A DNA stretch of 64,000 nt, taken from positions 1 to 64,000 of the forward strand of contig CM016925.1 of the NCBI GenBank assembly GCA_006247105.1. Direction: 5' to 3'. Positions 1 through 64,000 of this stretch are shown here, in pieces (positions within the stretch are counted from its first letter, which is position 1; every line of letters starts with the position of its first letter). A program made the translations under genes and the position numbers. Source of the DNA: Giardia muris (lineage: Eukaryota; Fornicata; Diplomonadida; Hexamitidae). Below the pieces are notes generated by a model. That model searched no databases, was not told the DNA's origin, and saw only the letters and a list, made by a program, of their open reading frames with translations.

Positions 1-146
1 TTGGAGAGCTGCTCCTGAAGAGTCGCCTTCTCGGTGGTGAGGGCGTTGATGAGGGCTCGATTCTGGTCAGAGGCCTTTCGAAGGTCCTCGTTCATCTCCG
101 CATGCCTCTTGGACTCATTGATAGCATTGTCGAGCTGCTGTTTGAG
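1..146 (-). repeat. 146-bp segment identical to 8504-8649 in inverted orientation
   Basis: By direct comparison, the reverse complement of 1-146 matches 8504-8649 base for base. It encodes the coiled-coil part of the two ankyrin genes (around NAINESKRHAEMNEDLRK). A similar but not identical stretch occurs at about 63675-63815. The identity implies recent duplication or gene conversion. The match may continue left of the window. Confidence 0.9.
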
Positions 147-1430
147 AGAGGAGACTTCTGCAGTTAGCTGATCGATCTGAGCCCTGTCCTGTCGTTTCCT
201 GTCCTCGAACTGTTTGTGGAGGATATCGTTCTCTTTGTTGGCCTTCTGGAGTTGTTGTTTGAGAGAGGAGTTTTCCTGATTCAGTTGGGATAACTCCTTC
301 TTTGTCTCCTCTAGGGTATTCTTGGAAGAGGAGAGGTCTTTCTTGAGGGAGTCGTTCTCAGTGGCGAGCTTGTTAACACGATCCCGGAGCCTAGGCACTT
401 CACCGGGGTTATGTGGCGGGGGGATTCGCTCTGTCCCCTCATTTTCGAGGAGCTGATGGACTCGGGTGAAGTCGCCTCCCCACGATACCCCATTGTTCGC
501 ATGCCATTGAGCTGTATGACCTTTGGAGTCCTTCATTCCCTGTTCGTAGGGGAGAAGGAGCTCAACGATCTTGGGGTAGTTGTAGTGGGCTGCGATCATG
601 AGAGCGGTTGCTCCGGAAGGGAAGGCAATTCCATTAAAGTTGAACTTTCGTTCCTCCGTTGACTGCTTTCCCGCCTCGGAGAGGAGGAGTCGGGCGCAGT
701 CCGTCTTGCCATTAAGGGCGGCCCACATCAATGCGGTCAATCCATCTTCGTCCTGCATCCCAATTTCCTTTTCTAGGAAGGGGATGCAATTAGAGTGGCC
801 ATATTTTGCGGCCATCATCAGGGCTGTCATCCCGGTCGGATCCTGATATCCAACACGATCCAGATGCTTCTTGACTCCCTCAATGTCTCCGGTGACTGCG
901 GATACCATAAGCGGTGGTTGCTCTTTCGGGGGAGGGAGTTGTTCCGTGCCCTCGTTCTTGAGGAGCTGACGGACTCGAGTGAAGTCACCTATCTTTGTGC
1001 TGTTGTTCGCATGCCATTGAGCTGTGTATCCTTCAGAATCCTTAAGTCCCTGTTCGTAGGGGAGAAGGAGTTCAACGACATCGGGATGGTTCTGGTGGGC
1101 TGCGAGCATGAGTGCGGTTGTTCCGGGAGGATAAGTGTTGAGAAGGCCCTTCCATTCCTCTGTCGTCTGCTTTCCTGCCTCAGAGAGGAGGAGTCGGACG
1201 CAGTCTGTATAACCGTCGGAGGCTGCCAACATCAGTGCGGTCCGTCCACAGTTGTCCTGCATCCCGATCTCCCTCTCAAGTAGGGGGATGCAGTTGGCGT
1301 TACCTTCCATTGCGGCATACATCAAAGCCGTCCATCCATTTTTGCTCTTCTCCCCAACTTGATTGAGGTTCCTTTTCACGTCCTCGAGGTTGCCAAACAT
1401 GGCCGCCCCCATCAAATCTGTAAGGGACAT
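1..1430 (-). CDS. Ankyrin-repeat/coiled-coil protein (Giardia 21.1-like), 3' end cut by window
   Basis: The minus strand reads open from an ATG at 1430 (MSLTDLMGAAMFGNLEDVKR) to the window edge, about 476 codons. The first ~330 residues are two tandem ankyrin blocks. Each block has a repeat with GxTALMxAA, a repeat ending in RLLLSEAGKQTTEE, a repeat ending in VELLLPYEQG, then a TAQWHAN segment and a QLLxNEGTExxPPP linker. After the second block comes a heptad-rich coiled coil (KKDLSSSKNTLEETKKEL onward). The protein is closely related to the plus-strand gene at 7265 and to the one at 63112. Ankyrin stacks bind proteins, but no partner can be read from the sequence. The start is supported by the same AAAAATG context in the other copies. 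The C-terminus lies outside the window, so a kinase or RING tail cannot be excluded. Confidence 0.85.
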   Translation of the reverse strand, partial: MSLTDLMGAAMFGNLEDVKRNLNQVGEKSKNGWTALMYAAMEGNANCIPLLEREIGMQDNCGRTALMLAASDGYTDCVRLLLSEAGKQTTEEWKGLLNTYPPGTTALMLAAHQNHPDVVELLLPYEQGLKDSEGYTAQWHANNSTKIGDFTRVRQLLKNEGTEQLPPPKEQPPLMVSAVTGDIEGVKKHLDRVGYQDPTGMTALMMAAKYGHSNCIPFLEKEIGMQDEDGLTALMWAALNGKTDCARLLLSEAGKQSTEERKFNFNGIAFPSGATALMIAAHYNYPKIVELLLPYEQGMKDSKGHTAQWHANNGVSWGGDFTRVHQLLENEGTERIPPPHNPGEVPRLRDRVNKLATENDSLKKDLSSSKNTLEETKKELSQLNQENSSLKQQLQKANKENDILHKQFEDRKRQDRAQIDQLTAEVSSLKQQLDNAINESKRHAEMNEDLRKASDQNRALINALTTEKATLQEQLS

Positions 1431-1551
1431 TTTTGAACATCAAACGTCCACTTTCACCAGCCTTCCACTGAGGCTCCCATCTGACACTCTGGGCATCCAA
1501 CCACTACCACCTACCTGCCCCGAGGACGGGAGGCCCACAGCTCTCCTCGGG
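1431..1551 (-). repeat. Conserved leader upstream of ankyrin gene (inverted copy of 7138-7264)
   Basis: Reading the minus strand, this stretch contains CGAGGAGAGCTGTGGGCCTC, the block GGTTGGATGCCCAGAGTGTC, and the start-proximal TTTGATGTTCAAAAATG. All recur, with small indels, just upstream of the plus-strand ankyrin gene at 7265. It probably carries the promoter and initiator of this gene family and marks the left edge of the VSP block. Confidence 0.7.
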
Positions 1552-2152
1552 ATGCTCGTTGGGGCCTCCTCGCCCCCACAAGCCAGCCCGATCGCATCCA
1601 TAACCCCTGGAAGCCGTTGATGCAGGTCGTGCAGACGTCCTTGCTGTCTGGACGGGATACACAGTTGGAGAGGACGCACTTCGTACAGGCGACGGGAGAA
1701 GAGGAGGAAGAGTGGTGGCCCTCGAGGCACTCCGAGCACGTGAAGGCGTTCGAGGCGTAGGTGCACGTCCCGCAGTTCTCTTTTCCTCCATTTGTCGCAT
1801 CGCTACAGAGGTAGAGGTTCTTATTACTACCATCCGTCTTGACGAAGGTGATCGCACCATCAGCTGCCGTCTCACAAACACCGTTGGTGGCCGTCTTGCA
1901 GAGCTGCTTTCCAACCCCCTGTGTCTGGTCATAACAGCCTCCCTCGAACAGGAAGTAGTTGTTGGTAGAAGGGTCCCTGCCACCACTGGCCGCCTTGTTG
2001 CAGCCCGAGCACACACCACCAGTACAGTCAGCAGTCGTAACGGTGCTTGGATCCGCACAAGCCCCATTGATCGGGGCCTGGTTCGTGTCACTGCACTTCT
2101 TGCAGAACTCTCCCTCAACCCCCGGGATGGTGAAGGTCGAACCACCCCCGTC
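1511..2152 (-). pseudogene. Variant surface protein (VSP) fragment A, start-less and 3'-truncated
   Basis: The minus-strand frame opens just after a TGA at 2153-2155 and runs to a stop at 1511. VSP homology begins at FTIPGVEGE and includes many CXXC motifs and the VSP signature FLFEGGCYD. It resembles the start of VSP C, with near-identical nucleotides around 2021-2085 and 5590-5655. Homology stops near 1600 after CTTCINGFQG. The rest of the frame reads into the neighbouring ankyrin leader repeat (RGELWASRPRGR). There is no initiator ATG, no signal peptide, no C-terminal membrane helix and no CRGK tail. It cannot make a surface antigen by itself and may serve as a donor in recombination (inference). 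Confidence 0.8.
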
Positions 2153-2313
2153 TCATCCTTCCCCTTCACCATTCACTCACTTCCCCCTGCATCCGAACCA
2201 CCAACCGAGGAAGCCCCCGAGGCCCCCCAGGACCAGCAGGACGGCGATGACGATCCCCGCAATGGCACCCCCAGAGAGCCTGGAAGAACTGGAGGAGGGG
2301 GGAGGGGGGCAGG
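2085..2313 (-). repeat. VSP-VSP junction repeat (copy 1)
   Basis: Nearly identical to 4095-4323, offset by 2010 bp. Reading the minus strand it spans the VSP 3' end (membrane helix, CRGK, stop), the AGTGAAT signal, a few bases of spacer with an in-frame TGA, and the first codons of the next VSP (FTIPGVEGE). The same junction used twice suggests growth by unequal crossover. Confidence 0.85.
2171..2177 (-). terminator. Polyadenylation-like signal AGTGAAT overlapping VSP B stop
   Basis: On the minus strand the VSP B stop reads AAG-TGA followed by GTGAAT, so AGTGAAT shares its first base with the stop codon. It fits the AGTRAAY consensus known for Giardia mRNAs. Confidence 0.6.
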
Positions 2314-4162
2314 CATCGTTGGTGGGAGTGGAGCCGTCCCAGCAGAGGGTGCACTTCCCATTTGGACAGGAGGTGCACCCACTGGGGCAGGCCATGCAGT
2401 CGGAGGGGCTGGTCACAGTAGTGGTGTTGTAGTACCCAAGGGCACAGGAGCTGCAGGCGGTCGAGGAGGTGCAGGCCCCGCACTCCTTCGGACAGGCCGT
2501 GAAGGCGCCTGAGGCTGTGTCGAGGATGAAGGGGGCATTGGGGGCGGGAGTAGTGCACTTCCCGTCGACAGCCGTCTGGCACAGCTTGCTCCCGACCGAA
2601 GTCCCGGTGGTCGAAGATACAGGATAGCAGCCTCCCTCGAAGAGGAAGTAGCTGTTCGTATTACCGGTCACAGTCGGATTCTTGCAGCTCCCGCACCTCG
2701 TGGCACTGGACGAGACGGGGTCAGTCCCGGCCTCGTTGAGGCAGATGTCGTTGGCGCCTGCCGCCCTCGTCGTCTTCTTGTTGACGGCGGCCAGGGGCGT
2801 GCAGGTCCCGTCAAATGGAACGAAGCCGGAAGGGCACTCCTTGCAGACGGTCGTGCTCCCAACAAGAAGCTGGTTCTTCAGAGGGCAGATCTTGAGGTCC
2901 GCCGCCTTCTGGGGAGAGAAGCATCCGCCCTGATAGGCCAGGAAGCCGTTGAGGCAGGAGGTGCAGTAGCCGGAGGACCCCGTGCAGATCTTCGTGTTCG
3001 CATCGACGCACTCTCCGTTGATCGGGTTCTTCCCAGTTGGACACCCGACACAGACGAGCCCCGAGCCGAGGCCGAAGTCGAGGCAGCTCTCGCAGTTGTC
3101 GGGGCACTTGCTGCAGGTCGTGATGGAGAGGGAAGAGTTGTAGGTTGGGCCGAAGCCGCTCTTGCACGCCTCGCACTGGCTCTTGTCAGTGTTGCAGGCT
3201 CCACAGTTCTGGAGGTCGCAAGGCTGGCACGTCCCGTACTGCTGACCGGCGTCGGGGGTGTAGAAGAAGCCCTCGGAGCACTTGTCGGCATCGCACTTCT
3301 TGTGAGATTGATCGGCGTCGCACTGGTCGCAACCCTCGGGACAGGCCTTGCAGGTCGAGTCGAGGTAGAAGGTCGGCATGCACTTGGTGCAGGTGTCGGC
3401 GTCCGTGCACGTCTTGCAGTTCTCGGTCTTGCACTTCGTGCACTTGTTTCCGTCCTTGAAGTACCCGTCGGTGCAGGTCGTGCAGGTGTTGGCATCGGAG
3501 CAGGTCAGACAACCGGCGGGACAGGCCGTGCACGCGCCCTTGTCGAGGTAGAACCCGTCCGCACAACCCGAGCAGGTGTTGGCAGCATTCGCCTCGATGC
3601 AGTTCTCGACCGAGCAGGAGAAGCAGTTGGCCTTGGTCGAGTCGGGAAGAAAGCCGGGGTTGCAGGTCGTGCAGGTGGCCGCGGAAGCACTGGTCGCCGT
3701 CCCCGTCTTGCAGTTCTGGGGCAGGGCGGGACAGCCCGAGATAGCGCCATTCGACGTGAAGGGGACGGACCCGGGGAGGCAGGCCTGACAGGTGACGGTC
3801 GAGGCGTAGGTGCACGTCTCGCAGTTCGCCACTCCTCCGCTCGAGGCGTCCCCGCAGAGGTAGAGCTTCCCGTCCTTGAGGAAGGCCCCAGATGCCGCCG
3901 TCGTGCAAGCACCGCTGCTGGCCGCTGAGCAGAGAATGCTCCCGGGAGAGGACGCCTGGTCGTAGCACCCCCCGTTGAAGAGGAAGAGGGTCCCGGACGT
4001 CCCACACGACTCACACGTGCCATCGGCAGTTGGGGACTTCTGAGTACAGTCATTGCCTGGAGTCCCACACTTCCCATTGATCGGGGCCTCACCCGTCTCA
4101 CTGCACTTCTTGCATAACTCTCCCTCAACCCCCGGGATGGTGAAGGTCGAACCACCCCCGTC
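2177..4162 (-). pseudogene. Variant surface protein (VSP) B, no start codon
   Basis: The frame is open for about 660 codons, from just after a TGA at 4163-4165 to the stop at 2177. It encodes a cysteine-rich ectodomain with tens of CXXC motifs, GGCY elements (LFLFNGGCYD, FLFEGGCYP) and many CxxC-x(n)-C furin-like repeats. A poly-Ser linker, a Gly/Leu/Ile membrane helix (GAIAGIVIAVLL) and the cytoplasmic tail GCRGK follow. These are the hallmarks of Giardia VSPs, which coat the trophozoite and switch antigenically. No ATG or signal peptide lies at the 5' end: translation would have to begin immediately downstream of VSP C's stop, across an in-frame TGA. I therefore call it a silent, pseudogenised array member rather than an expressed gene. 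It shares its 3' end almost exactly with VSP C. Confidence 0.85.
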
Positions 4163-4323
4163 TCATCCTTCCCCTTCACCATTCACTCACTTCCCCCTGC
4201 ATCCGAACCACCAACCGAGGAAGCCCCCGAGACCTCCCAGGACCAGCAGGACGGCGATGACGATCCCCGCAATGGCACCCCCAGAGAGCCTGGAAGAACT
4301 GGAGGAGGGGGGAGGGGGGCAGG
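4095..4323 (-). repeat. VSP-VSP junction repeat (copy 2)
   Basis: Counterpart of 2085-2313, with a few substitutions (for example TTGCATAAC versus TTGCAGAAC on the plus strand). It joins the 3' end of VSP C to the start-less 5' end of VSP B. Confidence 0.85.
4181..4187 (-). terminator. Polyadenylation-like signal AGTGAAT overlapping VSP C stop
   Basis: Same arrangement as after VSP B: the stop TGA is immediately followed by GTGAAT on the minus strand, matching AGTRAAY. Confidence 0.6.
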
Positions 4324-5815
4324 TCCCATTGAAGGACGACCCGTCCCAGCAGGTCGTGCAGGCCGTCGTGTTGCATCCCGTGCAGCCCGAGTGGTAGATC
4401 GAGCACGCCTTGCAGTCGGGGGTGGCTCCAGCTGTGGTGTTGGCGTTGTAGTACCCGAAGCCGCAGGACGTGCAGGTGACGGCACCGTTCGAGGAGGTGC
4501 AGGCCCCGCACCCCGGGACCTTCGAGGAGCAGGAGGTGAGGACGGTCCCATTGAGGTAGAGGCCCGAGGTGGTATTGACAGCATTACAGACCCCACCAGA
4601 GGCCGAGGTGCAGGCGCTCTTCCCGACCTCCGTGGAGGCGTTGTAGCAGCCCCCGTTGAGGAGGAAGAAGTTAGTGGTCGAGGACCCGGTCACGTCCTGG
4701 CACTTCCCGCACCTCGTGGAGGACGCATCGAGGGCGGTTCCGTCCTCCTTCTGGCAGATCTGGGTCGCCCTCGTCACGTTCGTCGAGGCGACCAGAAGGC
4801 ATTCTCCGTTGATCGGGACGAAGCCCGGCTTGCACTCGGAGCAGACGGTCGTGTTCCCGACCAGGAACTGCTTCTCCTTCGCACAGACGCCCAGCTCGGC
4901 GGCCTTGAAGGTCGAGTAGCATCCCTCGAGGTAGGGGACGTATCCATTGAGGCAGGACGTGCAGGTGCCGGAGGAGTCGGTGCAGACCTTCTTGGTGGTC
5001 TCGTTTGCAGGAACACACCCCCCGTCGATCGGGGCCTGATCAGTCGGACACTCGGTGCAGACGAGCCCCGGACCGAGGTTGGTGCAGGAGGTGCAGTTCT
5101 TGGGACAGGAGTCGCAGGACGTGATGGCAAGGGAGGAGTTGTAGGTCGGGCCGAAGGAGGGGAGGCAGGCCGAACAGGTCTTCTCGTCCGTGTCGCACGT
5201 CTTGCAGTTCTGGACGGTACAGGCCTTGCAGGTCTTGTCATTCTCTCCAACAAGGCCGAAGCCGGGAAGGCAGGACTTGCAGGTGAAGACCTCTCCGGCA
5301 CGGGAGGTGGTCGAACCTCCGTTTCCACCTGAGTTCCCTCCTGGAGTTGGGGCCGCATAGGTGCATGTACCGCAGTTCTCTTTTCCTCCTGCATCTTCTG
5401 AGGTGTCACTGCAGAGGTAGAGAACCTCACTCTTGATGAAGGCGGGGGAGTTATCCTGGAGAACAGTGCACTTCCCAGCAACCACGGTCTTGCAGAGCTT
5501 GTTCCCGGGAGAGGAGTCCGTCTTGTAGCACCCACCATAGAAGAGGAAGTAGTCCGTTCCTGTTCCACATCCCGTACAGACACCATTGGCACATTCAGCA
5601 GTCGTAACGGTGCTTGGATCCGCACAAGCCCCATTGATCGGGGCCTCACCCGTCTCACTGCACTTCTTGCAGAACTCTCCCTCAACCCCCGGGATGGTGA
5701 ACTTTGAGTTTGCATCGCACTCTCCCGTAGCTCGAGCCTTCACCTCCACCGAGCCCTCGAGGACGTCGATCTCCGGTGCTGCTCTCCCGGAGGAGCGGTC
5801 GATCGTCCCGAGCAT
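4187..5815 (-). CDS. Variant surface protein (VSP) C, first of the array, probable loss of signal peptide
   Basis: VSP homology runs from about ATGECDANSKFTIPG (near 5735) to the stop at 4187. It is a CXXC-rich ectodomain with FLFYGGCYK and FLLNGGCYN (GGCY motifs), a poly-Ser stretch, a membrane helix and the GCRGK tail. VSPs form the protective coat of Giardia trophozoites. The nearest sensible in-frame ATG is at 5815 (MLGTIDRSSGRAAPEID), but the peptide after it is not a hydrophobic signal sequence. The frame stays open, without VSP-like character, to about 6670. The gene therefore carries slightly more of the N-terminus than VSP A and B but still seems to lack the secretion signal and may also be silent. 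The true start is uncertain. Confidence 0.65.
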   Translation of the reverse strand: MLGTIDRSSGRAAPEIDVLEGSVEVKARATGECDANSKFTIPGVEGEFCKKCSETGEAPINGACADPSTVTTAECANGVCTGCGTGTDYFLFYGGCYKTDSSPGNKLCKTVVAGKCTVLQDNSPAFIKSEVLYLCSDTSEDAGGKENCGTCTYAAPTPGGNSGGNGGSTTSRAGEVFTCKSCLPGFGLVGENDKTCKACTVQNCKTCDTDEKTCSACLPSFGPTYNSSLAITSCDSCPKNCTSCTNLGPGLVCTECPTDQAPIDGGCVPANETTKKVCTDSSGTCTSCLNGYVPYLEGCYSTFKAAELGVCAKEKQFLVGNTTVCSECKPGFVPINGECLLVASTNVTRATQICQKEDGTALDASSTRCGKCQDVTGSSTTNFFLLNGGCYNASTEVGKSACTSASGGVCNAVNTTSGLYLNGTVLTSCSSKVPGCGACTSSNGAVTCTSCGFGYYNANTTAGATPDCKACSIYHSGCTGCNTTACTTCWDGSSFNGTCPPPPSSSSSRLSGGAIAGIVIAVLLVLGGLGGFLGWWFGCRGK

Positions 5816-7137
5816 TGCGGGTCGTCCGGGCTCAGACCTCAGGCATGACGATCCCATTGGGTGGTGCGAAGACCGATCCTCCTGGAGCGGACCTAGTTGG
5901 GAGCTGCTGGACGGTCCTGAGTTGTGTGGTCTTGCACCAAGGTCTGGGATGAGAGGGGAGGGGCCTGTCAGGCTGCGGTCGAGGAGGCGGGCTCTATGAC
6001 GACTCCTCACCAAGTCCTCTCTCCATCTGTCGGCAGGACTCCGAGCTCCTGGACGTCTGGTGCGTCCTCCCAGTGGTCCCGTCCCTGAGCCACGGTCTGA
6101 AGGGCGTGAGGAGCCACAAACCGGGCCCCTGCTCGAAGTCCTTCGTTCGTCAACGATCTGCAGGACGGGCCTCCTCTCGTGGCCAGGAGCACACGTCCAC
6201 GACCTCTTCCATATCTCCTCGGATGCTCCCGTCCCTCCAAACTCATACTTGGTGGGCAACGAGGACAGACAGCACGGCCTTCTTGTCGTCCCCTGCCCCG
6301 AGGGAAGGCTCGAAGTGGTCATGATGGGGACTGCTTCTCGACTTCCGGAGAGGAGTAGTGGACGAGGTATCCCGACGTCATGCCTCTTCGACTCCTTGAA
6401 CGAGCCGGGACTGAGAGTCCTCACGAAGGTCACGACCTCGAGGAGGAGCGGAGAGAGTCGTCTGTAATCCCAGAGCCACGGGCCGAGATGAGTCGACAGG
6501 AAGGGATGTCCGTCATCCAGCACAAGGGTCCTGGCCTCTCGATCCCAAGGACCTTGCAGGCACGGTTCCCAGTCCTCGTCGTGTGGTCCCATCCGAAGAG
6601 CTGAGTCATGAGACACCCGTTGATGGAACAGGGGTGATGAGGACTGCAGTGCGACGGGAGGTGCCCACAAGGACGTCGTGGAGTGGACGGACGAACCGTC
6701 TCGTGCAGGAATGGGGCCACGGGACAGGCCACCGGTGTGAAAGGACGGACGGGAGAGGGGAGCAGTAGGTCTTCATCAGGCCGGGCAGTCTGGAAGGACT
6801 GAAGGACTATCGTGGGCACCACTGGTTCCGGACAGCAGTGATGGCCTCTGGTGCAGGACGGCTCGTTGTCGTCCCAGGCCGTGAGCCCGCCCACATTGGA
6901 CGACTCCGGCTCCTCGTTGGCAGAGATGGGACGTGTCCCTCCCCAACGGCCAGGGAGAGAGGACGAGCATAAGTCGGGGGCGTCTCCCTTCTGAGTCTGG
7001 ATGCGAGTTGCACGTCAGCCAGCTTGGACCCACGCCTATCTGGAGGGGCCGGAAGGCTCTTCACCCTGCCATTGAGTGGGTGGGGAGCTATAAGGGGAGA
7101 CTGATGACCAGTGGGAGCTCATTCGGGGACGAGAGAA
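5816..7137. other. 1.3-kb region between VSP array and ankyrin gene, no convincing gene
   Basis: The minus strand stays open in the VSP C frame to about 6670, but the translation is rich in R, P, S and G without VSP, ankyrin or signal-peptide features. Overlapping open frames on the plus strand look equally unconvincing. I see no RNA gene or terminal repeat. It may be a decayed 5' flank of the array. Confidence 0.5.
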
Positions 7138-7264
7138 CCCCGAGGAGAGCTGTGGGCCTCCCGTCCTCGGGGCAGGTCGTTGGTAGTGGTTGGATGCCCA
7201 GAGTGTCGGATGAGCGGGAAGGGGGAGCCTCAATCCGAGGAGAGTTGATGCTTGATGTTCAAAA
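7138..7264 (+). repeat. Conserved leader of ankyrin gene (inverted copy of 1431-1551)
   Basis: Contains the same blocks as the leader at 1431-1551 and ends in TGCTTGATGTTCAAAAATG. A looser version (TTGACGCTTGATAATCAAAA) precedes the third copy at 63112. Likely promoter and initiator of the family (inference). Confidence 0.7.
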
Positions 7265-8872
7265 ATGTTCGATACGGATTTGATGGAGGCGGTCAAGAAG
7301 GGAGACCTCAAGGGCGTGAAAAGGAATCTCAGTCAGGCTGGGAAACAGGATGGATATGGTGGGACGGCCCTGATGTGGGCTGCAATTAATGGCCGCGCCG
7401 ATTTCATCTCCCTACTTGAGAAGGAGATTGGAATGCAGGACAACAGGGGATGGACCGCATTGATGCTAGCCGCCCACAAAGGCAATACGGATTGTGCCAG
7501 ACTCCTCCTCTCAGAGGCCGGGAAGCAAACGACGGGGGAATGGATTGGCTTTCCCCCCGGGACGACCGCTCTCATGACGGCAGCTCATCGGAATTATCCC
7601 GAGATTGTTGAGCTCCTTCTCCCCTATGAGCAGGGAATGACTGATTCCAAGGGTCATACCGCTCAATGGCATGCAAACAGCAGTCCAGAGAAAGGCGACT
7701 TCACCGAAGTCCGCAAGCTCCTCGAGAACGAAGGGACAGAGCGAATCCCTCCTCCGAGAGAAGAATGTCTGCTTATGGCATCTGCAATCACTGGAGACAT
7801 CGAGGGAGTCAGGAAGCACCTGGATCGTGTCGGATATCAGGATCCGACCGGGACGACGGCATTGATGATGGCAGCAAGCTATGGTCACTCTAATTGCATC
7901 CCCTTCCTAGAAAGAGAAATTGGGATGCAAAGCAATGATGGGACGACCGCATTGATGAAGGCCGCAATGAAAGGTCACACTAGTTGCATTCCCCTACTTG
8001 AGAAGGAGATCGGGATGCAGGACAACTCTGGATGGACTGCATTGATGCTGGCCGCCTACCATGGCAATACGGACTGCGCCCGGCTCCTCTTCTCTGAAGC
8101 GGGGAAGCAAACAACGAAGAGTAGTGGGATCACCTCGAATGGCAAAACAGTTCCCTTCCCTTCCGGAATGACGGCTCTCATGCCTGCAGCCTACTTCAAC
8201 CGCCCTGAAATCGTCCAGCTCCTTCTTCCCTACGAGCAAGGATTAAAGGATTCCGAAGGACACACTGCCAAGTGGTATGCAAACAACAGTCCAGAGAAAG
8301 GAGACTTCACCCAGGTCCGCCAGCTCCTCGAGGACGAAGGGATAGAACGACTTCCTCCATCAAGTCCTGGACTAACCAATCAGGAACATATCAACAAGCT
8401 CACAGCTGAGATCGAGTCTCTCAAGAAAGACCTCTTCTCGTCCAAGAATGCCCTAGAGGAGACAAGGAAGGAGCTATCCCAACTGAATCAGGAAAACTCC
8501 TCGCTCAAACAGCAGCTCGACAATGCTATCAATGAGTCCAAGAGGCATGCGGAGATGAACGAGGACCTTCGAAAGGCCTCTGACCAGAATCGAGCCCTCA
8601 TCAACGCCCTCACCACCGAGAAGGCGACTCTTCAGGAGCAGCTCTCCAAGACCATTGAGGACCTCAAGAGAGCACTCGCAGACCAGAAGGCCCAGAACCT
8701 CGTCCTCGAGAAGGAGAACGCCCAACTGAGGACCGAGAGCCATGACATGAAAGACCTTCGGAGACGCCTCGAGGAGGTGGAGGAGGAGAAGAGGATCCTC
8801 CTCCAGAACCTCGCTGCTGTCGGGGGCAGGCTCACCAACCACCCCCAGGGCCTTGGAACGCCCACTGGATGA
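7265..8872 (+). CDS. Ankyrin-repeat/coiled-coil protein (Giardia 21.1-like)
   Basis: 535 residues, complete. Residues ~1-360 hold two ankyrin blocks: LMEAVKKGDLKGVKRNL opens the first, and LMASAITGDIEGVRKHL the second. Each block has several TALMxAA...CARLL and VELLLPYEQG repeats and a xxAxWxANxSPEKGDF insert. Residues ~370-525 form a long coiled coil (LTAEIESLKKDLFSSKNALE onward), and the tail is short (NHPQGLGTPTG). No kinase or RING domain follows. Giardia encodes hundreds of such 21.1 proteins, and their functions are largely unknown. The ATG sits directly behind the conserved TTCAAAA leader. Part of the coiled coil (8504-8649) is identical to the divergent copy at 1-1430. Confidence 0.9.
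   Translation: MFDTDLMEAVKKGDLKGVKRNLSQAGKQDGYGGTALMWAAINGRADFISLLEKEIGMQDNRGWTALMLAAHKGNTDCARLLLSEAGKQTTGEWIGFPPGTTALMTAAHRNYPEIVELLLPYEQGMTDSKGHTAQWHANSSPEKGDFTEVRKLLENEGTERIPPPREECLLMASAITGDIEGVRKHLDRVGYQDPTGTTALMMAASYGHSNCIPFLEREIGMQSNDGTTALMKAAMKGHTSCIPLLEKEIGMQDNSGWTALMLAAYHGNTDCARLLFSEAGKQTTKSSGITSNGKTVPFPSGMTALMPAAYFNRPEIVQLLLPYEQGLKDSEGHTAKWYANNSPEKGDFTQVRQLLEDEGIERLPPSSPGLTNQEHINKLTAEIESLKKDLFSSKNALEETRKELSQLNQENSSLKQQLDNAINESKRHAEMNEDLRKASDQNRALINALTTEKATLQEQLSKTIEDLKRALADQKAQNLVLEKENAQLRTESHDMKDLRRRLEEVEEEKRILLQNLAAVGGRLTNHPQGLGTPTG
8504..8649 (+). repeat. 146-bp segment identical to 1-146 (inverted)
   Basis: Partner of the repeat at 1-146. Encodes coiled-coil residues of the ankyrin gene. 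A diverged third version is near 63675-63815. Confidence 0.9.
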
Positions 8873-9902
8873 CCTGCGTCCGGCAGGGGCGGGAGGTCGG
8901 AAGGCCCGGCCGGATGAAGGAGTCCCCGTCGGTCCTCCTATGGGCCTCCGGGATCAACGGTCATCGTCCAGTGCCCCGGTCTTCGTCCTTCGATCAAGAG
9001 GAGTGAACGGGATCACGGGAGGGACGAGAGGACGACCATGAGCCCCGGTTGATCCCAACCCGTCTCCATGAAGGAGGGCCGGCCTCCTGGATCTGCCTGA
9101 GGGCATGGATGGAGAGCGGGGAAGGGCACCAGGTCGTGCATGGCTGTGTGAGCCAATGCCGGCTGCTCACTGCTCCGGACTCGTGACAGAAGTGGGTGTC
9201 CGGAGTTCACGCCCTCCAGCTTGTGGGTCGTGAGTGGAACCGTGCACGTTGGACATCTCGTTCTCCGGACCAACGCCCCTTGAAGGAACCCGTAGACGCA
9301 TGGGTCGCAATCCCATGTCAGGATGGTACCGCAACGACAAACGCTCTGGGGTCCTAAGCACCTCTGTATAAGCACATGATGCAGGATGGTTCCCCTCGAT
9401 GAGGAGGGGCTCAACGACGACCAGTTCGACAGCACTCTACGTGAGCGGCACCTTCTTTGCGGCATCCTCAGGCCATATGGCCCGGAAGTCCGGCAGTACC
9501 GTCGGGGATGGAGAGCCGTGGTTGAGGAGCAGGGTGCGTGCTGAGGTCGAGGTCACCGTGCTGGCGGTTATGACGATGGATGCGCCCCCACTTCCCTATC
9601 CATCCTTGCCATCCTCCCCGTCCTGGGCCGGGGGGCCTCATCGCCTCCACTTACGATGGAGGAGTCCCGTACCTTCTCCCGTCCCGCGTGACGTGCCAGT
9701 CGAGGAGAATCCGTCCAAAAAAGAGCAAGGCCTCGACACGACCGGTTAAGCACCCCGAACCCGCCCCCTGTCCTCAAAGGGCCGCTTTCCCCTTGACAAG
9801 CCCCCCGACGCTTGAGGGACGCGAAAGATCGGCATCCTCATCAACCATGATGATTCCACCACCAGGCCACCCCCTGCCTGATAATGAGCAGGAGATGCTT
9901 TA
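8873..9902. other. 1-kb region without an intact gene
   Basis: No open frame with clear family features. A minus-strand frame at 9167-9465 contains a RING-like remnant (listed separately). The rest is GC-rich sequence similar in character to 5816-7137. No RNA gene recognised. Confidence 0.45.
9167..9465 (-). pseudogene. Possible RING-finger remnant
   Basis: In the minus-strand frame starting at 9465 the translation includes CRCGTILTWDCDPCVYGFLQ followed by RTRCPTCTVPL. This spacing resembles the second half of a RING finger (C-G-x..C-x2-C ... R-C-P-x-C-x-x-P), as found at the C-termini of ankyrin-RING proteins such as the one at 61545. The His of the usual CGH is replaced by Thr, and the first zinc pair is not clear. 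It is at best a decayed fragment. Confidence 0.3.
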
Positions 9903-10300
9903 ATAGTGTTGGTTTCACTTAGACGCGGAAGACGGACTTCGATGTATCTTGGCTCCTCGCCCCCTAGGAGTAGTACGCGGACACGGTTATCTATTGATTG
10001 ACGCATGATCGCGTCCCTGATGAGGCGCCTCGGGACAGTTATGCGTTCGTATTGGTCTGAATCTAGGTTGTATGCCCACGTCCAGCAGTACGTCTTTCCG
10101 TTACGCCTGTCGATGTGAATGTCTCCTACGCGGTGTCAGCACCAACAGTCGTTGCAGAAGACCATCCAACCATTTTGTGGGCAAGTGTACCACTCTAGAC
10201 AGTGCGTTTCCTCTTCTTGTTCGGTCCTGATTGTCTCAACTTTGTGGGGCAAAAAATGGAGCCAAGTAAGAGGCGACCTCCTACACCACGCCATTAGGTA
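9903..10300 (-). pseudogene. Unidentified protein-like remnant antisense and upstream of the viral Rep
   Basis: One minus-strand frame reads protein-like from about 10300 to 9905 with a single TGA near 10134-10136. It includes HCLEWYTCPQNGWMVFCNDC upstream of the stop, and RRNGKTYCWTWAYNLDSDQY then RITVPRRLIRDAI downstream. The balance of aromatic, Cys and charged residues is unlike the shadow frames nearby. After SETNTIK (about 9905) the quality drops. It overlaps the start of Rep on the other strand. It could be a second viral gene or an older host gene hit by the insertion. I do not recognise the family. Confidence 0.35.
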
Positions 10301-11236
10301 TTCACGGCGCGGGAGGAGCCATTACGGATGGTGCCGTCTGATTTATCCTCTCGCGTGCGATATGTTGTCTGGCAGCACGAGAAGGCTCCCACGACCGATG
10401 CATGCTCAAGGATATGCTGAATTCACCGATTTCTCACGCTTTACAACAGCGCGATCTCTTCTTCAATTACCTGAAGGAACGCACCTTGAGGTTCGAGCGG
10501 GTACACGTTCTCAAGCACGAGACTACTGTAGGAGGGAGGAGACGCGTGTTGATGGATCCTGGAAACAAGGCACTTGGCAGCCTGAAAGGGGTAGTGCTGC
10601 TCGCCTTTTTGGAGGCCAGACGCCTGAGGAGTTCCTTCGTTCGTGGACGACTCTGCGAACGTTGCTGATCTGTCTATAGATCGAGACGCTCTCGTGCATC
10701 GCTTCCCTTCTATCTTTGCACGGGAGTCTAACTTGTTTGCTTATGGACTTGACGTCTCCTCAATGCCCGCATCTCGACCGTCGACATTAAGCTGTTCGAC
10801 TGGCAGATCGCTCTGCCTCGTCACCTACGCGCCCCTAGACGAGGAGGAGCTTTTGGAACTGGCCACGAGTCTGCCACTGGTAAATCGACGTTCGTCAGTA
10901 CTTGGCACGTGTCGAGTTTCGTCGCGTTCTTATCCCTCGTTGGTCCTTGAGGGATCTCCTCCTTGCGTACGTCACTGGATCATAGCCTTCAGTATGCCAC
11001 GCGATGCACAGGAGGAGTTCTTGCAGGACCGCACGTATCCGACCACGCTCGAACGTACCTCTGATGGAGGTATCCAGATGTCAGACAAGTATATGTCCTG
11101 TCAGAAGTACGTTGATGCTCATGTGATCGTGACCGCGAACACCTCTCCTCTATACGAGAAGCTCCCGAAGTGCATCGTTGAGATCTACCTCGACCTTCAT
11201 CTATGGTCTGTGCATATTGGGTGCTCGTGTTCCTAG
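10256..11236 (+). pseudogene. rep: Endogenous CRESS-DNA virus replication-associated protein (Rep), decayed
   Basis: The region has the full order of Rep landmarks spread over three frames. In the frame from the ATG at 10256 there is an in-frame TAG at 10295-10297 directly before VFT (motif I region), then RYVVWQHEKAPTT ending at 10396. In the next frame come HAQGYAEF (motif II type, 10401-10424) and YCRREET (motif III with the catalytic Tyr, 10524-10544). In a third frame TGKST (10876-10890) resembles a degraded Walker A. DRTYPTTLE, and VIVTANTSP as superfamily 3 helicase motif C, lie in the frame ending at 11236. The total span of ~980 bp matches a normal ~330-residue Rep. Rep nicks the viral origin through the HUH/Tyr domain and unwinds DNA. 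The stop and at least two frame changes make this copy non-functional. CRESS viruses have been linked to Giardia and Entamoeba (established literature, from memory). Confidence 0.87.
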
Positions 11237-11480
11237 AGGTCAGTCGGAACAATGAAGCAGGGAAGAGTCAGGAACAGATGACTTCGATCCACGAGGAGCA
11301 GCACGTGATCAGCCGCCCCTAATCAACCTCTGAGACCCTGGGGATGGCGTCTCTTCGCTTTGTTCCGGTCGGGTTCATCGAATGCGAATATAGTGGACTG
11401 CTTCTTGTTCGATCTGCACGAGTCAACCCCCGGTCTCCCATGACTTCCCCTCTTCGAGGGACCACGGGGCAACGGAGTTC
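11237..11480. other. Spacer between viral Rep remnant and truncated ankyrin-kinase gene
   Basis: No coding pattern seen. Ankyrin homology begins abruptly around 11480 (PPGMTALMLAAHQNHFEV), so the 5' half of the ankyrin gene is missing here. The breakpoint between viral-type and ankyrin sequence should lie in this stretch. Confidence 0.5.
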
Positions 11481-11488
11481 CCCCCGGA

Positions 11489-13561
11489 ATGACGGCTCTC
11501 ATGCTCGCAGCCCACCAGAACCACTTCGAGGTCGTCAAGCTTCTTCTCCCCTATGAGCAGGGACTGACCGATTCCAAAGGGAACACGGCCAAGTGGCATG
11601 CAGGCAAGAGTTCAGGCGACAACTATCAAGTCCGAAGGCTCCTCGAGAACGAAGGAACAATGCGCCTCCCTCCTCCATCGGACCCCACTGAAATCCTTAG
11701 GTTCCTGGAGCATGTCAACGAACTTATCACTGAGAACGAGCCCATCAAGAAGGAACTCGCCTTGGCCAACAGCGCCCTGGATGAGGCGAGGAAGGAGCTA
11801 TCCTCCCTCAAACAGCAGCTCGACAAGGCCGTTGAGGAGTCTGAGAAGCACGAGAAGATGCACGATGTCCTCCAGGTGGCTTCCAACCAGAAATGGACCC
11901 AGATAATCCAGCTCGAGAAGGAGAACGCCAATCGCCAGGCCCGTATCGAAGAGCTCACCACCGAGAAGAAGTCCCTCCAGGATCAACTTTCGTCGTCCAG
12001 GAAGGCCCAAGAGGGGACAGAAGGGAAACTAGCCCAGATGAGTCAAGAGATCGACCTCCTCAGACAGCAACTAAAGAGCTACCAGGAGATGTACGAGGGC
12101 ATTTCTGAGACGAGGGGGGAAGTCTCCTCTCTCAGGAACCAACTCTCTAAGATCGACGGAATCTCCCATGTCCGTGCAGACTTCGAATCCCCTCAGGAAC
12201 GCCTACTAGAGACCGGGAACAGCCTCAAGGTCCGTTCTGACCTCGCACAGAAGACCGGATCCCTCATCTTAGCCGCCGTTCGGGGAGACCTTGAGGCCAT
12301 ACGAAGGAACGTCGACCAGGTGGGGCAGCAGGAAGTCTCAGGCATGACAGCCCTGATGCACGCCGCCTCCCGGGGCCAGGCTGACATCATCCGCTTCCTC
12401 CGACCCCTCGAGGCCCGTCTTCAAGATGCCTCAGGAATGACGGCCTTGATGCATGCGGTGAGAGCCAGTCACAAAGAGTGCGTCGGCCTCCTCCTCCTGG
12501 AGAGGGACCTGAAGGACGGGGAGGGCAGGACGGCAGCCGAACACGCGGTAGATGAGAAGATGCGACGAGTGCTTCTGAACCAACCCACGCTTCCGAGGCT
12601 CCCAGACAGTCTTTCGGTATACTGCCTGACAACAGTGATAGGAGGAGGTGCCTTCGGGACGGTCTATGCGGCCCACAAGAGCGGCCGGAACGTGGCGGTC
12701 AAGGTCGTCAACCTCGGAGGATATAGCGAAGAAGGAAGGGAGAAGCTTCGCAAGGAGGCGGAGATACTCTTCTCCCTCGACCATCCGAACATCCTCCGAT
12801 GCCTCGGGACAGGAGAGAACGACGTTGACGATACATACGTCATTGTGGCAGAGCTTTGCTGTGGAGACCTTCGTGAGGAGATGAACAGAAGGAAGAAGGC
12901 CAAGTCCTCGTATAGTGACCAGGAGGCTTGGAGGATGGTTCGGGAAGTAGCGGCCGCCCTCGCATACCTCCACGAGAAGAAGCTCGTCCACAGGGATCTG
13001 AAGCCTGCAAACGTCCTCCTTGCCCCGGACGGCCGGTGTGTCCTGGGAGACTTCGGACTTGCAAGAGCACTCGAGGACTCCTCTAGAATGAGCACCTTTG
13101 CAGGGACTCCCTTGTACATGGCCCCCGAGATTCATCGAGGAGAGAAGTATGACAAGTCTGTTGACGTCTGGGCTCTGGGAGTGGTTGGATATGAGTTGTG
13201 CACTGGGAGGCTTCCTTTCCTCAGGGTAACCGCCATCACCGGGGAAGAGCCCCCAGCCATCGAGGGAAGGGGTGAGATTGCTCCCCTCATCTCCCGGATG
13301 CTCTCGAAGGACCCCAAAGACTGTCTTATAGTATGGAAGGTCGAAATGTCCACTCAAAGTAAAGAGGAGTGTCAGCCAAACTTATCATATCGTTCATTGA
13401 TGACCAGATTCGCCCCTGTTATCGCCAGGGAGGGGGATTATGATAGCGATGGGGTGATGGGCTTCCTCTCGCTCGAGTACGCCAGGAGAACGATACTCAA
13501 CGACTGGAATGGTTCCCAGAGTCTCTTTATTACAAACCTTCTCCGTAAGGGCTTGAATTGA
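11489..13561 (+). CDS. Ankyrin-repeat NEK-type protein kinase, truncated at both ends
   Basis: Begins at an internal ankyrin Met (MTALMLAAHQNHFEVVKLLL) corresponding to the middle of the paralogs, so the normal N-terminus is lost. A coiled coil follows (residues ~70-245), then three more ankyrin repeats (~255-355), then a Ser/Thr kinase domain (~375-610). The kinase keeps the usual residues: GGGAFGTVY loop, VAVKVV lysine, HRDLKPANV, DFGLA, GTPLYMAPE and DVWALGVVGYELCTGRLPF. NEK-type kinases are massively expanded in Giardia and many carry ankyrin repeats. The kinase domain breaks off after MLSKDPKD (about 13320). The remaining ~80 codons (CLIVWKVEMSTQ...) are unrelated and run antisense over the 3' end of the next gene (13394-13561). 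It may be transcribed, but a pseudogene is equally plausible. Confidence 0.7.
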   Translation: MTALMLAAHQNHFEVVKLLLPYEQGLTDSKGNTAKWHAGKSSGDNYQVRRLLENEGTMRLPPPSDPTEILRFLEHVNELITENEPIKKELALANSALDEARKELSSLKQQLDKAVEESEKHEKMHDVLQVASNQKWTQIIQLEKENANRQARIEELTTEKKSLQDQLSSSRKAQEGTEGKLAQMSQEIDLLRQQLKSYQEMYEGISETRGEVSSLRNQLSKIDGISHVRADFESPQERLLETGNSLKVRSDLAQKTGSLILAAVRGDLEAIRRNVDQVGQQEVSGMTALMHAASRGQADIIRFLRPLEARLQDASGMTALMHAVRASHKECVGLLLLERDLKDGEGRTAAEHAVDEKMRRVLLNQPTLPRLPDSLSVYCLTTVIGGGAFGTVYAAHKSGRNVAVKVVNLGGYSEEGREKLRKEAEILFSLDHPNILRCLGTGENDVDDTYVIVAELCCGDLREEMNRRKKAKSSYSDQEAWRMVREVAAALAYLHEKKLVHRDLKPANVLLAPDGRCVLGDFGLARALEDSSRMSTFAGTPLYMAPEIHRGEKYDKSVDVWALGVVGYELCTGRLPFLRVTAITGEEPPAIEGRGEIAPLISRMLSKDPKDCLIVWKVEMSTQSKEECQPNLSYRSLMTRFAPVIAREGDYDSDGVMGFLSLEYARRTILNDWNGSQSLFITNLLRKGLN

Positions 13562-15097
13562 GCGCTGAACAACATAGGCATCCAGCCGAAACTTCCTCTT
13601 ATCCGCCTCGACGAAGCGGACATGACACCTCACCGAGCGCTGTTTGACGTCCACAACATCGGATCCAAGAGCATCTGACACCGAGCCTAGCCATTCCTTG
13701 GGTAGGGAGACACGAATAAAGTTAGATTTGTCTATCTCCAACAGGGCAATGAGTCTCTGGAGCTGGCTGACCATGGTAGCACACTCTGTGACGCTTATTC
13801 GGATAGTCACCATGACAGAGGCTTCTGGAGAGGGAATTTGGCGCGAGATACGTCCAAGCTGGTTTAAGTTGTGCGCAATAACAGCAGACTTAGTCTCCTG
13901 AGCGCTCGAGAGTACGTTCTCAAGAATAATAGACTGGTCGATGGAATGGCAAAGGCTCTTGACCTTGTCTCCGAAAGTGGGGTCGGCTAGGGTTATCGAA
14001 AGCTCAGCAAAAAGGGCGCGGACACAATCAGTATGTCCCTTCTCAAACGCAAACTGCAAGGCAGTCCGTTGTAGAAGTGTGATCATCCCAATCTGACTAG
14101 TATTAGCGTGGACGCCTTCAAGGTCGCCAGCAAGTGCCGCCTCCATTAGAGCTGTGATCCGCTGGCCCTCATATTGAACGGTGGGATATGCCTCGGGAAT
14201 GAGTCGAGGGATAAGTTGGGGAAGTGGGCCAAACGTCCCAATACGGTCAAGAAGCACGGCCAATGCTGCATCGCTGCCATGGGTTATTCCCGATTCGACG
14301 AGCTGAGTTACATTCATCTGGGTAACACGAGTCAAGCAGGCACGTGTTGCCACGTCATCATTGCGAGCGAGTGCATCAAAGAGCCGTTCCTCTGAGATTC
14401 CGAGCCGGTCTCGCAGCTCATTCTTATATGATTCTGATAGAGAAGAGGAAGAAATCAGGTCGAAGAGCGTCGTCGTCGCAAACCGAAGGATATGTGCCTC
14501 ACATGGGAGAAGTAATTCCACTATCTCCTGGTGACCAGCATGAATCGCATATGCAAGTGCCGTCCATTCTTTCCCGTTACGTAAACCCTTTTCCGCGGGA
14601 AGAAGAAGCTCCACGCAGGCTCGATGACCTCCGGCAGCCGCCAACATCAACGCCGTCTTATGATCCTCGGTGAAGTATCCGGCCTCAGGATAAAGCAAAC
14701 GAACACACTCGACATGACCCTTCTCGGCGGCGACATGGAGGGCTGTTCGCCGTCCACTCCGGGCACATCTCTTCCCAAGCTGGAGAATATGCTTCTGAAC
14801 CTGCTCGACATCTCCTAGGGTGGCGGCCTGAAAGAGCTCGGTGGGGTCGATGCATGGGTCAATCGGACAGTGTGCAACGAGCCCCTTCGCGGCACACTGC
14901 ATGCCCACCGCGGCGACAACGCGAGGGTCGCCGGCAGCAAGCGCGGCGACCAAAGCCTTATGTGGAGACGTGAGAGATGACAGGCCGCACCTTACCGCGG
15001 CGAGATCGCACCCGGCTATTGCGCGCATCAACGTCTCCTCGTTGTCCCGATTGCTATCAGTGGTTCCCTTGGTCAGACCCTGCAGTCTTTCTCCCAT
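13394..15097 (-). CDS. Ankyrin-repeat protein (21.1-like)
   Basis: 567 residues from ATG 15097 (MGERLQGLTKG). The clearest repeats are at residues ~115-215 (RTALHVAAEKGHVECVRLLY, KTALMLAAAGGHRACVELLL, WTALAYAIHAGHQEIVELLL). Another pair near ~315-370 includes ITALMEAALAGDLEGV and RTALQFAFEKGHTDCVRALF. The C-terminal ~170 residues are not ankyrin and have no recognised domain. The protein is more diverged from the family at 1/7265/63112 and lacks their LLPYEQG/TAQW inserts. It marks the left edge of the single-copy core: from here rightward genes are not repeated. Confidence 0.85.
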   Translation of the reverse strand: MGERLQGLTKGTTDSNRDNEETLMRAIAGCDLAAVRCGLSSLTSPHKALVAALAAGDPRVVAAVGMQCAAKGLVAHCPIDPCIDPTELFQAATLGDVEQVQKHILQLGKRCARSGRRTALHVAAEKGHVECVRLLYPEAGYFTEDHKTALMLAAAGGHRACVELLLPAEKGLRNGKEWTALAYAIHAGHQEIVELLLPCEAHILRFATTTLFDLISSSSLSESYKNELRDRLGISEERLFDALARNDDVATRACLTRVTQMNVTQLVESGITHGSDAALAVLLDRIGTFGPLPQLIPRLIPEAYPTVQYEGQRITALMEAALAGDLEGVHANTSQIGMITLLQRTALQFAFEKGHTDCVRALFAELSITLADPTFGDKVKSLCHSIDQSIILENVLSSAQETKSAVIAHNLNQLGRISRQIPSPEASVMVTIRISVTECATMVSQLQRLIALLEIDKSNFIRVSLPKEWLGSVSDALGSDVVDVKQRSVRCHVRFVEADKRKFRLDAYVVQRSIQALTEKVCNKETLGTIPVVEYRSPGVLEREEAHHPIAIIIPLPGDNRGESGHQ

Positions 15098-15448
15098 CGA
15101 GTAGAGCGATTGAACTTTTCATTTACTCTTTAAGCTCAATATCAGAAGGCCTCGGTGCCTAGTAGAACTAGGTGGGTGGGGGATGGAATTGTCTCTCACT
15201 AAACCTTACTTCAGCTAAGGGTGATTAAGAACGAAAGAGTTATAACATTCTGACGATAGACTACAAGGGCTCCTGGAATAAGAGCTCATATTCCGCATGC
15301 TCATATGCAGCCCAGAGTTCTCTGTAGTGTCATGGAGACCTAGTGCAAGCTGCAGAGCAGTATGTTAATTGAGCCACTTGCACAAGTTCCACATATCTTC
15401 ATTGAAGCCTCATCGAGCCGTATGTCTTCGAGAGGTACGCAGAATGAT
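15098..15448. other. 350-bp intergenic stretch, nothing recognised
   Basis: AT-richer than neighbouring genes. It should hold the promoter of the minus-strand ankyrin gene next to 15097 and the 3' flank of the gene ending at 15449. No tRNA-like T-loop, no open frame of note. Confidence 0.5.
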
Positions 15449-16636
15449 TTACAACTCAAAGTCGTCAAACGCATCCTCTCCGTTATCGTATCTATAGTTC
15501 GCGTCAGCGTCATGTCGAAGGGTGATCCCTAGGGTCAAGTCATCGAATGTTCCGAAGGTGATCTCCTCGGAGGCAGGGGTCCCTGTGGGGTCGTTCTTGT
15601 CTCGCTCCAGAAGAATCCCGGTGCGAAGGGTATCGGGTTCTATCATGGCGGAGTTAAGAGTCTGCTTTGGCTTAGTGGCAATCGAGTCAGTGATTGGGAC
15701 GACATCAGGAGTCGAAGTGGTTGTACAGATGGGATTCGACACGGAAGGGGGACTAGGACCAGTAGGGTTCGCCCGTACATCGATCCCTCCACGTGCTTGT
15801 ACCTTCTTCGTACCAGATGTGTCGTCTGCTAGGTCTGCTAAGGTGGCAGGTGGGACGACTGGTATAGCTCCGGCACCGAGGCTCAAACTCTTTTGAGAGG
15901 CTCGTGTCGGAGAAGACATGGTTGCGAACGGCTTATTTGGGTCTGGTGATAAGGCAGAGCGTCTGGCGTCGCTTGACGCCGAAGGCTCATCTAAGCCCGA
16001 GCGAGCCCAGGCACCAAAGCGCAACGATATGTCATGAGGGTGTCCTGGGCTTTGATATGCACTTGACGTTTCATCTGGTCCCAAGGACACCCCTGGGGCT
16101 ATACTATTATTAGAGCGCAGCAGATTACTATCCGGAGAGGGGTCGTTCTCCTCCCGAACCACGTCCTTGAGAGAAAACGCGTTTTGGGGTTGAGTCGGGA
16201 TGACGGTCCCTGTGGCACGAACGGTCTGCGTGCGGGCCGGGCTATTGTAGTCCGACAGGGGTTCCATGCTCATATCGGAGAACGCAGCTCCATATTCCGA
16301 GTGCCCAGGCGAGTGTGTTCCAGGTGAAGAGAGAAGATCTGCTTCAACAGCTGGCAAGTTCCCAAAATCCTGTCCGCTTTCCAGTTCTAGAAGGGCTAGG
16401 GTGTTGAGCAAGCCCTTGTCGGTCAACCACTTGACAAGGTATGAAAGGACGCGGAGATCGCCGTCTCCAATCACTGTTGGGGTCTGAAGGGCCGGGTCGA
16501 CGCATTCGAGCGTCTGCTCATGCAGGAGCGCCCAAACCTGCGCGCGTAGATACGCGCGCACCTTCGCGAGGACCCCAGCCTCCTGTAGCATCGCGTAGAC
16601 GCCATCCCGCAGCTCTGGAGATTCCTCGATACTCAT
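15449..16636 (-). CDS. FOP/LisH-type N-terminal domain protein, probable basal-body protein
   Basis: 395 residues. Residues ~1-90 (ELRDGVYAMLQEAGVLAKVR, YLRAQVWALLHEQ, then LRVLSYLVKWLTDKGLLNTL and ALLELESG) follow the pattern of the FOP/FGFR1OP and FOR20 dimerisation domain with its LisH motif. The remainder is low-complexity Ser/Pro/Thr-rich, and the very end is acidic (DNGEDAFDDFEL), as in FOP. FOP proteins anchor centriolar and basal-body complexes, a fitting role in a flagellate. The ATG overlaps the stop of the upstream RAD51-paralog gene (ATGA), so the two may be co-transcribed or simply packed. The assignment rests on pattern recognition of the N-terminus only. Confidence 0.6.
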   Translation of the reverse strand: MSIEESPELRDGVYAMLQEAGVLAKVRAYLRAQVWALLHEQTLECVDPALQTPTVIGDGDLRVLSYLVKWLTDKGLLNTLALLELESGQDFGNLPAVEADLLSSPGTHSPGHSEYGAAFSDMSMEPLSDYNSPARTQTVRATGTVIPTQPQNAFSLKDVVREENDPSPDSNLLRSNNSIAPGVSLGPDETSSAYQSPGHPHDISLRFGAWARSGLDEPSASSDARRSALSPDPNKPFATMSSPTRASQKSLSLGAGAIPVVPPATLADLADDTSGTKKVQARGGIDVRANPTGPSPPSVSNPICTTTSTPDVVPITDSIATKPKQTLNSAMIEPDTLRTGILLERDKNDPTGTPASEEITFGTFDDLTLGITLRHDADANYRYDNGEDAFDDFEL

Positions 16637-17847
16637 GTTTTTTGCCCATCCATATCTTGCGATGTTATCTGTAATATTCCGGAGGCGGCGGAGAGGTGAG
16701 GGCTCCAGAGGACATGGAAGAGCCGGTGCGTTCCGAGGGCTAGCATGATCCGGGTATCCAGGTTATCGGCCCAGTTAAGGCCAAGGCTTGGAGTCACCAA
16801 TTTTCCGCTGGACATCACCACGTCACGGTAATACGTTCGTTGGGCTCGGTAAGGGATGAAGGAGACTCGAGGGTATATCCCTATAGGGCCTTCGACATGT
16901 TCCATGAGAAGAGGATATGAAGCATCCGGGTCTGATAGCCATAGATTGGACCCGTTATTCTCGAAGGATGCTGGGAGCCCAAAAGAGTAGATATATAGCG
17001 TGTTGCTATCCTCAAGAGTGTTCGAAGGTAAGTGTGGGAGGGCACCTGGGATTCCTTGCCCGGGGAATTGCCTCATTTCCGCCCGTTGGTTAGCACTACT
17101 TGCCGTTGTGGCCGTAGGAATATAATCGGCGACTTGATTAGTGACTAGAATGGCCAACTCCCGTATCGAGGCCATCCGTCTCAGGTATTGTCCTAGTGTG
17201 GCTCCGACGTTTGTCGTTGCACTCGTGTTAGCATAGAGGATTCGCAGGAAGCCGACACTATCGAGACAAAGGAGTTTCAGATTAGGACGAGTTAGACACA
17301 ATTGCCAAACCTCGCTTCTTGGATTGAAGAGCTCGGTAAGCGAAGAGGGTGTCACCTCCCGTAAGAAGTGTAGGCGCTGTAGGAGCTGGGTCAGTTCTGA
17401 TGAGCTGAGAGGCGTACGTGTCAATTGATTAATAAACTCGATGAGCATACCAAGAACATCATCAATGACGGTCACTATAAAGGCGATCTCATATTCGGTG
17501 GTCAACAGGACGGTCGCAATGACACGAAGAAGAAGACGTGTCTTCCCAGTCCCAGCCTCACCGGAGATCTCAATAAGATTACCAGTTCGAATGACTTCAT
17601 ATAACACGTGATCAAGTGGGCATAGGGGCGAGTCCAAGCCCTGACTGACGGGTAAATAGATGTGAAGGTTCTTCTCTCCAATCCCATATATCTCACGTAT
17701 CAACCTTTTCTGCCGTTCGATCATGATCCCAGTCGTTCCTTGCTTGGAAGCTAGCTCGAGAGAACACGCCTCAAGAAAGGCCTCGGGGCTCAACCCCTGT
17801 AGGTGCACCCCGCTTGGCAAAGGTCTAGACGGTAAGGTATGAGTCAT
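16633..17847 (-). CDS. RAD51 paralog (XRCC3-like) RecA-family ATPase
   Basis: About 404 residues from ATG 17847 (MTHTLPSRPLPSG). It shows Walker A GEAGTGKT, Walker B LKLLCLDSV, the conserved LVTNQV strand of RecA folds, and PSLGLNWADNLDTRIML, which parallels the L2-to-C-terminal segment PALG-x-x-WA-x-x-x-x-TR-x-x-L of RAD51, DMC1 and XRCC3. Such proteins load or regulate strand exchange in homologous recombination in the nucleus. A slightly longer start at 17877 (MHLITLETFLMTHT) is possible, but it would overlap the kinesin start codon on the other strand. I prefer 17847, which leaves a 24-bp gap. Whether it is XRCC3, XRCC2 or another paralog cannot be settled by eye. Confidence 0.7.
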   Translation of the reverse strand: MTHTLPSRPLPSGVHLQGLSPEAFLEACSLELASKQGTTGIMIERQKRLIREIYGIGEKNLHIYLPVSQGLDSPLCPLDHVLYEVIRTGNLIEISGEAGTGKTRLLLRVIATVLLTTEYEIAFIVTVIDDVLGMLIEFINQLTRTPLSSSELTQLLQRLHFLREVTPSSLTELFNPRSEVWQLCLTRPNLKLLCLDSVGFLRILYANTSATTNVGATLGQYLRRMASIRELAILVTNQVADYIPTATTASSANQRAEMRQFPGQGIPGALPHLPSNTLEDSNTLYIYSFGLPASFENNGSNLWLSDPDASYPLLMEHVEGPIGIYPRVSFIPYRAQRTYYRDVVMSSGKLVTPSLGLNWADNLDTRIMLALGTHRLFHVLWSPHLSAASGILQITSQDMDGQKT

Positions 17848-17877
17848 GAGAAAAGTTTCGAGCGTGATTAAATGCAT
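17848..17877. promoter_or_regulatory. Minimal bidirectional promoter between RAD51 paralog and kinesin
   Basis: Only 24 bp separate the two chosen ATGs. At 17872-17877 the palindrome ATGCAT provides a kinesin ATG on the plus strand and an alternative ATG for the RAD51 paralog on the minus strand. The plus-strand sequence just before the kinesin start is GTGATTAA, fitting the short AT-rich initiators of Giardia. Confidence 0.5.
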
Positions 17878-20211
17878 ACGGAAGACGAGAATCTCCGCGT
17901 TATCGTCCGCGTGCGCCCACTGATCCCCCGGGAGACGGCGAACGACGAGGTGTCCGTCGTTTCTGCTACCACGACACAACTCACCATCAAAGAGGTTGTC
18001 GGAAACCCCGCAATCGATGCTCATTCCATCCCCTATGTCTACAACTTCGACCGAGTCTTTGGTCCCACGGCAACCCAGAGTGACATCTTCGAATATTGCG
18101 TGAAACAAAGTGCAGATTCAGTCCTAGCAGGGATCAACTCCACGATCTTCGCATATGGGCAGACGTCCTCGGGGAAGACGTTCACCATGCTCGGGCACAA
18201 CGCCCCGGCCGCCTGGGGGATTGTCCCGCGCTCTGTGGGGTATCTCTTCGACCGGATCTCAGACCTATCACAAGAGATGATCTACCCTTATTCTCCACAG
18301 GTTGCGACGCAGGAGGGCATTACGGTTGCGGCAAGCCCTGGAGACCGTATACTGGTGCGACGTAAGTTCCTTCTTTCCGTTAGTTACCTGCAGATCTATA
18401 ACGAGATGGTCAATGACCTATTGGGTGTGAACCCAACAAAGGACATGCGTATCCGTGAGAATCAGCGTGGTGAGCCTTATTGCGAGGGCCTGACAGAGCA
18501 TATCTGTCAAACCCCTGCCGACGTCCTCGGGTTAGTTCAATGTGGTAATGCTAGCCGCACTACAGAAATGACGAAGCTGAACGAGCATAGCTCGCGTTCC
18601 CACGCCATCCTCCTTCTCGTTGTTGAGCAAGCAACTCATGCCGAGAACCTAGAGACTGGTGCCACGTTTGAAGGGTTTCGACAAGCTAAGTTAAATCTTG
18701 TTGATCTAGCCGGTTCGGAACGGGTTTCACTCTCGCGTGTGGCGGGTCAACGTCTTGAAGAGGCAAAACGCATCAACTCATCGTTAACAGTCCTAGGAAA
18801 CGTTATTGGGGCGTTGGTGGCGCAAGCCTCTGGCAAACGGTCCCATGTCCCTTATCGTGATTCGAAGCTGACTCGAGTCCTTCAGGATTCGCTCGGAGGT
18901 AACTGTCGGACGATATTGTGCGCGAACATTTCTCCTGCTGCCTCCTGTTTCCAGGAAAGCCTCTTTACACTCAAGTTTGCCGCAAGAGCGAAGAAGATCC
19001 GGACGAAGGTGAGCGTGAATGAGCTTGTGGACGACGACACACTCCTAAAACGTTACGAGTCGGAAATTCAGGCACTAAGACGAGAGCTTGAACGGCGACG
19101 AGCTCAACCCACCAAGTCGGGGGCTATCGTGGGAGACGACTGCCAGTCCATCGTTCACATCCTTGAGCAGCGGACGAAGGAATCTATCCGTGAGAAGGCT
19201 GAGCGGCGACAGCTCGAGGAGAAGATCATGGTCCTCGAAAATCAACTATGCTCGGCAGGGCTGAAGGACTCGCTCATCCGGAACATAGAGTCATCGGCCA
19301 TTGATGTTAGTCGAAGCTTAAGCCTCCCTGGAAGCCCCGTCTCTCAGGGGAAGCACATGGAATACGAGCGAATGAAGCAGGAGTACGAGCGTCGTCTACA
19401 CGCTCTAGAACGAGAACGTCGTGCCATCTCCAACGACTCCGCGGCCCTTTACGAGTCCGTCCTGCTTAAGCAAAAGGAACTCCTTCTGGCCATCACGGAG
19501 CGGCTAGCAGACCGTGAAGAGGCGCTTGACGACGGGACAGAGGAGCTCAAGCAAAGACAACAGTACGAGCGCATCCTCCACTGCAAGATTAGTCTTCTCC
19601 GCGACGTCCTCCGTGTCTTACAAAAGCAAGTCCCGGCGGGTACTCCGGCCTTCATCAACACGGATGGTTCAATCAACACTAGCGCAATACCCGTTACGAC
19701 GGCCTCGGTGGGAGAGCTCAATGGGGGGAGTCCCGGAAGCGCTGACTTAGCCTTTTCACGTTCCCGATCATTGCGTACCATCGCCTTAGATACGGCGGTT
19801 GATGTCGATGACCCTGAGGAGGCGATGCGGCGATTAGAGAAGCTATGTGACGATGCAGAGCAGCGATTAGAGAGTGTAACCTCAGCCATTGCGGAGGTGG
19901 AGGCAAACCTCCGACGCGTCCGCGAGATGTTACACGCAGACTCTGCCGCTAGGGCTGGGAAACGCCGTTCTGGGGGAGACATCCCACCTACCGGAGAAGT
20001 AGCCGCGTTACGATCCAAGCTTGAGGCTTACCAGCACGAAGCAGTTGCACTTCAGTGCGTGATCACTAAGAAGATCATGGCACTCACTGGGTTGCTCCTG
20101 CAGAGCAACCAGCGTGGGGAGCCACTTGAGCAGCCTCTTCTGAAGCTAACCGCGCTAGTCGATGCTACACTCTCGGCGTTGAACATGACTGCGATGGATT
20201 ACAAGGTCTGA
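17872..20211 (+). CDS. N-terminal motor kinesin (kinesin-7/CENP-E-like)
   Basis: 779 residues. The motor domain spans ~1-385: ENLRVIVRVRPL, P-loop GQTSSGKT (residues ~96-103), switch I NEHSSRSHA, switch II LVDLAGSER, and the microtubule-binding HVPYRDSKLTRVLQDSLGG. The neck reads FAARAKKIRTKVSVNELVDD then LLKRYESEIQALRRELERR, which is typical of kinesin-7 and related plus-end motors. Coiled coils follow at ~390-430, ~490-590 and ~650-720. It would walk on spindle or axonemal microtubules. The cargo tail is short compared with animal CENP-E. Subfamily assignment is inference; motor identity is certain. Confidence 0.93.
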   Translation: MHTEDENLRVIVRVRPLIPRETANDEVSVVSATTTQLTIKEVVGNPAIDAHSIPYVYNFDRVFGPTATQSDIFEYCVKQSADSVLAGINSTIFAYGQTSSGKTFTMLGHNAPAAWGIVPRSVGYLFDRISDLSQEMIYPYSPQVATQEGITVAASPGDRILVRRKFLLSVSYLQIYNEMVNDLLGVNPTKDMRIRENQRGEPYCEGLTEHICQTPADVLGLVQCGNASRTTEMTKLNEHSSRSHAILLLVVEQATHAENLETGATFEGFRQAKLNLVDLAGSERVSLSRVAGQRLEEAKRINSSLTVLGNVIGALVAQASGKRSHVPYRDSKLTRVLQDSLGGNCRTILCANISPAASCFQESLFTLKFAARAKKIRTKVSVNELVDDDTLLKRYESEIQALRRELERRRAQPTKSGAIVGDDCQSIVHILEQRTKESIREKAERRQLEEKIMVLENQLCSAGLKDSLIRNIESSAIDVSRSLSLPGSPVSQGKHMEYERMKQEYERRLHALERERRAISNDSAALYESVLLKQKELLLAITERLADREEALDDGTEELKQRQQYERILHCKISLLRDVLRVLQKQVPAGTPAFINTDGSINTSAIPVTTASVGELNGGSPGSADLAFSRSRSLRTIALDTAVDVDDPEEAMRRLEKLCDDAEQRLESVTSAIAEVEANLRRVREMLHADSAARAGKRRSGGDIPPTGEVAALRSKLEAYQHEAVALQCVITKKIMALTGLLLQSNQRGEPLEQPLLKLTALVDATLSALNMTAMDYKV

Positions 20212-20223
20212 CACGGCCATGGC

Positions 20224-21675
20224 TCAGATGAAGTAGGAGACCTCTCCATCTTTCTTCCCTTGGACGATGTTGACGGCCTCAATGAAGTCCTCGTGCTCCA
20301 CGGCGGCGCCATTACGGCGGAGACAGACCAGGCCAGCCTCCATGCAGACCGCCTTCAGCATTGCCCCACTATACTCAGGGGTCGACTTGGCCAGTTCCAT
20401 AAAGCCTACGGCTCCTGGGACGACGGGATCGTCCTCGGTCGTTCCTACGAGTCTCATCTTCCGGCTGTGAATCTTTAGGATATCATAGCGCCCCTTCTCG
20501 TTTGGGGGCGTGAACTCGATCTTCCGGTCGAAGCGGCCCGAACGTGTCAGTGCAGGGTCAAGGATATCCACACGATTTGTACTGGCCAGAACCTTGATGC
20601 GTTCGTCCGAATCAAACCCATCAAGGCAATTAAGAAGGGTGAGCATCGTTCGTGTGGAGTCTCGGTCTGCGCCGCCGGTATCAGAACGACGCCCACCAAT
20701 GGCGTCAAGTTCATCGATATAAATGATGCACCCAGCATTTGGGTTGCCTCCTTGCCTACTCTTCTCAATAAGCGACCGGGCCAGGTTGAAAGCCTCAATG
20801 ACCATTGCAGAACCCTCACCGATGTAGAGCTGGACAAGCTGGGTTGCTGTCAGCTGGAGGAATGCACAGTCGGCCGCATTTGCAAGGGCACGTGCGACGG
20901 CTGTCTTCCCGGTTCCTGGGGAGCCGTAAAGAAGGACTCCCTTGGATGCCTTGATCCCAATCTTCTTAAGTAGGTCTGGTCTTTGCAGAGGAAGAAGGAA
21001 GCTTTCCTTGATCTGAGCAATTTGAGGATCGATGCCTCCAAGGTCCTCGAAGGTATCCTTTGGCTTCGTGGTGACCTCCATCACACGGACCCTACTATCG
21101 AAGGCGGCAGGGAGCTTCTCATAAAGGAAGTATGTGTCGCGGTTGACGGCGACGAGGTCCGTTGGCTTGAGCTGGCTACGCGGGATCGCCCCTGTCTTGG
21201 GGAGGAAGATATGATAACGAGAGGTTGTCTTGATAACGATTCCTTCGGTGATCGTCTTTGCAGCCTTCCTTAACTTCGGCCGTGGTTGACCAGTCCCATC
21301 AACGAGGTCAGCAACATCGTCCACCTCCTCATCCTTCTGTGTCAGCTTAGAAGCCGCTCGGTCATGAAGGGTACTGAGCTGTAAATCATAACTCCTTCGC
21401 GTATGCGCAGTCACCTCCTGCATCAAGTCGACGCTCTCGTCCGTCACGTCGACGATCTCCGAGACCGTAGCGATCAAGAGGGGGAGCCGTTTGGACATCT
21501 GCAGACGTTTCTGGTTGACCGCGAGCGTCTCGACAATCTCGGCGATCGAGCTCTGGTGGCGTCCACACTCGCGGCTCATGAAGTCGACCTCGGCTTTGAT
21601 AGCCGCGATACGCTGCTGGAGAGACGCGTCGTCAAACTCGAGGATCTCGGGGTCGATTGGAACACTCGATGCCAT
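20224..21675 (-). CDS. RPT5: 26S proteasome regulatory ATPase Rpt5
   Basis: 483 residues, slightly longer than the usual ~440. The N-terminal coiled coil is followed by an OB domain and an AAA+ domain with Walker A GSPGTGKT (~residue 251; most Rpts have GPPGTGKT), Walker B IIYIDELDAIGGRR, sensor LASTNRVDILDPAL, and the arginine fingers RSGRFDRKIEF. Features that pick Rpt5 among the six are RSQLKPTDLVAVNRDTYFLY, the FEDLGGIDPQI entry and the C-terminal VCMEAGLVCLRR...VQGKK. It ends in SYFI, a variant of the C-terminal HbYX motif that opens the 20S gate. It unfolds ubiquitylated substrates in the cytosol and nucleus. It lies tail to tail with the kinesin, 12 bp apart. Confidence 0.92.
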   Translation of the reverse strand: MASSVPIDPEILEFDDASLQQRIAAIKAEVDFMSRECGRHQSSIAEIVETLAVNQKRLQMSKRLPLLIATVSEIVDVTDESVDLMQEVTAHTRRSYDLQLSTLHDRAASKLTQKDEEVDDVADLVDGTGQPRPKLRKAAKTITEGIVIKTTSRYHIFLPKTGAIPRSQLKPTDLVAVNRDTYFLYEKLPAAFDSRVRVMEVTTKPKDTFEDLGGIDPQIAQIKESFLLPLQRPDLLKKIGIKASKGVLLYGSPGTGKTAVARALANAADCAFLQLTATQLVQLYIGEGSAMVIEAFNLARSLIEKSRQGGNPNAGCIIYIDELDAIGGRRSDTGGADRDSTRTMLTLLNCLDGFDSDERIKVLASTNRVDILDPALTRSGRFDRKIEFTPPNEKGRYDILKIHSRKMRLVGTTEDDPVVPGAVGFMELAKSTPEYSGAMLKAVCMEAGLVCLRRNGAAVEHEDFIEAVNIVQGKKDGEVSYFI

Positions 21676-21692
21676 TTTACTTACCCTCCAGA

Positions 21693-22040
21693 CTACGGTG
21701 CTAGTATCCCCTCCCCCGAAAGCCGATTGATGGCGGCCGCAGTTCGCTCGCCTGCTAGCACCTCCGACAGAAGTGCTCTGAGACGTTGATATTGACTACG
21801 TAGTCGGGCATATCGCTCCTCAAGATCAGTCTCTCGTTTTACGGGGACTGAACGGGCACGACCCGAGCCGGTGTGATGGCCCATACGGACGTCTGCGGCG
21901 ACGGGGGAGGAGAGACCGCAATTTGTCCGTAGGCGTTGCTCCGCTGCATCTCGGAGCGTGGGATCGACATATGCGTCCAGGACCGGGCCTGCTACTCGTT
22001 GGACGAGCGCGTAGAGGTAAGCGGGGACGCTTTGGGGCAT
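21693..22040 (-). CDS. Small hypothetical protein
   Basis: About 115 residues from ATG 22040 (MPQSVPAYLYALVQRVAGPV) to a stop at 21693. A longer frame to 22196 exists but has no ATG and would overlap the next gene. Residues ~25-45 resemble a short helical segment (DPTLRDAAEQRLR). Residues ~75-100 are strongly helical (DLEERYARLRSQYQRLRALL), possibly a coiled-coil dimer. No known domain. Divergent from the large gene at 22063, with 22 bp between the start codons. Confidence 0.6.
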   Translation of the reverse strand: MPQSVPAYLYALVQRVAGPVLDAYVDPTLRDAAEQRLRTNCGLSSPVAADVRMGHHTGSGRARSVPVKRETDLEERYARLRSQYQRLRALLSEVLAGERTAAAINRLSGEGILAP

Positions 22041-22062
22041 CTTATGAGGGGGGCCGGAAAAA

Positions 22063-25000
22063 ATGAGCCGCCCCACAACTATCACTACGATACCGTTCTC
22101 AGTCCTTGGGTGTTTCAACCCCTTCTGGCCGTCCGCCAACCGGGGCTTCGGAGGACGCCCATACGCAACCGACTGGCGCGACGGTGGGCTCGACACGTTG
22201 TTCTCCTTGGAGGAGCTTGCACCTGTGCATGCTAGACTTGAAGCCTGTTTGGTTAGACGATATCGTGACCTTTTTAGGAACGTCGCGAATCATTCTGGAC
22301 TCTTTTCGGCTCAATGGAATATACAGAGACTTGAAGAACGATATCGGGAAGCTGCACGGTTATACGCCAACGTTGTCGTCACTCTGCATACGTTCACATG
22401 CGCGTTTGTGCGGCATGCAAGGCCAGGATATGAGGACCTGCGACATCGACTTGTTCTTGCACAAGGGACCGAGCTTGATCGGCTTCGGAGACAAGTAGAA
22501 CGGGAATTACAGTTTGGAAGCGTCATACCGGAGCTATACCTAGCGAAAGCCATGCTGACGATGGGTATCTGCTACCATGAGGCTCTTCTGTACCCAGATA
22601 GGCCACCATTGGATAATGAGGTACTTCTTCTTAGAATTCTTGATATAATCACAGAGGGCCTTCAACGTAGCGAGTTATTGCTTAGACCTCTCGAATTAAG
22701 CAGTTCCAATGACATCCGAACTCTTCATCGTGAGTTCTATGTGATGAGATATGTCCTTCAATCCTATGAGATCAATATCCTACGACAACTGGGAAGACTC
22801 GATGAGGCACGTTTCCGGGCTGAGCGTCTTTTCAATCTTCATATGGAGAACGAACAGGTCCAACTCCTACGGTCTCAACGTTCTGCCGTTGAGGGCGACT
22901 CAAATGTACGAAATTCAGTGCCACCACCGGATGGGCTGTCCATTTTCGCCTGGGCTGAGAAGGCCGCACTGAAGGCAGAATCCTCACGGTCATGGATGCA
23001 TCACACAGGATATGGCCCCACTAACTCGACAGAGGAGGAGATAACACGACAGATGGATCGGAAGAATGAGAGTTTAAGAGCAAGACTAAAAGGGTTTGCC
23101 CAAATGGACTTCCGGATACTTTATCTTTCAGTCCTTCTTGACATTGGGGATGATGAGGCCGTGCTAACATACCTACAGACAGGCATGGTTAGTACTGTAC
23201 GCATGGATAACGTCCTCTTCGGTAATCAGCAGTACCTCCTTAGCGAGAACGCTTATCCGCGCTTTGGGACGCACAATAAGCGTAACAGAAACCCTCATCT
23301 GACCTACAAGGACATAAACTACTTCATCTCGTCACGCGAGGTCATTGACCGGCCAGCTCACCCTTTATCTAGTGTGACTGATATCTCTTTAGACGTCGAG
23401 CCTCGAATCGCCCGACCCTTTGCAGAGGCCATGCCAACCACGTACACCGTCGATGATTTTCGACGGCCAATTTACGAGTTTGAGGCCGACTTCCTTCTTC
23501 ATTATGTATATAAGTGCGTGAGTTTAACAGAGTCGGAGGGTGACACGCTCCTGAACACTCTTTCCAAGTGCCCGACCTCTTTTGCCACACGTCTTAAGGG
23601 TGGAAAGGATCAAAGGCTTATCACTCTTACAGATAGGTATATGCGCGGGCTTCTAGCTGGGCCCTTATCTCGTCTTTATTTCTTCGACTCTTATCTTCAA
23701 CCAAGTGCGGACTCCGGAGTTGAAGAGTCGGGGTATTATCGAACAGTATTCCAGTTCCGTACTCCCGATCAACCGCGACCAGGCCCCTCCTGCTTGAGTG
23801 ACTCCTTCTTTAACTCTCGAATGGCATCTGGACTGGATCTAGACTGGCAATATTCGACGAGTTCGTTAGGGACCTTGGCGACGACGATGGGCTACTATTC
23901 CCTCATCTATACGCAATTAAAGCGGCGTATTCTTTGGGCTAATCGCTTGGCACGGACGGCCTTGTCTTATGAGCTGTTGGAATCGAATTATACTTTGCAG
24001 AAGTTTTCTCTTTCGGAGACGATCCGAGTAATTGACTTGGCGAACTTCCTCAAGGATACCCAGGGCATAGAGAGCGCCCTACCAGACCTGATCTTCTATG
24101 AGTATGGGTCTAAGCCCCCACTTCCTAGTGTGGTACTTCTTCAAGATGCCTTCGAGTACAACCCGTTCGTCGTGGAGTTCCTTTTGTGCCGTGCTAGGCT
24201 CCCCGACATCGCGACGCTCCGCATGATTCATTGTCTCCCCATCAAGGATGCACAACAGAGCCACTCGCTCTTTCGGGCTGACTTGTCGGCATCCGTCGAG
24301 CACCATGGCGATAGCTGCCACCGTATCTATGTTGGGGGTGAAAAGACGCATCTTAACCAAAGGCTTGATGCTATGTTGTATGTATCCGAGTTTGGATACC
24401 TTTGGGGGTCTGATGAACTCCATCGAACTCTTAGTTTATATGCGCAACACCTTGCACGGCGAGACGGAGTCGTCGCAGGAGTACCCATGACATACTATTT
24501 GAAAGCTATTCAATGGCGTTGTCTTGAGGCTCCTAATCGACTCTCGGCACCACTTGACTTCCTGACGCACGCGTACCTTCAGTTCGTTGAGTGGTTTTTC
24601 GCACGAAGCATTGTTTCACTCCTCCCAGTTATGAAGGCATACCCCTTGCCGAAACAAAGCGGGCTTTATCCTCGTGGATCCGTCCAACGGATAGAACACG
24701 GCTCGGAACCACACCGTCACACCACGGTCGCCGCCATGCTTCAGTCGCGTGAGACCGCACGTGGGCTCGTATATTTAGGGGTCTTCATGGATCGGCACCT
24801 ACGGCATGAGCGTCTCGAAAGCGCCCTGTCCGTGATCCACCCCGTAGTGGCAGCAGGGCCATTAGTCTATTATCTGCGTGGGATGGCTAAAGAGCCAATT
24901 GGAACGTGGGATAATCAGATTTATTGTGCATTCAGATACAACATGTGGGTAACACCTACGGCTCACCAAGGGACCCTGATAGTTCCTTCGGATAACTCGT

Positions 25001-28000
25001 CTCGACGTGTAAGCTCGAATATGTTGACAAACGTCTTCTTCGGGCTTGCTAGTCGCTGCATCATCGCAGGCCTTCAGATTAGCCCACGTTTTTCTCCAGG
25101 TCTCTTCCTCTCAGAGGTTTTGCATGTCCACGAGTTCCTCAACGGGGTTGTCGACCGCACTCTTGGGCGCTCGTTCGAGTCCATCCACTACGAGAACTTG
25201 GATGGGACCAAGAGGGTACAGAAGCGTCAATTGCAGAACCTACTGCTCTTCGCCTTTCAGACTTGTTTAGCTCGCGCCGCACCTGGACTCTTTGAATGTC
25301 CTCAAGATGATCTCGAAAACCTTGGCCAATTGGAATCTGAGCGGTTTCCAGAGACCCCCTTGACCATTTCGGAACTCACGAACATCTGGGACTCTGTTGA
25401 TAGCAAGATTTCCGGACGTCGCCGGAAGCGTGGCGAAAAGCAACGTAGACCAGGTCGCCAGACTTTTAGTATAGCGGATCCTCTGCTCATAGACTTTGTC
25501 ATGGCCGACAGCGACCCATTTTGTCGCCTTTTTGCCGAGAACCCGGGGATAGTATTGAGCTTTGCCGGGTGTCTTCTGCGTCGACAATTAGGAGAGCCAT
25601 CGAATGTGGATTATATTAGCCTTCTTACCGCCCTGTATGCCTCAGTTAACTTCAGAGTGAGCGGGGTTGTTGACTGGCTCACCACGGTCCCAGAGGCGAA
25701 TGGGTCGGTAGGTCTTGTCAATGCTATTCACAATTACAGTCATAAGCTGATCCAGCCCCGAGAATTCACCTCCACGACGTATGCTCCTATCCATTGGATC
25801 GTCTCCGCTGATGGAACTCTGCAGTTATTGGAGATCATGGCATGTATTCTGACGGCCTATTATAGTGGGTTGCAGCCTTCGAAAGGCTTCGATGCAGAGC
25901 GTTTTACTGGGAACTTCTACCTTTCCGAGACAGACTCTTTACGAGCGGGTCCAGAGTATCAAGAGCCCGATATGGAAGAGGAATCAAGTGGTAACGAAGG
26001 CTTTATTCCACTTAAGTCTCCCGTGCCACAGCCTTCAACCAACGAGTCTGAGCTCGAGGCCTACCTTAATGCCATAAGTAGGTTTATGGAGTGTCATGTA
26101 TGTGTAAGCACGTTTTTAGCGCCCCGAGGCTCGCACCTTGCGATGGGGGACATGTACATCGATATCTTGCAGAAGTATGCGAAGCACCTAGGACGGTATA
26201 GCACCTCTGAGCTTCAAGCGCTCGTGACTGCATATACGATGTCAAAGTGGCGTGCTAAGTTCGAGTTGCACCCATTATGGGCGCTTGCACCCGATACCCG
26301 TGAGGACCTAGAGCACGCTCTCTTTAGGCTTGGAAGCTTCACCGCATATGGAGAATCGCTCCTTTATACGGCCTGTAAGTTCGATTACATAGAGATGACG
26401 CGGCTGCTACTAGTTCTGCTCCCCTTCCCTCCGGAGCACATCTTCACGGCCATTTGTGCCGCAACATTCAACTCATCACACCATTGTTTAGCGTCGTTCA
26501 TGGATGACATAACGGTTCCGAAGGCTGACGAGCTCGAGGCGGTCCAGGATACATTTTTCCATGGTCGTCAGCAAGAGTTGCCGATGGGAACCAAGGAGAT
26601 CCTCGTGGATACATTGAGGTGTATCAAAAGCTTAACCGACCCTGAGCCCACTCTAACAAGCCAATGCTATGCAAGCCTCTCTCCTTCTGCCGGAACCCCT
26701 CTTTTCACGCACCCATGTACGGTGAATCTAAAGAGCACGATCAGGACGCAGCTTCAGACTCCCAAGAACTCCTTTCTTGTCTGGGCGAATCTTATCTGTA
26801 CCGTCTCGCATCTCTGCGGCCATATGAAGGGTGTCCTTTGCCCCATGTGTTGTAATGATGGTGTCCCTCCAACTCAAAAGGATGGAGGTCGTCATTTGGA
26901 AGCCGGACCTCGGTCGTTATGGCAGTGCTTCTCAATGCTAATCCAGGCTGGGTTACGCGAGGATATCGTCATCGTGCCACGAAATACCCTAACCGGAAGC
27001 ATTGAGATGAAGGGGAGTACACCTCTTGGAGAAACCACGGCTAGTGCATACCCGATGCCAGATCATATCCTAGGCCTTTGGAAGGTGAGCGGACTCTTCA
27101 AGGTTCTTACTAGTACTAAATTCGGGCTACAATGGCCCGGATCTTCGTTCTTCCTGACCTTCGCAACGCCCTTTTCGACTCCCCTAATACTGTCGGCACA
27201 GTTTGGAAGCGAGGTCTGTCAATACATCTGTAAGGAGTTTAAAGGGCGCCCTGAGTGGCTGGCCTACGTGAACCATGAGGATGGGTACGGACTGACAGCA
27301 CTTCAACATGCCATCATCCTCTTCACTCGATTAGTTGAGCAGAGGTCAGAATGCCTGATCACAAGCCCGGAGTATTACATTACGCACCTCCTCGCCACTA
27401 CGACGGAGAATATTAAGGCCTTGGTGTCTGCAGGAGCAGATCCTTGGCGAGCGGATGCCTGTGGGGTATCCTGTATCGATCGATTGCTAATGCTGCTTTA
27501 CTGTAAGCAATACCTTGTACTTGGGAGCGCCTACGATGCTCGTCGCATTTCTGCTGAGTTTCCACCAGATGCGATCCTCTTAGCCCTATATATCTCCCTC
27601 TGTTCACAGAGTGGGAAGCCAGTGCCAGAGAGGGATAACGAGTACCTTCTCCTCAACATTCCCTTGGTCTTCAAGCTTGAGAAGCAATACGATATTGATG
27701 AGTTGAAAAGGACGCTTCTGGCGTGTCTCAACGACAACAAATGCCTAGAGAACGTCCCCACGGAATGGGATGAGACGATGGCCATTAGGTATGTCTGCCG
27801 TATTAAATCTGAGACTGGGAATAGAGCTGGGATGGAGCGGTCACAGGAGCTACACAAGCGTCTATGCGAATACTTCACCGCGATTCTGACGGCGTTCGTG
27901 GTGACCCTACCGCCGGTTAGCGCACGTAAGGTCCGTCTCCTTCTACCTAGTCGATTATCTGAGCTCAAGGAGATCGATCTCAAGTGTTGGGTTGAGCGCT

Positions 28001-28824
28001 GGTTGACACCAACCGTCACTGAACCCTGTGGTACTCTTCCAAACGCTAGAATCCTTCGTCAACTCTATGGAATTGTCGAGCCAGTATTCCGTACCGGCTT
28101 GGATGTTTCATCCTACGGTCCTGGAGAAAAGTATTTTTCTTGGCCAATCTCAAAGGTACAGGAGAGACTATCTAGTAGCACACCACCATCCCCTCCTCGT
28201 CCTTCTCATATCCTCCCACTTCCTCGGCCACGCATCTCTGCATCCTTCTCATACAGGACCTATCATCCATGGACTAAGGAGTTTGCTGACAGACTACGAC
28301 AACGCCGTATTTATTACTACATCTGGCGTAAGATGGGTAGGACTTCTAGGAGGCTGGTGCAGCCAGCGTTGATCCAACCCACACCACCCCATTGGATGGA
28401 TATTGATCACTTACTCTTCTCGGACTTACAGCTCGAACCAGCGCAAGGGGCGCTGTTCTTGGACATCACTCGGACAACAAAGGCCATGGTTGATACCATA
28501 ACCATAGCCCTCAAGCATGCACTCCTTCAAAGCAGATTTGGGAACACATCCCCTGTCGAGTGCATATCGTTGAAACGCCCGGTAGGAGAGCTCGGCTTCA
28601 ACCTGGCGACCGACGATTGCCTGATATATTGGCGAACAATCTATCGGAGAGCCCGCAACGTGTCCGTATTGGCCGATGGGATCACTCCAACATCCACCCT
28701 CATATACTACTCTCCCGACCGTCTCTTCCCAGAATCGGCCCGTCTCCTCTCGGATTCTTTACGGATCTACGACCACACACGCACGTCGACGTATCTAGGT
28801 CCCATACCACCCAGTAAAGAGTAA
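22063..28824 (+). CDS. Very large hypothetical protein with ankyrin-like segments (2253 aa)
   Basis: A single uninterrupted frame of 6.8 kb from ATG 22063 (context GGAAAAAATGAGC). No transmembrane segments are evident. The sequence is helical and globular throughout. The C-terminal half has ankyrin-like helices (SLLYTACKFDYIEMTRLLLV near residue ~1430, and IKALVSAGADPWRADACG followed by IDRLLML near ~1790) and a Cys cluster (HLCGHMKGVLCPMCCND, ~residue 1590) that could bind zinc. Helical stretches in the N-terminal ~700 residues could be TPR-like repeats. I do not recognise an orthologous family. Tight spacing (7 bp) to the following ABC transporter may be packing only, since Giardia genes are usually monocistronic. 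Confidence 0.85.
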   Translation: MSRPTTITTIPFSVLGCFNPFWPSANRGFGGRPYATDWRDGGLDTLFSLEELAPVHARLEACLVRRYRDLFRNVANHSGLFSAQWNIQRLEERYREAARLYANVVVTLHTFTCAFVRHARPGYEDLRHRLVLAQGTELDRLRRQVERELQFGSVIPELYLAKAMLTMGICYHEALLYPDRPPLDNEVLLLRILDIITEGLQRSELLLRPLELSSSNDIRTLHREFYVMRYVLQSYEINILRQLGRLDEARFRAERLFNLHMENEQVQLLRSQRSAVEGDSNVRNSVPPPDGLSIFAWAEKAALKAESSRSWMHHTGYGPTNSTEEEITRQMDRKNESLRARLKGFAQMDFRILYLSVLLDIGDDEAVLTYLQTGMVSTVRMDNVLFGNQQYLLSENAYPRFGTHNKRNRNPHLTYKDINYFISSREVIDRPAHPLSSVTDISLDVEPRIARPFAEAMPTTYTVDDFRRPIYEFEADFLLHYVYKCVSLTESEGDTLLNTLSKCPTSFATRLKGGKDQRLITLTDRYMRGLLAGPLSRLYFFDSYLQPSADSGVEESGYYRTVFQFRTPDQPRPGPSCLSDSFFNSRMASGLDLDWQYSTSSLGTLATTMGYYSLIYTQLKRRILWANRLARTALSYELLESNYTLQKFSLSETIRVIDLANFLKDTQGIESALPDLIFYEYGSKPPLPSVVLLQDAFEYNPFVVEFLLCRARLPDIATLRMIHCLPIKDAQQSHSLFRADLSASVEHHGDSCHRIYVGGEKTHLNQRLDAMLYVSEFGYLWGSDELHRTLSLYAQHLARRDGVVAGVPMTYYLKAIQWRCLEAPNRLSAPLDFLTHAYLQFVEWFFARSIVSLLPVMKAYPLPKQSGLYPRGSVQRIEHGSEPHRHTTVAAMLQSRETARGLVYLGVFMDRHLRHERLESALSVIHPVVAAGPLVYYLRGMAKEPIGTWDNQIYCAFRYNMWVTPTAHQGTLIVPSDNSSRRVSSNMLTNVFFGLASRCIIAGLQISPRFSPGLFLSEVLHVHEFLNGVVDRTLGRSFESIHYENLDGTKRVQKRQLQNLLLFAFQTCLARAAPGLFECPQDDLENLGQLESERFPETPLTISELTNIWDSVDSKISGRRRKRGEKQRRPGRQTFSIADPLLIDFVMADSDPFCRLFAENPGIVLSFAGCLLRRQLGEPSNVDYISLLTALYASVNFRVSGVVDWLTTVPEANGSVGLVNAIHNYSHKLIQPREFTSTTYAPIHWIVSADGTLQLLEIMACILTAYYSGLQPSKGFDAERFTGNFYLSETDSLRAGPEYQEPDMEEESSGNEGFIPLKSPVPQPSTNESELEAYLNAISRFMECHVCVSTFLAPRGSHLAMGDMYIDILQKYAKHLGRYSTSELQALVTAYTMSKWRAKFELHPLWALAPDTREDLEHALFRLGSFTAYGESLLYTACKFDYIEMTRLLLVLLPFPPEHIFTAICAATFNSSHHCLASFMDDITVPKADELEAVQDTFFHGRQQELPMGTKEILVDTLRCIKSLTDPEPTLTSQCYASLSPSAGTPLFTHPCTVNLKSTIRTQLQTPKNSFLVWANLICTVSHLCGHMKGVLCPMCCNDGVPPTQKDGGRHLEAGPRSLWQCFSMLIQAGLREDIVIVPRNTLTGSIEMKGSTPLGETTASAYPMPDHILGLWKVSGLFKVLTSTKFGLQWPGSSFFLTFATPFSTPLILSAQFGSEVCQYICKEFKGRPEWLAYVNHEDGYGLTALQHAIILFTRLVEQRSECLITSPEYYITHLLATTTENIKALVSAGADPWRADACGVSCIDRLLMLLYCKQYLVLGSAYDARRISAEFPPDAILLALYISLCSQSGKPVPERDNEYLLLNIPLVFKLEKQYDIDELKRTLLACLNDNKCLENVPTEWDETMAIRYVCRIKSETGNRAGMERSQELHKRLCEYFTAILTAFVVTLPPVSARKVRLLLPSRLSELKEIDLKCWVERWLTPTVTEPCGTLPNARILRQLYGIVEPVFRTGLDVSSYGPGEKYFSWPISKVQERLSSSTPPSPPRPSHILPLPRPRISASFSYRTYHPWTKEFADRLRQRRIYYYIWRKMGRTSRRLVQPALIQPTPPHWMDIDHLLFSDLQLEPAQGALFLDITRTTKAMVDTITIALKHALLQSRFGNTSPVECISLKRPVGELGFNLATDDCLIYWRTIYRRARNVSVLADGITPTSTLIYYSPDRLFPESARLLSDSLRIYDHTRTSTYLGPIPPSKE

Positions 28825-28831
28825 GGGGAAA

Positions 28832-31800
28832 ATGCCGGTAGAAGTTGATATCGATTGGGAGGCACCCCCACTCAACGAGCATTGCCCAAGGTTCTTCTAC
28901 TACACCTATGGGTGGATGCGTCCCCTGATCAGGCGCGCCAGGCGGGAGCGTAACATTCACCCGCGGGACATCCCCCCACTCCCTAGAAAGCTATATGGGG
29001 ATAAGGTTCAATTGACCCTATCACGTGCGCTCGCACGTAAGAAAGGAGCCTCTCCATTATGGGCCTTGATACGACAACATTGGGGAATCATCCTCCTTTC
29101 GCTCATCATCCAACCACTTGATGCCTTTTTATCGTCATTGATCCCCAAAGTTATTCAGAGGATGCTTCTCTTCTTGAACATTGAGCATCTGAGGGAACTA
29201 CGAGAACAATATGACAGAGGGGGTGTTCTTCGAAAGCTCTTTAGTGAGTGTTTTCCAGATCTCATGATCGTCATCGTGTCACAGATGCTTGGCCTCTTCC
29301 TTCGAACAATTCTCTCTACGATATGCTCGGAGGCGAACGTACGTGCGCATCAAGCACTTCTACGGCTGTTCTACGGAAAGGTTCTAAGAGTCTCAAATAT
29401 GGCCCGCATTCACGCCATCAAGCCATCCGTTGTCACTCTGATCAATGCAGATGCCAATTCCATTGCGTCCATCATTCTATCGATACCCTCCTGCATCCTC
29501 ATCCCGGCGAAGCTAGTGATGATTCTCATAGTCCTGGCCACCACTATCAATCCATACGCCCTTCTAGGCCTAGCCGGACTCCTTTTGACCGCCCCAGTAA
29601 TTGGCCTTCTATTATATTTCAATGTTCGCTTCACTACTGCATATGCTGTCGCTCGTGATGCTAGGATCCGTAAGGCAACTGAGATGATTAATGGGATCAG
29701 GCTCATAAAGTACTTGGCGTGTGAGGACCAACAAAAGACAGGTCTTCGTCAACTTCGAGAGAAAGAACTTCGTCTTGTCTCGAGAATCAGCCTTTCTCAA
29801 GCGGCTATTCATATGGCTGGATATATGACATGGCCAGCAATGCTAATATCTGCTTTCCTTGGTCTTTTAACACACACAGGCTTTACGACAAGTAACGCTT
29901 ACGCAGTCGCGTATCTCTTCAACCTCTTTGCACGCGTGGTCATCGAGCTTCCATACCTTATCAGCTCGTTGACCGGAGTTGCTGTAAGTGATCGTCGTGC
30001 CACTGCCCTATTCAGCTTACCGGAATTCCATGGTAGTTCTTGCATAGAAACAGATATCCCCATTGGTATGGCCATCATCACACGTGGTACCCCCTCTTAT
30101 TCCTGGGGTAAGGCCAGTGATCGTATCGTCCCCACAGCCTTTATGACAAAACAAAGAACCACAGAAAAGGTTGTGCGGATTCTCACCCAATCCCTCGAAG
30201 AGGCGAAGCAGAAGTATCAAGAAGTGGTATCACAGCTGGAAGTGGATGAAGCGACAGCCCCTCTTTTATCAGCCAATGAGCTGGAGCGCCTTCAAGATGC
30301 AATTCATATGGATACGGCCGTTGGTTGGGCCAAAGAACTGATGATTCCTTCACCATTGTCCATAAAGGACGTCCTACAATACAAGCCCGTGCATTACATA
30401 GTTCGTAATGAGCCCTCTGTCCTTATGGCCAAGCGGTACTACGTCCAAATTGCAACTCTCGAAAGACTACTGACCTTTCACCGTATTACACATCAAGGCG
30501 AGGATTTGCCCACCGTGCTTCAAAACTTGGACTTCCAGGTTAAAAAGGGAGCACTTGTGGGAATATATGGTCCAGTTGGTGCTGGTAAGACGAGCTTATT
30601 GCAAGCGATCCTTGGAGAGCTCCCACTTGACTCCCCAAACCCTCTTGCAGGGATTATGCATACAGGGAGCATAGCTTTTTGTTCGCAAGAGCCAATCATC
30701 TTTACTGGAACTCTTCGAGACAATATCCTCTTCCATCGTGAGCTAGATCGGAGTTGTCTCAAACAAGCCGTCGAATTATCATGTCTTGCCCTCGATTTGC
30801 CCTCGTTTCCGAACGGCTTGGATACGGAGATTGGTGGCCATGGTCTTACACTCTCGGGTGGGCAGAAGGCACGACTAGCATTGGCACGGGCGCTTTACGA
30901 GCCTGCAGACATCTATTTGTTCGATGATCCCTTCTCGGCGTTAGATATGCGAGTATTAGGGAAGGTCTGGAAGGAGGCGGTCCTAGGGCACTTAAAGGGT
31001 AGGGAGGCGACTATTATCGTTGTCAGCCATCATACAGGCCTTTTCAAGGACTGTGACACCGTCTTTAATATTACTGGAGGTACTTTGACAGAGGTTCCTA
31101 AATCCAATTGGGAAGAGATACTTACTGAGAACGAGAGCATCGATCATATAGCCACTCAGGTTGATGAGCTGCGTATCCAGAGCCAAATCGACGTTGCTCC
31201 TCAAGACGTTGATTCTAATGCTGCGAACAAGGAGATACACTCGGGAGTCGGTGCCATAAAGCATCGGTACTATCGAATCTGGTTCTCGGCTGGTGGGGTG
31301 AAGCTGTTTGTCGTCTATGTGATCCTTTGGGTCATTTGCATGGGACTGTTGCAAGCTGGCTCCTTCACTATTACATTATGGACCGAGAACCTGCTCAATT
31401 TGAGCACGAGTATGTATCTCATGCTATTCGCGGTGAACTGCTTAGTCTTTCTGGGCTTACTTCTGACAGCACAGATCCTATACACCATCTTCTTCCGAAG
31501 GGCCTCACGAGTCCTACATGAGCGCATGATCGACTCCCTTCTTGGGACCCGCGTCGGTTTCTTCGAGAAGAATACTGGAGGGCGTGTTTTGAATCGTCTT
31601 ACCGGCGATGTCTCGTCTTGCGACCTTGGAGTCTCAGGAAGCCTTTCGCAGATGTGCGAGAATGGAATCTTTGTTGCAGGTTCTTTACTTGCGATCTGCG
31701 TCATGAGCTGGCCGTCTATTATCGTCATTGTGCCTGTTTCCCTCGTCTTCGTTGCGATCTTCATCAGCTTTCGCACCATCTCCCCGCAGCTACGAAGGAC

Positions 31801-33031
31801 CTCTGCCTTACTTCAAAGTCCTATGCTTGATCTAGCTGTTGACACGTTCTCATCGCTTCCCCTCATCCGTGCTTACGGAGCAAGTGAGCGGCTTCAAGCC
31901 CGTTACGATCGCCTTACTTTGGCTGCAGCGGCCTCCTTCTGGTTAGAGGCTTCTCTCTATCGATGGCTCTGTCTGATGGTTAACCTAATTTCGGTTCTTG
32001 TCTCCACGGTGATTGCCGTCTCCGCCATTATCGCCTCGGCCTTCGGAAATAACGTCCTCACAGCCGGAACTGTGCTAATGAATGGGTTTGACATCGTGAT
32101 GATGCTGGTGGACACGTGCATAGGGATGATTTCCCTCGATATCCGTCTTGCAAGCGTCGAGCGTATTGTTGAGTACTCCCAGCTACCCTCTGAGGAAGAG
32201 GGCCTGGCGTATTCTTCGGAAGATGACTCCTTGAAGGAGACTGGAGGGGTCTACGTCTCCGGTCTGAACTTCCGATATAGGCCCGATCTTCCATTGGTCC
32301 TCAAAGATATCACTTTAAACATCGCTGCGAACGAGCGGGTTGGGATAATCGGAAAGACTGGCTCCGGAAAGACGTCGTTGATTGCATCCTTGTTCCGTCT
32401 TGTTGAACCCGAGCCTGGAAGTATCATCACAGTCTCGGGAAATGATATCCAGCAGCTTCCACTTGCTATCAGTCGACGTCTCCTTACACTTATCCCCCAG
32501 GACCCGTTCCTCTTTGCAGGAACCATTCGTTCATCTTTATGCCCCCATGCCATGCCGGATCAACATATCCATCCAGACAAGGAGCTTTGGGAAGCTCTGG
32601 ATCACGTCCAGATGCGAGATGCCATTGCTGCACGCCCAGAAGGCCTTGACACACCCGTTGCAGAGGGTGGAGAAAACTTTTCTCTCGGCCAACGTCAACT
32701 CCTATGCATCGCCCGAGCGCTTCTTTGCCATAGTCGCATCATAGTTCTTGACGAGGCGACATCTCAAACGGACCTGGAAACGGACAGACTCGTCCAACGC
32801 GTCATTCGATCGGCTTGCGAAGGAAGGACCATCATTGCCATTGCCCATCGTTTAGACACGGTCGTGGACTTCGACAGAATCGTTGTATTGAAGGACGGAG
32901 AGCTTGCTGAGGTCGGTTCTCCTAAAGAACTATTCCAGGCCGGTGGGCTCTTCACTACTCTTGTCAATAGCTCTACCGATCGAAACACGCTACTGGGTCG
33001 TATGGGGATTGATATTCAACAAATGAAGTGA
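28832..33031 (+). CDS. ABC transporter, subfamily C (MRP type)
   Basis: 1399 residues in TMD1-NBD1-TMD2-NBD2 order. NBD1: Walker A YGPVGAGKTS (~576), signature LSGGQKARLALARAL (~672), Walker B IYLFDDPFSALD with Asp instead of the catalytic Glu. NBD2: Walker A IGKTGSGKTS (~1170), signature FSLGQRQLLCIARAL (~1283), Walker B IIVLDEATSQTD with Glu, H-switch IAHRLDTV. A weak first ATPase site and a consensus second site are typical of ABCC proteins. TMD1 (~75-400) and TMD2 (~810-1090) carry the usual six-helix patterns. There is no N-terminal TMD0, so it is a short MRP. Such pumps export organic anions or glutathione conjugates. The substrate here is unknown. Confidence 0.93.
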   Translation: MPVEVDIDWEAPPLNEHCPRFFYYTYGWMRPLIRRARRERNIHPRDIPPLPRKLYGDKVQLTLSRALARKKGASPLWALIRQHWGIILLSLIIQPLDAFLSSLIPKVIQRMLLFLNIEHLRELREQYDRGGVLRKLFSECFPDLMIVIVSQMLGLFLRTILSTICSEANVRAHQALLRLFYGKVLRVSNMARIHAIKPSVVTLINADANSIASIILSIPSCILIPAKLVMILIVLATTINPYALLGLAGLLLTAPVIGLLLYFNVRFTTAYAVARDARIRKATEMINGIRLIKYLACEDQQKTGLRQLREKELRLVSRISLSQAAIHMAGYMTWPAMLISAFLGLLTHTGFTTSNAYAVAYLFNLFARVVIELPYLISSLTGVAVSDRRATALFSLPEFHGSSCIETDIPIGMAIITRGTPSYSWGKASDRIVPTAFMTKQRTTEKVVRILTQSLEEAKQKYQEVVSQLEVDEATAPLLSANELERLQDAIHMDTAVGWAKELMIPSPLSIKDVLQYKPVHYIVRNEPSVLMAKRYYVQIATLERLLTFHRITHQGEDLPTVLQNLDFQVKKGALVGIYGPVGAGKTSLLQAILGELPLDSPNPLAGIMHTGSIAFCSQEPIIFTGTLRDNILFHRELDRSCLKQAVELSCLALDLPSFPNGLDTEIGGHGLTLSGGQKARLALARALYEPADIYLFDDPFSALDMRVLGKVWKEAVLGHLKGREATIIVVSHHTGLFKDCDTVFNITGGTLTEVPKSNWEEILTENESIDHIATQVDELRIQSQIDVAPQDVDSNAANKEIHSGVGAIKHRYYRIWFSAGGVKLFVVYVILWVICMGLLQAGSFTITLWTENLLNLSTSMYLMLFAVNCLVFLGLLLTAQILYTIFFRRASRVLHERMIDSLLGTRVGFFEKNTGGRVLNRLTGDVSSCDLGVSGSLSQMCENGIFVAGSLLAICVMSWPSIIVIVPVSLVFVAIFISFRTISPQLRRTSALLQSPMLDLAVDTFSSLPLIRAYGASERLQARYDRLTLAAAASFWLEASLYRWLCLMVNLISVLVSTVIAVSAIIASAFGNNVLTAGTVLMNGFDIVMMLVDTCIGMISLDIRLASVERIVEYSQLPSEEEGLAYSSEDDSLKETGGVYVSGLNFRYRPDLPLVLKDITLNIAANERVGIIGKTGSGKTSLIASLFRLVEPEPGSIITVSGNDIQQLPLAISRRLLTLIPQDPFLFAGTIRSSLCPHAMPDQHIHPDKELWEALDHVQMRDAIAARPEGLDTPVAEGGENFSLGQRQLLCIARALLCHSRIIVLDEATSQTDLETDRLVQRVIRSACEGRTIIAIAHRLDTVVDFDRIVVLKDGELAEVGSPKELFQAGGLFTTLVNSSTDRNTLLGRMGIDIQQMK

Positions 33032-33033
33032 AA

Positions 33034-34167
33034 ATGGATCCGGCCGATCCTCTGACCCCGACGATTCTCCAGCTCTATACGGAGTCTGTGGGGCACACCA
33101 TCTATGGGACTGCTTGGATCCCGCAGTCAGCGCGTATCGTCACGGTCGGGATGACGTCTAGAGGGACCGGGCCAGTTACGGTCTGGGAGTTCCGTGAGAA
33201 GCGTCTAGTTCAAGCAACTCAAGTTGAGATGGAGGAGGCCTTGAAGTGCGTCAGCTTTGGCGCAAGCGTCGTTCCACAACGCCAGTTTGCAACAGGTGAT
33301 CATCGAGGTCGTCTTCTAGTCTTTGATATCGAGAAGCTCTCCTTACCCATCTTCAGCGTCAACGCACATGAGGGCATGATCAATTGTGTCGACGGTGTAG
33401 GTGGGAAGGATCCGACGAAGTATGGTGCGCCGGAGATTGCAACAGGGGCCTCCGATGGTTTAGTCAAGCTTTGGGATACTCGTCGTCAGACTCCCGTCTT
33501 ACGTTTCGCCCCAACTGAAGACTCGGCGTTAGACGTAGGACAGGCAGATACTGGGTATGTGCGCGTATACCCAGAGTGTTGGTGTGTGGCCTTTGGTGGG
33601 AGTTATGCGCGGAACGAACGCTGGCTAGCCATGGGGTATGATAATGGAGACCTCAAACTTCTCGACTTACGCAAGATGGAGGTCATCTATGAGCATCACT
33701 TCCTCAATGGAATTGTTGGTCTTGAATTCGATCGACAAGATATCAAGCCAAACAAGCTTGTGGTCTCGACGTTACAAGGACATCTTTACATTATCGACCT
33801 CAAGACATACCATCCAAAGGAGCATTACGCCATCCTAGACTACAAGCCTTTTGGGACGGATTCCACGGCAACGTTGTGGCAGGTTCGGCACTCCCCATCC
33901 TCGCGCGATGTCTTTGTCACATGTGGTGGTGGGCGATTGGCCCTTTGCAAGTACAATTACCCACCTGATCGGTCACGTAAGCTCGAGGATGGAACAGAGG
34001 TTGGGATTGTAGGGACGGCAGCAACCGTATGCGACATTCCAATGAATACACAGACCATCAACACCGTATGCTGGAACCGTGACAAGTTCGGCTTGCTTGG
34101 GTGGGGTGGAACCGATCAGACAATCAACATTGGCTTCGTGACAAACATTTCGTCTCTTGAGTCCTGA
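33034..34167 (+). CDS. WDR92: WD40-repeat protein WDR92/Monad (DNAAF10), axonemal dynein assembly factor
   Basis: 377 residues from ATG 33034 (MDPADPLTPTILQLYTESVG), 2 bp after the transporter stop. It matches the WDR92 pattern closely: IYGTAWIPQSARIVTVGMTS with RGTG, FATGDHRGRLLVFDIE, INCVDGVGGKDPT, APEIATGASDGLVKLWD, CWCVAFGGSYARNERWLAMG, YDNGDLKLLDLRKMEVIYE, VGLEFDRQDIKPNKLVVSTL, LWQVRHSPSSRDVFVTCGG. These make seven beta-propeller blades. WDR92 works with R2TP-type co-chaperones in the cytoplasm to preassemble axonemal dyneins, so it suits an organism with four flagellar pairs. Length agrees with the family (~357). Confidence 0.9.
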   Translation: MDPADPLTPTILQLYTESVGHTIYGTAWIPQSARIVTVGMTSRGTGPVTVWEFREKRLVQATQVEMEEALKCVSFGASVVPQRQFATGDHRGRLLVFDIEKLSLPIFSVNAHEGMINCVDGVGGKDPTKYGAPEIATGASDGLVKLWDTRRQTPVLRFAPTEDSALDVGQADTGYVRVYPECWCVAFGGSYARNERWLAMGYDNGDLKLLDLRKMEVIYEHHFLNGIVGLEFDRQDIKPNKLVVSTLQGHLYIIDLKTYHPKEHYAILDYKPFGTDSTATLWQVRHSPSSRDVFVTCGGGRLALCKYNYPPDRSRKLEDGTEVGIVGTAATVCDIPMNTQTINTVCWNRDKFGLLGWGGTDQTINIGFVTNISSLES

Positions 34168-34173
34168 GTGAAC
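34167..34173 (+). terminator. Polyadenylation-like signal AGTGAAC at WDR92 stop
   Basis: The stop TGA (34165-34167) is followed by GTGAAC, giving AGTGAAC, a match to AGTRAAY. Confidence 0.6.
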
Positions 34174-34200
34174 CCCGAATCCAACAGAATAGAAACCCCC

Positions 34201-34965
34201 TCACTTGCGCAAGCGCTTCTCAATGCGGTCGCAGATGAGCGTGTGTTTCGTAAGAGTTCTGAACATCTTTGTCGAGTCTGGATGGCCAGGAAAGCCTTGA
34301 AGAAGAGTATCAAGCTTCTCCTCGAAGGCGTCAAGGGCCCGTTCGGCATCCATGCAAGCATTAGTGGTAGCAGTAGCCTGCTCTCCAGCCTTGTTCTCCG
34401 ATAAGCTTTTTCGTAAGTCCTCAGCACCTCCTGCAATGGCCTCGAGTGCCCCGATCGTCTCGAGTTGTTTCTTCGTGACGCTGGTTAGTCTAGTACGGAT
34501 GTCCTGGATATCCTTCGAGGCCTTGTGAAGTCCCAAATCGATGGCGAACATCGAATCGTAAGTCGTTCGAAATCGCTTGAATTGCTGGTCCGCTTGCTCC
34601 ATGAACTGCGTGAACAAGGCGCGAAGCTTAGCGAGACGCACCTTATCCGAGAACTCAATGGGCTGAGCCATCTGATTCGTCGTGGTAGTGTTGGGTTGTG
34701 GTTGTATTAAAGTGAGAGAGTTTGGCTTAAATCCGGATGTTGGTTGACCAAAAGGAGGCTGAGCTGACCTTACTGAATTGACACTCCAGATCCCAGCAGC
34801 ATTCAATGACTTGGAGGCATCGAAACCTAAAGGTCTAGAAGCCTGAGAACCGCCGCCAAGGGCGGAGACGTTTAGGCCACTCCCACCGATCGTAGAAGGA
34901 GCGGGGAAGCCCAAGGGTTGGGTTGATGAGCGGAAATTGAGGTTATTAGGTTGCTGAGTCGTCAT
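34201..34965 (-). CDS. FG-poor Nup62/Nsp1-like nucleoporin candidate
   Basis: 254 residues from ATG 34965 (MTTQQPNNLNFRSSTQPLGF). The first ~95 residues are Gly/Ser/Thr/Gln/Asn-rich and unstructured, with phenylalanine-containing repeats (PLGFPAP, PLGFDAS, PPFGQPTSGF) like degenerate FG/LGF repeats. The remainder is helical coiled coil (MEQADQQFKRFRTTYDSM, KQLETIGALEAIAGGAEDLR). An FG-like head plus a three-helix coiled-coil tail is the layout of Nup62/Nup58/Nup54-class channel nucleoporins, which would sit in the nuclear pore. Evidence is compositional and could also fit another scaffold protein. Tail to tail with WDR92, divergent from the giant membrane protein gene. Confidence 0.45.
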   Translation of the reverse strand: MTTQQPNNLNFRSSTQPLGFPAPSTIGGSGLNVSALGGGSQASRPLGFDASKSLNAAGIWSVNSVRSAQPPFGQPTSGFKPNSLTLIQPQPNTTTTNQMAQPIEFSDKVRLAKLRALFTQFMEQADQQFKRFRTTYDSMFAIDLGLHKASKDIQDIRTRLTSVTKKQLETIGALEAIAGGAEDLRKSLSENKAGEQATATTNACMDAERALDAFEEKLDTLLQGFPGHPDSTKMFRTLTKHTLICDRIEKRLRK

Positions 34966-34978
34966 AATTTTTACGGGG
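34966..34978. promoter_or_regulatory. 13-bp bidirectional intergenic promoter
   Basis: AATTTTTACGGGG is all that separates the ATG of the Nup-like gene (minus) from that of the 3667-codon gene (plus). Short A/T tracts near the start codon are the known core promoter element in Giardia. Confidence 0.5.
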
Positions 34979-37900
34979 ATGCATACCAATCTCTTGTCTG
35001 CCCTTGTATTGCTCCGCATCCAGTCCTATCCTCTCGCCCTCGTCGTTATTCTGCTTATCTACTTCCAGGTCGTCTTCGGGGCGTATCATCTCCGGACGCC
35101 ACAACTCATGGGAACTCAATACTATCAACTCATCTTAGTCAACTTCTTCAATAGGATCTTCCTAGTGGAAAGCATCGATATCTCTGGGCGCCAGGCCATC
35201 ATCTATATCACCCTCCTGATCTGTTTGATCTTCTCCCCAATTCTCGTTGCCTTTCTGATACGGCGGTACTCGATGCGGCCGCCAAGGATCACGGTCCGCA
35301 TCCTGTGCTGCATCCTGCAGCCTCTCTGTTGCTTCATATATGTCTATTGTAGCCCGATGGTTTTCAATCTGGTATCACACATGATTTCGTATAACCTCGT
35401 CATGCTTTCTGCACGCTGGAGCCTGTTACAGAGCGTCAAGGCCCTCCTCTCCGCCTCATACACCTGCTTCGGCTGCGCTTTGTACTTGATAGGGAATTCC
35501 GCATATATCATCTCTCAGTTTCCATCACCAGATATACGGCACCGCTTCTTCCAGATCCACACGTATAGAGGGGTCACCGCCTTCCCATTGACCTTCTGTC
35601 TCTGTACTCTTTTCAGGGCCTGCATGCCCTCTTTAGTCTTCGTTCCATCTTGCGTCTATGGGATGGTTTGCTCCCACACAGTGCTCGGGATGCTACGGGT
35701 AGGTGCCTTTTCATACAACTATTATAGCTCATGGCTTAACCTTGTGTTCTCGGGAACTCTTCTCATGGTTTGTCTATACAACGCCCTGTTCGAGTTGGCC
35801 GTCTTTAACTTCAGCAGCTTGGCGGATCTTCAAAAGGTTGAGTGGGGACTCATTGCGCTCTGCGTTCTTCTCTATGGCCTCGTCGTGGTATGGTACATGC
35901 GTACAAGCAAGCGGGTCCGTGTTAATGTGACACTCTCCTATGAACCCCTCAAGAAGTGGGTGCGCTTACCAGGAAAAGGACGGTTACAGCCCGTACGCCT
36001 TCTCAATTTCGCCAAGGGCTCAAATCTTCAGGTGGGACTTGAAGAGCGTCTGTTCTACGACCTTCACCTTTCCGCTAATGGAAGTACCGAGGCCAACATG
36101 CTTCTACAACAGTCCCAGGAGAAGCTTCCTATTCTGACCTGTCGTCCTCGTGCATCCTTTGATTTCCGAACTTCGCTTTCCAAACAGATGGTCCTCTCCT
36201 TGCTCTGCTATTTCGATATCGCTTCTGTTTTAACCGTCGTTCTCCCTCCGAACTATCTTCTAACCGTCGAGGAGCTCCTTGACCTCGGTTTTGGTGAGGT
36301 TACAGAGATTGATAAAACACCCCTTCCCGAGGGACAAGGAGAGTCCGAGATAGATATTGGCATCATCCAACGTTTCTCCGATAGCACCTCTGATGATTCA
36401 ACGCCTTTCAGCGCTAATGAACTTCGATCAACTACTTTGCCTCAAGCGATGCAACAACAGCGGTTCCCACAACAGCCAGCACAACCACGCATCAATGAAG
36501 AGCTTGTCGTGATTAAACAGCCGTCATATGCCCATCAGGCGTCTTCACACCTATACGATGATGATACCGTCTTCGGAATATCTAAGCCTGCTAGAACACC
36601 CACCCTACCTCATCCAAGCGCTTATTTGCTACGCAGGATCCTGAAAAGCCTCGATTTCGAGGCAGTAACGCGGTATGCTTACCGTGCAAGCGAGCTACTT
36701 GAACAGCTCCGCCTCCTATATGAGAACATTTACGCCTCTATCTTCCTCAGCTATTGTGCCGCCTCCCAAACTCTTGAGACGGTTACCCTCATCGACCTCG
36801 AGGAGGCTCTCCCAGTTCCACTTCTATTGAGGTATTTCCGTGCCTGGAAGACGCCTGCAGACGCCTTTAACAGTATCCTGCACTACATCAGCGTCGTTGG
36901 GGAGATCGATAGGCTGCATAGGAGCCATCAGAACGTCGACTCTGCCGAGGTTCTTGGAGGAAAGGTCTCCAATCTCGTTCCGATCTCCTTCAGAAGTCTT
37001 CCTCGATTCACTTGCTCTAGGGGCTGCCATGGATGTCGGAGTTGTAGTGTACGAGCCCGTTGCGCTCGATGCAACATGAAGCAGTTGATTCCTCTTCGAG
37101 CTGTCTTCGACTACATTAGATATCATCGTTCAGACTCAACGGTTCAACGCCCGCCCAAAAGGGTGTGTTCGATTTGCGGCTCGGAACTCCTCTTACGCGT
37201 GAATAGGTCCGTGACTCGTAATAGGTATCATCAGAAGACACGCCTTCATCGTTATCTGATCTTTCTTCGACGATTCACGAACTTCGGCTTTCTACCACTT
37301 AGAAGGGCCAAGCGGAAGAATAGGTGTGTGAGACGAAGATCTCCTCGTGCCACATTGAAGGAGCTAGAAGCCCTTCAATATTACTTGGGGCATGAGGAGG
37401 CGGAGCATCCATTAGATCCGCGTATGACGAACGCAGATCAATGCCGCGCCTCAACAGACCCGAATCTTGGTCTTTTTCACAACGCATATGCACCACCGTC
37501 TGATATGTGCTCATCTGGCTCTTTACTGTTCATATCTCCCACGTCTCTGAAACCAGTGGTGGAGGAGGCCGATGACAATTTACTGAAGAGTTGTCAGGAC
37601 TTGGGGATTATCTTCTCCATCTTTCTTCCTTCTCTCATGTCGATTTCCTCGACCACTGGGAACGTTCATCGTCTCAGCTTTGCGACGTCACGGATGGCCG
37701 GTTATACTAGCTCGTTGCGTCGTCTTCGTCTCATTGCGCTTATTCATCTCGCACGGATGCTGTTCCCGACGGGCTTGTACGTTGATGGTTTTTACCCAAT
37801 ACAGCTAGTCCCAGGCTATCGATTCTATAGTTACGGCCCGGAGTCCATTGAGGACCTCGGTGGGCGTGCCACACTGAGGTATGGAGCCGAGTTTTTCATT

Positions 37901-40900
37901 CGACGGGAGTCGGACATAGAGTTTCGGTCGCTGAAGGGGGTATCGTTTATAAAAAAGCTTTATCAAGGGCACCAAGGGGCATACGGGCAATACCTATACT
38001 GCTTAGTCCCATACCTATATCCAATCACAAACCATTATCAGATCGAGAATTATTGGTTGCAGTATATCCACGTGGAGGCGGTACTGATGACCGTCGCGTT
38101 CCTAGGAGCGGCCAATCCGTATGTCACTCACTTCTACAGGCTAATTTACCTCAATTCAATGGCATTGCTCGGCCGGATCCTTTCCTCCCAGGACCTCGCG
38201 ACTAAGGTTAGAGGTAGGCAGAATAACTTCACACGCGAGGTAATGAACCATGGCGCCTTTGCAACGGCTAGCTCGATCATCCTCAACGCCCTTGTCGTCT
38301 CCATGAACTCCCACGTGTTGAGCGACACCGTATCTGATCCTTACACTGTCATCGGTTATGTCACTCGCTCATCGTATTCGGCCCAATCGACGTTGACGAC
38401 GTGGTTATTTCTCTTCACTCAACGAGTATGTCTTTTTCTTAGCTACTTGTACGCCATCCGAAAGGCAAATAAGATGCGGTTTCGACAGGTGAAATCATTG
38501 GTGCAACAAATGGGAGCACTTCAAGAGATGACTCTGGGAAGGGGATTCATAGGTCTTTCAAGTCCTAGAGCTACAACTGAAGAACCATCACAGGACTTGG
38601 TCATGGCACAGCTCCATGAGGAGCTAACAAGTCTGATGCAAGAGAGGCTGGTCTACACGGAGCCCTTTGGCACTTTAAGAGTGCAAGATTATTATAATTT
38701 GTATCATAGGCTAATGGACCTCCACAAGGAATGCGTGAGTCTTCAAGGCTATCTCAACGACCCGGAAAGGTATGCGCGCCGTCTTATCGTCCTAGATGGC
38801 TTCCTTCTACGAGATCGGTTGCATACCTTTCTTCTCAATTACTATGCCCTCTTTTCGGAACTTTTCATTAACATGACCTTCGATCTCCGAGGATTCATCT
38901 GTAACGACTCTATAGGCCTGCCCTCGCCTCAACATGGAGCTATTGATATTCTCCAGCAAAGTGCTAGTCCAATCCTTTGGGTCGGTCATGATACCAATAC
39001 TCAGCATCGTCGTACTCCTTTCGAACACTTCTTCTCTTTTCAGGCGCCCGAGATGAATCAGCTCAAAAGCTTGAAGGCCCTTCTTGTTAACCCTCGTCGA
39101 GTACTCAGCAATATGTCTCTTCTATACGATACGCTGATATCCGACACAGCGTATACTGATATCCTCATCCTGGATGGGATCAACACTGCGGGTCTTCCGG
39201 ACTTTAGGATCAACGGCCTCACGTATTCGTTACTCTCCATCTTGGGCTCATCTCAGGTGTCTCTCGTCTCAATGCCACAAGTCCAGATCGAAAGGAAGGC
39301 TTCCATTGACCTCTCAGACTCCATCAACCTGAAAGATGCCATGGAAGACTATTATCGAGCTTTAGGTCGACAGGCATTAAGAGTGGCCAGTCTTTACGCT
39401 AATGTGACTGACGGAGTGCTCTTTGAGATGACCTACTTAGGATTAAGAAGGGTTTCCCTCAATCGTCTTGCACGGTTGATAGCAAGCTCCTTAGCACTTC
39501 CTCCGGAGCAAGAGGAAGAAGATATAGAAGGACCCCCATTGGTACGCCTGGACACCCTCCAATTCAACCAGACTTTATCCGTCCGTTTTGAACGCTTCAT
39601 GGATGCGTTGTCGACTAAGCACTATCGTCATGTATACCCTCTTCCGACGCTCTACGTAGTTCATAAGGGAGAGCGCTTTCTAGCCTCTCCATTACCGCGA
39701 CGGGTGGCAGAGAATGGGCTGAGCTTGCAGCTTACCAGGGACTCCTTCAGGAACCTTCAGAGGACCCTGGTTTTGAACCTCAACCTCCTTCAGACTCATC
39801 GAGTCTTGAATCACTTCGTCACATTCGACCATCGTCTTTCCCAGGTTGTCCCTTCGCTCCAGAACCGCTTTCTCTGCGTCGAAGGATGCCATTATTATCC
39901 CATAGGCGTACGTGCACAGCTTCTTAGAACCTTCCAACAGGGTTTGGTGCACAATAGTAATGAGGCCGTTATTCGGTGCTTGGTGACGCTTTTGAGTACG
40001 GTGACGACGAACGTGTATGACTTACAGCAAGCAAAGTATCATCACAACTATGTCAACGTCGATTTCGACCTAGCCTTGCCCGCGCAAAGAATCAGAGGAG
40101 CAAGCGCGGCCTCATACAACGCATACACCATCGTCACTTCTGGAAAGAGCTGGGTGCAGAGACTGTCGAAGCCCGACCTTAACATCCCCAGTAGTGTACG
40201 TGCTTCGCTTACGATGCTCCTTCGGGTTCAAGCGAGAGTCTTCCTCAACTCCCTAGTCATCCCACAACATCGTCTTCTCCATACGTGCCTAATTTTCGAT
40301 AGCCTCATCCGTCTGCAACACACGATCCATGATGATATAACGCTACGCGCGCGCATGCAAGGGCATCTCCTAGCCCCGCGGCTTATGAAGATGGGGCAGG
40401 ATATCTCTCGCCATGGCCGTACCTTCTTCCGCCAGTTACAACAGCTGATTGATACTCCATCCTCACCTCGAGGATTAACCGTGCCACGATCAAGTCCTGG
40501 GCTGAGAGACTTAACCCTGCTAAGGTCTGAGACCCCTACACAGACCGGTCTTCTCAAGAATAACATGTATGTTCAAGCCTCCTCCCATGAGGTTCAATTA
40601 GCACGGTGCTATGATGTTTTGAGTAGCATGGAAGACGCACTCCAGCAGACCTGGAAAGCATATAACACTGCCCTGAAGCATGGATACGCCAACCATGACT
40701 TTATCCTCGTCACTCTGAACGAATTCATGCGTCTTCTCACCATGACCTATGGGACTGACGAAGCTTTCATACACCAACTCTTCCAGAGTGCCATAAAGTC
40801 CGTCTCCACATCGAAGCGTTCGCGCCTTCAAGGACGAGGAGGAAAGGCAACGTTACAAAGTACTCACTTCTATAATAGAAGCCTATCAGTTGAACGTCTT

Positions 40901-43900
40901 CTCAACGCACCAAGCCCTACTTCTGGGAGCTTTGGGTCATTGGGGAACGACCTATCTACCAGTACCTCTATTGGTGTGCACCCCCGTTCAAAGTCTGCAC
41001 CTCTTCCTCAGAAGGTCAGCGAGCTTGTCCTCACGGAGCTACAGGATTGGAACACGGTGCCAAGGGCCTCATGGTTCCTTTCACGTATCAACGAGAAGAC
41101 TCGGACCCAGCTATACAACATTCTGGATGATAGTAGCATTACTCAGACGCGTATAAGCTATCTAGTTGATGAACATGTTGGTTTGATGGACAACTCGTCT
41201 AGAGGTGGTGTTGGGCGTTCTAATCAAACAAGATTCAATAGCCCTATCCTTTCTCCACTGACGTCCTTAATTACGCGTGGAACCACCCCAACAAAAAATC
41301 TGGAGTGCTTGATCAAATATTACATCCGGATGGACATGGAACGCGAGACATTGGAGCAGATGGTACGGGAGTTCCTCCTTCTAACGTCCGAACTTCTATT
41401 TACCGGTCAAATGCCCGTGAGAGGCGTCCCCTTAGTCTTTTCGCAAGGCTCTCAGACTGCTGGATGCCACATACTTGGCTCTTTACTCGACCAGGGCAGA
41501 GATAAGTCGTCAACACCACCAGCGGACTCACAAGCATTGGAGATTCAAAGCCTATTGGGAGATGAGGAGATATCGAAGACTAGTGACTCTCTTCTAGGAG
41601 AAGGAGAGTCCACATGCTCGACAAGACAAGAATCGAGGCCAGGATCTTGTACACGGGCTTGTCGAAGGAGGAAAAGGAGAAGTACCACCTGTTGCACTTG
41701 CAAGTGCATGCATACACAACGACCTGGGGACTGCACGAATGTTATCTTCGCGATATCCATTCTTGTCTTCCACGTGACCCTGATCTTCTGCCTTCTGATG
41801 GGTTTTGCGATGCGGATTACGTACCTAGCCGTTCTGGATGCTTTGAGTAACCAGGAGATCAACTTGTCCTCGATGCTTGCAAGGCTATTGGAATTACGGG
41901 CGGAGGTCGTTAGTTCTGTGACCGGGAACGTTAACTACATCGCAGATACCTCATTGAGGAACAGGATAATGTATAGACTGAATCTCGTGGCCGATGCAGC
42001 GGCGGCCGTGCATTACGGAAACTCGGCTCTATATAACGGCGTTTCCATCAACGACGTGAAGAAGTTTGAGATAAAGGACGCGTACATCTGGCCGCCATTG
42101 ATGATGTATTACGATGAGGCGTCACTTATAAAGCGCGACATCCCAAGGTTTCCGTTCGATGATCTGAACATTGTCGAATGCGATATACCATCCGGCTTAT
42201 TGAGTAGATGGTCAGTTGAATACATCACTTGGCGAGACCCGGAGCTGAAGAGCTCCTTCTACTTTCCTCGAACCTTCTTCATGCCCTTCACCATCCTTTT
42301 GAACATCTTCAAGACGGCTTATAAGACGGGAGGGGGCGATTCCGACCCCACGGACTACGGGAACCTTTACTCACGTGATTTGAATAATGACCATGTGTTG
42401 GCAATTTATCCAGGAAGCTTCAGAAGGTATATCACTGATCTGAAGGTGAACATCCCAGTCCTTACCCCTGGAGAGATCAAGCCTGACTATGAGGGCTTCA
42501 ACGTCCCCGATATCAACTATTTCATGTATTCGGAATTACTCGCTAACAAGGCTCTTTGCCTTGCCACAAGTATGGCCTATCAATCCTTCTGTGATAAGAA
42601 TTGCTCCGTCCCTAATATCACCGTCGATTACCTGATAACCTCATATCAAAGCATGGGGCATCTTCTTCATGATACCGTGTATGTGGCCTGGAGCATGTTT
42701 GCAAAGCAAAGCTTGCACATGTTAGTCACGTTCTTCTTGCTCATTGGCTTCGGGTCCTTCGTCATTTTGACGTTCTTCGTCCCCCTCAAGTATTTTCATA
42801 GCCGTTTGCTACTTGCGACAATTGATCGTGCCAGTATCCTCGCAAATTACCTCACCCTTCCTAATGATATGTTACACATGCTTGCAGCCTCCTATCATGA
42901 GGCAGAACTCGTACCCTTCCGTCAGTACTTCCCCAGCTCAGTGTTGTCGCGTCAAAAGAAAGAAGAATTACCAAAATACCATGCGGATACTTATACTTAC
43001 GCGGAATATCAAGGCTTTCGCCATCATTTCAACACTCGTCTCCCTACACTCAAGTTCACGTCGACAAAGCTTCTAGACGAATCGAAAGAGCTATTGGAGA
43101 AGGAGTTGGAAGAGGAGGAGGAAGATGATACGCGCCTCTCTTATCCAGCTATGGCAGCCGCTCCAACCATACCCGAAAGCGTTATTGAATATCAGCATTT
43201 GGCCAAGTTCTTGACCCGAGCCAAGAAGGTGAGTCGTTATCAAGTGCATACCGGCCTTATCATCCTTGGGCTAGTCCTCTTACTCTCTATTCTTTTATCC
43301 TACATACCATTGACCACCTACTTCCTGTATCCCTTCAAGACCAATGATCTCTTCATCTCTAACACGTATGGGCAATGGTATAACATCACCACGTATGAAT
43401 CGAACCTTCCAACCAACGGGTGGTTTTCTGGAAAGGATAGTATCCGGAACTTCGTCTACTTCTTACAACAGACCCAAGAGAAGAGCGAGGAGCTGCAGTA
43501 CGTCGACTTCTCGATCAACATGACCGGCCTGCTCCTCTATACGAGCGGAGAGAGCTATTGGTGGACCCACAACACCAGTACTTATCTTCCCCTTTACATC
43601 CGCCAATATAACGACCAAACCCTTCTATACCCAGGCCTCATCGAGCTGAAGTATGTCCAGTACTACAACCAATACGCACAGACGACAACCAAGTGGCTCA
43701 CAACGCTTCGGGAGAGCGATCCGCAATTAGCCGACCCCGCTCGTAGAGAGGCGTATTCCACCGTGTTTAATGCCTTAGTCTACCTTTCTCGTATCAACCC
43801 TTTAAGGACGGTCAGAAGAGCAGAATATCTGATCAAACTTACATCTCAGGACCCAGCCCTTCTTTCCATGACAGAGGCGTTTCGTAGGGAGACTCAGATA

Positions 43901-45982
43901 CTGACTGGTGAGGTATTGAATGAGTATAAGCATGGACTGGACGTTCTATATCCTCTTCCCTTAGAAGAGCAAGCCTCTGATCCATATTGGGAAACGCATG
44001 CCATCATGACTGCGAATTATCGATTCATGACGAACTTCCCAGATGGGGTGCAAGGATCAACTGCTGTCACTCCTATCACTCCCAGTCCCATCCCCTTCAC
44101 CCCCAATATACCGCCACCAGCAAGCCGTGAAATCGAGCCCATCTTCCTTCAAAGCTTGATGAAGCGTCTGTACGGGTGCCACCTCCTGTTCTACGGGTTT
44201 ATGCTCCTCACCTATTTCATCGTCGGTTGGATAGCCGTTTGTCTATTCATCTGCCACATTGCAATCATTATCCTCCCGTTATTGGGCTTGTATCGAAACT
44301 TGAGGCACAGTCTTAGCTGTTCGTGTTCGGCACGTTACTTACGCAGCCTGATGTTCTCCTATGATCTCTTCACCCTCCTGGTCTGTTTCCTTATCGTGCT
44401 GATCTTCCTTAATATTCCAGCAAGTATTCCAACAGCTGTACAAGGAATCTACGTCTGTAAGAATGCCGTCTCATACCTAACTGGTCTTGGAACTGGACAA
44501 TGGGGAGGAAAGTCTTTCGTTCCACTGATACGAATGACCATACAGAAGACTATGGCTTTGAGGATGATGACGGCTTCCTTGATACTCTTCATGGGTGGGA
44601 TCATCAAGCTCATCCATCAACAGTTGAAGACGACTGTAGACGCCTTAGGGACCTTCACCCCATACACTCAAGCCCAAATCAACAAGTTCTCGGAGAAAAA
44701 CGTTACTCCATTTATTCGTCAAATCAAGGAACGAATAACCATTGAAAGGCCGATTAACGAGTCTGCAGAGTCGTTGGAATCGTCGGAATATGACACCCGT
44801 TATCGCGAGGACCCATTACTCTATTGGCATGGACGCCCTACCCCTACCGAGAAGATTGAGCTAGCGAAGACGATAACGGAGGAGTTCTCCTACCAAGTCC
44901 CCGTCTTTTGTTATCCCTTACGCTTACCGAGGCCTCCCTTCTTCATTATCGAGATCCTGGTACGTTATTTCACTATCGTCTTACTTTTCGTCTCGACTTG
45001 GCATCTGTTTCAGCATTTCATCCTAGATCTTTCGCAACCATCAACGCTATCGGCGTTCTATGCTAACCAGCACATTGCCCTATACAATTACATGCATATG
45101 CACATCATCACGGCCGTCACGACGAGTAGTAACAAGTATTTCGAGAGCCACTTGCAAAAGGAGGTCTTCACGATGTATCAGCATAGCTTAGCCTTTTTAT
45201 CAATGAATCCGCAGCTCCAAAAGATGGGGAACCTCATGGCCTATAAGCTCGACGCACAATACCAAGCGAATGACCTCGCGATCTATGATGATTACATGTC
45301 CACCGTAAGAACCTACATGTTCAACAAGGTGTTTGGCTTCCATCATAAGCTTAAGGCGGTAGACTTGCCCAGGGAGTGGGCCGTGACAGGCCTTTCTTTG
45401 CCGACATCGTGGCAAAACGAGGCCACCTTCATATATCGCTGGTCCATGTTTCCACCAACAAACCGTTCGGAGCTCTTCGATTCCTCGCGTGTTATGGATG
45501 ATTGGATCGTCCAGTACGACGTCCTAGGCTCCTTACATGCCGTGTACACATACCCCCTTATCCTTGGATATGCTATTCAACAGGATAGCTTCCCATTCCC
45601 GCGTACGACCGCGATCAATAGGTCCGCCCATCTATCCTATGGATGGAACTATCAGTACTTAGGGTTGGATGCAAAGAAAACCATCTTCTTTGACATCATT
45701 CGTGAAGAGATCCTTCGAGGTAGTCGGTATTGCGTCTCTGGAGCCAGGACCTATGCCTCAGCCCTTCTCAATGGCTCTCTAGCTCACCTTCAGAATACTA
45801 CCTTCGTCTTACTCTTTCAAATCGGGTGCGTACTGATCCTGTACCTGTGCATGACCCCCTTACTCCTTCACTACTTCCTACGTAAGGTGACGTTATACGA
45901 GATGTTCACCTCTCTCTTCCTTAAGAGGATACGCGGGGTCTTGAAGACCTCTCAACTGGAACGTGAAGGGGAAGGAAATTAA
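34979..45982 (+). CDS. Giant multi-pass membrane protein of unknown function (3667 aa)
   Basis: One 11-kb frame from ATG 34979. At least eight hydrophobic helices lie in residues ~1-310 (for example LALVVILLIYFQVVF, YITLLICLIFSPILVAFLI). Then comes a long, mostly soluble middle that includes a Cys/Arg-rich patch near residue 677 (CSRGCHGCRSCSVRARCARC, then CSICGSEL ~40 residues on) resembling paired zinc ribbons. A second membrane block starts at ~2250 (VIFAISILVFHVTLIFCLL), just after a Cys-rich juxtamembrane CTRACRRRKRRSTTCCTCKC. Further helices occur around 2590, 2755, 3065, 3120, 3320 and 3610, separated by large loops with N-x-S/T sites. No transporter, cyclase, kinase or channel motif is recognised. 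Probably a plasma-membrane or endomembrane protein. Confidence 0.85.
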   Translation: MHTNLLSALVLLRIQSYPLALVVILLIYFQVVFGAYHLRTPQLMGTQYYQLILVNFFNRIFLVESIDISGRQAIIYITLLICLIFSPILVAFLIRRYSMRPPRITVRILCCILQPLCCFIYVYCSPMVFNLVSHMISYNLVMLSARWSLLQSVKALLSASYTCFGCALYLIGNSAYIISQFPSPDIRHRFFQIHTYRGVTAFPLTFCLCTLFRACMPSLVFVPSCVYGMVCSHTVLGMLRVGAFSYNYYSSWLNLVFSGTLLMVCLYNALFELAVFNFSSLADLQKVEWGLIALCVLLYGLVVVWYMRTSKRVRVNVTLSYEPLKKWVRLPGKGRLQPVRLLNFAKGSNLQVGLEERLFYDLHLSANGSTEANMLLQQSQEKLPILTCRPRASFDFRTSLSKQMVLSLLCYFDIASVLTVVLPPNYLLTVEELLDLGFGEVTEIDKTPLPEGQGESEIDIGIIQRFSDSTSDDSTPFSANELRSTTLPQAMQQQRFPQQPAQPRINEELVVIKQPSYAHQASSHLYDDDTVFGISKPARTPTLPHPSAYLLRRILKSLDFEAVTRYAYRASELLEQLRLLYENIYASIFLSYCAASQTLETVTLIDLEEALPVPLLLRYFRAWKTPADAFNSILHYISVVGEIDRLHRSHQNVDSAEVLGGKVSNLVPISFRSLPRFTCSRGCHGCRSCSVRARCARCNMKQLIPLRAVFDYIRYHRSDSTVQRPPKRVCSICGSELLLRVNRSVTRNRYHQKTRLHRYLIFLRRFTNFGFLPLRRAKRKNRCVRRRSPRATLKELEALQYYLGHEEAEHPLDPRMTNADQCRASTDPNLGLFHNAYAPPSDMCSSGSLLFISPTSLKPVVEEADDNLLKSCQDLGIIFSIFLPSLMSISSTTGNVHRLSFATSRMAGYTSSLRRLRLIALIHLARMLFPTGLYVDGFYPIQLVPGYRFYSYGPESIEDLGGRATLRYGAEFFIRRESDIEFRSLKGVSFIKKLYQGHQGAYGQYLYCLVPYLYPITNHYQIENYWLQYIHVEAVLMTVAFLGAANPYVTHFYRLIYLNSMALLGRILSSQDLATKVRGRQNNFTREVMNHGAFATASSIILNALVVSMNSHVLSDTVSDPYTVIGYVTRSSYSAQSTLTTWLFLFTQRVCLFLSYLYAIRKANKMRFRQVKSLVQQMGALQEMTLGRGFIGLSSPRATTEEPSQDLVMAQLHEELTSLMQERLVYTEPFGTLRVQDYYNLYHRLMDLHKECVSLQGYLNDPERYARRLIVLDGFLLRDRLHTFLLNYYALFSELFINMTFDLRGFICNDSIGLPSPQHGAIDILQQSASPILWVGHDTNTQHRRTPFEHFFSFQAPEMNQLKSLKALLVNPRRVLSNMSLLYDTLISDTAYTDILILDGINTAGLPDFRINGLTYSLLSILGSSQVSLVSMPQVQIERKASIDLSDSINLKDAMEDYYRALGRQALRVASLYANVTDGVLFEMTYLGLRRVSLNRLARLIASSLALPPEQEEEDIEGPPLVRLDTLQFNQTLSVRFERFMDALSTKHYRHVYPLPTLYVVHKGERFLASPLPRRVAENGLSLQLTRDSFRNLQRTLVLNLNLLQTHRVLNHFVTFDHRLSQVVPSLQNRFLCVEGCHYYPIGVRAQLLRTFQQGLVHNSNEAVIRCLVTLLSTVTTNVYDLQQAKYHHNYVNVDFDLALPAQRIRGASAASYNAYTIVTSGKSWVQRLSKPDLNIPSSVRASLTMLLRVQARVFLNSLVIPQHRLLHTCLIFDSLIRLQHTIHDDITLRARMQGHLLAPRLMKMGQDISRHGRTFFRQLQQLIDTPSSPRGLTVPRSSPGLRDLTLLRSETPTQTGLLKNNMYVQASSHEVQLARCYDVLSSMEDALQQTWKAYNTALKHGYANHDFILVTLNEFMRLLTMTYGTDEAFIHQLFQSAIKSVSTSKRSRLQGRGGKATLQSTHFYNRSLSVERLLNAPSPTSGSFGSLGNDLSTSTSIGVHPRSKSAPLPQKVSELVLTELQDWNTVPRASWFLSRINEKTRTQLYNILDDSSITQTRISYLVDEHVGLMDNSSRGGVGRSNQTRFNSPILSPLTSLITRGTTPTKNLECLIKYYIRMDMERETLEQMVREFLLLTSELLFTGQMPVRGVPLVFSQGSQTAGCHILGSLLDQGRDKSSTPPADSQALEIQSLLGDEEISKTSDSLLGEGESTCSTRQESRPGSCTRACRRRKRRSTTCCTCKCMHTQRPGDCTNVIFAISILVFHVTLIFCLLMGFAMRITYLAVLDALSNQEINLSSMLARLLELRAEVVSSVTGNVNYIADTSLRNRIMYRLNLVADAAAAVHYGNSALYNGVSINDVKKFEIKDAYIWPPLMMYYDEASLIKRDIPRFPFDDLNIVECDIPSGLLSRWSVEYITWRDPELKSSFYFPRTFFMPFTILLNIFKTAYKTGGGDSDPTDYGNLYSRDLNNDHVLAIYPGSFRRYITDLKVNIPVLTPGEIKPDYEGFNVPDINYFMYSELLANKALCLATSMAYQSFCDKNCSVPNITVDYLITSYQSMGHLLHDTVYVAWSMFAKQSLHMLVTFFLLIGFGSFVILTFFVPLKYFHSRLLLATIDRASILANYLTLPNDMLHMLAASYHEAELVPFRQYFPSSVLSRQKKEELPKYHADTYTYAEYQGFRHHFNTRLPTLKFTSTKLLDESKELLEKELEEEEEDDTRLSYPAMAAAPTIPESVIEYQHLAKFLTRAKKVSRYQVHTGLIILGLVLLLSILLSYIPLTTYFLYPFKTNDLFISNTYGQWYNITTYESNLPTNGWFSGKDSIRNFVYFLQQTQEKSEELQYVDFSINMTGLLLYTSGESYWWTHNTSTYLPLYIRQYNDQTLLYPGLIELKYVQYYNQYAQTTTKWLTTLRESDPQLADPARREAYSTVFNALVYLSRINPLRTVRRAEYLIKLTSQDPALLSMTEAFRRETQILTGEVLNEYKHGLDVLYPLPLEEQASDPYWETHAIMTANYRFMTNFPDGVQGSTAVTPITPSPIPFTPNIPPPASREIEPIFLQSLMKRLYGCHLLFYGFMLLTYFIVGWIAVCLFICHIAIIILPLLGLYRNLRHSLSCSCSARYLRSLMFSYDLFTLLVCFLIVLIFLNIPASIPTAVQGIYVCKNAVSYLTGLGTGQWGGKSFVPLIRMTIQKTMALRMMTASLILFMGGIIKLIHQQLKTTVDALGTFTPYTQAQINKFSEKNVTPFIRQIKERITIERPINESAESLESSEYDTRYREDPLLYWHGRPTPTEKIELAKTITEEFSYQVPVFCYPLRLPRPPFFIIEILVRYFTIVLLFVSTWHLFQHFILDLSQPSTLSAFYANQHIALYNYMHMHIITAVTTSSNKYFESHLQKEVFTMYQHSLAFLSMNPQLQKMGNLMAYKLDAQYQANDLAIYDDYMSTVRTYMFNKVFGFHHKLKAVDLPREWAVTGLSLPTSWQNEATFIYRWSMFPPTNRSELFDSSRVMDDWIVQYDVLGSLHAVYTYPLILGYAIQQDSFPFPRTTAINRSAHLSYGWNYQYLGLDAKKTIFFDIIREEILRGSRYCVSGARTYASALLNGSLAHLQNTTFVLLFQIGCVLILYLCMTPLLLHYFLRKVTLYEMFTSLFLKRIRGVLKTSQLEREGEGN

Positions 45983-47407
45983 ATGACTAGCGCTATTTTC
46001 CATAACGACTGGGCCTTTGGGAATGACCACCCGGTCACGGGGTCGCGTGGGCGAGCGAAACCCGTCATCGCACCAAAAGGACGTAGTCGATCAAACGTCC
46101 AAGGCACATTGCGCTTATCAACCACCGGGTCTGGATGTCATACAAATACTGGGCGACGTGCCCCGCGAAGCTTGAGTAACTCGGTAGGGAGTGTGATGGG
46201 GAACAAGAGTAATCGGCTTTTACTCTCATCAACGAATACGGGGAAATCCTCTCGTGTTGATCCAGGCCATAACGACATGAGCTCGATGGTTGGTCTTTTT
46301 GGTCTGCATGCTAATTGTGGGACGAATGAGAACTTCGTCGAAGATCCTGAATCGTTCCAAGACTTTGGTCAGTATTATTCCTCATTACTCAACACCGCAC
46401 TCAATGCTAATAGCCCTGAGGCCGTAGAAGCCACTGAGGCTTGTAACTACTATACCGGGCTTTCCGATAGTGATGCGTTACAATTACGCCAGCTAGTTAA
46501 ACAAAAGATCGCAATGGAGAACGCTTATGATGAGCCTCATGTGATTCGGTTCTTGACCAGCGTCTATTACTCCAACCAGCACCTTAACCGCGTGGGATTG
46601 ACAGAGTTGATCGAGGATATGGGTGCCGCTTATGTAGTATCGGATCCATTGAAGTTAGTGAGAGAAAAGAATAAGAAGAAGGGTCTGAATATCTATGGAG
46701 AACCCCTCGATACGACTACTCCCATGACTAAGTCTGGTCCAGACCCGGTTAAAAGATCACATCCTCAGGGAAAACCTACGACGACATCCCAAGCCACCTC
46801 TATGGACTATAACCTTGAAGCTGAGGCAGTTTCCGTCGGGATCAGCGCCCTCAATGACGCCACCTCCGCTTCAGGCAGCCGTATAGGCTGTAATCCTTCA
46901 GCAATGTCAACATCGATATCAGTCACTCCTCGAGTTGGAGAAGAAGAGACTCGGTTAGACGAGGCTATGAAGACAGATCAAGTACAAATACTACGTGAAA
47001 CTACCCGTTCTCAAGAGGTGACTGAGCGGCAACAATTACAACAACGTAGACTTGAACATCTGAAGGAACTGCAAAGGCGGCAAGCAGAAGAGGTCGAAGC
47101 CCTCTTACGGATGCCCTTACCACGCCTCTCGTTCGCCCCCGAACAGTCTCTTCCTCCACAATCCGACATTGATCTGGAACGAGATGCTCTTCTGGATCAA
47201 GTAAGTGCTCGTAGCGTTGGGACATCTCCAAAGCCAAGTAAGTCACTGGCCGACCTTCCTGCGCCAGGACTACTCGTTCCAAATGACTTGAGTGGGATTT
47301 CAATGGCAATACCACATAGTAACGCTGGAGAGTCAATCGTTAGCTACGTTGGCGATGGTGACATTGCGGAGCCTTACGTGATTGGTCGCTTCATTGACCC
47401 ATACTGA
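45983..47407 (+). CDS. Hypothetical protein sharing a novel domain with the gene at 52191
   Basis: 474 residues. The ATG directly abuts the previous stop (TAAATG). Residues ~160-245 (LRQLVKQKIAMENAYDEPHV, IRFLTSVYYSNQHLNRVGLT, DPLKLVREKNKKKGLNIYGE) align well with 52191-53744 (ENAYTEDDIVGILTSVYYSN, DPLRLIRAHNLEQGLDIYGE). The flanks are disordered, Ser/Thr-rich at the N-terminus, with a Gln/Arg coiled coil at ~340-375 (RQQLQQRRLEHLKELQRRQA). No named domain recognised. Confidence 0.8.
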   Translation: MTSAIFHNDWAFGNDHPVTGSRGRAKPVIAPKGRSRSNVQGTLRLSTTGSGCHTNTGRRAPRSLSNSVGSVMGNKSNRLLLSSTNTGKSSRVDPGHNDMSSMVGLFGLHANCGTNENFVEDPESFQDFGQYYSSLLNTALNANSPEAVEATEACNYYTGLSDSDALQLRQLVKQKIAMENAYDEPHVIRFLTSVYYSNQHLNRVGLTELIEDMGAAYVVSDPLKLVREKNKKKGLNIYGEPLDTTTPMTKSGPDPVKRSHPQGKPTTTSQATSMDYNLEAEAVSVGISALNDATSASGSRIGCNPSAMSTSISVTPRVGEEETRLDEAMKTDQVQILRETTRSQEVTERQQLQQRRLEHLKELQRRQAEEVEALLRMPLPRLSFAPEQSLPPQSDIDLERDALLDQVSARSVGTSPKPSKSLADLPAPGLLVPNDLSGISMAIPHSNAGESIVSYVGDGDIAEPYVIGRFIDPY

Positions 47408-47463
47408 TCCTGACTGAACTGAGGCGTGTGAAGGCACAGAGTAGTAGCAGGGGGTAAAAATAC

Positions 47464-48291
47464 ATGCAGTCCGTATACGTCAGTCCGACCGTCATCCTAT
47501 CGATCGCGGACCATCGGCGCCGCCACCAGAGCGATGGGGGGCTTGGGCGCGTCGTCGGCTGCTTGATCGGGACGTACGAGGACGGGATAGTGCGAGTCTC
47601 CACTAGCTTCCCAATCCCCTTTGCTGAGGCCACCGGGAAGTATAACGCCTGTTACATCAATACCAGCTTCCAGCAGAAGATGCTCTCCCTGTATCAACGC
47701 GTCTACCACTTCGAGTACGTTGTGGGCTGGTACTCTAGTAACCCGTCGATTAAGCATGGAGATGATGCAGTTCATCGCCTCCTGGGGCTCGATAGGGATG
47801 AGAATAGCGTCCTCCTTTGCGTTGACTGTAACGAGGTCGCAAGCGCGATCGACACCTACAAGCCCTGTATTCGCATCTATCACTTCACGAAGAAGGGGCA
47901 CGAGCTGGTGAGCCACTTGGTCCAGTCGCGCGTCGTCGTTTCGGATGTCGAGCGTGTCGTCCTCGATAACGATGCTTGGTCCCACACCCGTGGCCCACTT
48001 GACCGTTCTGCATATGACCGCGATCGCACCTTGTACGCCTCCGCCCTTGAGGTCTTGGAGCTTGAAATCCGGCGTATTGTCTCAGCAGTACAACAACGGC
48101 GAGGGCGTGTCCGTCCGGAAGTCCTCGATATCATTCAGGACACGATCAATATCCTAGGGCGTTCTCATAGTTCTGACCTCATCGAGGAGGCTGGACAGAA
48201 CACCGCCTGTGGGTACGTTGTTAGTGAGCTCATGCGGGCCACTCTTGCCATCCAGCAGTATCTGGCGTCACAGAAGCCTGCCAAGGCTTAG
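47464..48291 (+). CDS. MPN-domain protein, non-catalytic (eIF3f- or Rpn8-like)
   Basis: 275 residues from ATG 47464. The N-terminal ~130 residues follow the MPN fold: VYVSPTVILSIADHRRRHQS, GRVVGCLIGTYEDGIVRVS, SFPIPFAE, YHFEYVVGWYSSNPSIKHGD. The zinc ligands of a JAMM protease (HxH...SxxxxSxxD) are absent, so it is a scaffold. The C-terminal helices (LDIIQDTINILGRS, SELMRATLAIQQYLA) match the helical tail of eIF3f and Rpn8. It would belong to translation initiation factor 3 or to the proteasome lid. The SIxDxxxRR and RVxGxLxGT pattern leans to eIF3f, but I cannot decide. Confidence 0.7.
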   Translation: MQSVYVSPTVILSIADHRRRHQSDGGLGRVVGCLIGTYEDGIVRVSTSFPIPFAEATGKYNACYINTSFQQKMLSLYQRVYHFEYVVGWYSSNPSIKHGDDAVHRLLGLDRDENSVLLCVDCNEVASAIDTYKPCIRIYHFTKKGHELVSHLVQSRVVVSDVERVVLDNDAWSHTRGPLDRSAYDRDRTLYASALEVLELEIRRIVSAVQQRRGRVRPEVLDIIQDTINILGRSHSSDLIEEAGQNTACGYVVSELMRATLAIQQYLASQKPAKA

Positions 48292-48332
48292 GGCCTGAAC
48301 GCTTAGTTCCCTCAAACAACGAGTAAAAGATA

Positions 48333-49748
48333 ATGTCATTCGACATCTTGGGTGAAATGGAGGTGAATATCCCCAAGGAGCCGATCATGCCCATCTCGGC
48401 GAGCTCCCGTGCACGGGATATCACTCCCGTCCCGATCGGTGCAATCCTGAACAACTCCACTCGCCGCCCGGTGACTAGACAGGATACGCCTGGTAATGCA
48501 AAGATCCTTCACATGAAACGGGCCCCCCTGGAGGAAAATCCGGCAGCACAACGGGCTCATTCCATGCGGGCTCTATATCCGACCATTCCGCAGAAATCCG
48601 AGTCCAGTAACCGGCCCACTCGCGTTCCAGTATCGACACATACGATCGACGAAATCCTTCACCGTACCGCTCAGACGACAACGGCAGTTGATTATGAGAT
48701 CACGTTGGATGAAAAGGCTGCGCTTCTTCCGCTTCTTGAGAAGCGAGAGAAGCTTGCACGCGAGCAATTTACGGCTGGGAACAGGGAATTCCTCGAGTAT
48801 CGTGAGCCGTACGATAATACGCAAGCTCAATTGCAACTAGAAGAGATAGCATTGCACGATCGGTTAATCAAGGAGGATGACGCTCGTAATATGGCGGAAG
48901 CTCGGAAATTAAACGAACGAGCTATGGATGAGTTCCTAAGGGAGACGTTTCTTGCCGAGGAGGCGGCACATAAGAAGAAGGCAAACTTCATCCGTGAGGT
49001 TGTTGACTTTGAACGTCGACAAGCGGAGTTTCGAGAACAACGTGAAGCACAAGAACGTGCCGAGTTCATAGAGGCACGGGATGCTGCACGCCAATACTTT
49101 GTCGACCGAGCACGTCAGGAGGTGGAAACCCTCAAGAAGATGCAAAAGGATGCTAGTGAGAATGCAGCGATTGTGAAGAAGTCAATTGAGGAGAAAAAGG
49201 AAGCACGAAGGCAAGAGATCTTAGAGGAACGTCTTTTGGAGCAATACGCAGGCCCTTCGGACAACGTGGAAGCAATGAGAGTGCACGATCAAATGATTCG
49301 ATCATTTATCCAAGCGGCAGAGGCCGAAGCTAAAGCACAAAGCCAAGCAAGATTAGACGCCCAGAAACTTTCGTTTGAGAAGGAAAAGGATGAGGTACGT
49401 GAGTTATCTGTACTGATTCGGACAGCTGTTGCCGAGGATAATGAGCGTCGACGCCTTGAAGCCGCTCAGCTTCGAGACGCCTACAACAGCGACTTACAGA
49501 AGAAGAGGGAGGAAGGAGAACAGGAGGTCATGAAGGAGTATGCTGAATACAAGGAGTTGGAGGCGCGTGTTACGGTTGAACAGGCGCAAGATGAGGCACG
49601 AAAGATGGCTGCACGCCGGCATGAGGTGGAAACCACCAAGAAAAACCTACAGGAATCAAAGCAAGCTACTAATATCAACGCACGTTTCAACGACCTTCTG
49701 GCCAAGATCCTCGAGTACGAGTCCCAACCAACTACTGCCTCGAATTGA
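48333..49748 (+). CDS. Coiled-coil cytoskeletal-type protein
   Basis: 471 residues. The N-terminal ~125 are disordered with basic and Pro/Thr segments. Residues ~130-465 form an almost continuous charged helix (KLAREQFTAGNREFLEYREP, REVVDFERRQAEFREQREAQ, MAARRHEVETTKKNLQESKQ). This resembles trichohyalin/plectin-homology proteins of axonemes, but no diagnostic motif is visible. Overlaps the 3' end of the next (minus) gene by 17 bp, tail to tail. Confidence 0.75.
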   Translation: MSFDILGEMEVNIPKEPIMPISASSRARDITPVPIGAILNNSTRRPVTRQDTPGNAKILHMKRAPLEENPAAQRAHSMRALYPTIPQKSESSNRPTRVPVSTHTIDEILHRTAQTTTAVDYEITLDEKAALLPLLEKREKLAREQFTAGNREFLEYREPYDNTQAQLQLEEIALHDRLIKEDDARNMAEARKLNERAMDEFLRETFLAEEAAHKKKANFIREVVDFERRQAEFREQREAQERAEFIEARDAARQYFVDRARQEVETLKKMQKDASENAAIVKKSIEEKKEARRQEILEERLLEQYAGPSDNVEAMRVHDQMIRSFIQAAEAEAKAQSQARLDAQKLSFEKEKDEVRELSVLIRTAVAEDNERRRLEAAQLRDAYNSDLQKKREEGEQEVMKEYAEYKELEARVTVEQAQDEARKMAARRHEVETTKKNLQESKQATNINARFNDLLAKILEYESQPTTASN

Positions 49749-51597
49749 TGGTAAACGCGTCAACGACCTCGTCATTAACGATGTCATGGGTCTGAACGAT
49801 AAGTCTTTCAGTGGTAGCTGTTAGGGTGATGTAATGATACCCAACACGCCCATAGACATGCGCCTTGCAGGAGTCGGTCTCACAGCCGGGTAACGCATCC
49901 CGATACGCCAAGTCTGGCCATCTATAACGCCGATAGAACAAAGAGGTCATTGGAACGGGCCATTTCCCGGCCGAACCGATTGAGAGGTGATGGAATGCGT
50001 GTGAGGAACCATGCTCTTGACAAAGGTCGTCGTAATGGAACCGCTCATAGACGGATGAAACACTAGCTAAGACAAGGTCGATTTTGTACCGACAGATGAG
50101 TGGGATGAGGAGTTTCTCAGCCCATTCGTTACCTAGTATGTTACTGGTGCTATACAGGGGCGTGGACATGATGAGAACACGATACCTTGCCTGCTGCGCG
50201 GTGGGTGAGCTCAACGTCAGGTTCAACCAGGTAAGCTGTTCCAGAGAGAGAAGAGACCCACGTGGCAGGTCGTATGCGATGTTTCGCTTATCATTGTCGT
50301 GACTGTCCACAACAGTTACAAAGACGTGTGAGATCGTATGAGAGTAGTAATATCGCTGATCGGAAAGAGAAGGAAAGTCTTCCTCGTAATACTGGGCCAA
50401 GTCCGACGGGATAAGAGAAAAGGAGGATGAAGAGAAACAGGAAGAGAGGTCGGTGCGGTTCCTCGCACCCCCCTCAGTCGAACCACCCCGCATCCTTCTG
50501 AGTACCTGCGGCTGTGGAAATGCACCGTTGAAAATGGTACGTGGTGCTTCGGAAGAAACCCATCTAGGCACGGATTCAATGAGCCCGGGACTGACCATGA
50601 AGGGATGATCGGCGAGATAATCAAAGATGCCGTCGCGGCGCATCAAAAGCTCCCAGTTTTTAGGCTCGAAAGCCTCCGAAGTGAAGTTACCGAGCAGCAG
50701 AACTACGATAGGTTGAAAGCTTGAAATTCGTGAAAGGAGAACGGAATTGATATAAGGCGATGTCCCAAAGTTCCCAGCGAGTAATAATTGAACGTCCTCA
50801 TCTGGACTGGGTAAAACTATCCGTCTGATAATGTCAGTCCCCGTATATGAAGGAATATAGTAGAACAGTGGGATGGAGAAGTTCAAATCTTCAAGGACGA
50901 GCACCCAATGGTCAGCTATGAGAAGTGGTGTCCTTTCTTCCCATAGACTAGAGTTTCGAATGTCGTTCTCGGTTGGTATGCCGGAACCATTGAAGAGCAT
51001 CAGCTTTGAGTCGTATTGCTTGATATTACGCCAAACGATCTGAATCGATGCGCTAGCGTTATTCCAAGCCAGCATCTGATAGGGAAGCGGCGTATGTGTC
51101 GTCGTCGGATTGAGAATGGGTAGATAATAACAGAGGGAGATGAGGACGATCAGGAGGACCAAGAGGAGACAAGCTATCACGAAGTTATTATGTATCCGGA
51201 AGTGACTGATGAAACAACGACGACAATGACTAGTCACTTCGAGGTTCAAGTCACGGATTTGCACGCCATTTGGATGTTGTATCAACGGTAGCCTTTCGGA
51301 CTCCTTCTTGGATCTAACACGCTCATATGCCTCAACTTCAATCGTTTTCTCCTTCAATCGAAAGATTAGAAGCAGCAGAACATGAATGAATAACCCACTG
51401 AACAAAAGAAGAAGGAAGTAGATGATAACGCCTGGTGGCCAATATCTTCCTATGATATCGACCCGATACTCAATTGAACGGACATGAAACGTCAGGAGGA
51501 TCATTACGACCAGTCCAGACCCATACAGAGCCACCGAAACCGCTTGGAAGAAAGTATTCATCGTCCTACACCTCTTTCCAGAGTTGCACTTATCCAT
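49732..51597 (-). CDS. Membrane-anchored purple-acid-phosphatase-like protein lacking metal ligands
   Basis: About 621 residues from ATG 51597 (MDKCNSGKRCRTMNTFF); 51561 is an alternative. Three hydrophobic helices lie near the N-terminus (ALYGSGLVVMILLTFH, IIYFLLLLFSGLFIHVLLLL, FVIACLLLVLLIVLISLCYY), then a large lumenal or extracellular domain. The order of segments follows metallophosphoesterases of the purple acid phosphatase type, but the catalytic residues are changed. The GD motif is replaced by VLLLGNF, the GNHE motif by VSPGLIE, and the GHxHxYER motif by ASVSSVYER followed by LSIGSAGKW. If the alignment is right, it cannot bind the dinuclear metal and is a pseudophosphatase. The role is unknown. 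Confidence 0.6.
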   Translation of the reverse strand: MDKCNSGKRCRTMNTFFQAVSVALYGSGLVVMILLTFHVRSIEYRVDIIGRYWPPGVIIYFLLLLFSGLFIHVLLLLIFRLKEKTIEVEAYERVRSKKESERLPLIQHPNGVQIRDLNLEVTSHCRRCFISHFRIHNNFVIACLLLVLLIVLISLCYYLPILNPTTTHTPLPYQMLAWNNASASIQIVWRNIKQYDSKLMLFNGSGIPTENDIRNSSLWEERTPLLIADHWVLVLEDLNFSIPLFYYIPSYTGTDIIRRIVLPSPDEDVQLLLAGNFGTSPYINSVLLSRISSFQPIVVLLLGNFTSEAFEPKNWELLMRRDGIFDYLADHPFMVSPGLIESVPRWVSSEAPRTIFNGAFPQPQVLRRMRGGSTEGGARNRTDLSSCFSSSSFSLIPSDLAQYYEEDFPSLSDQRYYYSHTISHVFVTVVDSHDNDKRNIAYDLPRGSLLSLEQLTWLNLTLSSPTAQQARYRVLIMSTPLYSTSNILGNEWAEKLLIPLICRYKIDLVLASVSSVYERFHYDDLCQEHGSSHAFHHLSIGSAGKWPVPMTSLFYRRYRWPDLAYRDALPGCETDSCKAHVYGRVGYHYITLTATTERLIVQTHDIVNDEVVDAFTINSRQ

Positions 51598-51829
51598 TTG
51601 AGAGAAGAAGAAGGAGGAGAGTTTTTGTTCATTAAAACACCCTCTTTTGAAAGAGGGATGGAATGGGAACAATGGGATGGATGAGAACTGATGAGAATTG
51701 ATCAAGAAAATGGCACTCCCTTCTGCATTTACCTCTGTTTTCGCCCCTGAATCCCCATACCATTAAGAGGTAGAGGGCTAGTTAAGACCATTTGAGCTCT
51801 CTCTTTCTTTCTCTTCCCTCCTCACAAAA

Positions 51830-52102
51830 ATGGACTTTCTTGGTCAAAGAAGAGCTGTTATCTTCGGTCGTCTTATCATCATCCTTTTCGCTGCGCTTGG
51901 GCTTATACTCGGCTGGATTTCCCAGGACATCGCCATAACCTTCCTCATTCATAGCCTAGGCATTCTGTTCGCCATTGTTGCTACCATCCCTGATTGGCCC
52001 TATTATTCATCAACCAGAATACAATGGGTACCTGTCCGTGGGAGAACCGAGCGTAAGGGATTAATCAAGAGACTTATTGATCGCATCCTGTGTAAAGAGT
52101 GA
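51830..52102 (+). CDS. SPCS1: Signal peptidase complex subunit 1 (SPC12/SPCS1)
   Basis: 90 residues. MDFLGQRRAV at the start parallels the MDYxGQ motif of SPC12. Two transmembrane helices follow (IIILFAALGLILGWIS and FLIHSLGILFAIVATI), then PDWPYYSSTRIQWVPV, the counterpart of the PPWPxYRRxPLxWLP segment in other species, and a basic tail. This subunit of the ER signal peptidase helps the complex distinguish signal peptides from membrane anchors. In this organism that complex would process VSPs and cyst wall proteins. Length is typical of the family (~80-100). Confidence 0.87.
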   Translation: MDFLGQRRAVIFGRLIIILFAALGLILGWISQDIAITFLIHSLGILFAIVATIPDWPYYSSTRIQWVPVRGRTERKGLIKRLIDRILCKE

Positions 52103-52190
52103 TTACTTCTTCATTGGGACGTAGTGTCATCCTATCTCCGTCTCAAATAGCTCCAAAGATAAGCATGATAATTGACTTGAGTACTAACGA

Positions 52191-53744
52191 TTACCGTCGC
52201 GTCCGGACGGTGGTGGGGGCATGCACAGCCTCAAAGGAGTCGTTATTGATTCCACTGTCATCTATTAGGTCGATTGAGCATGCATCCTCGAGCTCTGCCA
52301 CATGCATGAGGCCACGGCGAGGCTTGGCACGGGAGAGTAGCTGTGGAGTAGTTGGCTCCTCCATCCCTCCCACCTTCTGCCGTTGTGAACTCTTGGGCTG
52401 AGTAGACTTACTGGGCTCCTTACTTGACAAGTTGCTCTTGCTGTTGACAGAGAGCTGGGACGCAAGACGTCGTGCGATCGCCTTGCACTCATAGATAGCT
52501 TGGCCTTGACGGCCGTTGGGAACTATGTAGGGCTCAAAGATTTGATGTTGCTGTTGCGGTTGTTGTTGCTCCCCGCCTGGGTAGCGAAAGACATCTCCTT
52601 GTCGCCGACGCGTCGGTGACGCTGGTAACGGTGGGTTGACTAGAGTTGGAAGTGCTGGCGGTTGCACTGGCATGAGGAGGGGTTGGCCATTCAATGTCTG
52701 GACCAAGGCCATCGAAGGGTAGAATTGATAACTTTGTGGTAGGATGGGCATAACTGGCACGTATTGTATGGGTGCCACATTCTGTTGTGTTTGAACTTGA
52801 ACCTCCCCAACGGGTTCTTGAATCGCCGCTGCCACTGCGCGCTTCATTTGTTCCAGATGAGAGTAAATTTGGTCTTCGGATCGGAAGGGAGAGGGTGCAC
52901 CAAGATCTTTGCGCCCAGGACTTCTTACTTCTCGAGTCCTCTTCTGCGGCATGAAGGAAGTGGCACGATTCGCTTCTTCGACATGCTCGCCAAAAGTGCG
53001 GCGTACCCCGCTTCGGACGGGCGTGGCCATGTTATGAGCAAGGGGAGAGCTTTGAGAAGAGGCCTCCTGTGGCTCCTTGTGCACGTGTGAAAAGGGTTTA
53101 GTGTACAGTGCCGCCTCGATTGGGTGGCTATCAGACTTCCCTGTGGCGGTCGGTGTATCCGCCTCGACGGTTGTCTGAAGATCATAGGCTGTTTTGATAG
53201 CTAGAATGCTTTCGCCATAGATATCGAGTCCTTGCTCCAGGTTATGGGCACGGATGAGACGCAAGGGATCCTTGATTACGAAGGCCTTCGCAAGCTCTTC
53301 TAGGTGTGCGACAAGGGCATGTCGTTCAAGTGAAGGATTCGAGTAATAGACACTCGTTAGGATCCCGACGATGTCATCCTCTGTGTACGCATTCTCGCGG
53401 GTCGTCTTTTGCATCACCAACTCGGTGATCCGAGAGGCTATTTCGCGTGGGAGTGGAGGATAAGATGTGGGTTGTGAAACAGGCTCGGCAGACCCTAGCG
53501 CTAGCCGAAGGTGTGACACCCGAGTCTTGCGATGCCGCCGCAAGGGGTCACGGTCCTGAGAGGTGTATGGGTCCGATTGACGGGAGGATGTGTAGCTATG
53601 TGAGGCCCCTGCATACCCCTGCACGTCCCGACGAGGTCCAAGACCCGGTAGGGACGGGATCGACCGCGACTGGTTCTGGGAATCTCCGGGAAAGGCCGAT
53701 GGGTCCAGTGCTTGGTCTATTGTTTGGCCCATCTGTGCCCGCAT
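52191..53744 (-). CDS. Hypothetical protein, paralog of the domain in 45983-47407
   Basis: About 517 residues from ATG 53744 (MRAQMGQTIDQALDPS; context CCAAAAAATG). A longer reading would need a non-ATG start. The shared domain (~125-210) contains REIASRITELVMQKTTRENA, ILTSVYYSNPSLERHALVAH and DPLRLIRAHNLEQGLDIYGE. The rest is disordered, rich in Pro/Gln (poly-Gln near residue 410) and Ser, with a basic patch (AIARRLASQLSVNSKSN). The last ~40 residues include RAKPRRGLMHVAELED. No known family. Location and role unknown. Confidence 0.8.
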   Translation of the reverse strand: MRAQMGQTIDQALDPSAFPGDSQNQSRSIPSLPGLGPRRDVQGYAGASHSYTSSRQSDPYTSQDRDPLRRHRKTRVSHLRLALGSAEPVSQPTSYPPLPREIASRITELVMQKTTRENAYTEDDIVGILTSVYYSNPSLERHALVAHLEELAKAFVIKDPLRLIRAHNLEQGLDIYGESILAIKTAYDLQTTVEADTPTATGKSDSHPIEAALYTKPFSHVHKEPQEASSQSSPLAHNMATPVRSGVRRTFGEHVEEANRATSFMPQKRTREVRSPGRKDLGAPSPFRSEDQIYSHLEQMKRAVAAAIQEPVGEVQVQTQQNVAPIQYVPVMPILPQSYQFYPSMALVQTLNGQPLLMPVQPPALPTLVNPPLPASPTRRRQGDVFRYPGGEQQQPQQQHQIFEPYIVPNGRQGQAIYECKAIARRLASQLSVNSKSNLSSKEPSKSTQPKSSQRQKVGGMEEPTTPQLLSRAKPRRGLMHVAELEDACSIDLIDDSGINNDSFEAVHAPTTVRTRR

Positions 53745-53875
53745 TTTTTGGAGACCGGGATATTTCAAGGTCCAGGTGACCTGGGACTACGAAGCAGCCA
53801 CTTGATATACTCCTCACCATATTTGGGTGGATCTGGACCCGATCATCATAAAGAAAACCAAAAAAGAAGCGAAAG

Positions 53876-54475
53876 ATGAACAAGTACAACACGCAGCCCG
53901 GGCCTCCTCGCGTCCTCATCGACAACTGGTCCGAAGAGCGCACGCTATACGAGACGACGCTCAATCCGGATGGGAGCGTGAAGATGGGGAACTGCAAGGT
54001 CCCTACGATGTATGTCCAAACGATGCGTCCAGATCAGCCAATGTCAGCCGAGACGACCAATCAGTTATATGGAGAATTTCGCCCGGTCGAGCACTTCGAC
54101 CCTGCGACGAACCACGACTATGTCGGCCGGCCCGTGGCTAGTGGGATAGCTCTTGAAGAGAAATTTCGGCGGCAAGCGAAGGAGGAGTGGGATATGTACG
54201 TGCAGATGCGCAACGAGGCCCTCGATCAGACGCGAGAGAGGGTCCTGAAAGACCCCACAACATTGGAGAGCACATATGCGGCGGACTATTCTTGTCCAGA
54301 AGTTAAGGGAAATAAGTCACGAACCCAGCCTCGATTTACAAACCCAGTGACGTTGTATAGCACTGGGACCATCAATGTCCGTCGTACTGGCCCGGAACTG
54401 AATTCCTTTCCGCGCCATGCACAGTTTTCTACTCCGATTGAAGAGAATAAGCGTGGGCAGTGGAAGGATGACTAA
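53876..54475 (+). CDS. Hypothetical protein, possible flagellar/microtubule-associated
   Basis: 199 residues from ATG 53876 (MNKYNTQPGPPRVLIDNWSE). The NWSEER motif near the start and the abundant aromatic-proline segments (PTMYVQTMRPDQP, RTQPRFTNPVTLYSTG), with little predicted core, resemble small microtubule-inner or sperm-axoneme proteins that carry NWxEER. That link is a guess. Residues ~90-125 are a charged helix (LEEKFRRQAKEEWDMYVQMR). The start lies 131 bp from the divergent gene at 53744. Confidence 0.7.
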   Translation: MNKYNTQPGPPRVLIDNWSEERTLYETTLNPDGSVKMGNCKVPTMYVQTMRPDQPMSAETTNQLYGEFRPVEHFDPATNHDYVGRPVASGIALEEKFRRQAKEEWDMYVQMRNEALDQTRERVLKDPTTLESTYAADYSCPEVKGNKSRTQPRFTNPVTLYSTGTINVRRTGPELNSFPRHAQFSTPIEENKRGQWKDD

Positions 54476-54551
54476 AGAGTCGCTTGTACGCCATTCTCAT
54501 GACGTATAACGACAGGAACCTTTAGTCCAAGTCATTAGAGAGGTAAAGAAA

Positions 54552-55361
54552 ATGAATAGGACCGTGGTAGCAGAGGGTGGAGATTACCGCCCAGTCTCCG
54601 AGAAGCCACGCCAACAACCCGAGCGCCTGCGCTTCCGAGAAGATACCCTCATCGTGAGCGATTACTCAAGTAGGTTTTTGGAGTTCCAGTTCGAGGAGTT
54701 ACGACTTCGCGATTATTCACAGCCGATGTTGGACGAGTCTCTTCTCCAGCTCGAGAATAGCACAGTCTTCCGGCAACGGGCGGCGGCCCTCGCCCAGAAC
54801 CAGGCCACCATCAATACCGAGAACGCCCTCCGAGAGTTTCGGGTTCTTCTGACTGGAACACCAACTCTGAGCATCCCTAACAACTACGTTGAAAAGCCTC
54901 AGACCGCCCAGGAGCCGTCGCTCAGGTTCGACATTTCATTGATATCTCCATCGGGCCAGCCTTTGGATCCTAATAAGGACACCAGGCAGGTGGTCTCCGA
55001 GCTTGCCAGAGCCTCGGGTGACGTTCTAGTGTTGAACACTTGGCGCACAGAGGGACTTCAGGGCATCCCAAAGAATTCGTCTTTGTACCACCAGAACCAA
55101 AGCCTACAGTCGCAGTATCAGCAGTTACAGCAGCAATACGCCATGGGACACCCAGCAGTGCAACGTTCCACCAGAGTGTACACGGCACGGCCGACCGCAT
55201 CGCAACATGCAATGGATCAGACATCTCGACCGGTCTCGACCATTGGGCATCGCTCCGGTTCCTCTCTAATGACCCGAGGGACAATACACGCCGAGGGAGA
55301 CCTCTCACTCAAGGAACTCATGAACCCAGCGGATCAACAGTTTCTAGACGCCATATCATAG
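54552..55361 (+). CDS. Hypothetical protein
   Basis: 269 residues from ATG 54552 (MNRTVVAEGGDYRPV; AAAGAAAATG context). Helical segment at ~35-95 (FLEFQFEELRLRDYSQPMLD then LLQLENSTVFRQRAAALAQN), a Gln-rich stretch at ~185-200 (SQYQQLQQQYA), and a disordered Ser/Thr/Arg C-terminus. No recognisable domain, no membrane segment. Lies between two plus/minus neighbours with 76 and 32 bp gaps. Confidence 0.7.
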   Translation: MNRTVVAEGGDYRPVSEKPRQQPERLRFREDTLIVSDYSSRFLEFQFEELRLRDYSQPMLDESLLQLENSTVFRQRAAALAQNQATINTENALREFRVLLTGTPTLSIPNNYVEKPQTAQEPSLRFDISLISPSGQPLDPNKDTRQVVSELARASGDVLVLNTWRTEGLQGIPKNSSLYHQNQSLQSQYQQLQQQYAMGHPAVQRSTRVYTARPTASQHAMDQTSRPVSTIGHRSGSSLMTRGTIHAEGDLSLKELMNPADQQFLDAIS

Positions 55362-55393
55362 AGAAAGAGGGGTGACGGGCAATGGGGTAGACC

Positions 55394-56557
55394 TCAGCTT
55401 TGTTTGTCTTGGTGTTGACGTGCCTCTTGTAACTCCCTAGAAAGCGTTTCATTCTCTGACATCAGACGTGCTAATTGTCTGCTAATCGTTTGAAAATCTG
55501 AGTGAAGTAGGTCGAAGTCCTTGTGGAGTTGTTCATCTTCTGAAGGCACTCTCGCTTGTGCCTGCATTGCCCTAAGGACAGCCAGTTCTTCTCTTAATCT
55601 ATCGACCTCTCTTTCTGCACTTAGCCTAAGTTCTCGTTCGGTTCGTAGCTCGGCCTTCAACGCCTCAAGATCGGAGGCCAACGCTTCCTGATCCTCAGCA
55701 GCTAGTACTTGATCCTCTAAAGGGACGATTGCTGGTGGTGGAAGGCGCGTATCAGATTCATCTTGCAGAAGTAGAATGGCGTCGGGATGTCCACCCTCCA
55801 AGAGCTCTCCCGAATCGATGCGTGCGTTATGCATGGCATGCCACAAGGCAGTGTGGCCATCATCATCCAGGTATCCTTGCTCATAATCAAGAAGAAGCTT
55901 GATAACCTCAAATCTATTCCAGACCGCGGCGATCATTAGGGCGGTCGCACCTGAAGGGCAGCATTGATGCCTCCGTGTAGACCGTAAACCAGCCTCTGGT
56001 AAAAGGAGTTTGACGCACTCGAGATGTCCAAGGTGCGCAGCCTTCATAAGAGCCGACCACCCCCAAACCCCAGTCATCCTTGCCTCACGTGACAGGAGAA
56101 CCTTGACCACCTGTGGATGATTGACAGTCGTAGCCAGCATTAAAGCGGTCTGCCCATATATGGTCTGTTCTCCCCCTTCGCGTGAGAGTAAAGCCTCCAC
56201 GCACTTCGGATGCCCATATTTCGCCGCATACATCATCGCGGTACGATGAGCGTCATTAAGTAGACCCTCCTCGCGCTCGGCTAATAAGGTGACACAAGAA
56301 AGATGTCCATTCTTCGCCGCACACATCAAGGCAGTTGAACCTCTTGGAAAGAAGCATCCATCTTCGGTTCGATACAATTCGTTACTTGTTAAGCCTCCTT
56401 CGACACTGATTAGCAACCTAACGAGGTCTAGGTGCCCATTTGACGCGGCATGCATCAGGGCGGTGGCCCCGTCCTCATCGCGCTGTCCCGCCTCGTGGAG
56501 AGTGTGATGGGCGTCCTCGATATCTCCAACCTTGGCGGCGGCAATGAGCCTAGACAT
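55394..56557 (-). CDS. Ankyrin-repeat protein with C-terminal coiled coil (21.1-like)
   Basis: 387 residues from ATG 56557 (MSRLIAAAKVGDIEDAHHTL). About seven ankyrin repeats cover ~1-255 (ATALMHAASNGHLDLVRLLI, STALMCAAKNGHLSCVTLLA, TALMLATTVNHPQVVKVLLS, SALMKAAHLGHLECVKLLLP). An ALWHAMHN insert and the LPPP linker recall the subtelomeric copies in form. A coiled coil at ~280-385 ends the protein (LEALKAELRTERELRLSAER). Sequence is well diverged from the copies at 1/7265/63112, as expected of a core, single-copy member. Confidence 0.87.
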   Translation of the reverse strand: MSRLIAAAKVGDIEDAHHTLHEAGQRDEDGATALMHAASNGHLDLVRLLISVEGGLTSNELYRTEDGCFFPRGSTALMCAAKNGHLSCVTLLAEREEGLLNDAHRTAMMYAAKYGHPKCVEALLSREGGEQTIYGQTALMLATTVNHPQVVKVLLSREARMTGVWGWSALMKAAHLGHLECVKLLLPEAGLRSTRRHQCCPSGATALMIAAVWNRFEVIKLLLDYEQGYLDDDGHTALWHAMHNARIDSGELLEGGHPDAILLLQDESDTRLPPPAIVPLEDQVLAAEDQEALASDLEALKAELRTERELRLSAEREVDRLREELAVLRAMQAQARVPSEDEQLHKDFDLLHSDFQTISRQLARLMSENETLSRELQEARQHQDKQS

Positions 56558-56666
56558 TTTCGTCCGTTAACTATCAAGACTTTCGTCTTCTTCTATGCTT
56601 TGTTTGCATCGTGAAGGGAAAGATGAGGAGGATGAGATGCACCAGATGCATATTAGGGAAAGAAAA

Positions 56667-57212
56667 ATGGCGAAGGCACTTGTTTGTGGCTTTGAAGGGT
56701 TTGAAGAGGTCGAATGCCTTACCATCGTCGACGTTCTTCGTAGAGGTGGTGTCGACGTCACATTGGCCTTGCCCACCCCCGAGGTAAGGGCGGGTAGGGG
56801 CGTACGCGTTCATGGAGATGCTCTTCTGAAGGACGTCAAGGACAAGGTCTATGACTTGGTAGCTCTTCCTGGAGGCCCGGGCTGGAAAAACCTGCAGGCT
56901 GACACGACCATCCGCGAGATCGTCGAGGCTCATGTCAAAGCTGGGAAGTATATCGGGGCGATTTGCGCAGCACCGGCTGTCTGCCTTGGAGAGTGGGGCC
57001 TGATCAAGGGGAGGCATGCCACCTGTTATCCTTCGTTGAAGGATCGCTTGAAGGACTCATCCTATACGGATAAGGAGCCTTTTGTCATTGATGGCCAGTT
57101 CATCACCTCACGTGGACCTGCTACCGCTATGCGTTTTGCCGTGGAGCTACTGATGCTACTGATGGGCAGGGAGGCTGCTGACAAGGTTGCAAGTGACCTT
57201 CTTCTGCAATGA
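56667..57212 (+). CDS. DJ-1/PfpI family protein
   Basis: 181 residues from ATG 56667 (MAKALVCGFEGFEEVE). The family fingerprint is present: acidic GFEEVE near Glu14, LVALPGGPGWKNL, the nucleophile elbow GAICAAPAVCL with the reactive Cys100, and TSRGPATAMRFAVELL near the end. Length is the same as human DJ-1 (189). DJ-1-like proteins act as redox sensors, deglycase/glyoxalase-type enzymes or chaperones. In an oxygen-sensitive parasite a stress role is plausible but unproven. An upstream in-frame extension to 56595 lacks an ATG before MHQMHIRERKMAK; the ATG after GAAAGAAAA is the better start. Confidence 0.9.
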   Translation: MAKALVCGFEGFEEVECLTIVDVLRRGGVDVTLALPTPEVRAGRGVRVHGDALLKDVKDKVYDLVALPGGPGWKNLQADTTIREIVEAHVKAGKYIGAICAAPAVCLGEWGLIKGRHATCYPSLKDRLKDSSYTDKEPFVIDGQFITSRGPATAMRFAVELLMLLMGREAADKVASDLLLQ

Positions 57213-57277
57213 ACGGAGTCCGGTATACGGCTTAGTAGGAACAATTCACTCACTTGCAGGTCCCAAGATAGGGAGGA

Positions 57278-58000
57278 TCATGGCTTCGCCTTCTTGGTAC
57301 GCAAGGAACGTCCCTCCTTGACCTCAAGGGTCTTTCTTCTGACCATCTTATCCAGTCTACGGAGGATGGCGCTATCAGAGCTTACGAACTTCAACGTCAG
57401 CTCGGTTCCCTTGAAGTCCGCAGGGTTCTCCCCCTTCTCGGTCAAATAGAAGTGAACGCATTCTGTGAGGGCCGCTTCGGGGAGTTCGGCCAGCCTACGA
57501 AGAAGGACTTGAAGCTCGGCCACGGAAAGGGGCATTGATAAGTAGTCTGGGATGACTGGGATGGGGACCGTCGTAATAGCCTTGTAGATCTCGAAATCGA
57601 ACTCCAAACCATCAATACGAGCGAGCTGATTGACGAGGAACTTCTCGATCTCCTCGGCGGCCTTATAGTAGTACCCGTCGTTGTTCTGGCCGTTATATGT
57701 CCGACAATTGGAGAAGATGAGCTCCATATCGAGAAGGAACTCATAAAGGAAGGAATACTCGCCGAGAAGGAGATTGTTCTTCAGGGTGCTGAGGTCCATG
57801 GGCCGCTTGATCACCTCGAGGTAGTCCGGGATCTGTAAAGCGATATAGTCTACTGGCTCGGCAAAGACGCTTCCGAAGGTCCGGGCCTTCTTGGCGCTCT
57901 CGATGCAGCGCATCAGGAGGTGGCGAAGCTCGTCTGTGATACGCGTATAGGCACACCGAAGGACATCGTCGGAGAGAGTACGCTCGGTACTATTGGGCAT
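57278..58000 (-). CDS. Bromodomain protein
   Basis: 240 residues from ATG 58000. Residues ~10-125 form a bromodomain: FAEPVDYIALQIPDYLEVIK then RPMDLSTLKNNLL (ZA loop with PDY and the PMDL motif), and IFSNCRTYNGQNNDGYYYKA with the acetyl-lysine-binding Asn (YNGQN) and the YY of helix C. The C-terminal ~80 residues (LSVAELQVLLRRLAELPEAA) look like an NET/ET-type helical region, followed by a basic tail (RRKTLEVKEGRSLRTKKAKP). A short BET-like chromatin reader in the nucleus. Divergent from the gene at 58044 with 43 bp between starts. Confidence 0.87.
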   Translation of the reverse strand: MPNSTERTLSDDVLRCAYTRITDELRHLLMRCIESAKKARTFGSVFAEPVDYIALQIPDYLEVIKRPMDLSTLKNNLLLGEYSFLYEFLLDMELIFSNCRTYNGQNNDGYYYKAAEEIEKFLVNQLARIDGLEFDFEIYKAITTVPIPVIPDYLSMPLSVAELQVLLRRLAELPEAALTECVHFYLTEKGENPADFKGTELTLKFVSSDSAILRRLDKMVRRKTLEVKEGRSLRTKKAKP

Positions 58001-58043
58001 ATGATTGCTGATCCTTTTATTTCAACTAATAGTAAGTGAAGAG

Positions 58044-58442
58044 ATGACGACAGAGTCTAAGGCCTCGTCCGGATCGACTCTCTCGAGAACAAGGAGTGCC
58101 ACGTGCACCATCGAGCACATTATGGACGTCTCTCGTTCAAAAGACATGTCTTTAAGAAATGGTGCCTTTTACATGAGGATTTTGCACCTATATCGTCTTG
58201 CACAGCTGATACCGTATGAATCCAAGCATTATCTTAAGGAGGTGAGAAGAGTTGCTAACGGAAAGGTCATCAGGCTCGATCCGACGATCAAGAACACCAT
58301 TTGCAAAGGGTGTGGGATTCTTCTTATTGTTAATGTTACCGCGGACCTACTTATGCATAAAACGGCACCAATCCTAGTATGTCGGTCTTGTGATACTCGC
58401 AAGCATATGGCCCAGAAAAGACGAAAGTCACGACATGTCTGA
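58044..58442 (+). CDS. Rpr2/Rpp21/Snm1-type RNase P/MRP zinc subunit
   Basis: 132 residues from ATG 58044 (MTTESKASSGS). The pattern fits Rpp21/Rpr2: a helical N-terminus (GAFYMRILHLYRLAQLIPYE), then IKNTICKGCGILL, a beta stretch and LVCRSCDTRKHMAQKRR. The CxxC...CxxC pair would bind zinc. These proteins are part of RNase P or RNase MRP, which trim tRNA 5' ends and process rRNA in the nucleus and nucleolus. Which of the two enzymes is not evident. Confidence 0.75.
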   Translation: MTTESKASSGSTLSRTRSATCTIEHIMDVSRSKDMSLRNGAFYMRILHLYRLAQLIPYESKHYLKEVRRVANGKVIRLDPTIKNTICKGCGILLIVNVTADLLMHKTAPILVCRSCDTRKHMAQKRRKSRHV

Positions 58443-58519
58443 TGAGATACCTGCTTGAAGTATCTGGACGATCATGAACTCTACCATGTAACGTTCCCCC
58501 TTTCTCTTCTCTTCCCTTC

Positions 58520-59035
58520 TCATTGCGTCGCCGCAAGCCAAAAGCCTTGGTGCTTCATCTCCTTCTGAAATCGTTCCGCCCAGTTCTCTAGCTCACGAAT
58601 TAGAAAGCAGGGAACACCTTCAAGCAAGACCAGACGAGGCGTCAAGTATTGTTCAAGATGACGTAGCATCACGTCCTTCGTCATGTCAATCAGCATGTTC
58701 TCCATGTCGGTGGGATAATAAGGGATTCGTGGGTCCACTTGTTCTGGAGGGACAATAATGAAACGGATCTCAAATGGAACCAGAGGGAAGCGTGGTCTGA
58801 ATGTCAAACTAGGTGAATAGTCGGTTAAGTACCCGATCCTTTCGTTCGTCTCCCCATACAAGAGTGAGACCTCAACACTGGCCGATGAGAGACAAGTGGA
58901 ATCCATGACGAAGACGCTGATATGCCCAAGCCCTTCCACCGCCGGAAACGCCATCGCATACATCCCGGCTTGCAGCTCCTTGAAGTCCGAAGAGAAGCCG
59001 AACCTATCAACGACGCAACCGAAGTAAGAGGTCAT
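58520..59035 (-). CDS. Hikeshi/OPI10-family protein (Hsp70 nuclear import carrier)
   Basis: 171 residues from ATG 59035. The N-terminus (MTSYFGCVVDRFGFSSDFKE, then MYAMAFPAVEGLGHISVFVM) parallels the FGC-x-V...F-x-L...I-x-HV-x-VF-x-L pattern of Hikeshi. GYLTDYSPSLTFRPRF corresponds to the LGFxxNxKPSxxF segment, FEIRFIIVP to the I-G-I-x-ExxxE strand, and the C-terminal LENWAERFQKEMKHQGFWL to the conserved K-W-Y-ENFxR+Lxx-N-P-x-FW ending. Hikeshi carries Hsp70 into the nucleus during heat shock. Match is by pattern, not search. Confidence 0.7.
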   Translation of the reverse strand: MTSYFGCVVDRFGFSSDFKELQAGMYAMAFPAVEGLGHISVFVMDSTCLSSASVEVSLLYGETNERIGYLTDYSPSLTFRPRFPLVPFEIRFIIVPPEQVDPRIPYYPTDMENMLIDMTKDVMLRHLEQYLTPRLVLLEGVPCFLIRELENWAERFQKEMKHQGFWLAATQ

Positions 59036-59052
59036 ATCTTATGGGATTCTGT

Positions 59053-59577
59053 TTACATCTGAGACTTCTTTGGAGGTCTTGGTAATTGATGTTCCAAGAC
59101 ATGGAAGTAATAGATAGAGAACGCCATTATTAGTGATAAGATCGCATGGATTCTAAAGTTGATCTTGTAGGATAATGGTCGATAACAACACTTGCAACAC
59201 CTCCTGCACGGTAACAAGATGATCAGGAGCATGACCCCAGTGACACTGAGCCCTATTTGTGCCAAGAAACCCCAATACCCAGCGTTCAAAAGGTCCTTCT
59301 TACTGATGTTAGTGAACCCATTATGGTCGTTGATGTGTATGATCGTTAAAATCAAAGCGATTACTCCAAACATGGTGTGAATATAAATGAAGGCCTGATG
59401 TAGTAGCTTCGCCTTTATCTTCGCTTGACATCGGCAAAGGCTAGGCAAGAGAACCGGGATGCGAAGCCCGAGAAGGATTCCGGAGAAGAGGGTGAGGGTC
59501 ATAAAGGCCATCAAAGCTATACTCAAAGGTCTCATAGTGTTTAATATTATTTTCATCAAATAAAGCCCAGTGGCCAT
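59053..59577 (-). CDS. Four-helix membrane protein with paired histidines, possible heme protein
   Basis: 174 residues from ATG 59577. Four hydrophobic helices at ~18-38, ~62-82, ~101-122 and ~142-160. Helix 2 carries His67 and His81 (13 residues between) and helix 4 carries His144 and His159 (14 between). This is the H-x13/14-H spacing that binds two stacked hemes in ferric reductase/NADPH oxidase-type membrane domains. A cysteine-rich loop (PCRRCCKCCYRP) joins helices 3 and 4, and the C-terminus is basic and Pro-rich (PRPPKKSQM). There is no flavin or NADPH domain, so any electron donor would be a separate protein. The heme call is inference; other four-helix families remain possible. Confidence 0.6.
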   Translation of the reverse strand: MATGLYLMKIILNTMRPLSIALMAFMTLTLFSGILLGLRIPVLLPSLCRCQAKIKAKLLHQAFIYIHTMFGVIALILTIIHINDHNGFTNISKKDLLNAGYWGFLAQIGLSVTGVMLLIILLPCRRCCKCCYRPLSYKINFRIHAILSLIMAFSIYYFHVLEHQLPRPPKKSQM

Positions 59578-59607
59578 TTACCAGCCCCAAACGGAGCGCC
59601 CCAAGGC

Positions 59608-60657
59608 CTAGAGATGTTCTGGCAGGGGATAGAAGGCGCGCCGTACGTTGGTAAGAGCCTCATTGACGTTCGGGTTACGTAAGAGATCGGGAATGGAAGG
59701 GCGTGCTCGGTAATCAATCGTCATGCACGAATTGATAAGCTCGATGAGCGCGGTCGAATAGATCGGTTGTGTACACGTGCGATTCAGATAGCTTGGAGTT
59801 ATTGTTAACCTAGGACTCATTGAAGAATGAGAAACCGTTTCCAGAAGCGTATCAACCATCCTCTTCTCATGATAGATGTCCGGGTTCGGCTTCTCAAAGC
59901 GTCGAATGCACATGAGGATCTCCTTACGGTCCTGTGCATAGAATGGTCGCTTACAAAAGACAAGAAAGTAAAGAAGGCAACCAAGAGACCACACATCCGC
60001 CTTCGGCGTGAGGATGTGGCTCTCCAGAACCTCCGGGGCTCTACACCAATCGTCCGGGCGAACTAGTCTAAGGGTTGTGGCCATTTCGGTTCGGATGTCT
60101 GTTGGGACGCCGCAATCCGTCACGTAGACACGTTTCTCAGACGTGATGAGGACGTTCGTTGGACTGATGGCACCATGAATAATTGGGCCGGTTCCAAGAG
60201 GGTCACTATGCAAGTATTCAAGAACATCGATGATTTGAGCCGCAACATTCCAAACGGTTCGCTCTTTAAGGAAGCTCTCATCGTGCGTAGGCCCAGGATA
60301 CGCCGCCTCACTTCTCTCAACCAGCTGAGTGATCATATATAGACGCCCAAGCCTCGAGTCAATAAAGGCATCACTGGGAGTCACAATGAATGGGTGTTTC
60401 AAGCTCATCTGAAGAGTAATCGCCCTCGTGACTGCCTCAAGCGCACGTGGGTCAAGGCCCTCTGTAAGAACCTCCTTGCACGCGAAAATAGTTCCTGAAC
60501 GATCGCGGACGGGATAGGTACGACTAAGCGGCCCAACCCCCCCGATAACCTTGTATTCGTCTCCAAGCTGCTGCACCTGTTCGACGGTCTTGACCCCTGT
60601 GAGATCCGGGAGCGGCTGCAACTTCTGAAAGCGATCTGCCAAACGTGCAGCGCGCAT
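59608..60657 (-). CDS. NEK-like pseudokinase
   Basis: 349 residues from ATG 60657 (MRAARLADRFQKLQPLPDLT). A protein-kinase fold spans ~35-335 with the VAIK lysine kept (TIFACKEVL) and the APE motif (WCRAPEVLES) and DVWSLGCLLYFLVFCKRPF of subdomains VIII-IX intact. The glycine loop is weak (GGVGPLSRTYPV), the catalytic loop HRDxKxxN is replaced by HGAISPTNV, and DFG is DCG. Loss of the catalytic Asp means it is very probably inactive. Catalytically dead NEK kinases are common in Giardia. Likely a scaffold. The closest active relative in the window is the ankyrin-NEK at 11489. Confidence 0.85.
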   Translation of the reverse strand: MRAARLADRFQKLQPLPDLTGVKTVEQVQQLGDEYKVIGGVGPLSRTYPVRDRSGTIFACKEVLTEGLDPRALEAVTRAITLQMSLKHPFIVTPSDAFIDSRLGRLYMITQLVERSEAAYPGPTHDESFLKERTVWNVAAQIIDVLEYLHSDPLGTGPIIHGAISPTNVLITSEKRVYVTDCGVPTDIRTEMATTLRLVRPDDWCRAPEVLESHILTPKADVWSLGCLLYFLVFCKRPFYAQDRKEILMCIRRFEKPNPDIYHEKRMVDTLLETVSHSSMSPRLTITPSYLNRTCTQPIYSTALIELINSCMTIDYRARPSIPDLLRNPNVNEALTNVRRAFYPLPEHL

Positions 60658-60789
60658 TTTTTTGGGCGCGATGGCTACTATAGGGACGGATAACCATCAT
60701 ACTCCTTAGATTCAACCACTAACCTCTTTATTCTCGACCTTTTAGGCTAGATCCCTCTTCCTTGTCGGTCTAGAGTAAGGGGATCAATT

Positions 60790-61374
60790 CTCTACCCGCG
60801 TATCCACTTCCCGCTCTGCTCCTACGCTCCGATCATCTCGTCCGAGAAGGCGTACCACGAGAAGCTCTCCGTTGCAGAACTCACCAACTCCGTCTTCGAG
60901 CCTGCGAACATGATGGTCAAGTGCGACCCGCGCCACGGGAAGTACATGGCGTGCTGCATGATGTACCGCGGCGACGTCGTCCCCAAGGACGTCAACGCGG
61001 CCATCGCCGTCATCAAGACGAAGCGCACGATCCAGTTCGTCGACTGGTGTCCCACGGGCTTCAAGGTCGGCATCAACTACCAGCCTCCGACGGTCATCCC
61101 TGGCGGCGACCTCGCAAAGGTCCAGCGCTCGTGCCTCATGATCTCGAACACGACCGCCATCGCCGAGGTCTGGTCTCGCATGGATCACAAGTTCGACCTC
61201 ATGTACGCGAAGCGCGCCTTCGTCCACTGGTACGTTGGTGAGGGTATGGAGGAGGGTGAGTTCTCCGAGGCTCGTGAGGATCTTGCCGCCCTCGAGAAGG
61301 ACTACGAGGAGATCGGTGCCGAGACCCTTGGCGACGGCGAGGGCGAGGACATGGAGGAGGACGACGGCTACTGA
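60790..61374 (+). pseudogene. Alpha-tubulin, 5'-truncated fragment
   Basis: The frame encodes the alpha-tubulin C-terminal ~195 residues, beginning inside the conserved YPRIHF segment (about residue 262 of ~450) and running to the normal end ([13 protein letters not shown]). It includes [40 protein letters not shown] and [20 protein letters not shown]. Upstream of YPRIHF the sequence is unrelated and hits an in-frame TAG at 60748-60750. The N-terminal GTP-binding half is missing, so no functional tubulin can be made. Codon use is extreme (mostly C or G in third position, as in a highly expressed gene) with no disabling change downstream, so the copy is recent. It marks the right edge of the core block. 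Confidence 0.85.
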
Positions 61375-61544
61375 GCGGCAGATGAGTGAATCCTGGAGAG
61401 CTCGGCATCCCCTCCTCGGAACGGGGTCGTGGGCTGCCCGGCAGGCGTGGCCGAACTGAGAGCTGCAGGAAGGCCGGGGGCACCGACTGGAAGGGTCCTC
61501 TCACGTGTGGTGGAGTGGACGGCCTCAGGGACCGGAGGGATAGG

Positions 61545-62759
61545 ATGCTCCCAATACTCAGGAAATACCTTCACGTTCTCGATGAAGGCGTTCGTAAGGG
61601 GGATAGCAAGACCGTGAGGCCCAAAGTCACGGATGTCGGAAAGAAGCACCGAAGCGGCTGGACGCCCCTGATGTGTGCAGCCCGAGGAAGTACGGACATC
61701 GTCGCTCTCCTTGAACCGTACGAGCTCGGCCTTCGTGACTCCCAAGGCAACACAGCAGGCCACATTGCACGTGCGCATCCCAGGAACAGCAAGGAAGTTG
61801 CCGCTCTTCTAGAACGGGACTCCCCCGATAACCTGGCCCTTCGGCTTCTTCCCCCTGCGGTCGACATCACGCCCCTCATCCAGGCCGTCATCGCAGGAGA
61901 CCGGAAGGCCTTCCATGCTCATCTGGATGAAGCGGGAAGGAAGGACACGGATGGACGGACGGCACTCATGTACGCCGCAGAGAGGGGCGAGGTGGAGTTC
62001 GTCCGTCTTCTCCGAACTCAGGAGCTCCGGATGCAGGACCAGGAGGGTCGGACAGCCCTGATGCTCGCCGCACAGCACGGGGAGATCGGATGCGTGAAGC
62101 TCCTTCTGGAAGAGGCGGACCTTGAGAACTCCCAGGGCGAGTCAGCCCTCGATATTGCAGGATCTGTTGGTTCGAAGGCCAGTCACCATACTCGATGTCA
62201 GTGTTGTGCCCGCATTCTTCGAGACGACGCGGGAGCAGGAGTGAGAGTCGGACGTCACCTCTCGGCTGCACAGAGGAAGCTGCTGACCATGCAAGAACTC
62301 AGCACTGCCTTCTCTGGGGACGACGCCCAGCATGCAGAGAACGCATTCTCCAACATCATTGCTGAGCTGAACTTCCTCAGGCAGCTCACTGAGCAGCAGG
62401 ACCGAAGGGCGAACGCTGCAGAGATCGCAGCTCTACAGCGGCGCCTCGAGGAGAAAGACGCCGAGGTGACCGCAGAACGGCAGGAGCACGGTCGAAGGAT
62501 CGCAGAGCTCACTGCCCACCTCCAGGAGAGGACTGACGAGCTCGAGAGGAACCTGACAACCTCACTGAAGACCATCACGACGTCCCGGGCCGTCCTCCAA
62601 TCGAGTAGCTGCATTGTCTGCCCCACGAATCCGAAGGACACACTCCTCCAGCCCTGCAACCACCTCTGCGTCTGCTCCACCTGTGCAGAGCGGATCATGA
62701 GCCAGACCTGCCCGTTCTGCAGGACTCCCATCGAGAGCACTGTCAAGGTGCACCTCTAG
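61545..62759 (+). CDS. Ankyrin-repeat RING-finger protein
   Basis: 404 residues from ATG 61545 (MLPILRKYLHVLDEGVRKGD). Ankyrin repeats at ~35-75 (GWTPLMCAARGSTDIVALLE, then YELGLRDSQGNTAGHIA) and ~110-200 (RTALMYAAERGEVEFVRLLR, RTALMLAAQHGEIGCVKLLL). A coiled coil follows at ~265-340, and a C-terminal C3HC4 RING at ~355-395: CIVCPTNPKDTLLQPCNHLC, CSTCAERIMSQTCPFCRTPI. Such proteins are candidate E3 ubiquitin ligases. A longer frame upstream to 61386 has no ATG. The N-terminus fits the family poorly (LHVLDEGVRKGD for the usual LMEAVKKGD), so the 5' end may have been rebuilt by the rearrangement that brought the tubulin fragment. Confidence 0.8.
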   Translation: MLPILRKYLHVLDEGVRKGDSKTVRPKVTDVGKKHRSGWTPLMCAARGSTDIVALLEPYELGLRDSQGNTAGHIARAHPRNSKEVAALLERDSPDNLALRLLPPAVDITPLIQAVIAGDRKAFHAHLDEAGRKDTDGRTALMYAAERGEVEFVRLLRTQELRMQDQEGRTALMLAAQHGEIGCVKLLLEEADLENSQGESALDIAGSVGSKASHHTRCQCCARILRDDAGAGVRVGRHLSAAQRKLLTMQELSTAFSGDDAQHAENAFSNIIAELNFLRQLTEQQDRRANAAEIAALQRRLEEKDAEVTAERQEHGRRIAELTAHLQERTDELERNLTTSLKTITTSRAVLQSSSCIVCPTNPKDTLLQPCNHLCVCSTCAERIMSQTCPFCRTPIESTVKVHL

Positions 62760-63111
62760 GACTCTCATATCTTACATCCACTGTCTTCGATATCAACGAA
62801 GTGCGTGGAGTGCCTGGCTGGACGCTCTCAACTCCCCGAGGGTGGAGACCCAAGGGCTTCAACGAGTAGGCCTGAAGAGGGTCTCCAAGAGAGGGAGTCC
62901 TTCCCATCAGTCCGGTGGATGAGCACAGGACGGGAAGTGGAGTTAGAGACCCCTCTCCTCGTTCTCTGGAGAGGGGCGGAGGATCCTACACAGTCACTCC
63001 TCATCCCCTAAGGGGCCCGGAGGTGACAGGTGGGCCAGGCCTTCTCTCTCCCATTGGCGTCGGGGTCCGGAGCTGAGAGGAATAAAGAGATTGACGCTTG
63101 ATAATCAAAAA
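62760..63111. other. Leader region of third ankyrin/coiled-coil gene
   Basis: 352 bp without a gene. The end (TTGACGCTTGATAATCAAAA before the ATG) is a variant of the leader at 7138-7264. The rest is GC-rich and only loosely like the other leaders. Confidence 0.5.
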
Positions 63112-64000
63112 ATGCCTCCCACTGAATTGATGGAGGCGGTAAAGAAGGGGGACTTCAAGGCCGTGAGAGCCAATCTTAGTGAGGTCGGGAAGAAGGATGA
63201 ATATGGTGAGACAGCCCTGATGTTTGCCGTAATTAATGGCCACGCTTATTGCATCCCTCTCTTAGAGAAGGAGATCGGGATGCAGAACAAAAGGGCATGG
63301 ACTGCATTGATGTGGGCTGCTTACTATGGCAAGACAGACTGTGCCCGTCTTCTCCTCTCTGAGGCGGGGAAGCAGACGACAGAGGAGTGGAATAACTTTC
63401 CCCCCGGAACGACCGCTCTCATCCTCGCGGTCCACCAGAATCACTTTGAGGTCGTCAAGCTCCTCCTCCCCTACGAACAGGGAATGAAAGATTCCGAAGG
63501 CCATACTGCTCAGTGGTACGCGCACAATAGTTCAAAGGAGGATGACTCCATTCATGTTCGTGAGCTCCTCAAGAATGAGGGGACAGAACGTATTCCTCCT
63601 CCACTGGATCTCTTTGGAGCGCTCAAGTTCCTGGAGCGAGTTGATAAGATCACTAACGAGAACACTTCTCTCAAACAGCAGCTCGACAATGCTATCAATG
63701 AGTCCAAGAGGCATGCGAAGATGAACGAAGACCTTCGAAAGGCCTCTGACCAGAAACAAGCCCTCATCAACTCCCTCACCACAGAGAAGGCGACCCTTCA
63801 GGAGCAGCTCTCCAAGACCACTGAGGACCTCAAGAGAGCACTTGCAGACCAGAAGGCCCAGATCCTCGTCCTCGAGAAGGAGAACGCCAACCGCCAGGCC
63901 CGTATCGAAGAGCTCGTTGCTGAGAAGACGTCTCTCCAGGAGCAACTCGCATCATCCAAGAAGGCTCAAGATGGGGCAGAAGGGGAACTAGCCCAGATGA
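63112..64000 (+). CDS. Ankyrin-repeat/coiled-coil protein (21.1-like), 3' end cut by window
   Basis: 296 codons up to the window end. Opens with MPPTELMEAVKKGDFKAVRA, one ankyrin block (ALMFAVINGHAYCIPLLEKE, ALMWAAYYGKTDCARLLLSE, ALILAVHQNHFEVVKLLLPY), the TAQWYAHN insert and LPPP-type linker. A coiled coil (TNENTSLKQQLDNAINESKR onward) is then almost the same as in the genes at 1 and 7265. Unlike those it has a single ankyrin block. In the ankyrin-NEK at 11489 the same coiled-coil type continues into a kinase, so a kinase tail is possible here. The C-terminus is outside the window. Confidence 0.85.
   Translation, partial: MPPTELMEAVKKGDFKAVRANLSEVGKKDEYGETALMFAVINGHAYCIPLLEKEIGMQNKRAWTALMWAAYYGKTDCARLLLSEAGKQTTEEWNNFPPGTTALILAVHQNHFEVVKLLLPYEQGMKDSEGHTAQWYAHNSSKEDDSIHVRELLKNEGTERIPPPLDLFGALKFLERVDKITNENTSLKQQLDNAINESKRHAKMNEDLRKASDQKQALINSLTTEKATLQEQLSKTTEDLKRALADQKAQILVLEKENANRQARIEELVAEKTSLQEQLASSKKAQDGAEGELAQM

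Follow-up and report, generated by a model that had tools for sequence, protein, structure and literature searches.

A decayed CRESS-type Rep gene of probable viral origin, close to the start of the largest Giardia muris contig

The window analysed here is a stretch of 64,000 nucleotides, positions 1 to 64,000 of Giardia muris contig CM016925.1 (assembly GCA_006247105.1; the contig is called C1 below). Near the start of this contig, the largest of G. muris, VSP, ankyrin, and kinase domains surround a locus at which pieces of a Rep gene can be read on the + strand in three frames along 10256–11236. Of the 34 open reading frames of at least 200 amino acids, 26 were lined up, and the gap from 8873 to 11488 (2616 bp) is the largest between them; the second-largest spans 58001–59607 (1607 bp). 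Rfam returned no rRNA or other RNA family in 8600–11700 or in the window as a whole. The features of the locus are as follows.

8860–9227, no strand assigned: dispersed repeat of 368 bp that starts at the 3′ end of an ankyrin gene (7265–8872)
9693–9880, no strand assigned: 188-bp fragment shared with rDNA-linked contigs, sharp-edged, left neighbour of the insert
9881–11477, no strand assigned: maximal extent of the Rep-bearing insert (~1.6 kb), between two repeated host segments
10256–10297, + strand: N-terminal Rep remnant, an ATG followed by an in-frame TAG
10298–10420, + strand: frame with a VFT landmark and the stretch ahead of motif II
10392–10616, + strand: HUH endonuclease piece, containing motifs II and III and lying within the open frame 10119–10679
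10753–10950, + strand: frame with a Walker A-like GKST, a weak landmark
10943–11236, + strand: helicase-like piece with a motif C-like VIVTAN before its end
11478–13561, + strand: ankyrin-kinase (NEK-type) gene, apparently 5′-truncated where it meets the insert on the right

We set the limits of the insert at 9881–11477 at most because its flanks repeat elsewhere in the genome and the DNA of 9890–11430 was listed only at the Rep locus and in two redundant contigs, C40 and C41. The 188-bp fragment on the left was 99% identical at eight further places listed and, in both of the places checked by Rfam (one in C30, the other at the end of C4), lies ~2.5 kb past an LSU rRNA on its 3′ side, for which reason we call it rDNA spacer. 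The 368-bp repeat recurs in at least 29 further places at 94–98% identity, two of them over its first 279 bases only, as counted in the 40 of 50 candidates that were scored. On the right, most listed paralogous stretches of the ankyrin-kinase gene begin to align at ~11478, and the reading of this gene starts inside ankyrin repeats, which suggests that its 5′ part was lost at the insert edge. The Rep sequence therefore sits within host chromosomal sequence, with host flanks on both sides, the right one seen in a single contig.

Rep landmarks occur in order along 10256–11236, as an earlier note made from the letters of this DNA had claimed. The ATG at 10256 is followed by the in-frame TAG of that note at 10295–10297, a stop at codon 14. 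One frame holds both motif II (HxQG, 10401) and motif III (10524), a second holds GKST at 10879, and a third holds VIVTAN at 11123. Four loose motifs in the right order and spacing were found in none of 20,000 dinucleotide shuffles of 10256–11236, a test that is partly circular because its expressions and spacings were set from recall with the landmarks already known; the database matches described below are not circular. The real window yielded two ordered motif sets on the + strand and none on the − strand; both + sets have their start at 10401, and the only difference between them is which GK[ST] they include. Single motifs appeared in 1 (motif II), 865 (motif III), 14,714 (GK[ST]), and 287 (motif C) of the 20,000 shuffles. 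The TGKST-like Walker A remnant that the earlier note had listed is present as GKST, but with so frequent a chance occurrence it carries no weight alone.

The endonuclease half, around motifs II and III, is by its sequence a true homologue of Rep. Pfam Viral_Rep (PF02407) matched the frame 10119–10676 (E 7.2e-6, 26.6 bits, cut-off 26) and the trimmed piece 10392–10616 (E 1.2e-6, 29.1 bits), and the PDB chains 6h8o (4.1e-7) and 2hwt (4.8e-7) matched this half with 33 bits over 58 residues. We take both structures to be nanoviral Rep endonuclease domains from a plant virus. Four further Rep chains came up weakly in the same search (E 0.2 to 0.73), together with one unrelated chain (E 0.98). Whole Rep pieces had no match at E 0.01 among 5.8 billion proteins, and residues 88–162, searched against these proteins at E 10, gave 13 candidates with one relative among them (P0001, E 0.023). 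P0001 has 307 amino acids with Viral_Rep and RNA_helicase domains, and it aligned to the HUH piece at 41% over 61 residues (41.6 bits). NCBIfam and PHROGs gave nothing.

We also scored the pieces with a Rep profile of nine sequences, consisting of open reading frames from eight of ten bacterial loci plus P0001 (L058 and L066 were left out by a length and Walker A filter), against 1000 residue shuffles per piece, for which 551, 445, and 692 scores were reported. The HUH piece reached 32.9, with a shuffle maximum of 6.0. The piece on the motif I side (10298–10420), where VFT is the one landmark, matched a Rep from a Clostridia MAG (L057) at 64% across 14 residues and scored 4.2 bits with a three-sequence Rep profile and 0.3 bits with the nine-sequence profile, the latter under its shuffle maximum of 1.4.

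Motif order and a host-like codon score point to a helicase half downstream, for which the homology searches gave no support. The profile search that the earlier note had proposed brought Viral_Rep above its cut-off in the endonuclease half, but in the helicase frames (10628–11233, 10753–10947, 10834–10947, and 10943–11230) Pfam returned neither Viral_Rep nor RNA_helicase (PF00910), AAA_29 being the sole match of 10753–10947 (E 0.11). PDB held no match for 10628–11233 or 10943–11230, the helicase part of P0001 did not align to the candidate helicase pieces, and the Clostridia Rep, as a partial bacterial frame, did not align to the helicase piece. With the nine-sequence profile, which is mostly bacterial, this piece scored −1.8 (shuffle maximum 3.6). 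The frame 10628–11233 aligned to P0001 (E 0.005 when counted as a single comparison), which we take as chance because the alignment falls on the N-terminal part of P0001, at 21% over 84 residues. Codon scores are low across most of the Rep gene, and the highest value from 9560 to 11240 is 14.3, in frame +2 at 11000; this signal is suggestive only because a spacer stretch near 9680 reaches 11.1.

In the assembly searched (9,737,486 bases in 52 contigs), the Rep gene is present in C1, C40, and C41, and whole-genome searches with the Viral_Rep profile and P0001 as queries listed nothing beyond these three. C40 covers C1:1–11473 and C41 covers C1:1–11252, with no mismatch in the main alignments. 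In the stretches compared column by column with C1, neither contig has a mismatch; C40 shows 19 one-base indels in 3080 columns, six of them within 10256–11236, and C41 shows four in 2248 columns, two of them within that interval. To the left of these stretches, the gaps of C41 include longer ones (31 gap bases in 15 openings over C1:1–8858). C40 also runs ~9 kb past the start of C1. As both contigs repeat the opening 11 kb of C1 and depart from it by indels alone, some end contigs of the assembly are apparently redundant. We dropped the idea of three separate Rep copies given the absence of mismatches. Since indels but no substitutions separate them, the three assembled copies are probably one locus, and repeated long-read assembly would give such indels; a very recent duplication is a possible alternative.

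The Rep gene is dead in all three assembled copies, where codon 14 is the TAG and the frame changes at least once. At least two frame changes had been claimed in the earlier note. Three frames are indeed needed in the window, and the frame of Walker A differs from that of motif C in every contig, but the frame relations between motifs II and III and between motif III and Walker A differ between C1 and C41 (C40 had no exact anchor). Because these relations vary among contigs separated by one-base indels, the copy in the window may carry lesions that the living genome lacks. Taken to the extreme, every disruption could be an assembly error, and the parasite itself would have an undamaged gene that could be expressed or domesticated. 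In the stretches aligned, the copies do differ by one-base indels only, most of them beside a same-base neighbour (18 of 19 in C40, 3 of 4 in C41), and the authors of the G. muris genome, in the excerpts available of their article, describe correcting indels behind frame shifts (PMC7641422). However, the TAG stands in three of three contigs with no mismatch, Walker A and motif C lie in different frames in the same three, and most of the gene has low codon scores. We regard an intact gene as very improbable.

An assembly chimera or contamination would make the locus an artefact. The right junction is present in C1 alone, C40 ending at 11473 and C41 at 11252, both within 230 bases of it, and the excerpted genome article mentions the removal of contaminating contigs (PMC7641422). 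Nonetheless, ~10 kb of left flank is common to the three contigs, the flanks are repeats and genes of the same genome, and the Viral_Rep search listed no contig besides C1, C40, and C41. An artefact of this kind is extremely unlikely, more so than an intact gene.

Other parts of a viral genome were sought around the Rep gene. A neighbouring capsid gene or viral origin would favour a virus as source, although elements made up of Rep alone are known. The upstream minus-strand frames 9749–10135 and 10139–10321 had no match in NCBIfam, PHROGs, or Pfam, where a model of the vilyavirus capsid is perhaps absent. We considered these frames as a capsid remnant and found no support for it; the 47% matches of 9749–10135 to many rDNA-linked contigs trace, in our reading, to the 188-bp spacer fragment. 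No nonanucleotide pattern of a viral origin occurs within 8800–11600, and among hairpins with arms of at least 10 bases in 8900–11500 there is none in the insert and a single one at 9173–9205, outside it. The insert edges share no 6-mer as a trace of target duplication, a kind of sharing that 870 of 2000 random zone pairs display. A second Rep suggested by a PF00910 match at C4:797868 was discarded, the stretch being an AAA ATPase (PF00004, 5.9e-17).

Of the relatives recovered, the nearest is a Rep from Clostridia MAGs (L055/L057, with L056 also listed), which aligned at 49% over 53 residues and with 46.2 bits scored above P0001 in the same program, in search sets that seem poor in CRESS virus Reps. 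It was recovered at two loci among 33 stretches matching a pattern. When 391 genomes of that bacterial class were sampled, PF02407 was detected in 10, nine above the cut-off and the centre genome included. In its bacterial record, this CRESS-like Rep gene is an open frame of ~350 amino acids free of stops. Such data could point to a gut bacterium as donor, in which case G. muris would have received a plasmid or integrative element of Clostridia type that carried a CRESS-like Rep and later decayed. A bacterial origin has earlier been proposed for protozoan Reps, as told in the excerpts of one article (PMC7493932). The ranking of relatives is biased, however, and cannot decide the donor because CRESS virus Reps seem to be scarce in the sets compared. 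Neither Rep piece had a match among 72,556 plasmid records, and the helicase piece went unmatched by the mostly bacterial profile. Phage records gave no match for the first piece, the one compared with them. A motif pattern typical of the HUH piece matched two IMG/VR contigs, and other IMG/VR scans found no relative, from which IMG/VR seems poor in such Reps.

Evidence from a congener also bears on the donor. Vilyavirus genomes with Rep and Cap are integrated in G. duodenalis, lineages A2 and B, and in the excerpted account their authors hold the joint integration of both genes against a bacterial source and propose Rep-mediated integration during nuclear replication as the route (PMC7493932). 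On these two grounds, the integrated genomes and the proposed route, we prefer a virus as the likelier donor over a plasmid or bacterium, and consider the bacterial transfer unlikely, although less so than the artefacts discussed above. The earlier note had called the locus an endogenous viral element and had named best matches to bacterial plasmid Reps as one outcome that would speak against it. A broken CRESS-type Rep embedded in Giardia sequence is what was found, but the viral donor is not settled; the nearest relative being a Clostridia MAG Rep comes close to the outcome named, while the plasmid records stayed without a match.

We hypothesize that the locus is a single endogenous viral element, a CRESS-DNA virus rep captured near a chromosome end and now decayed, and we consider this reading probable. 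As for the way and the age of the integration, we infer that a CRESS-DNA virus may have replicated in the nucleus of an ancestor of G. muris, and that a copy of its rep region was captured in a break near a chromosome end. This break would have been repaired among subtelomeric material, comprising the 3′ repeat of an ankyrin gene, an rDNA-spacer fragment, and an ankyrin-kinase gene, after which the captured gene would have decayed through a stop and a frame change. A further reach of this idea is tentative and rather doubtful: CRESS viruses outside the known Giardia-infecting family might have infected the G. muris lineage, and the fossil beside a displaced rDNA-spacer fragment might mark integration at rDNA-rich chromosome ends. 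Rodents are a plausible setting because a vilyavirus from kangaroo rat faeces is mentioned in excerpts of a further article, which gives vilyavirus genomes as ~2 kb (PMC11281440).

Among the literature matches listed, covering titles and abstract openings with subscription papers mostly outside, none describes a Rep element from G. muris, and the main text of the G. muris genome article has no occurrence of “virus” or “viral” (PMC7641422). Kinsella et al. 2020 analysed this very assembly, GCA_006247105.1, and, in the excerpted text, found no element of Naryaviridae, Nenyaviridae, or Vilyaviridae in it; the excerpts name nucleotide BLAST for parasite shotgun contigs and state no search method for the G. 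muris assembly (PMC7493932). Nucleotide BLAST would likely miss so decayed a Rep piece. In the literature examined, which was partly available as excerpts, the only Giardia Rep fossils are those of certain G. duodenalis (G. intestinalis) isolates. A decayed Rep in G. muris would add a rodent parasite to the host range, and faecal viromes of rodents, like further isolates of G. muris, would offer a test of both the age and the host range of Giardia-infecting CRESS viruses.

Compared with known systems, the locus resembles the structures 6h8o and 2hwt in the region of motifs II and III, although only part of the domain is comparable. Its likeness to the Clostridia MAG Rep lies around the same two motifs, and it is unlike that protein in that the latter is an uninterrupted 350-residue frame in a bacterial record, whose helicase parts did not align. 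Liu et al. 2011 describe Rep-like sequences in G. intestinalis, 13 in GS and two in BRIS, and these, with Rep-like genes of Entamoeba, are similar in being circo/nanovirus-type Reps in diplomonad or amoeba genomes; their Giardia set comprises two G. intestinalis isolates, and the excerpts of the article do not mention G. muris (PMC3198968). The Vilyaviridae elements of G. duodenalis differ from the G. muris locus, which belongs to another species and consists of a decayed Rep only, with no capsid found, at one locus, yet they share with it a CRESS-type Rep integrated in a Giardia genome (PMC7493932).
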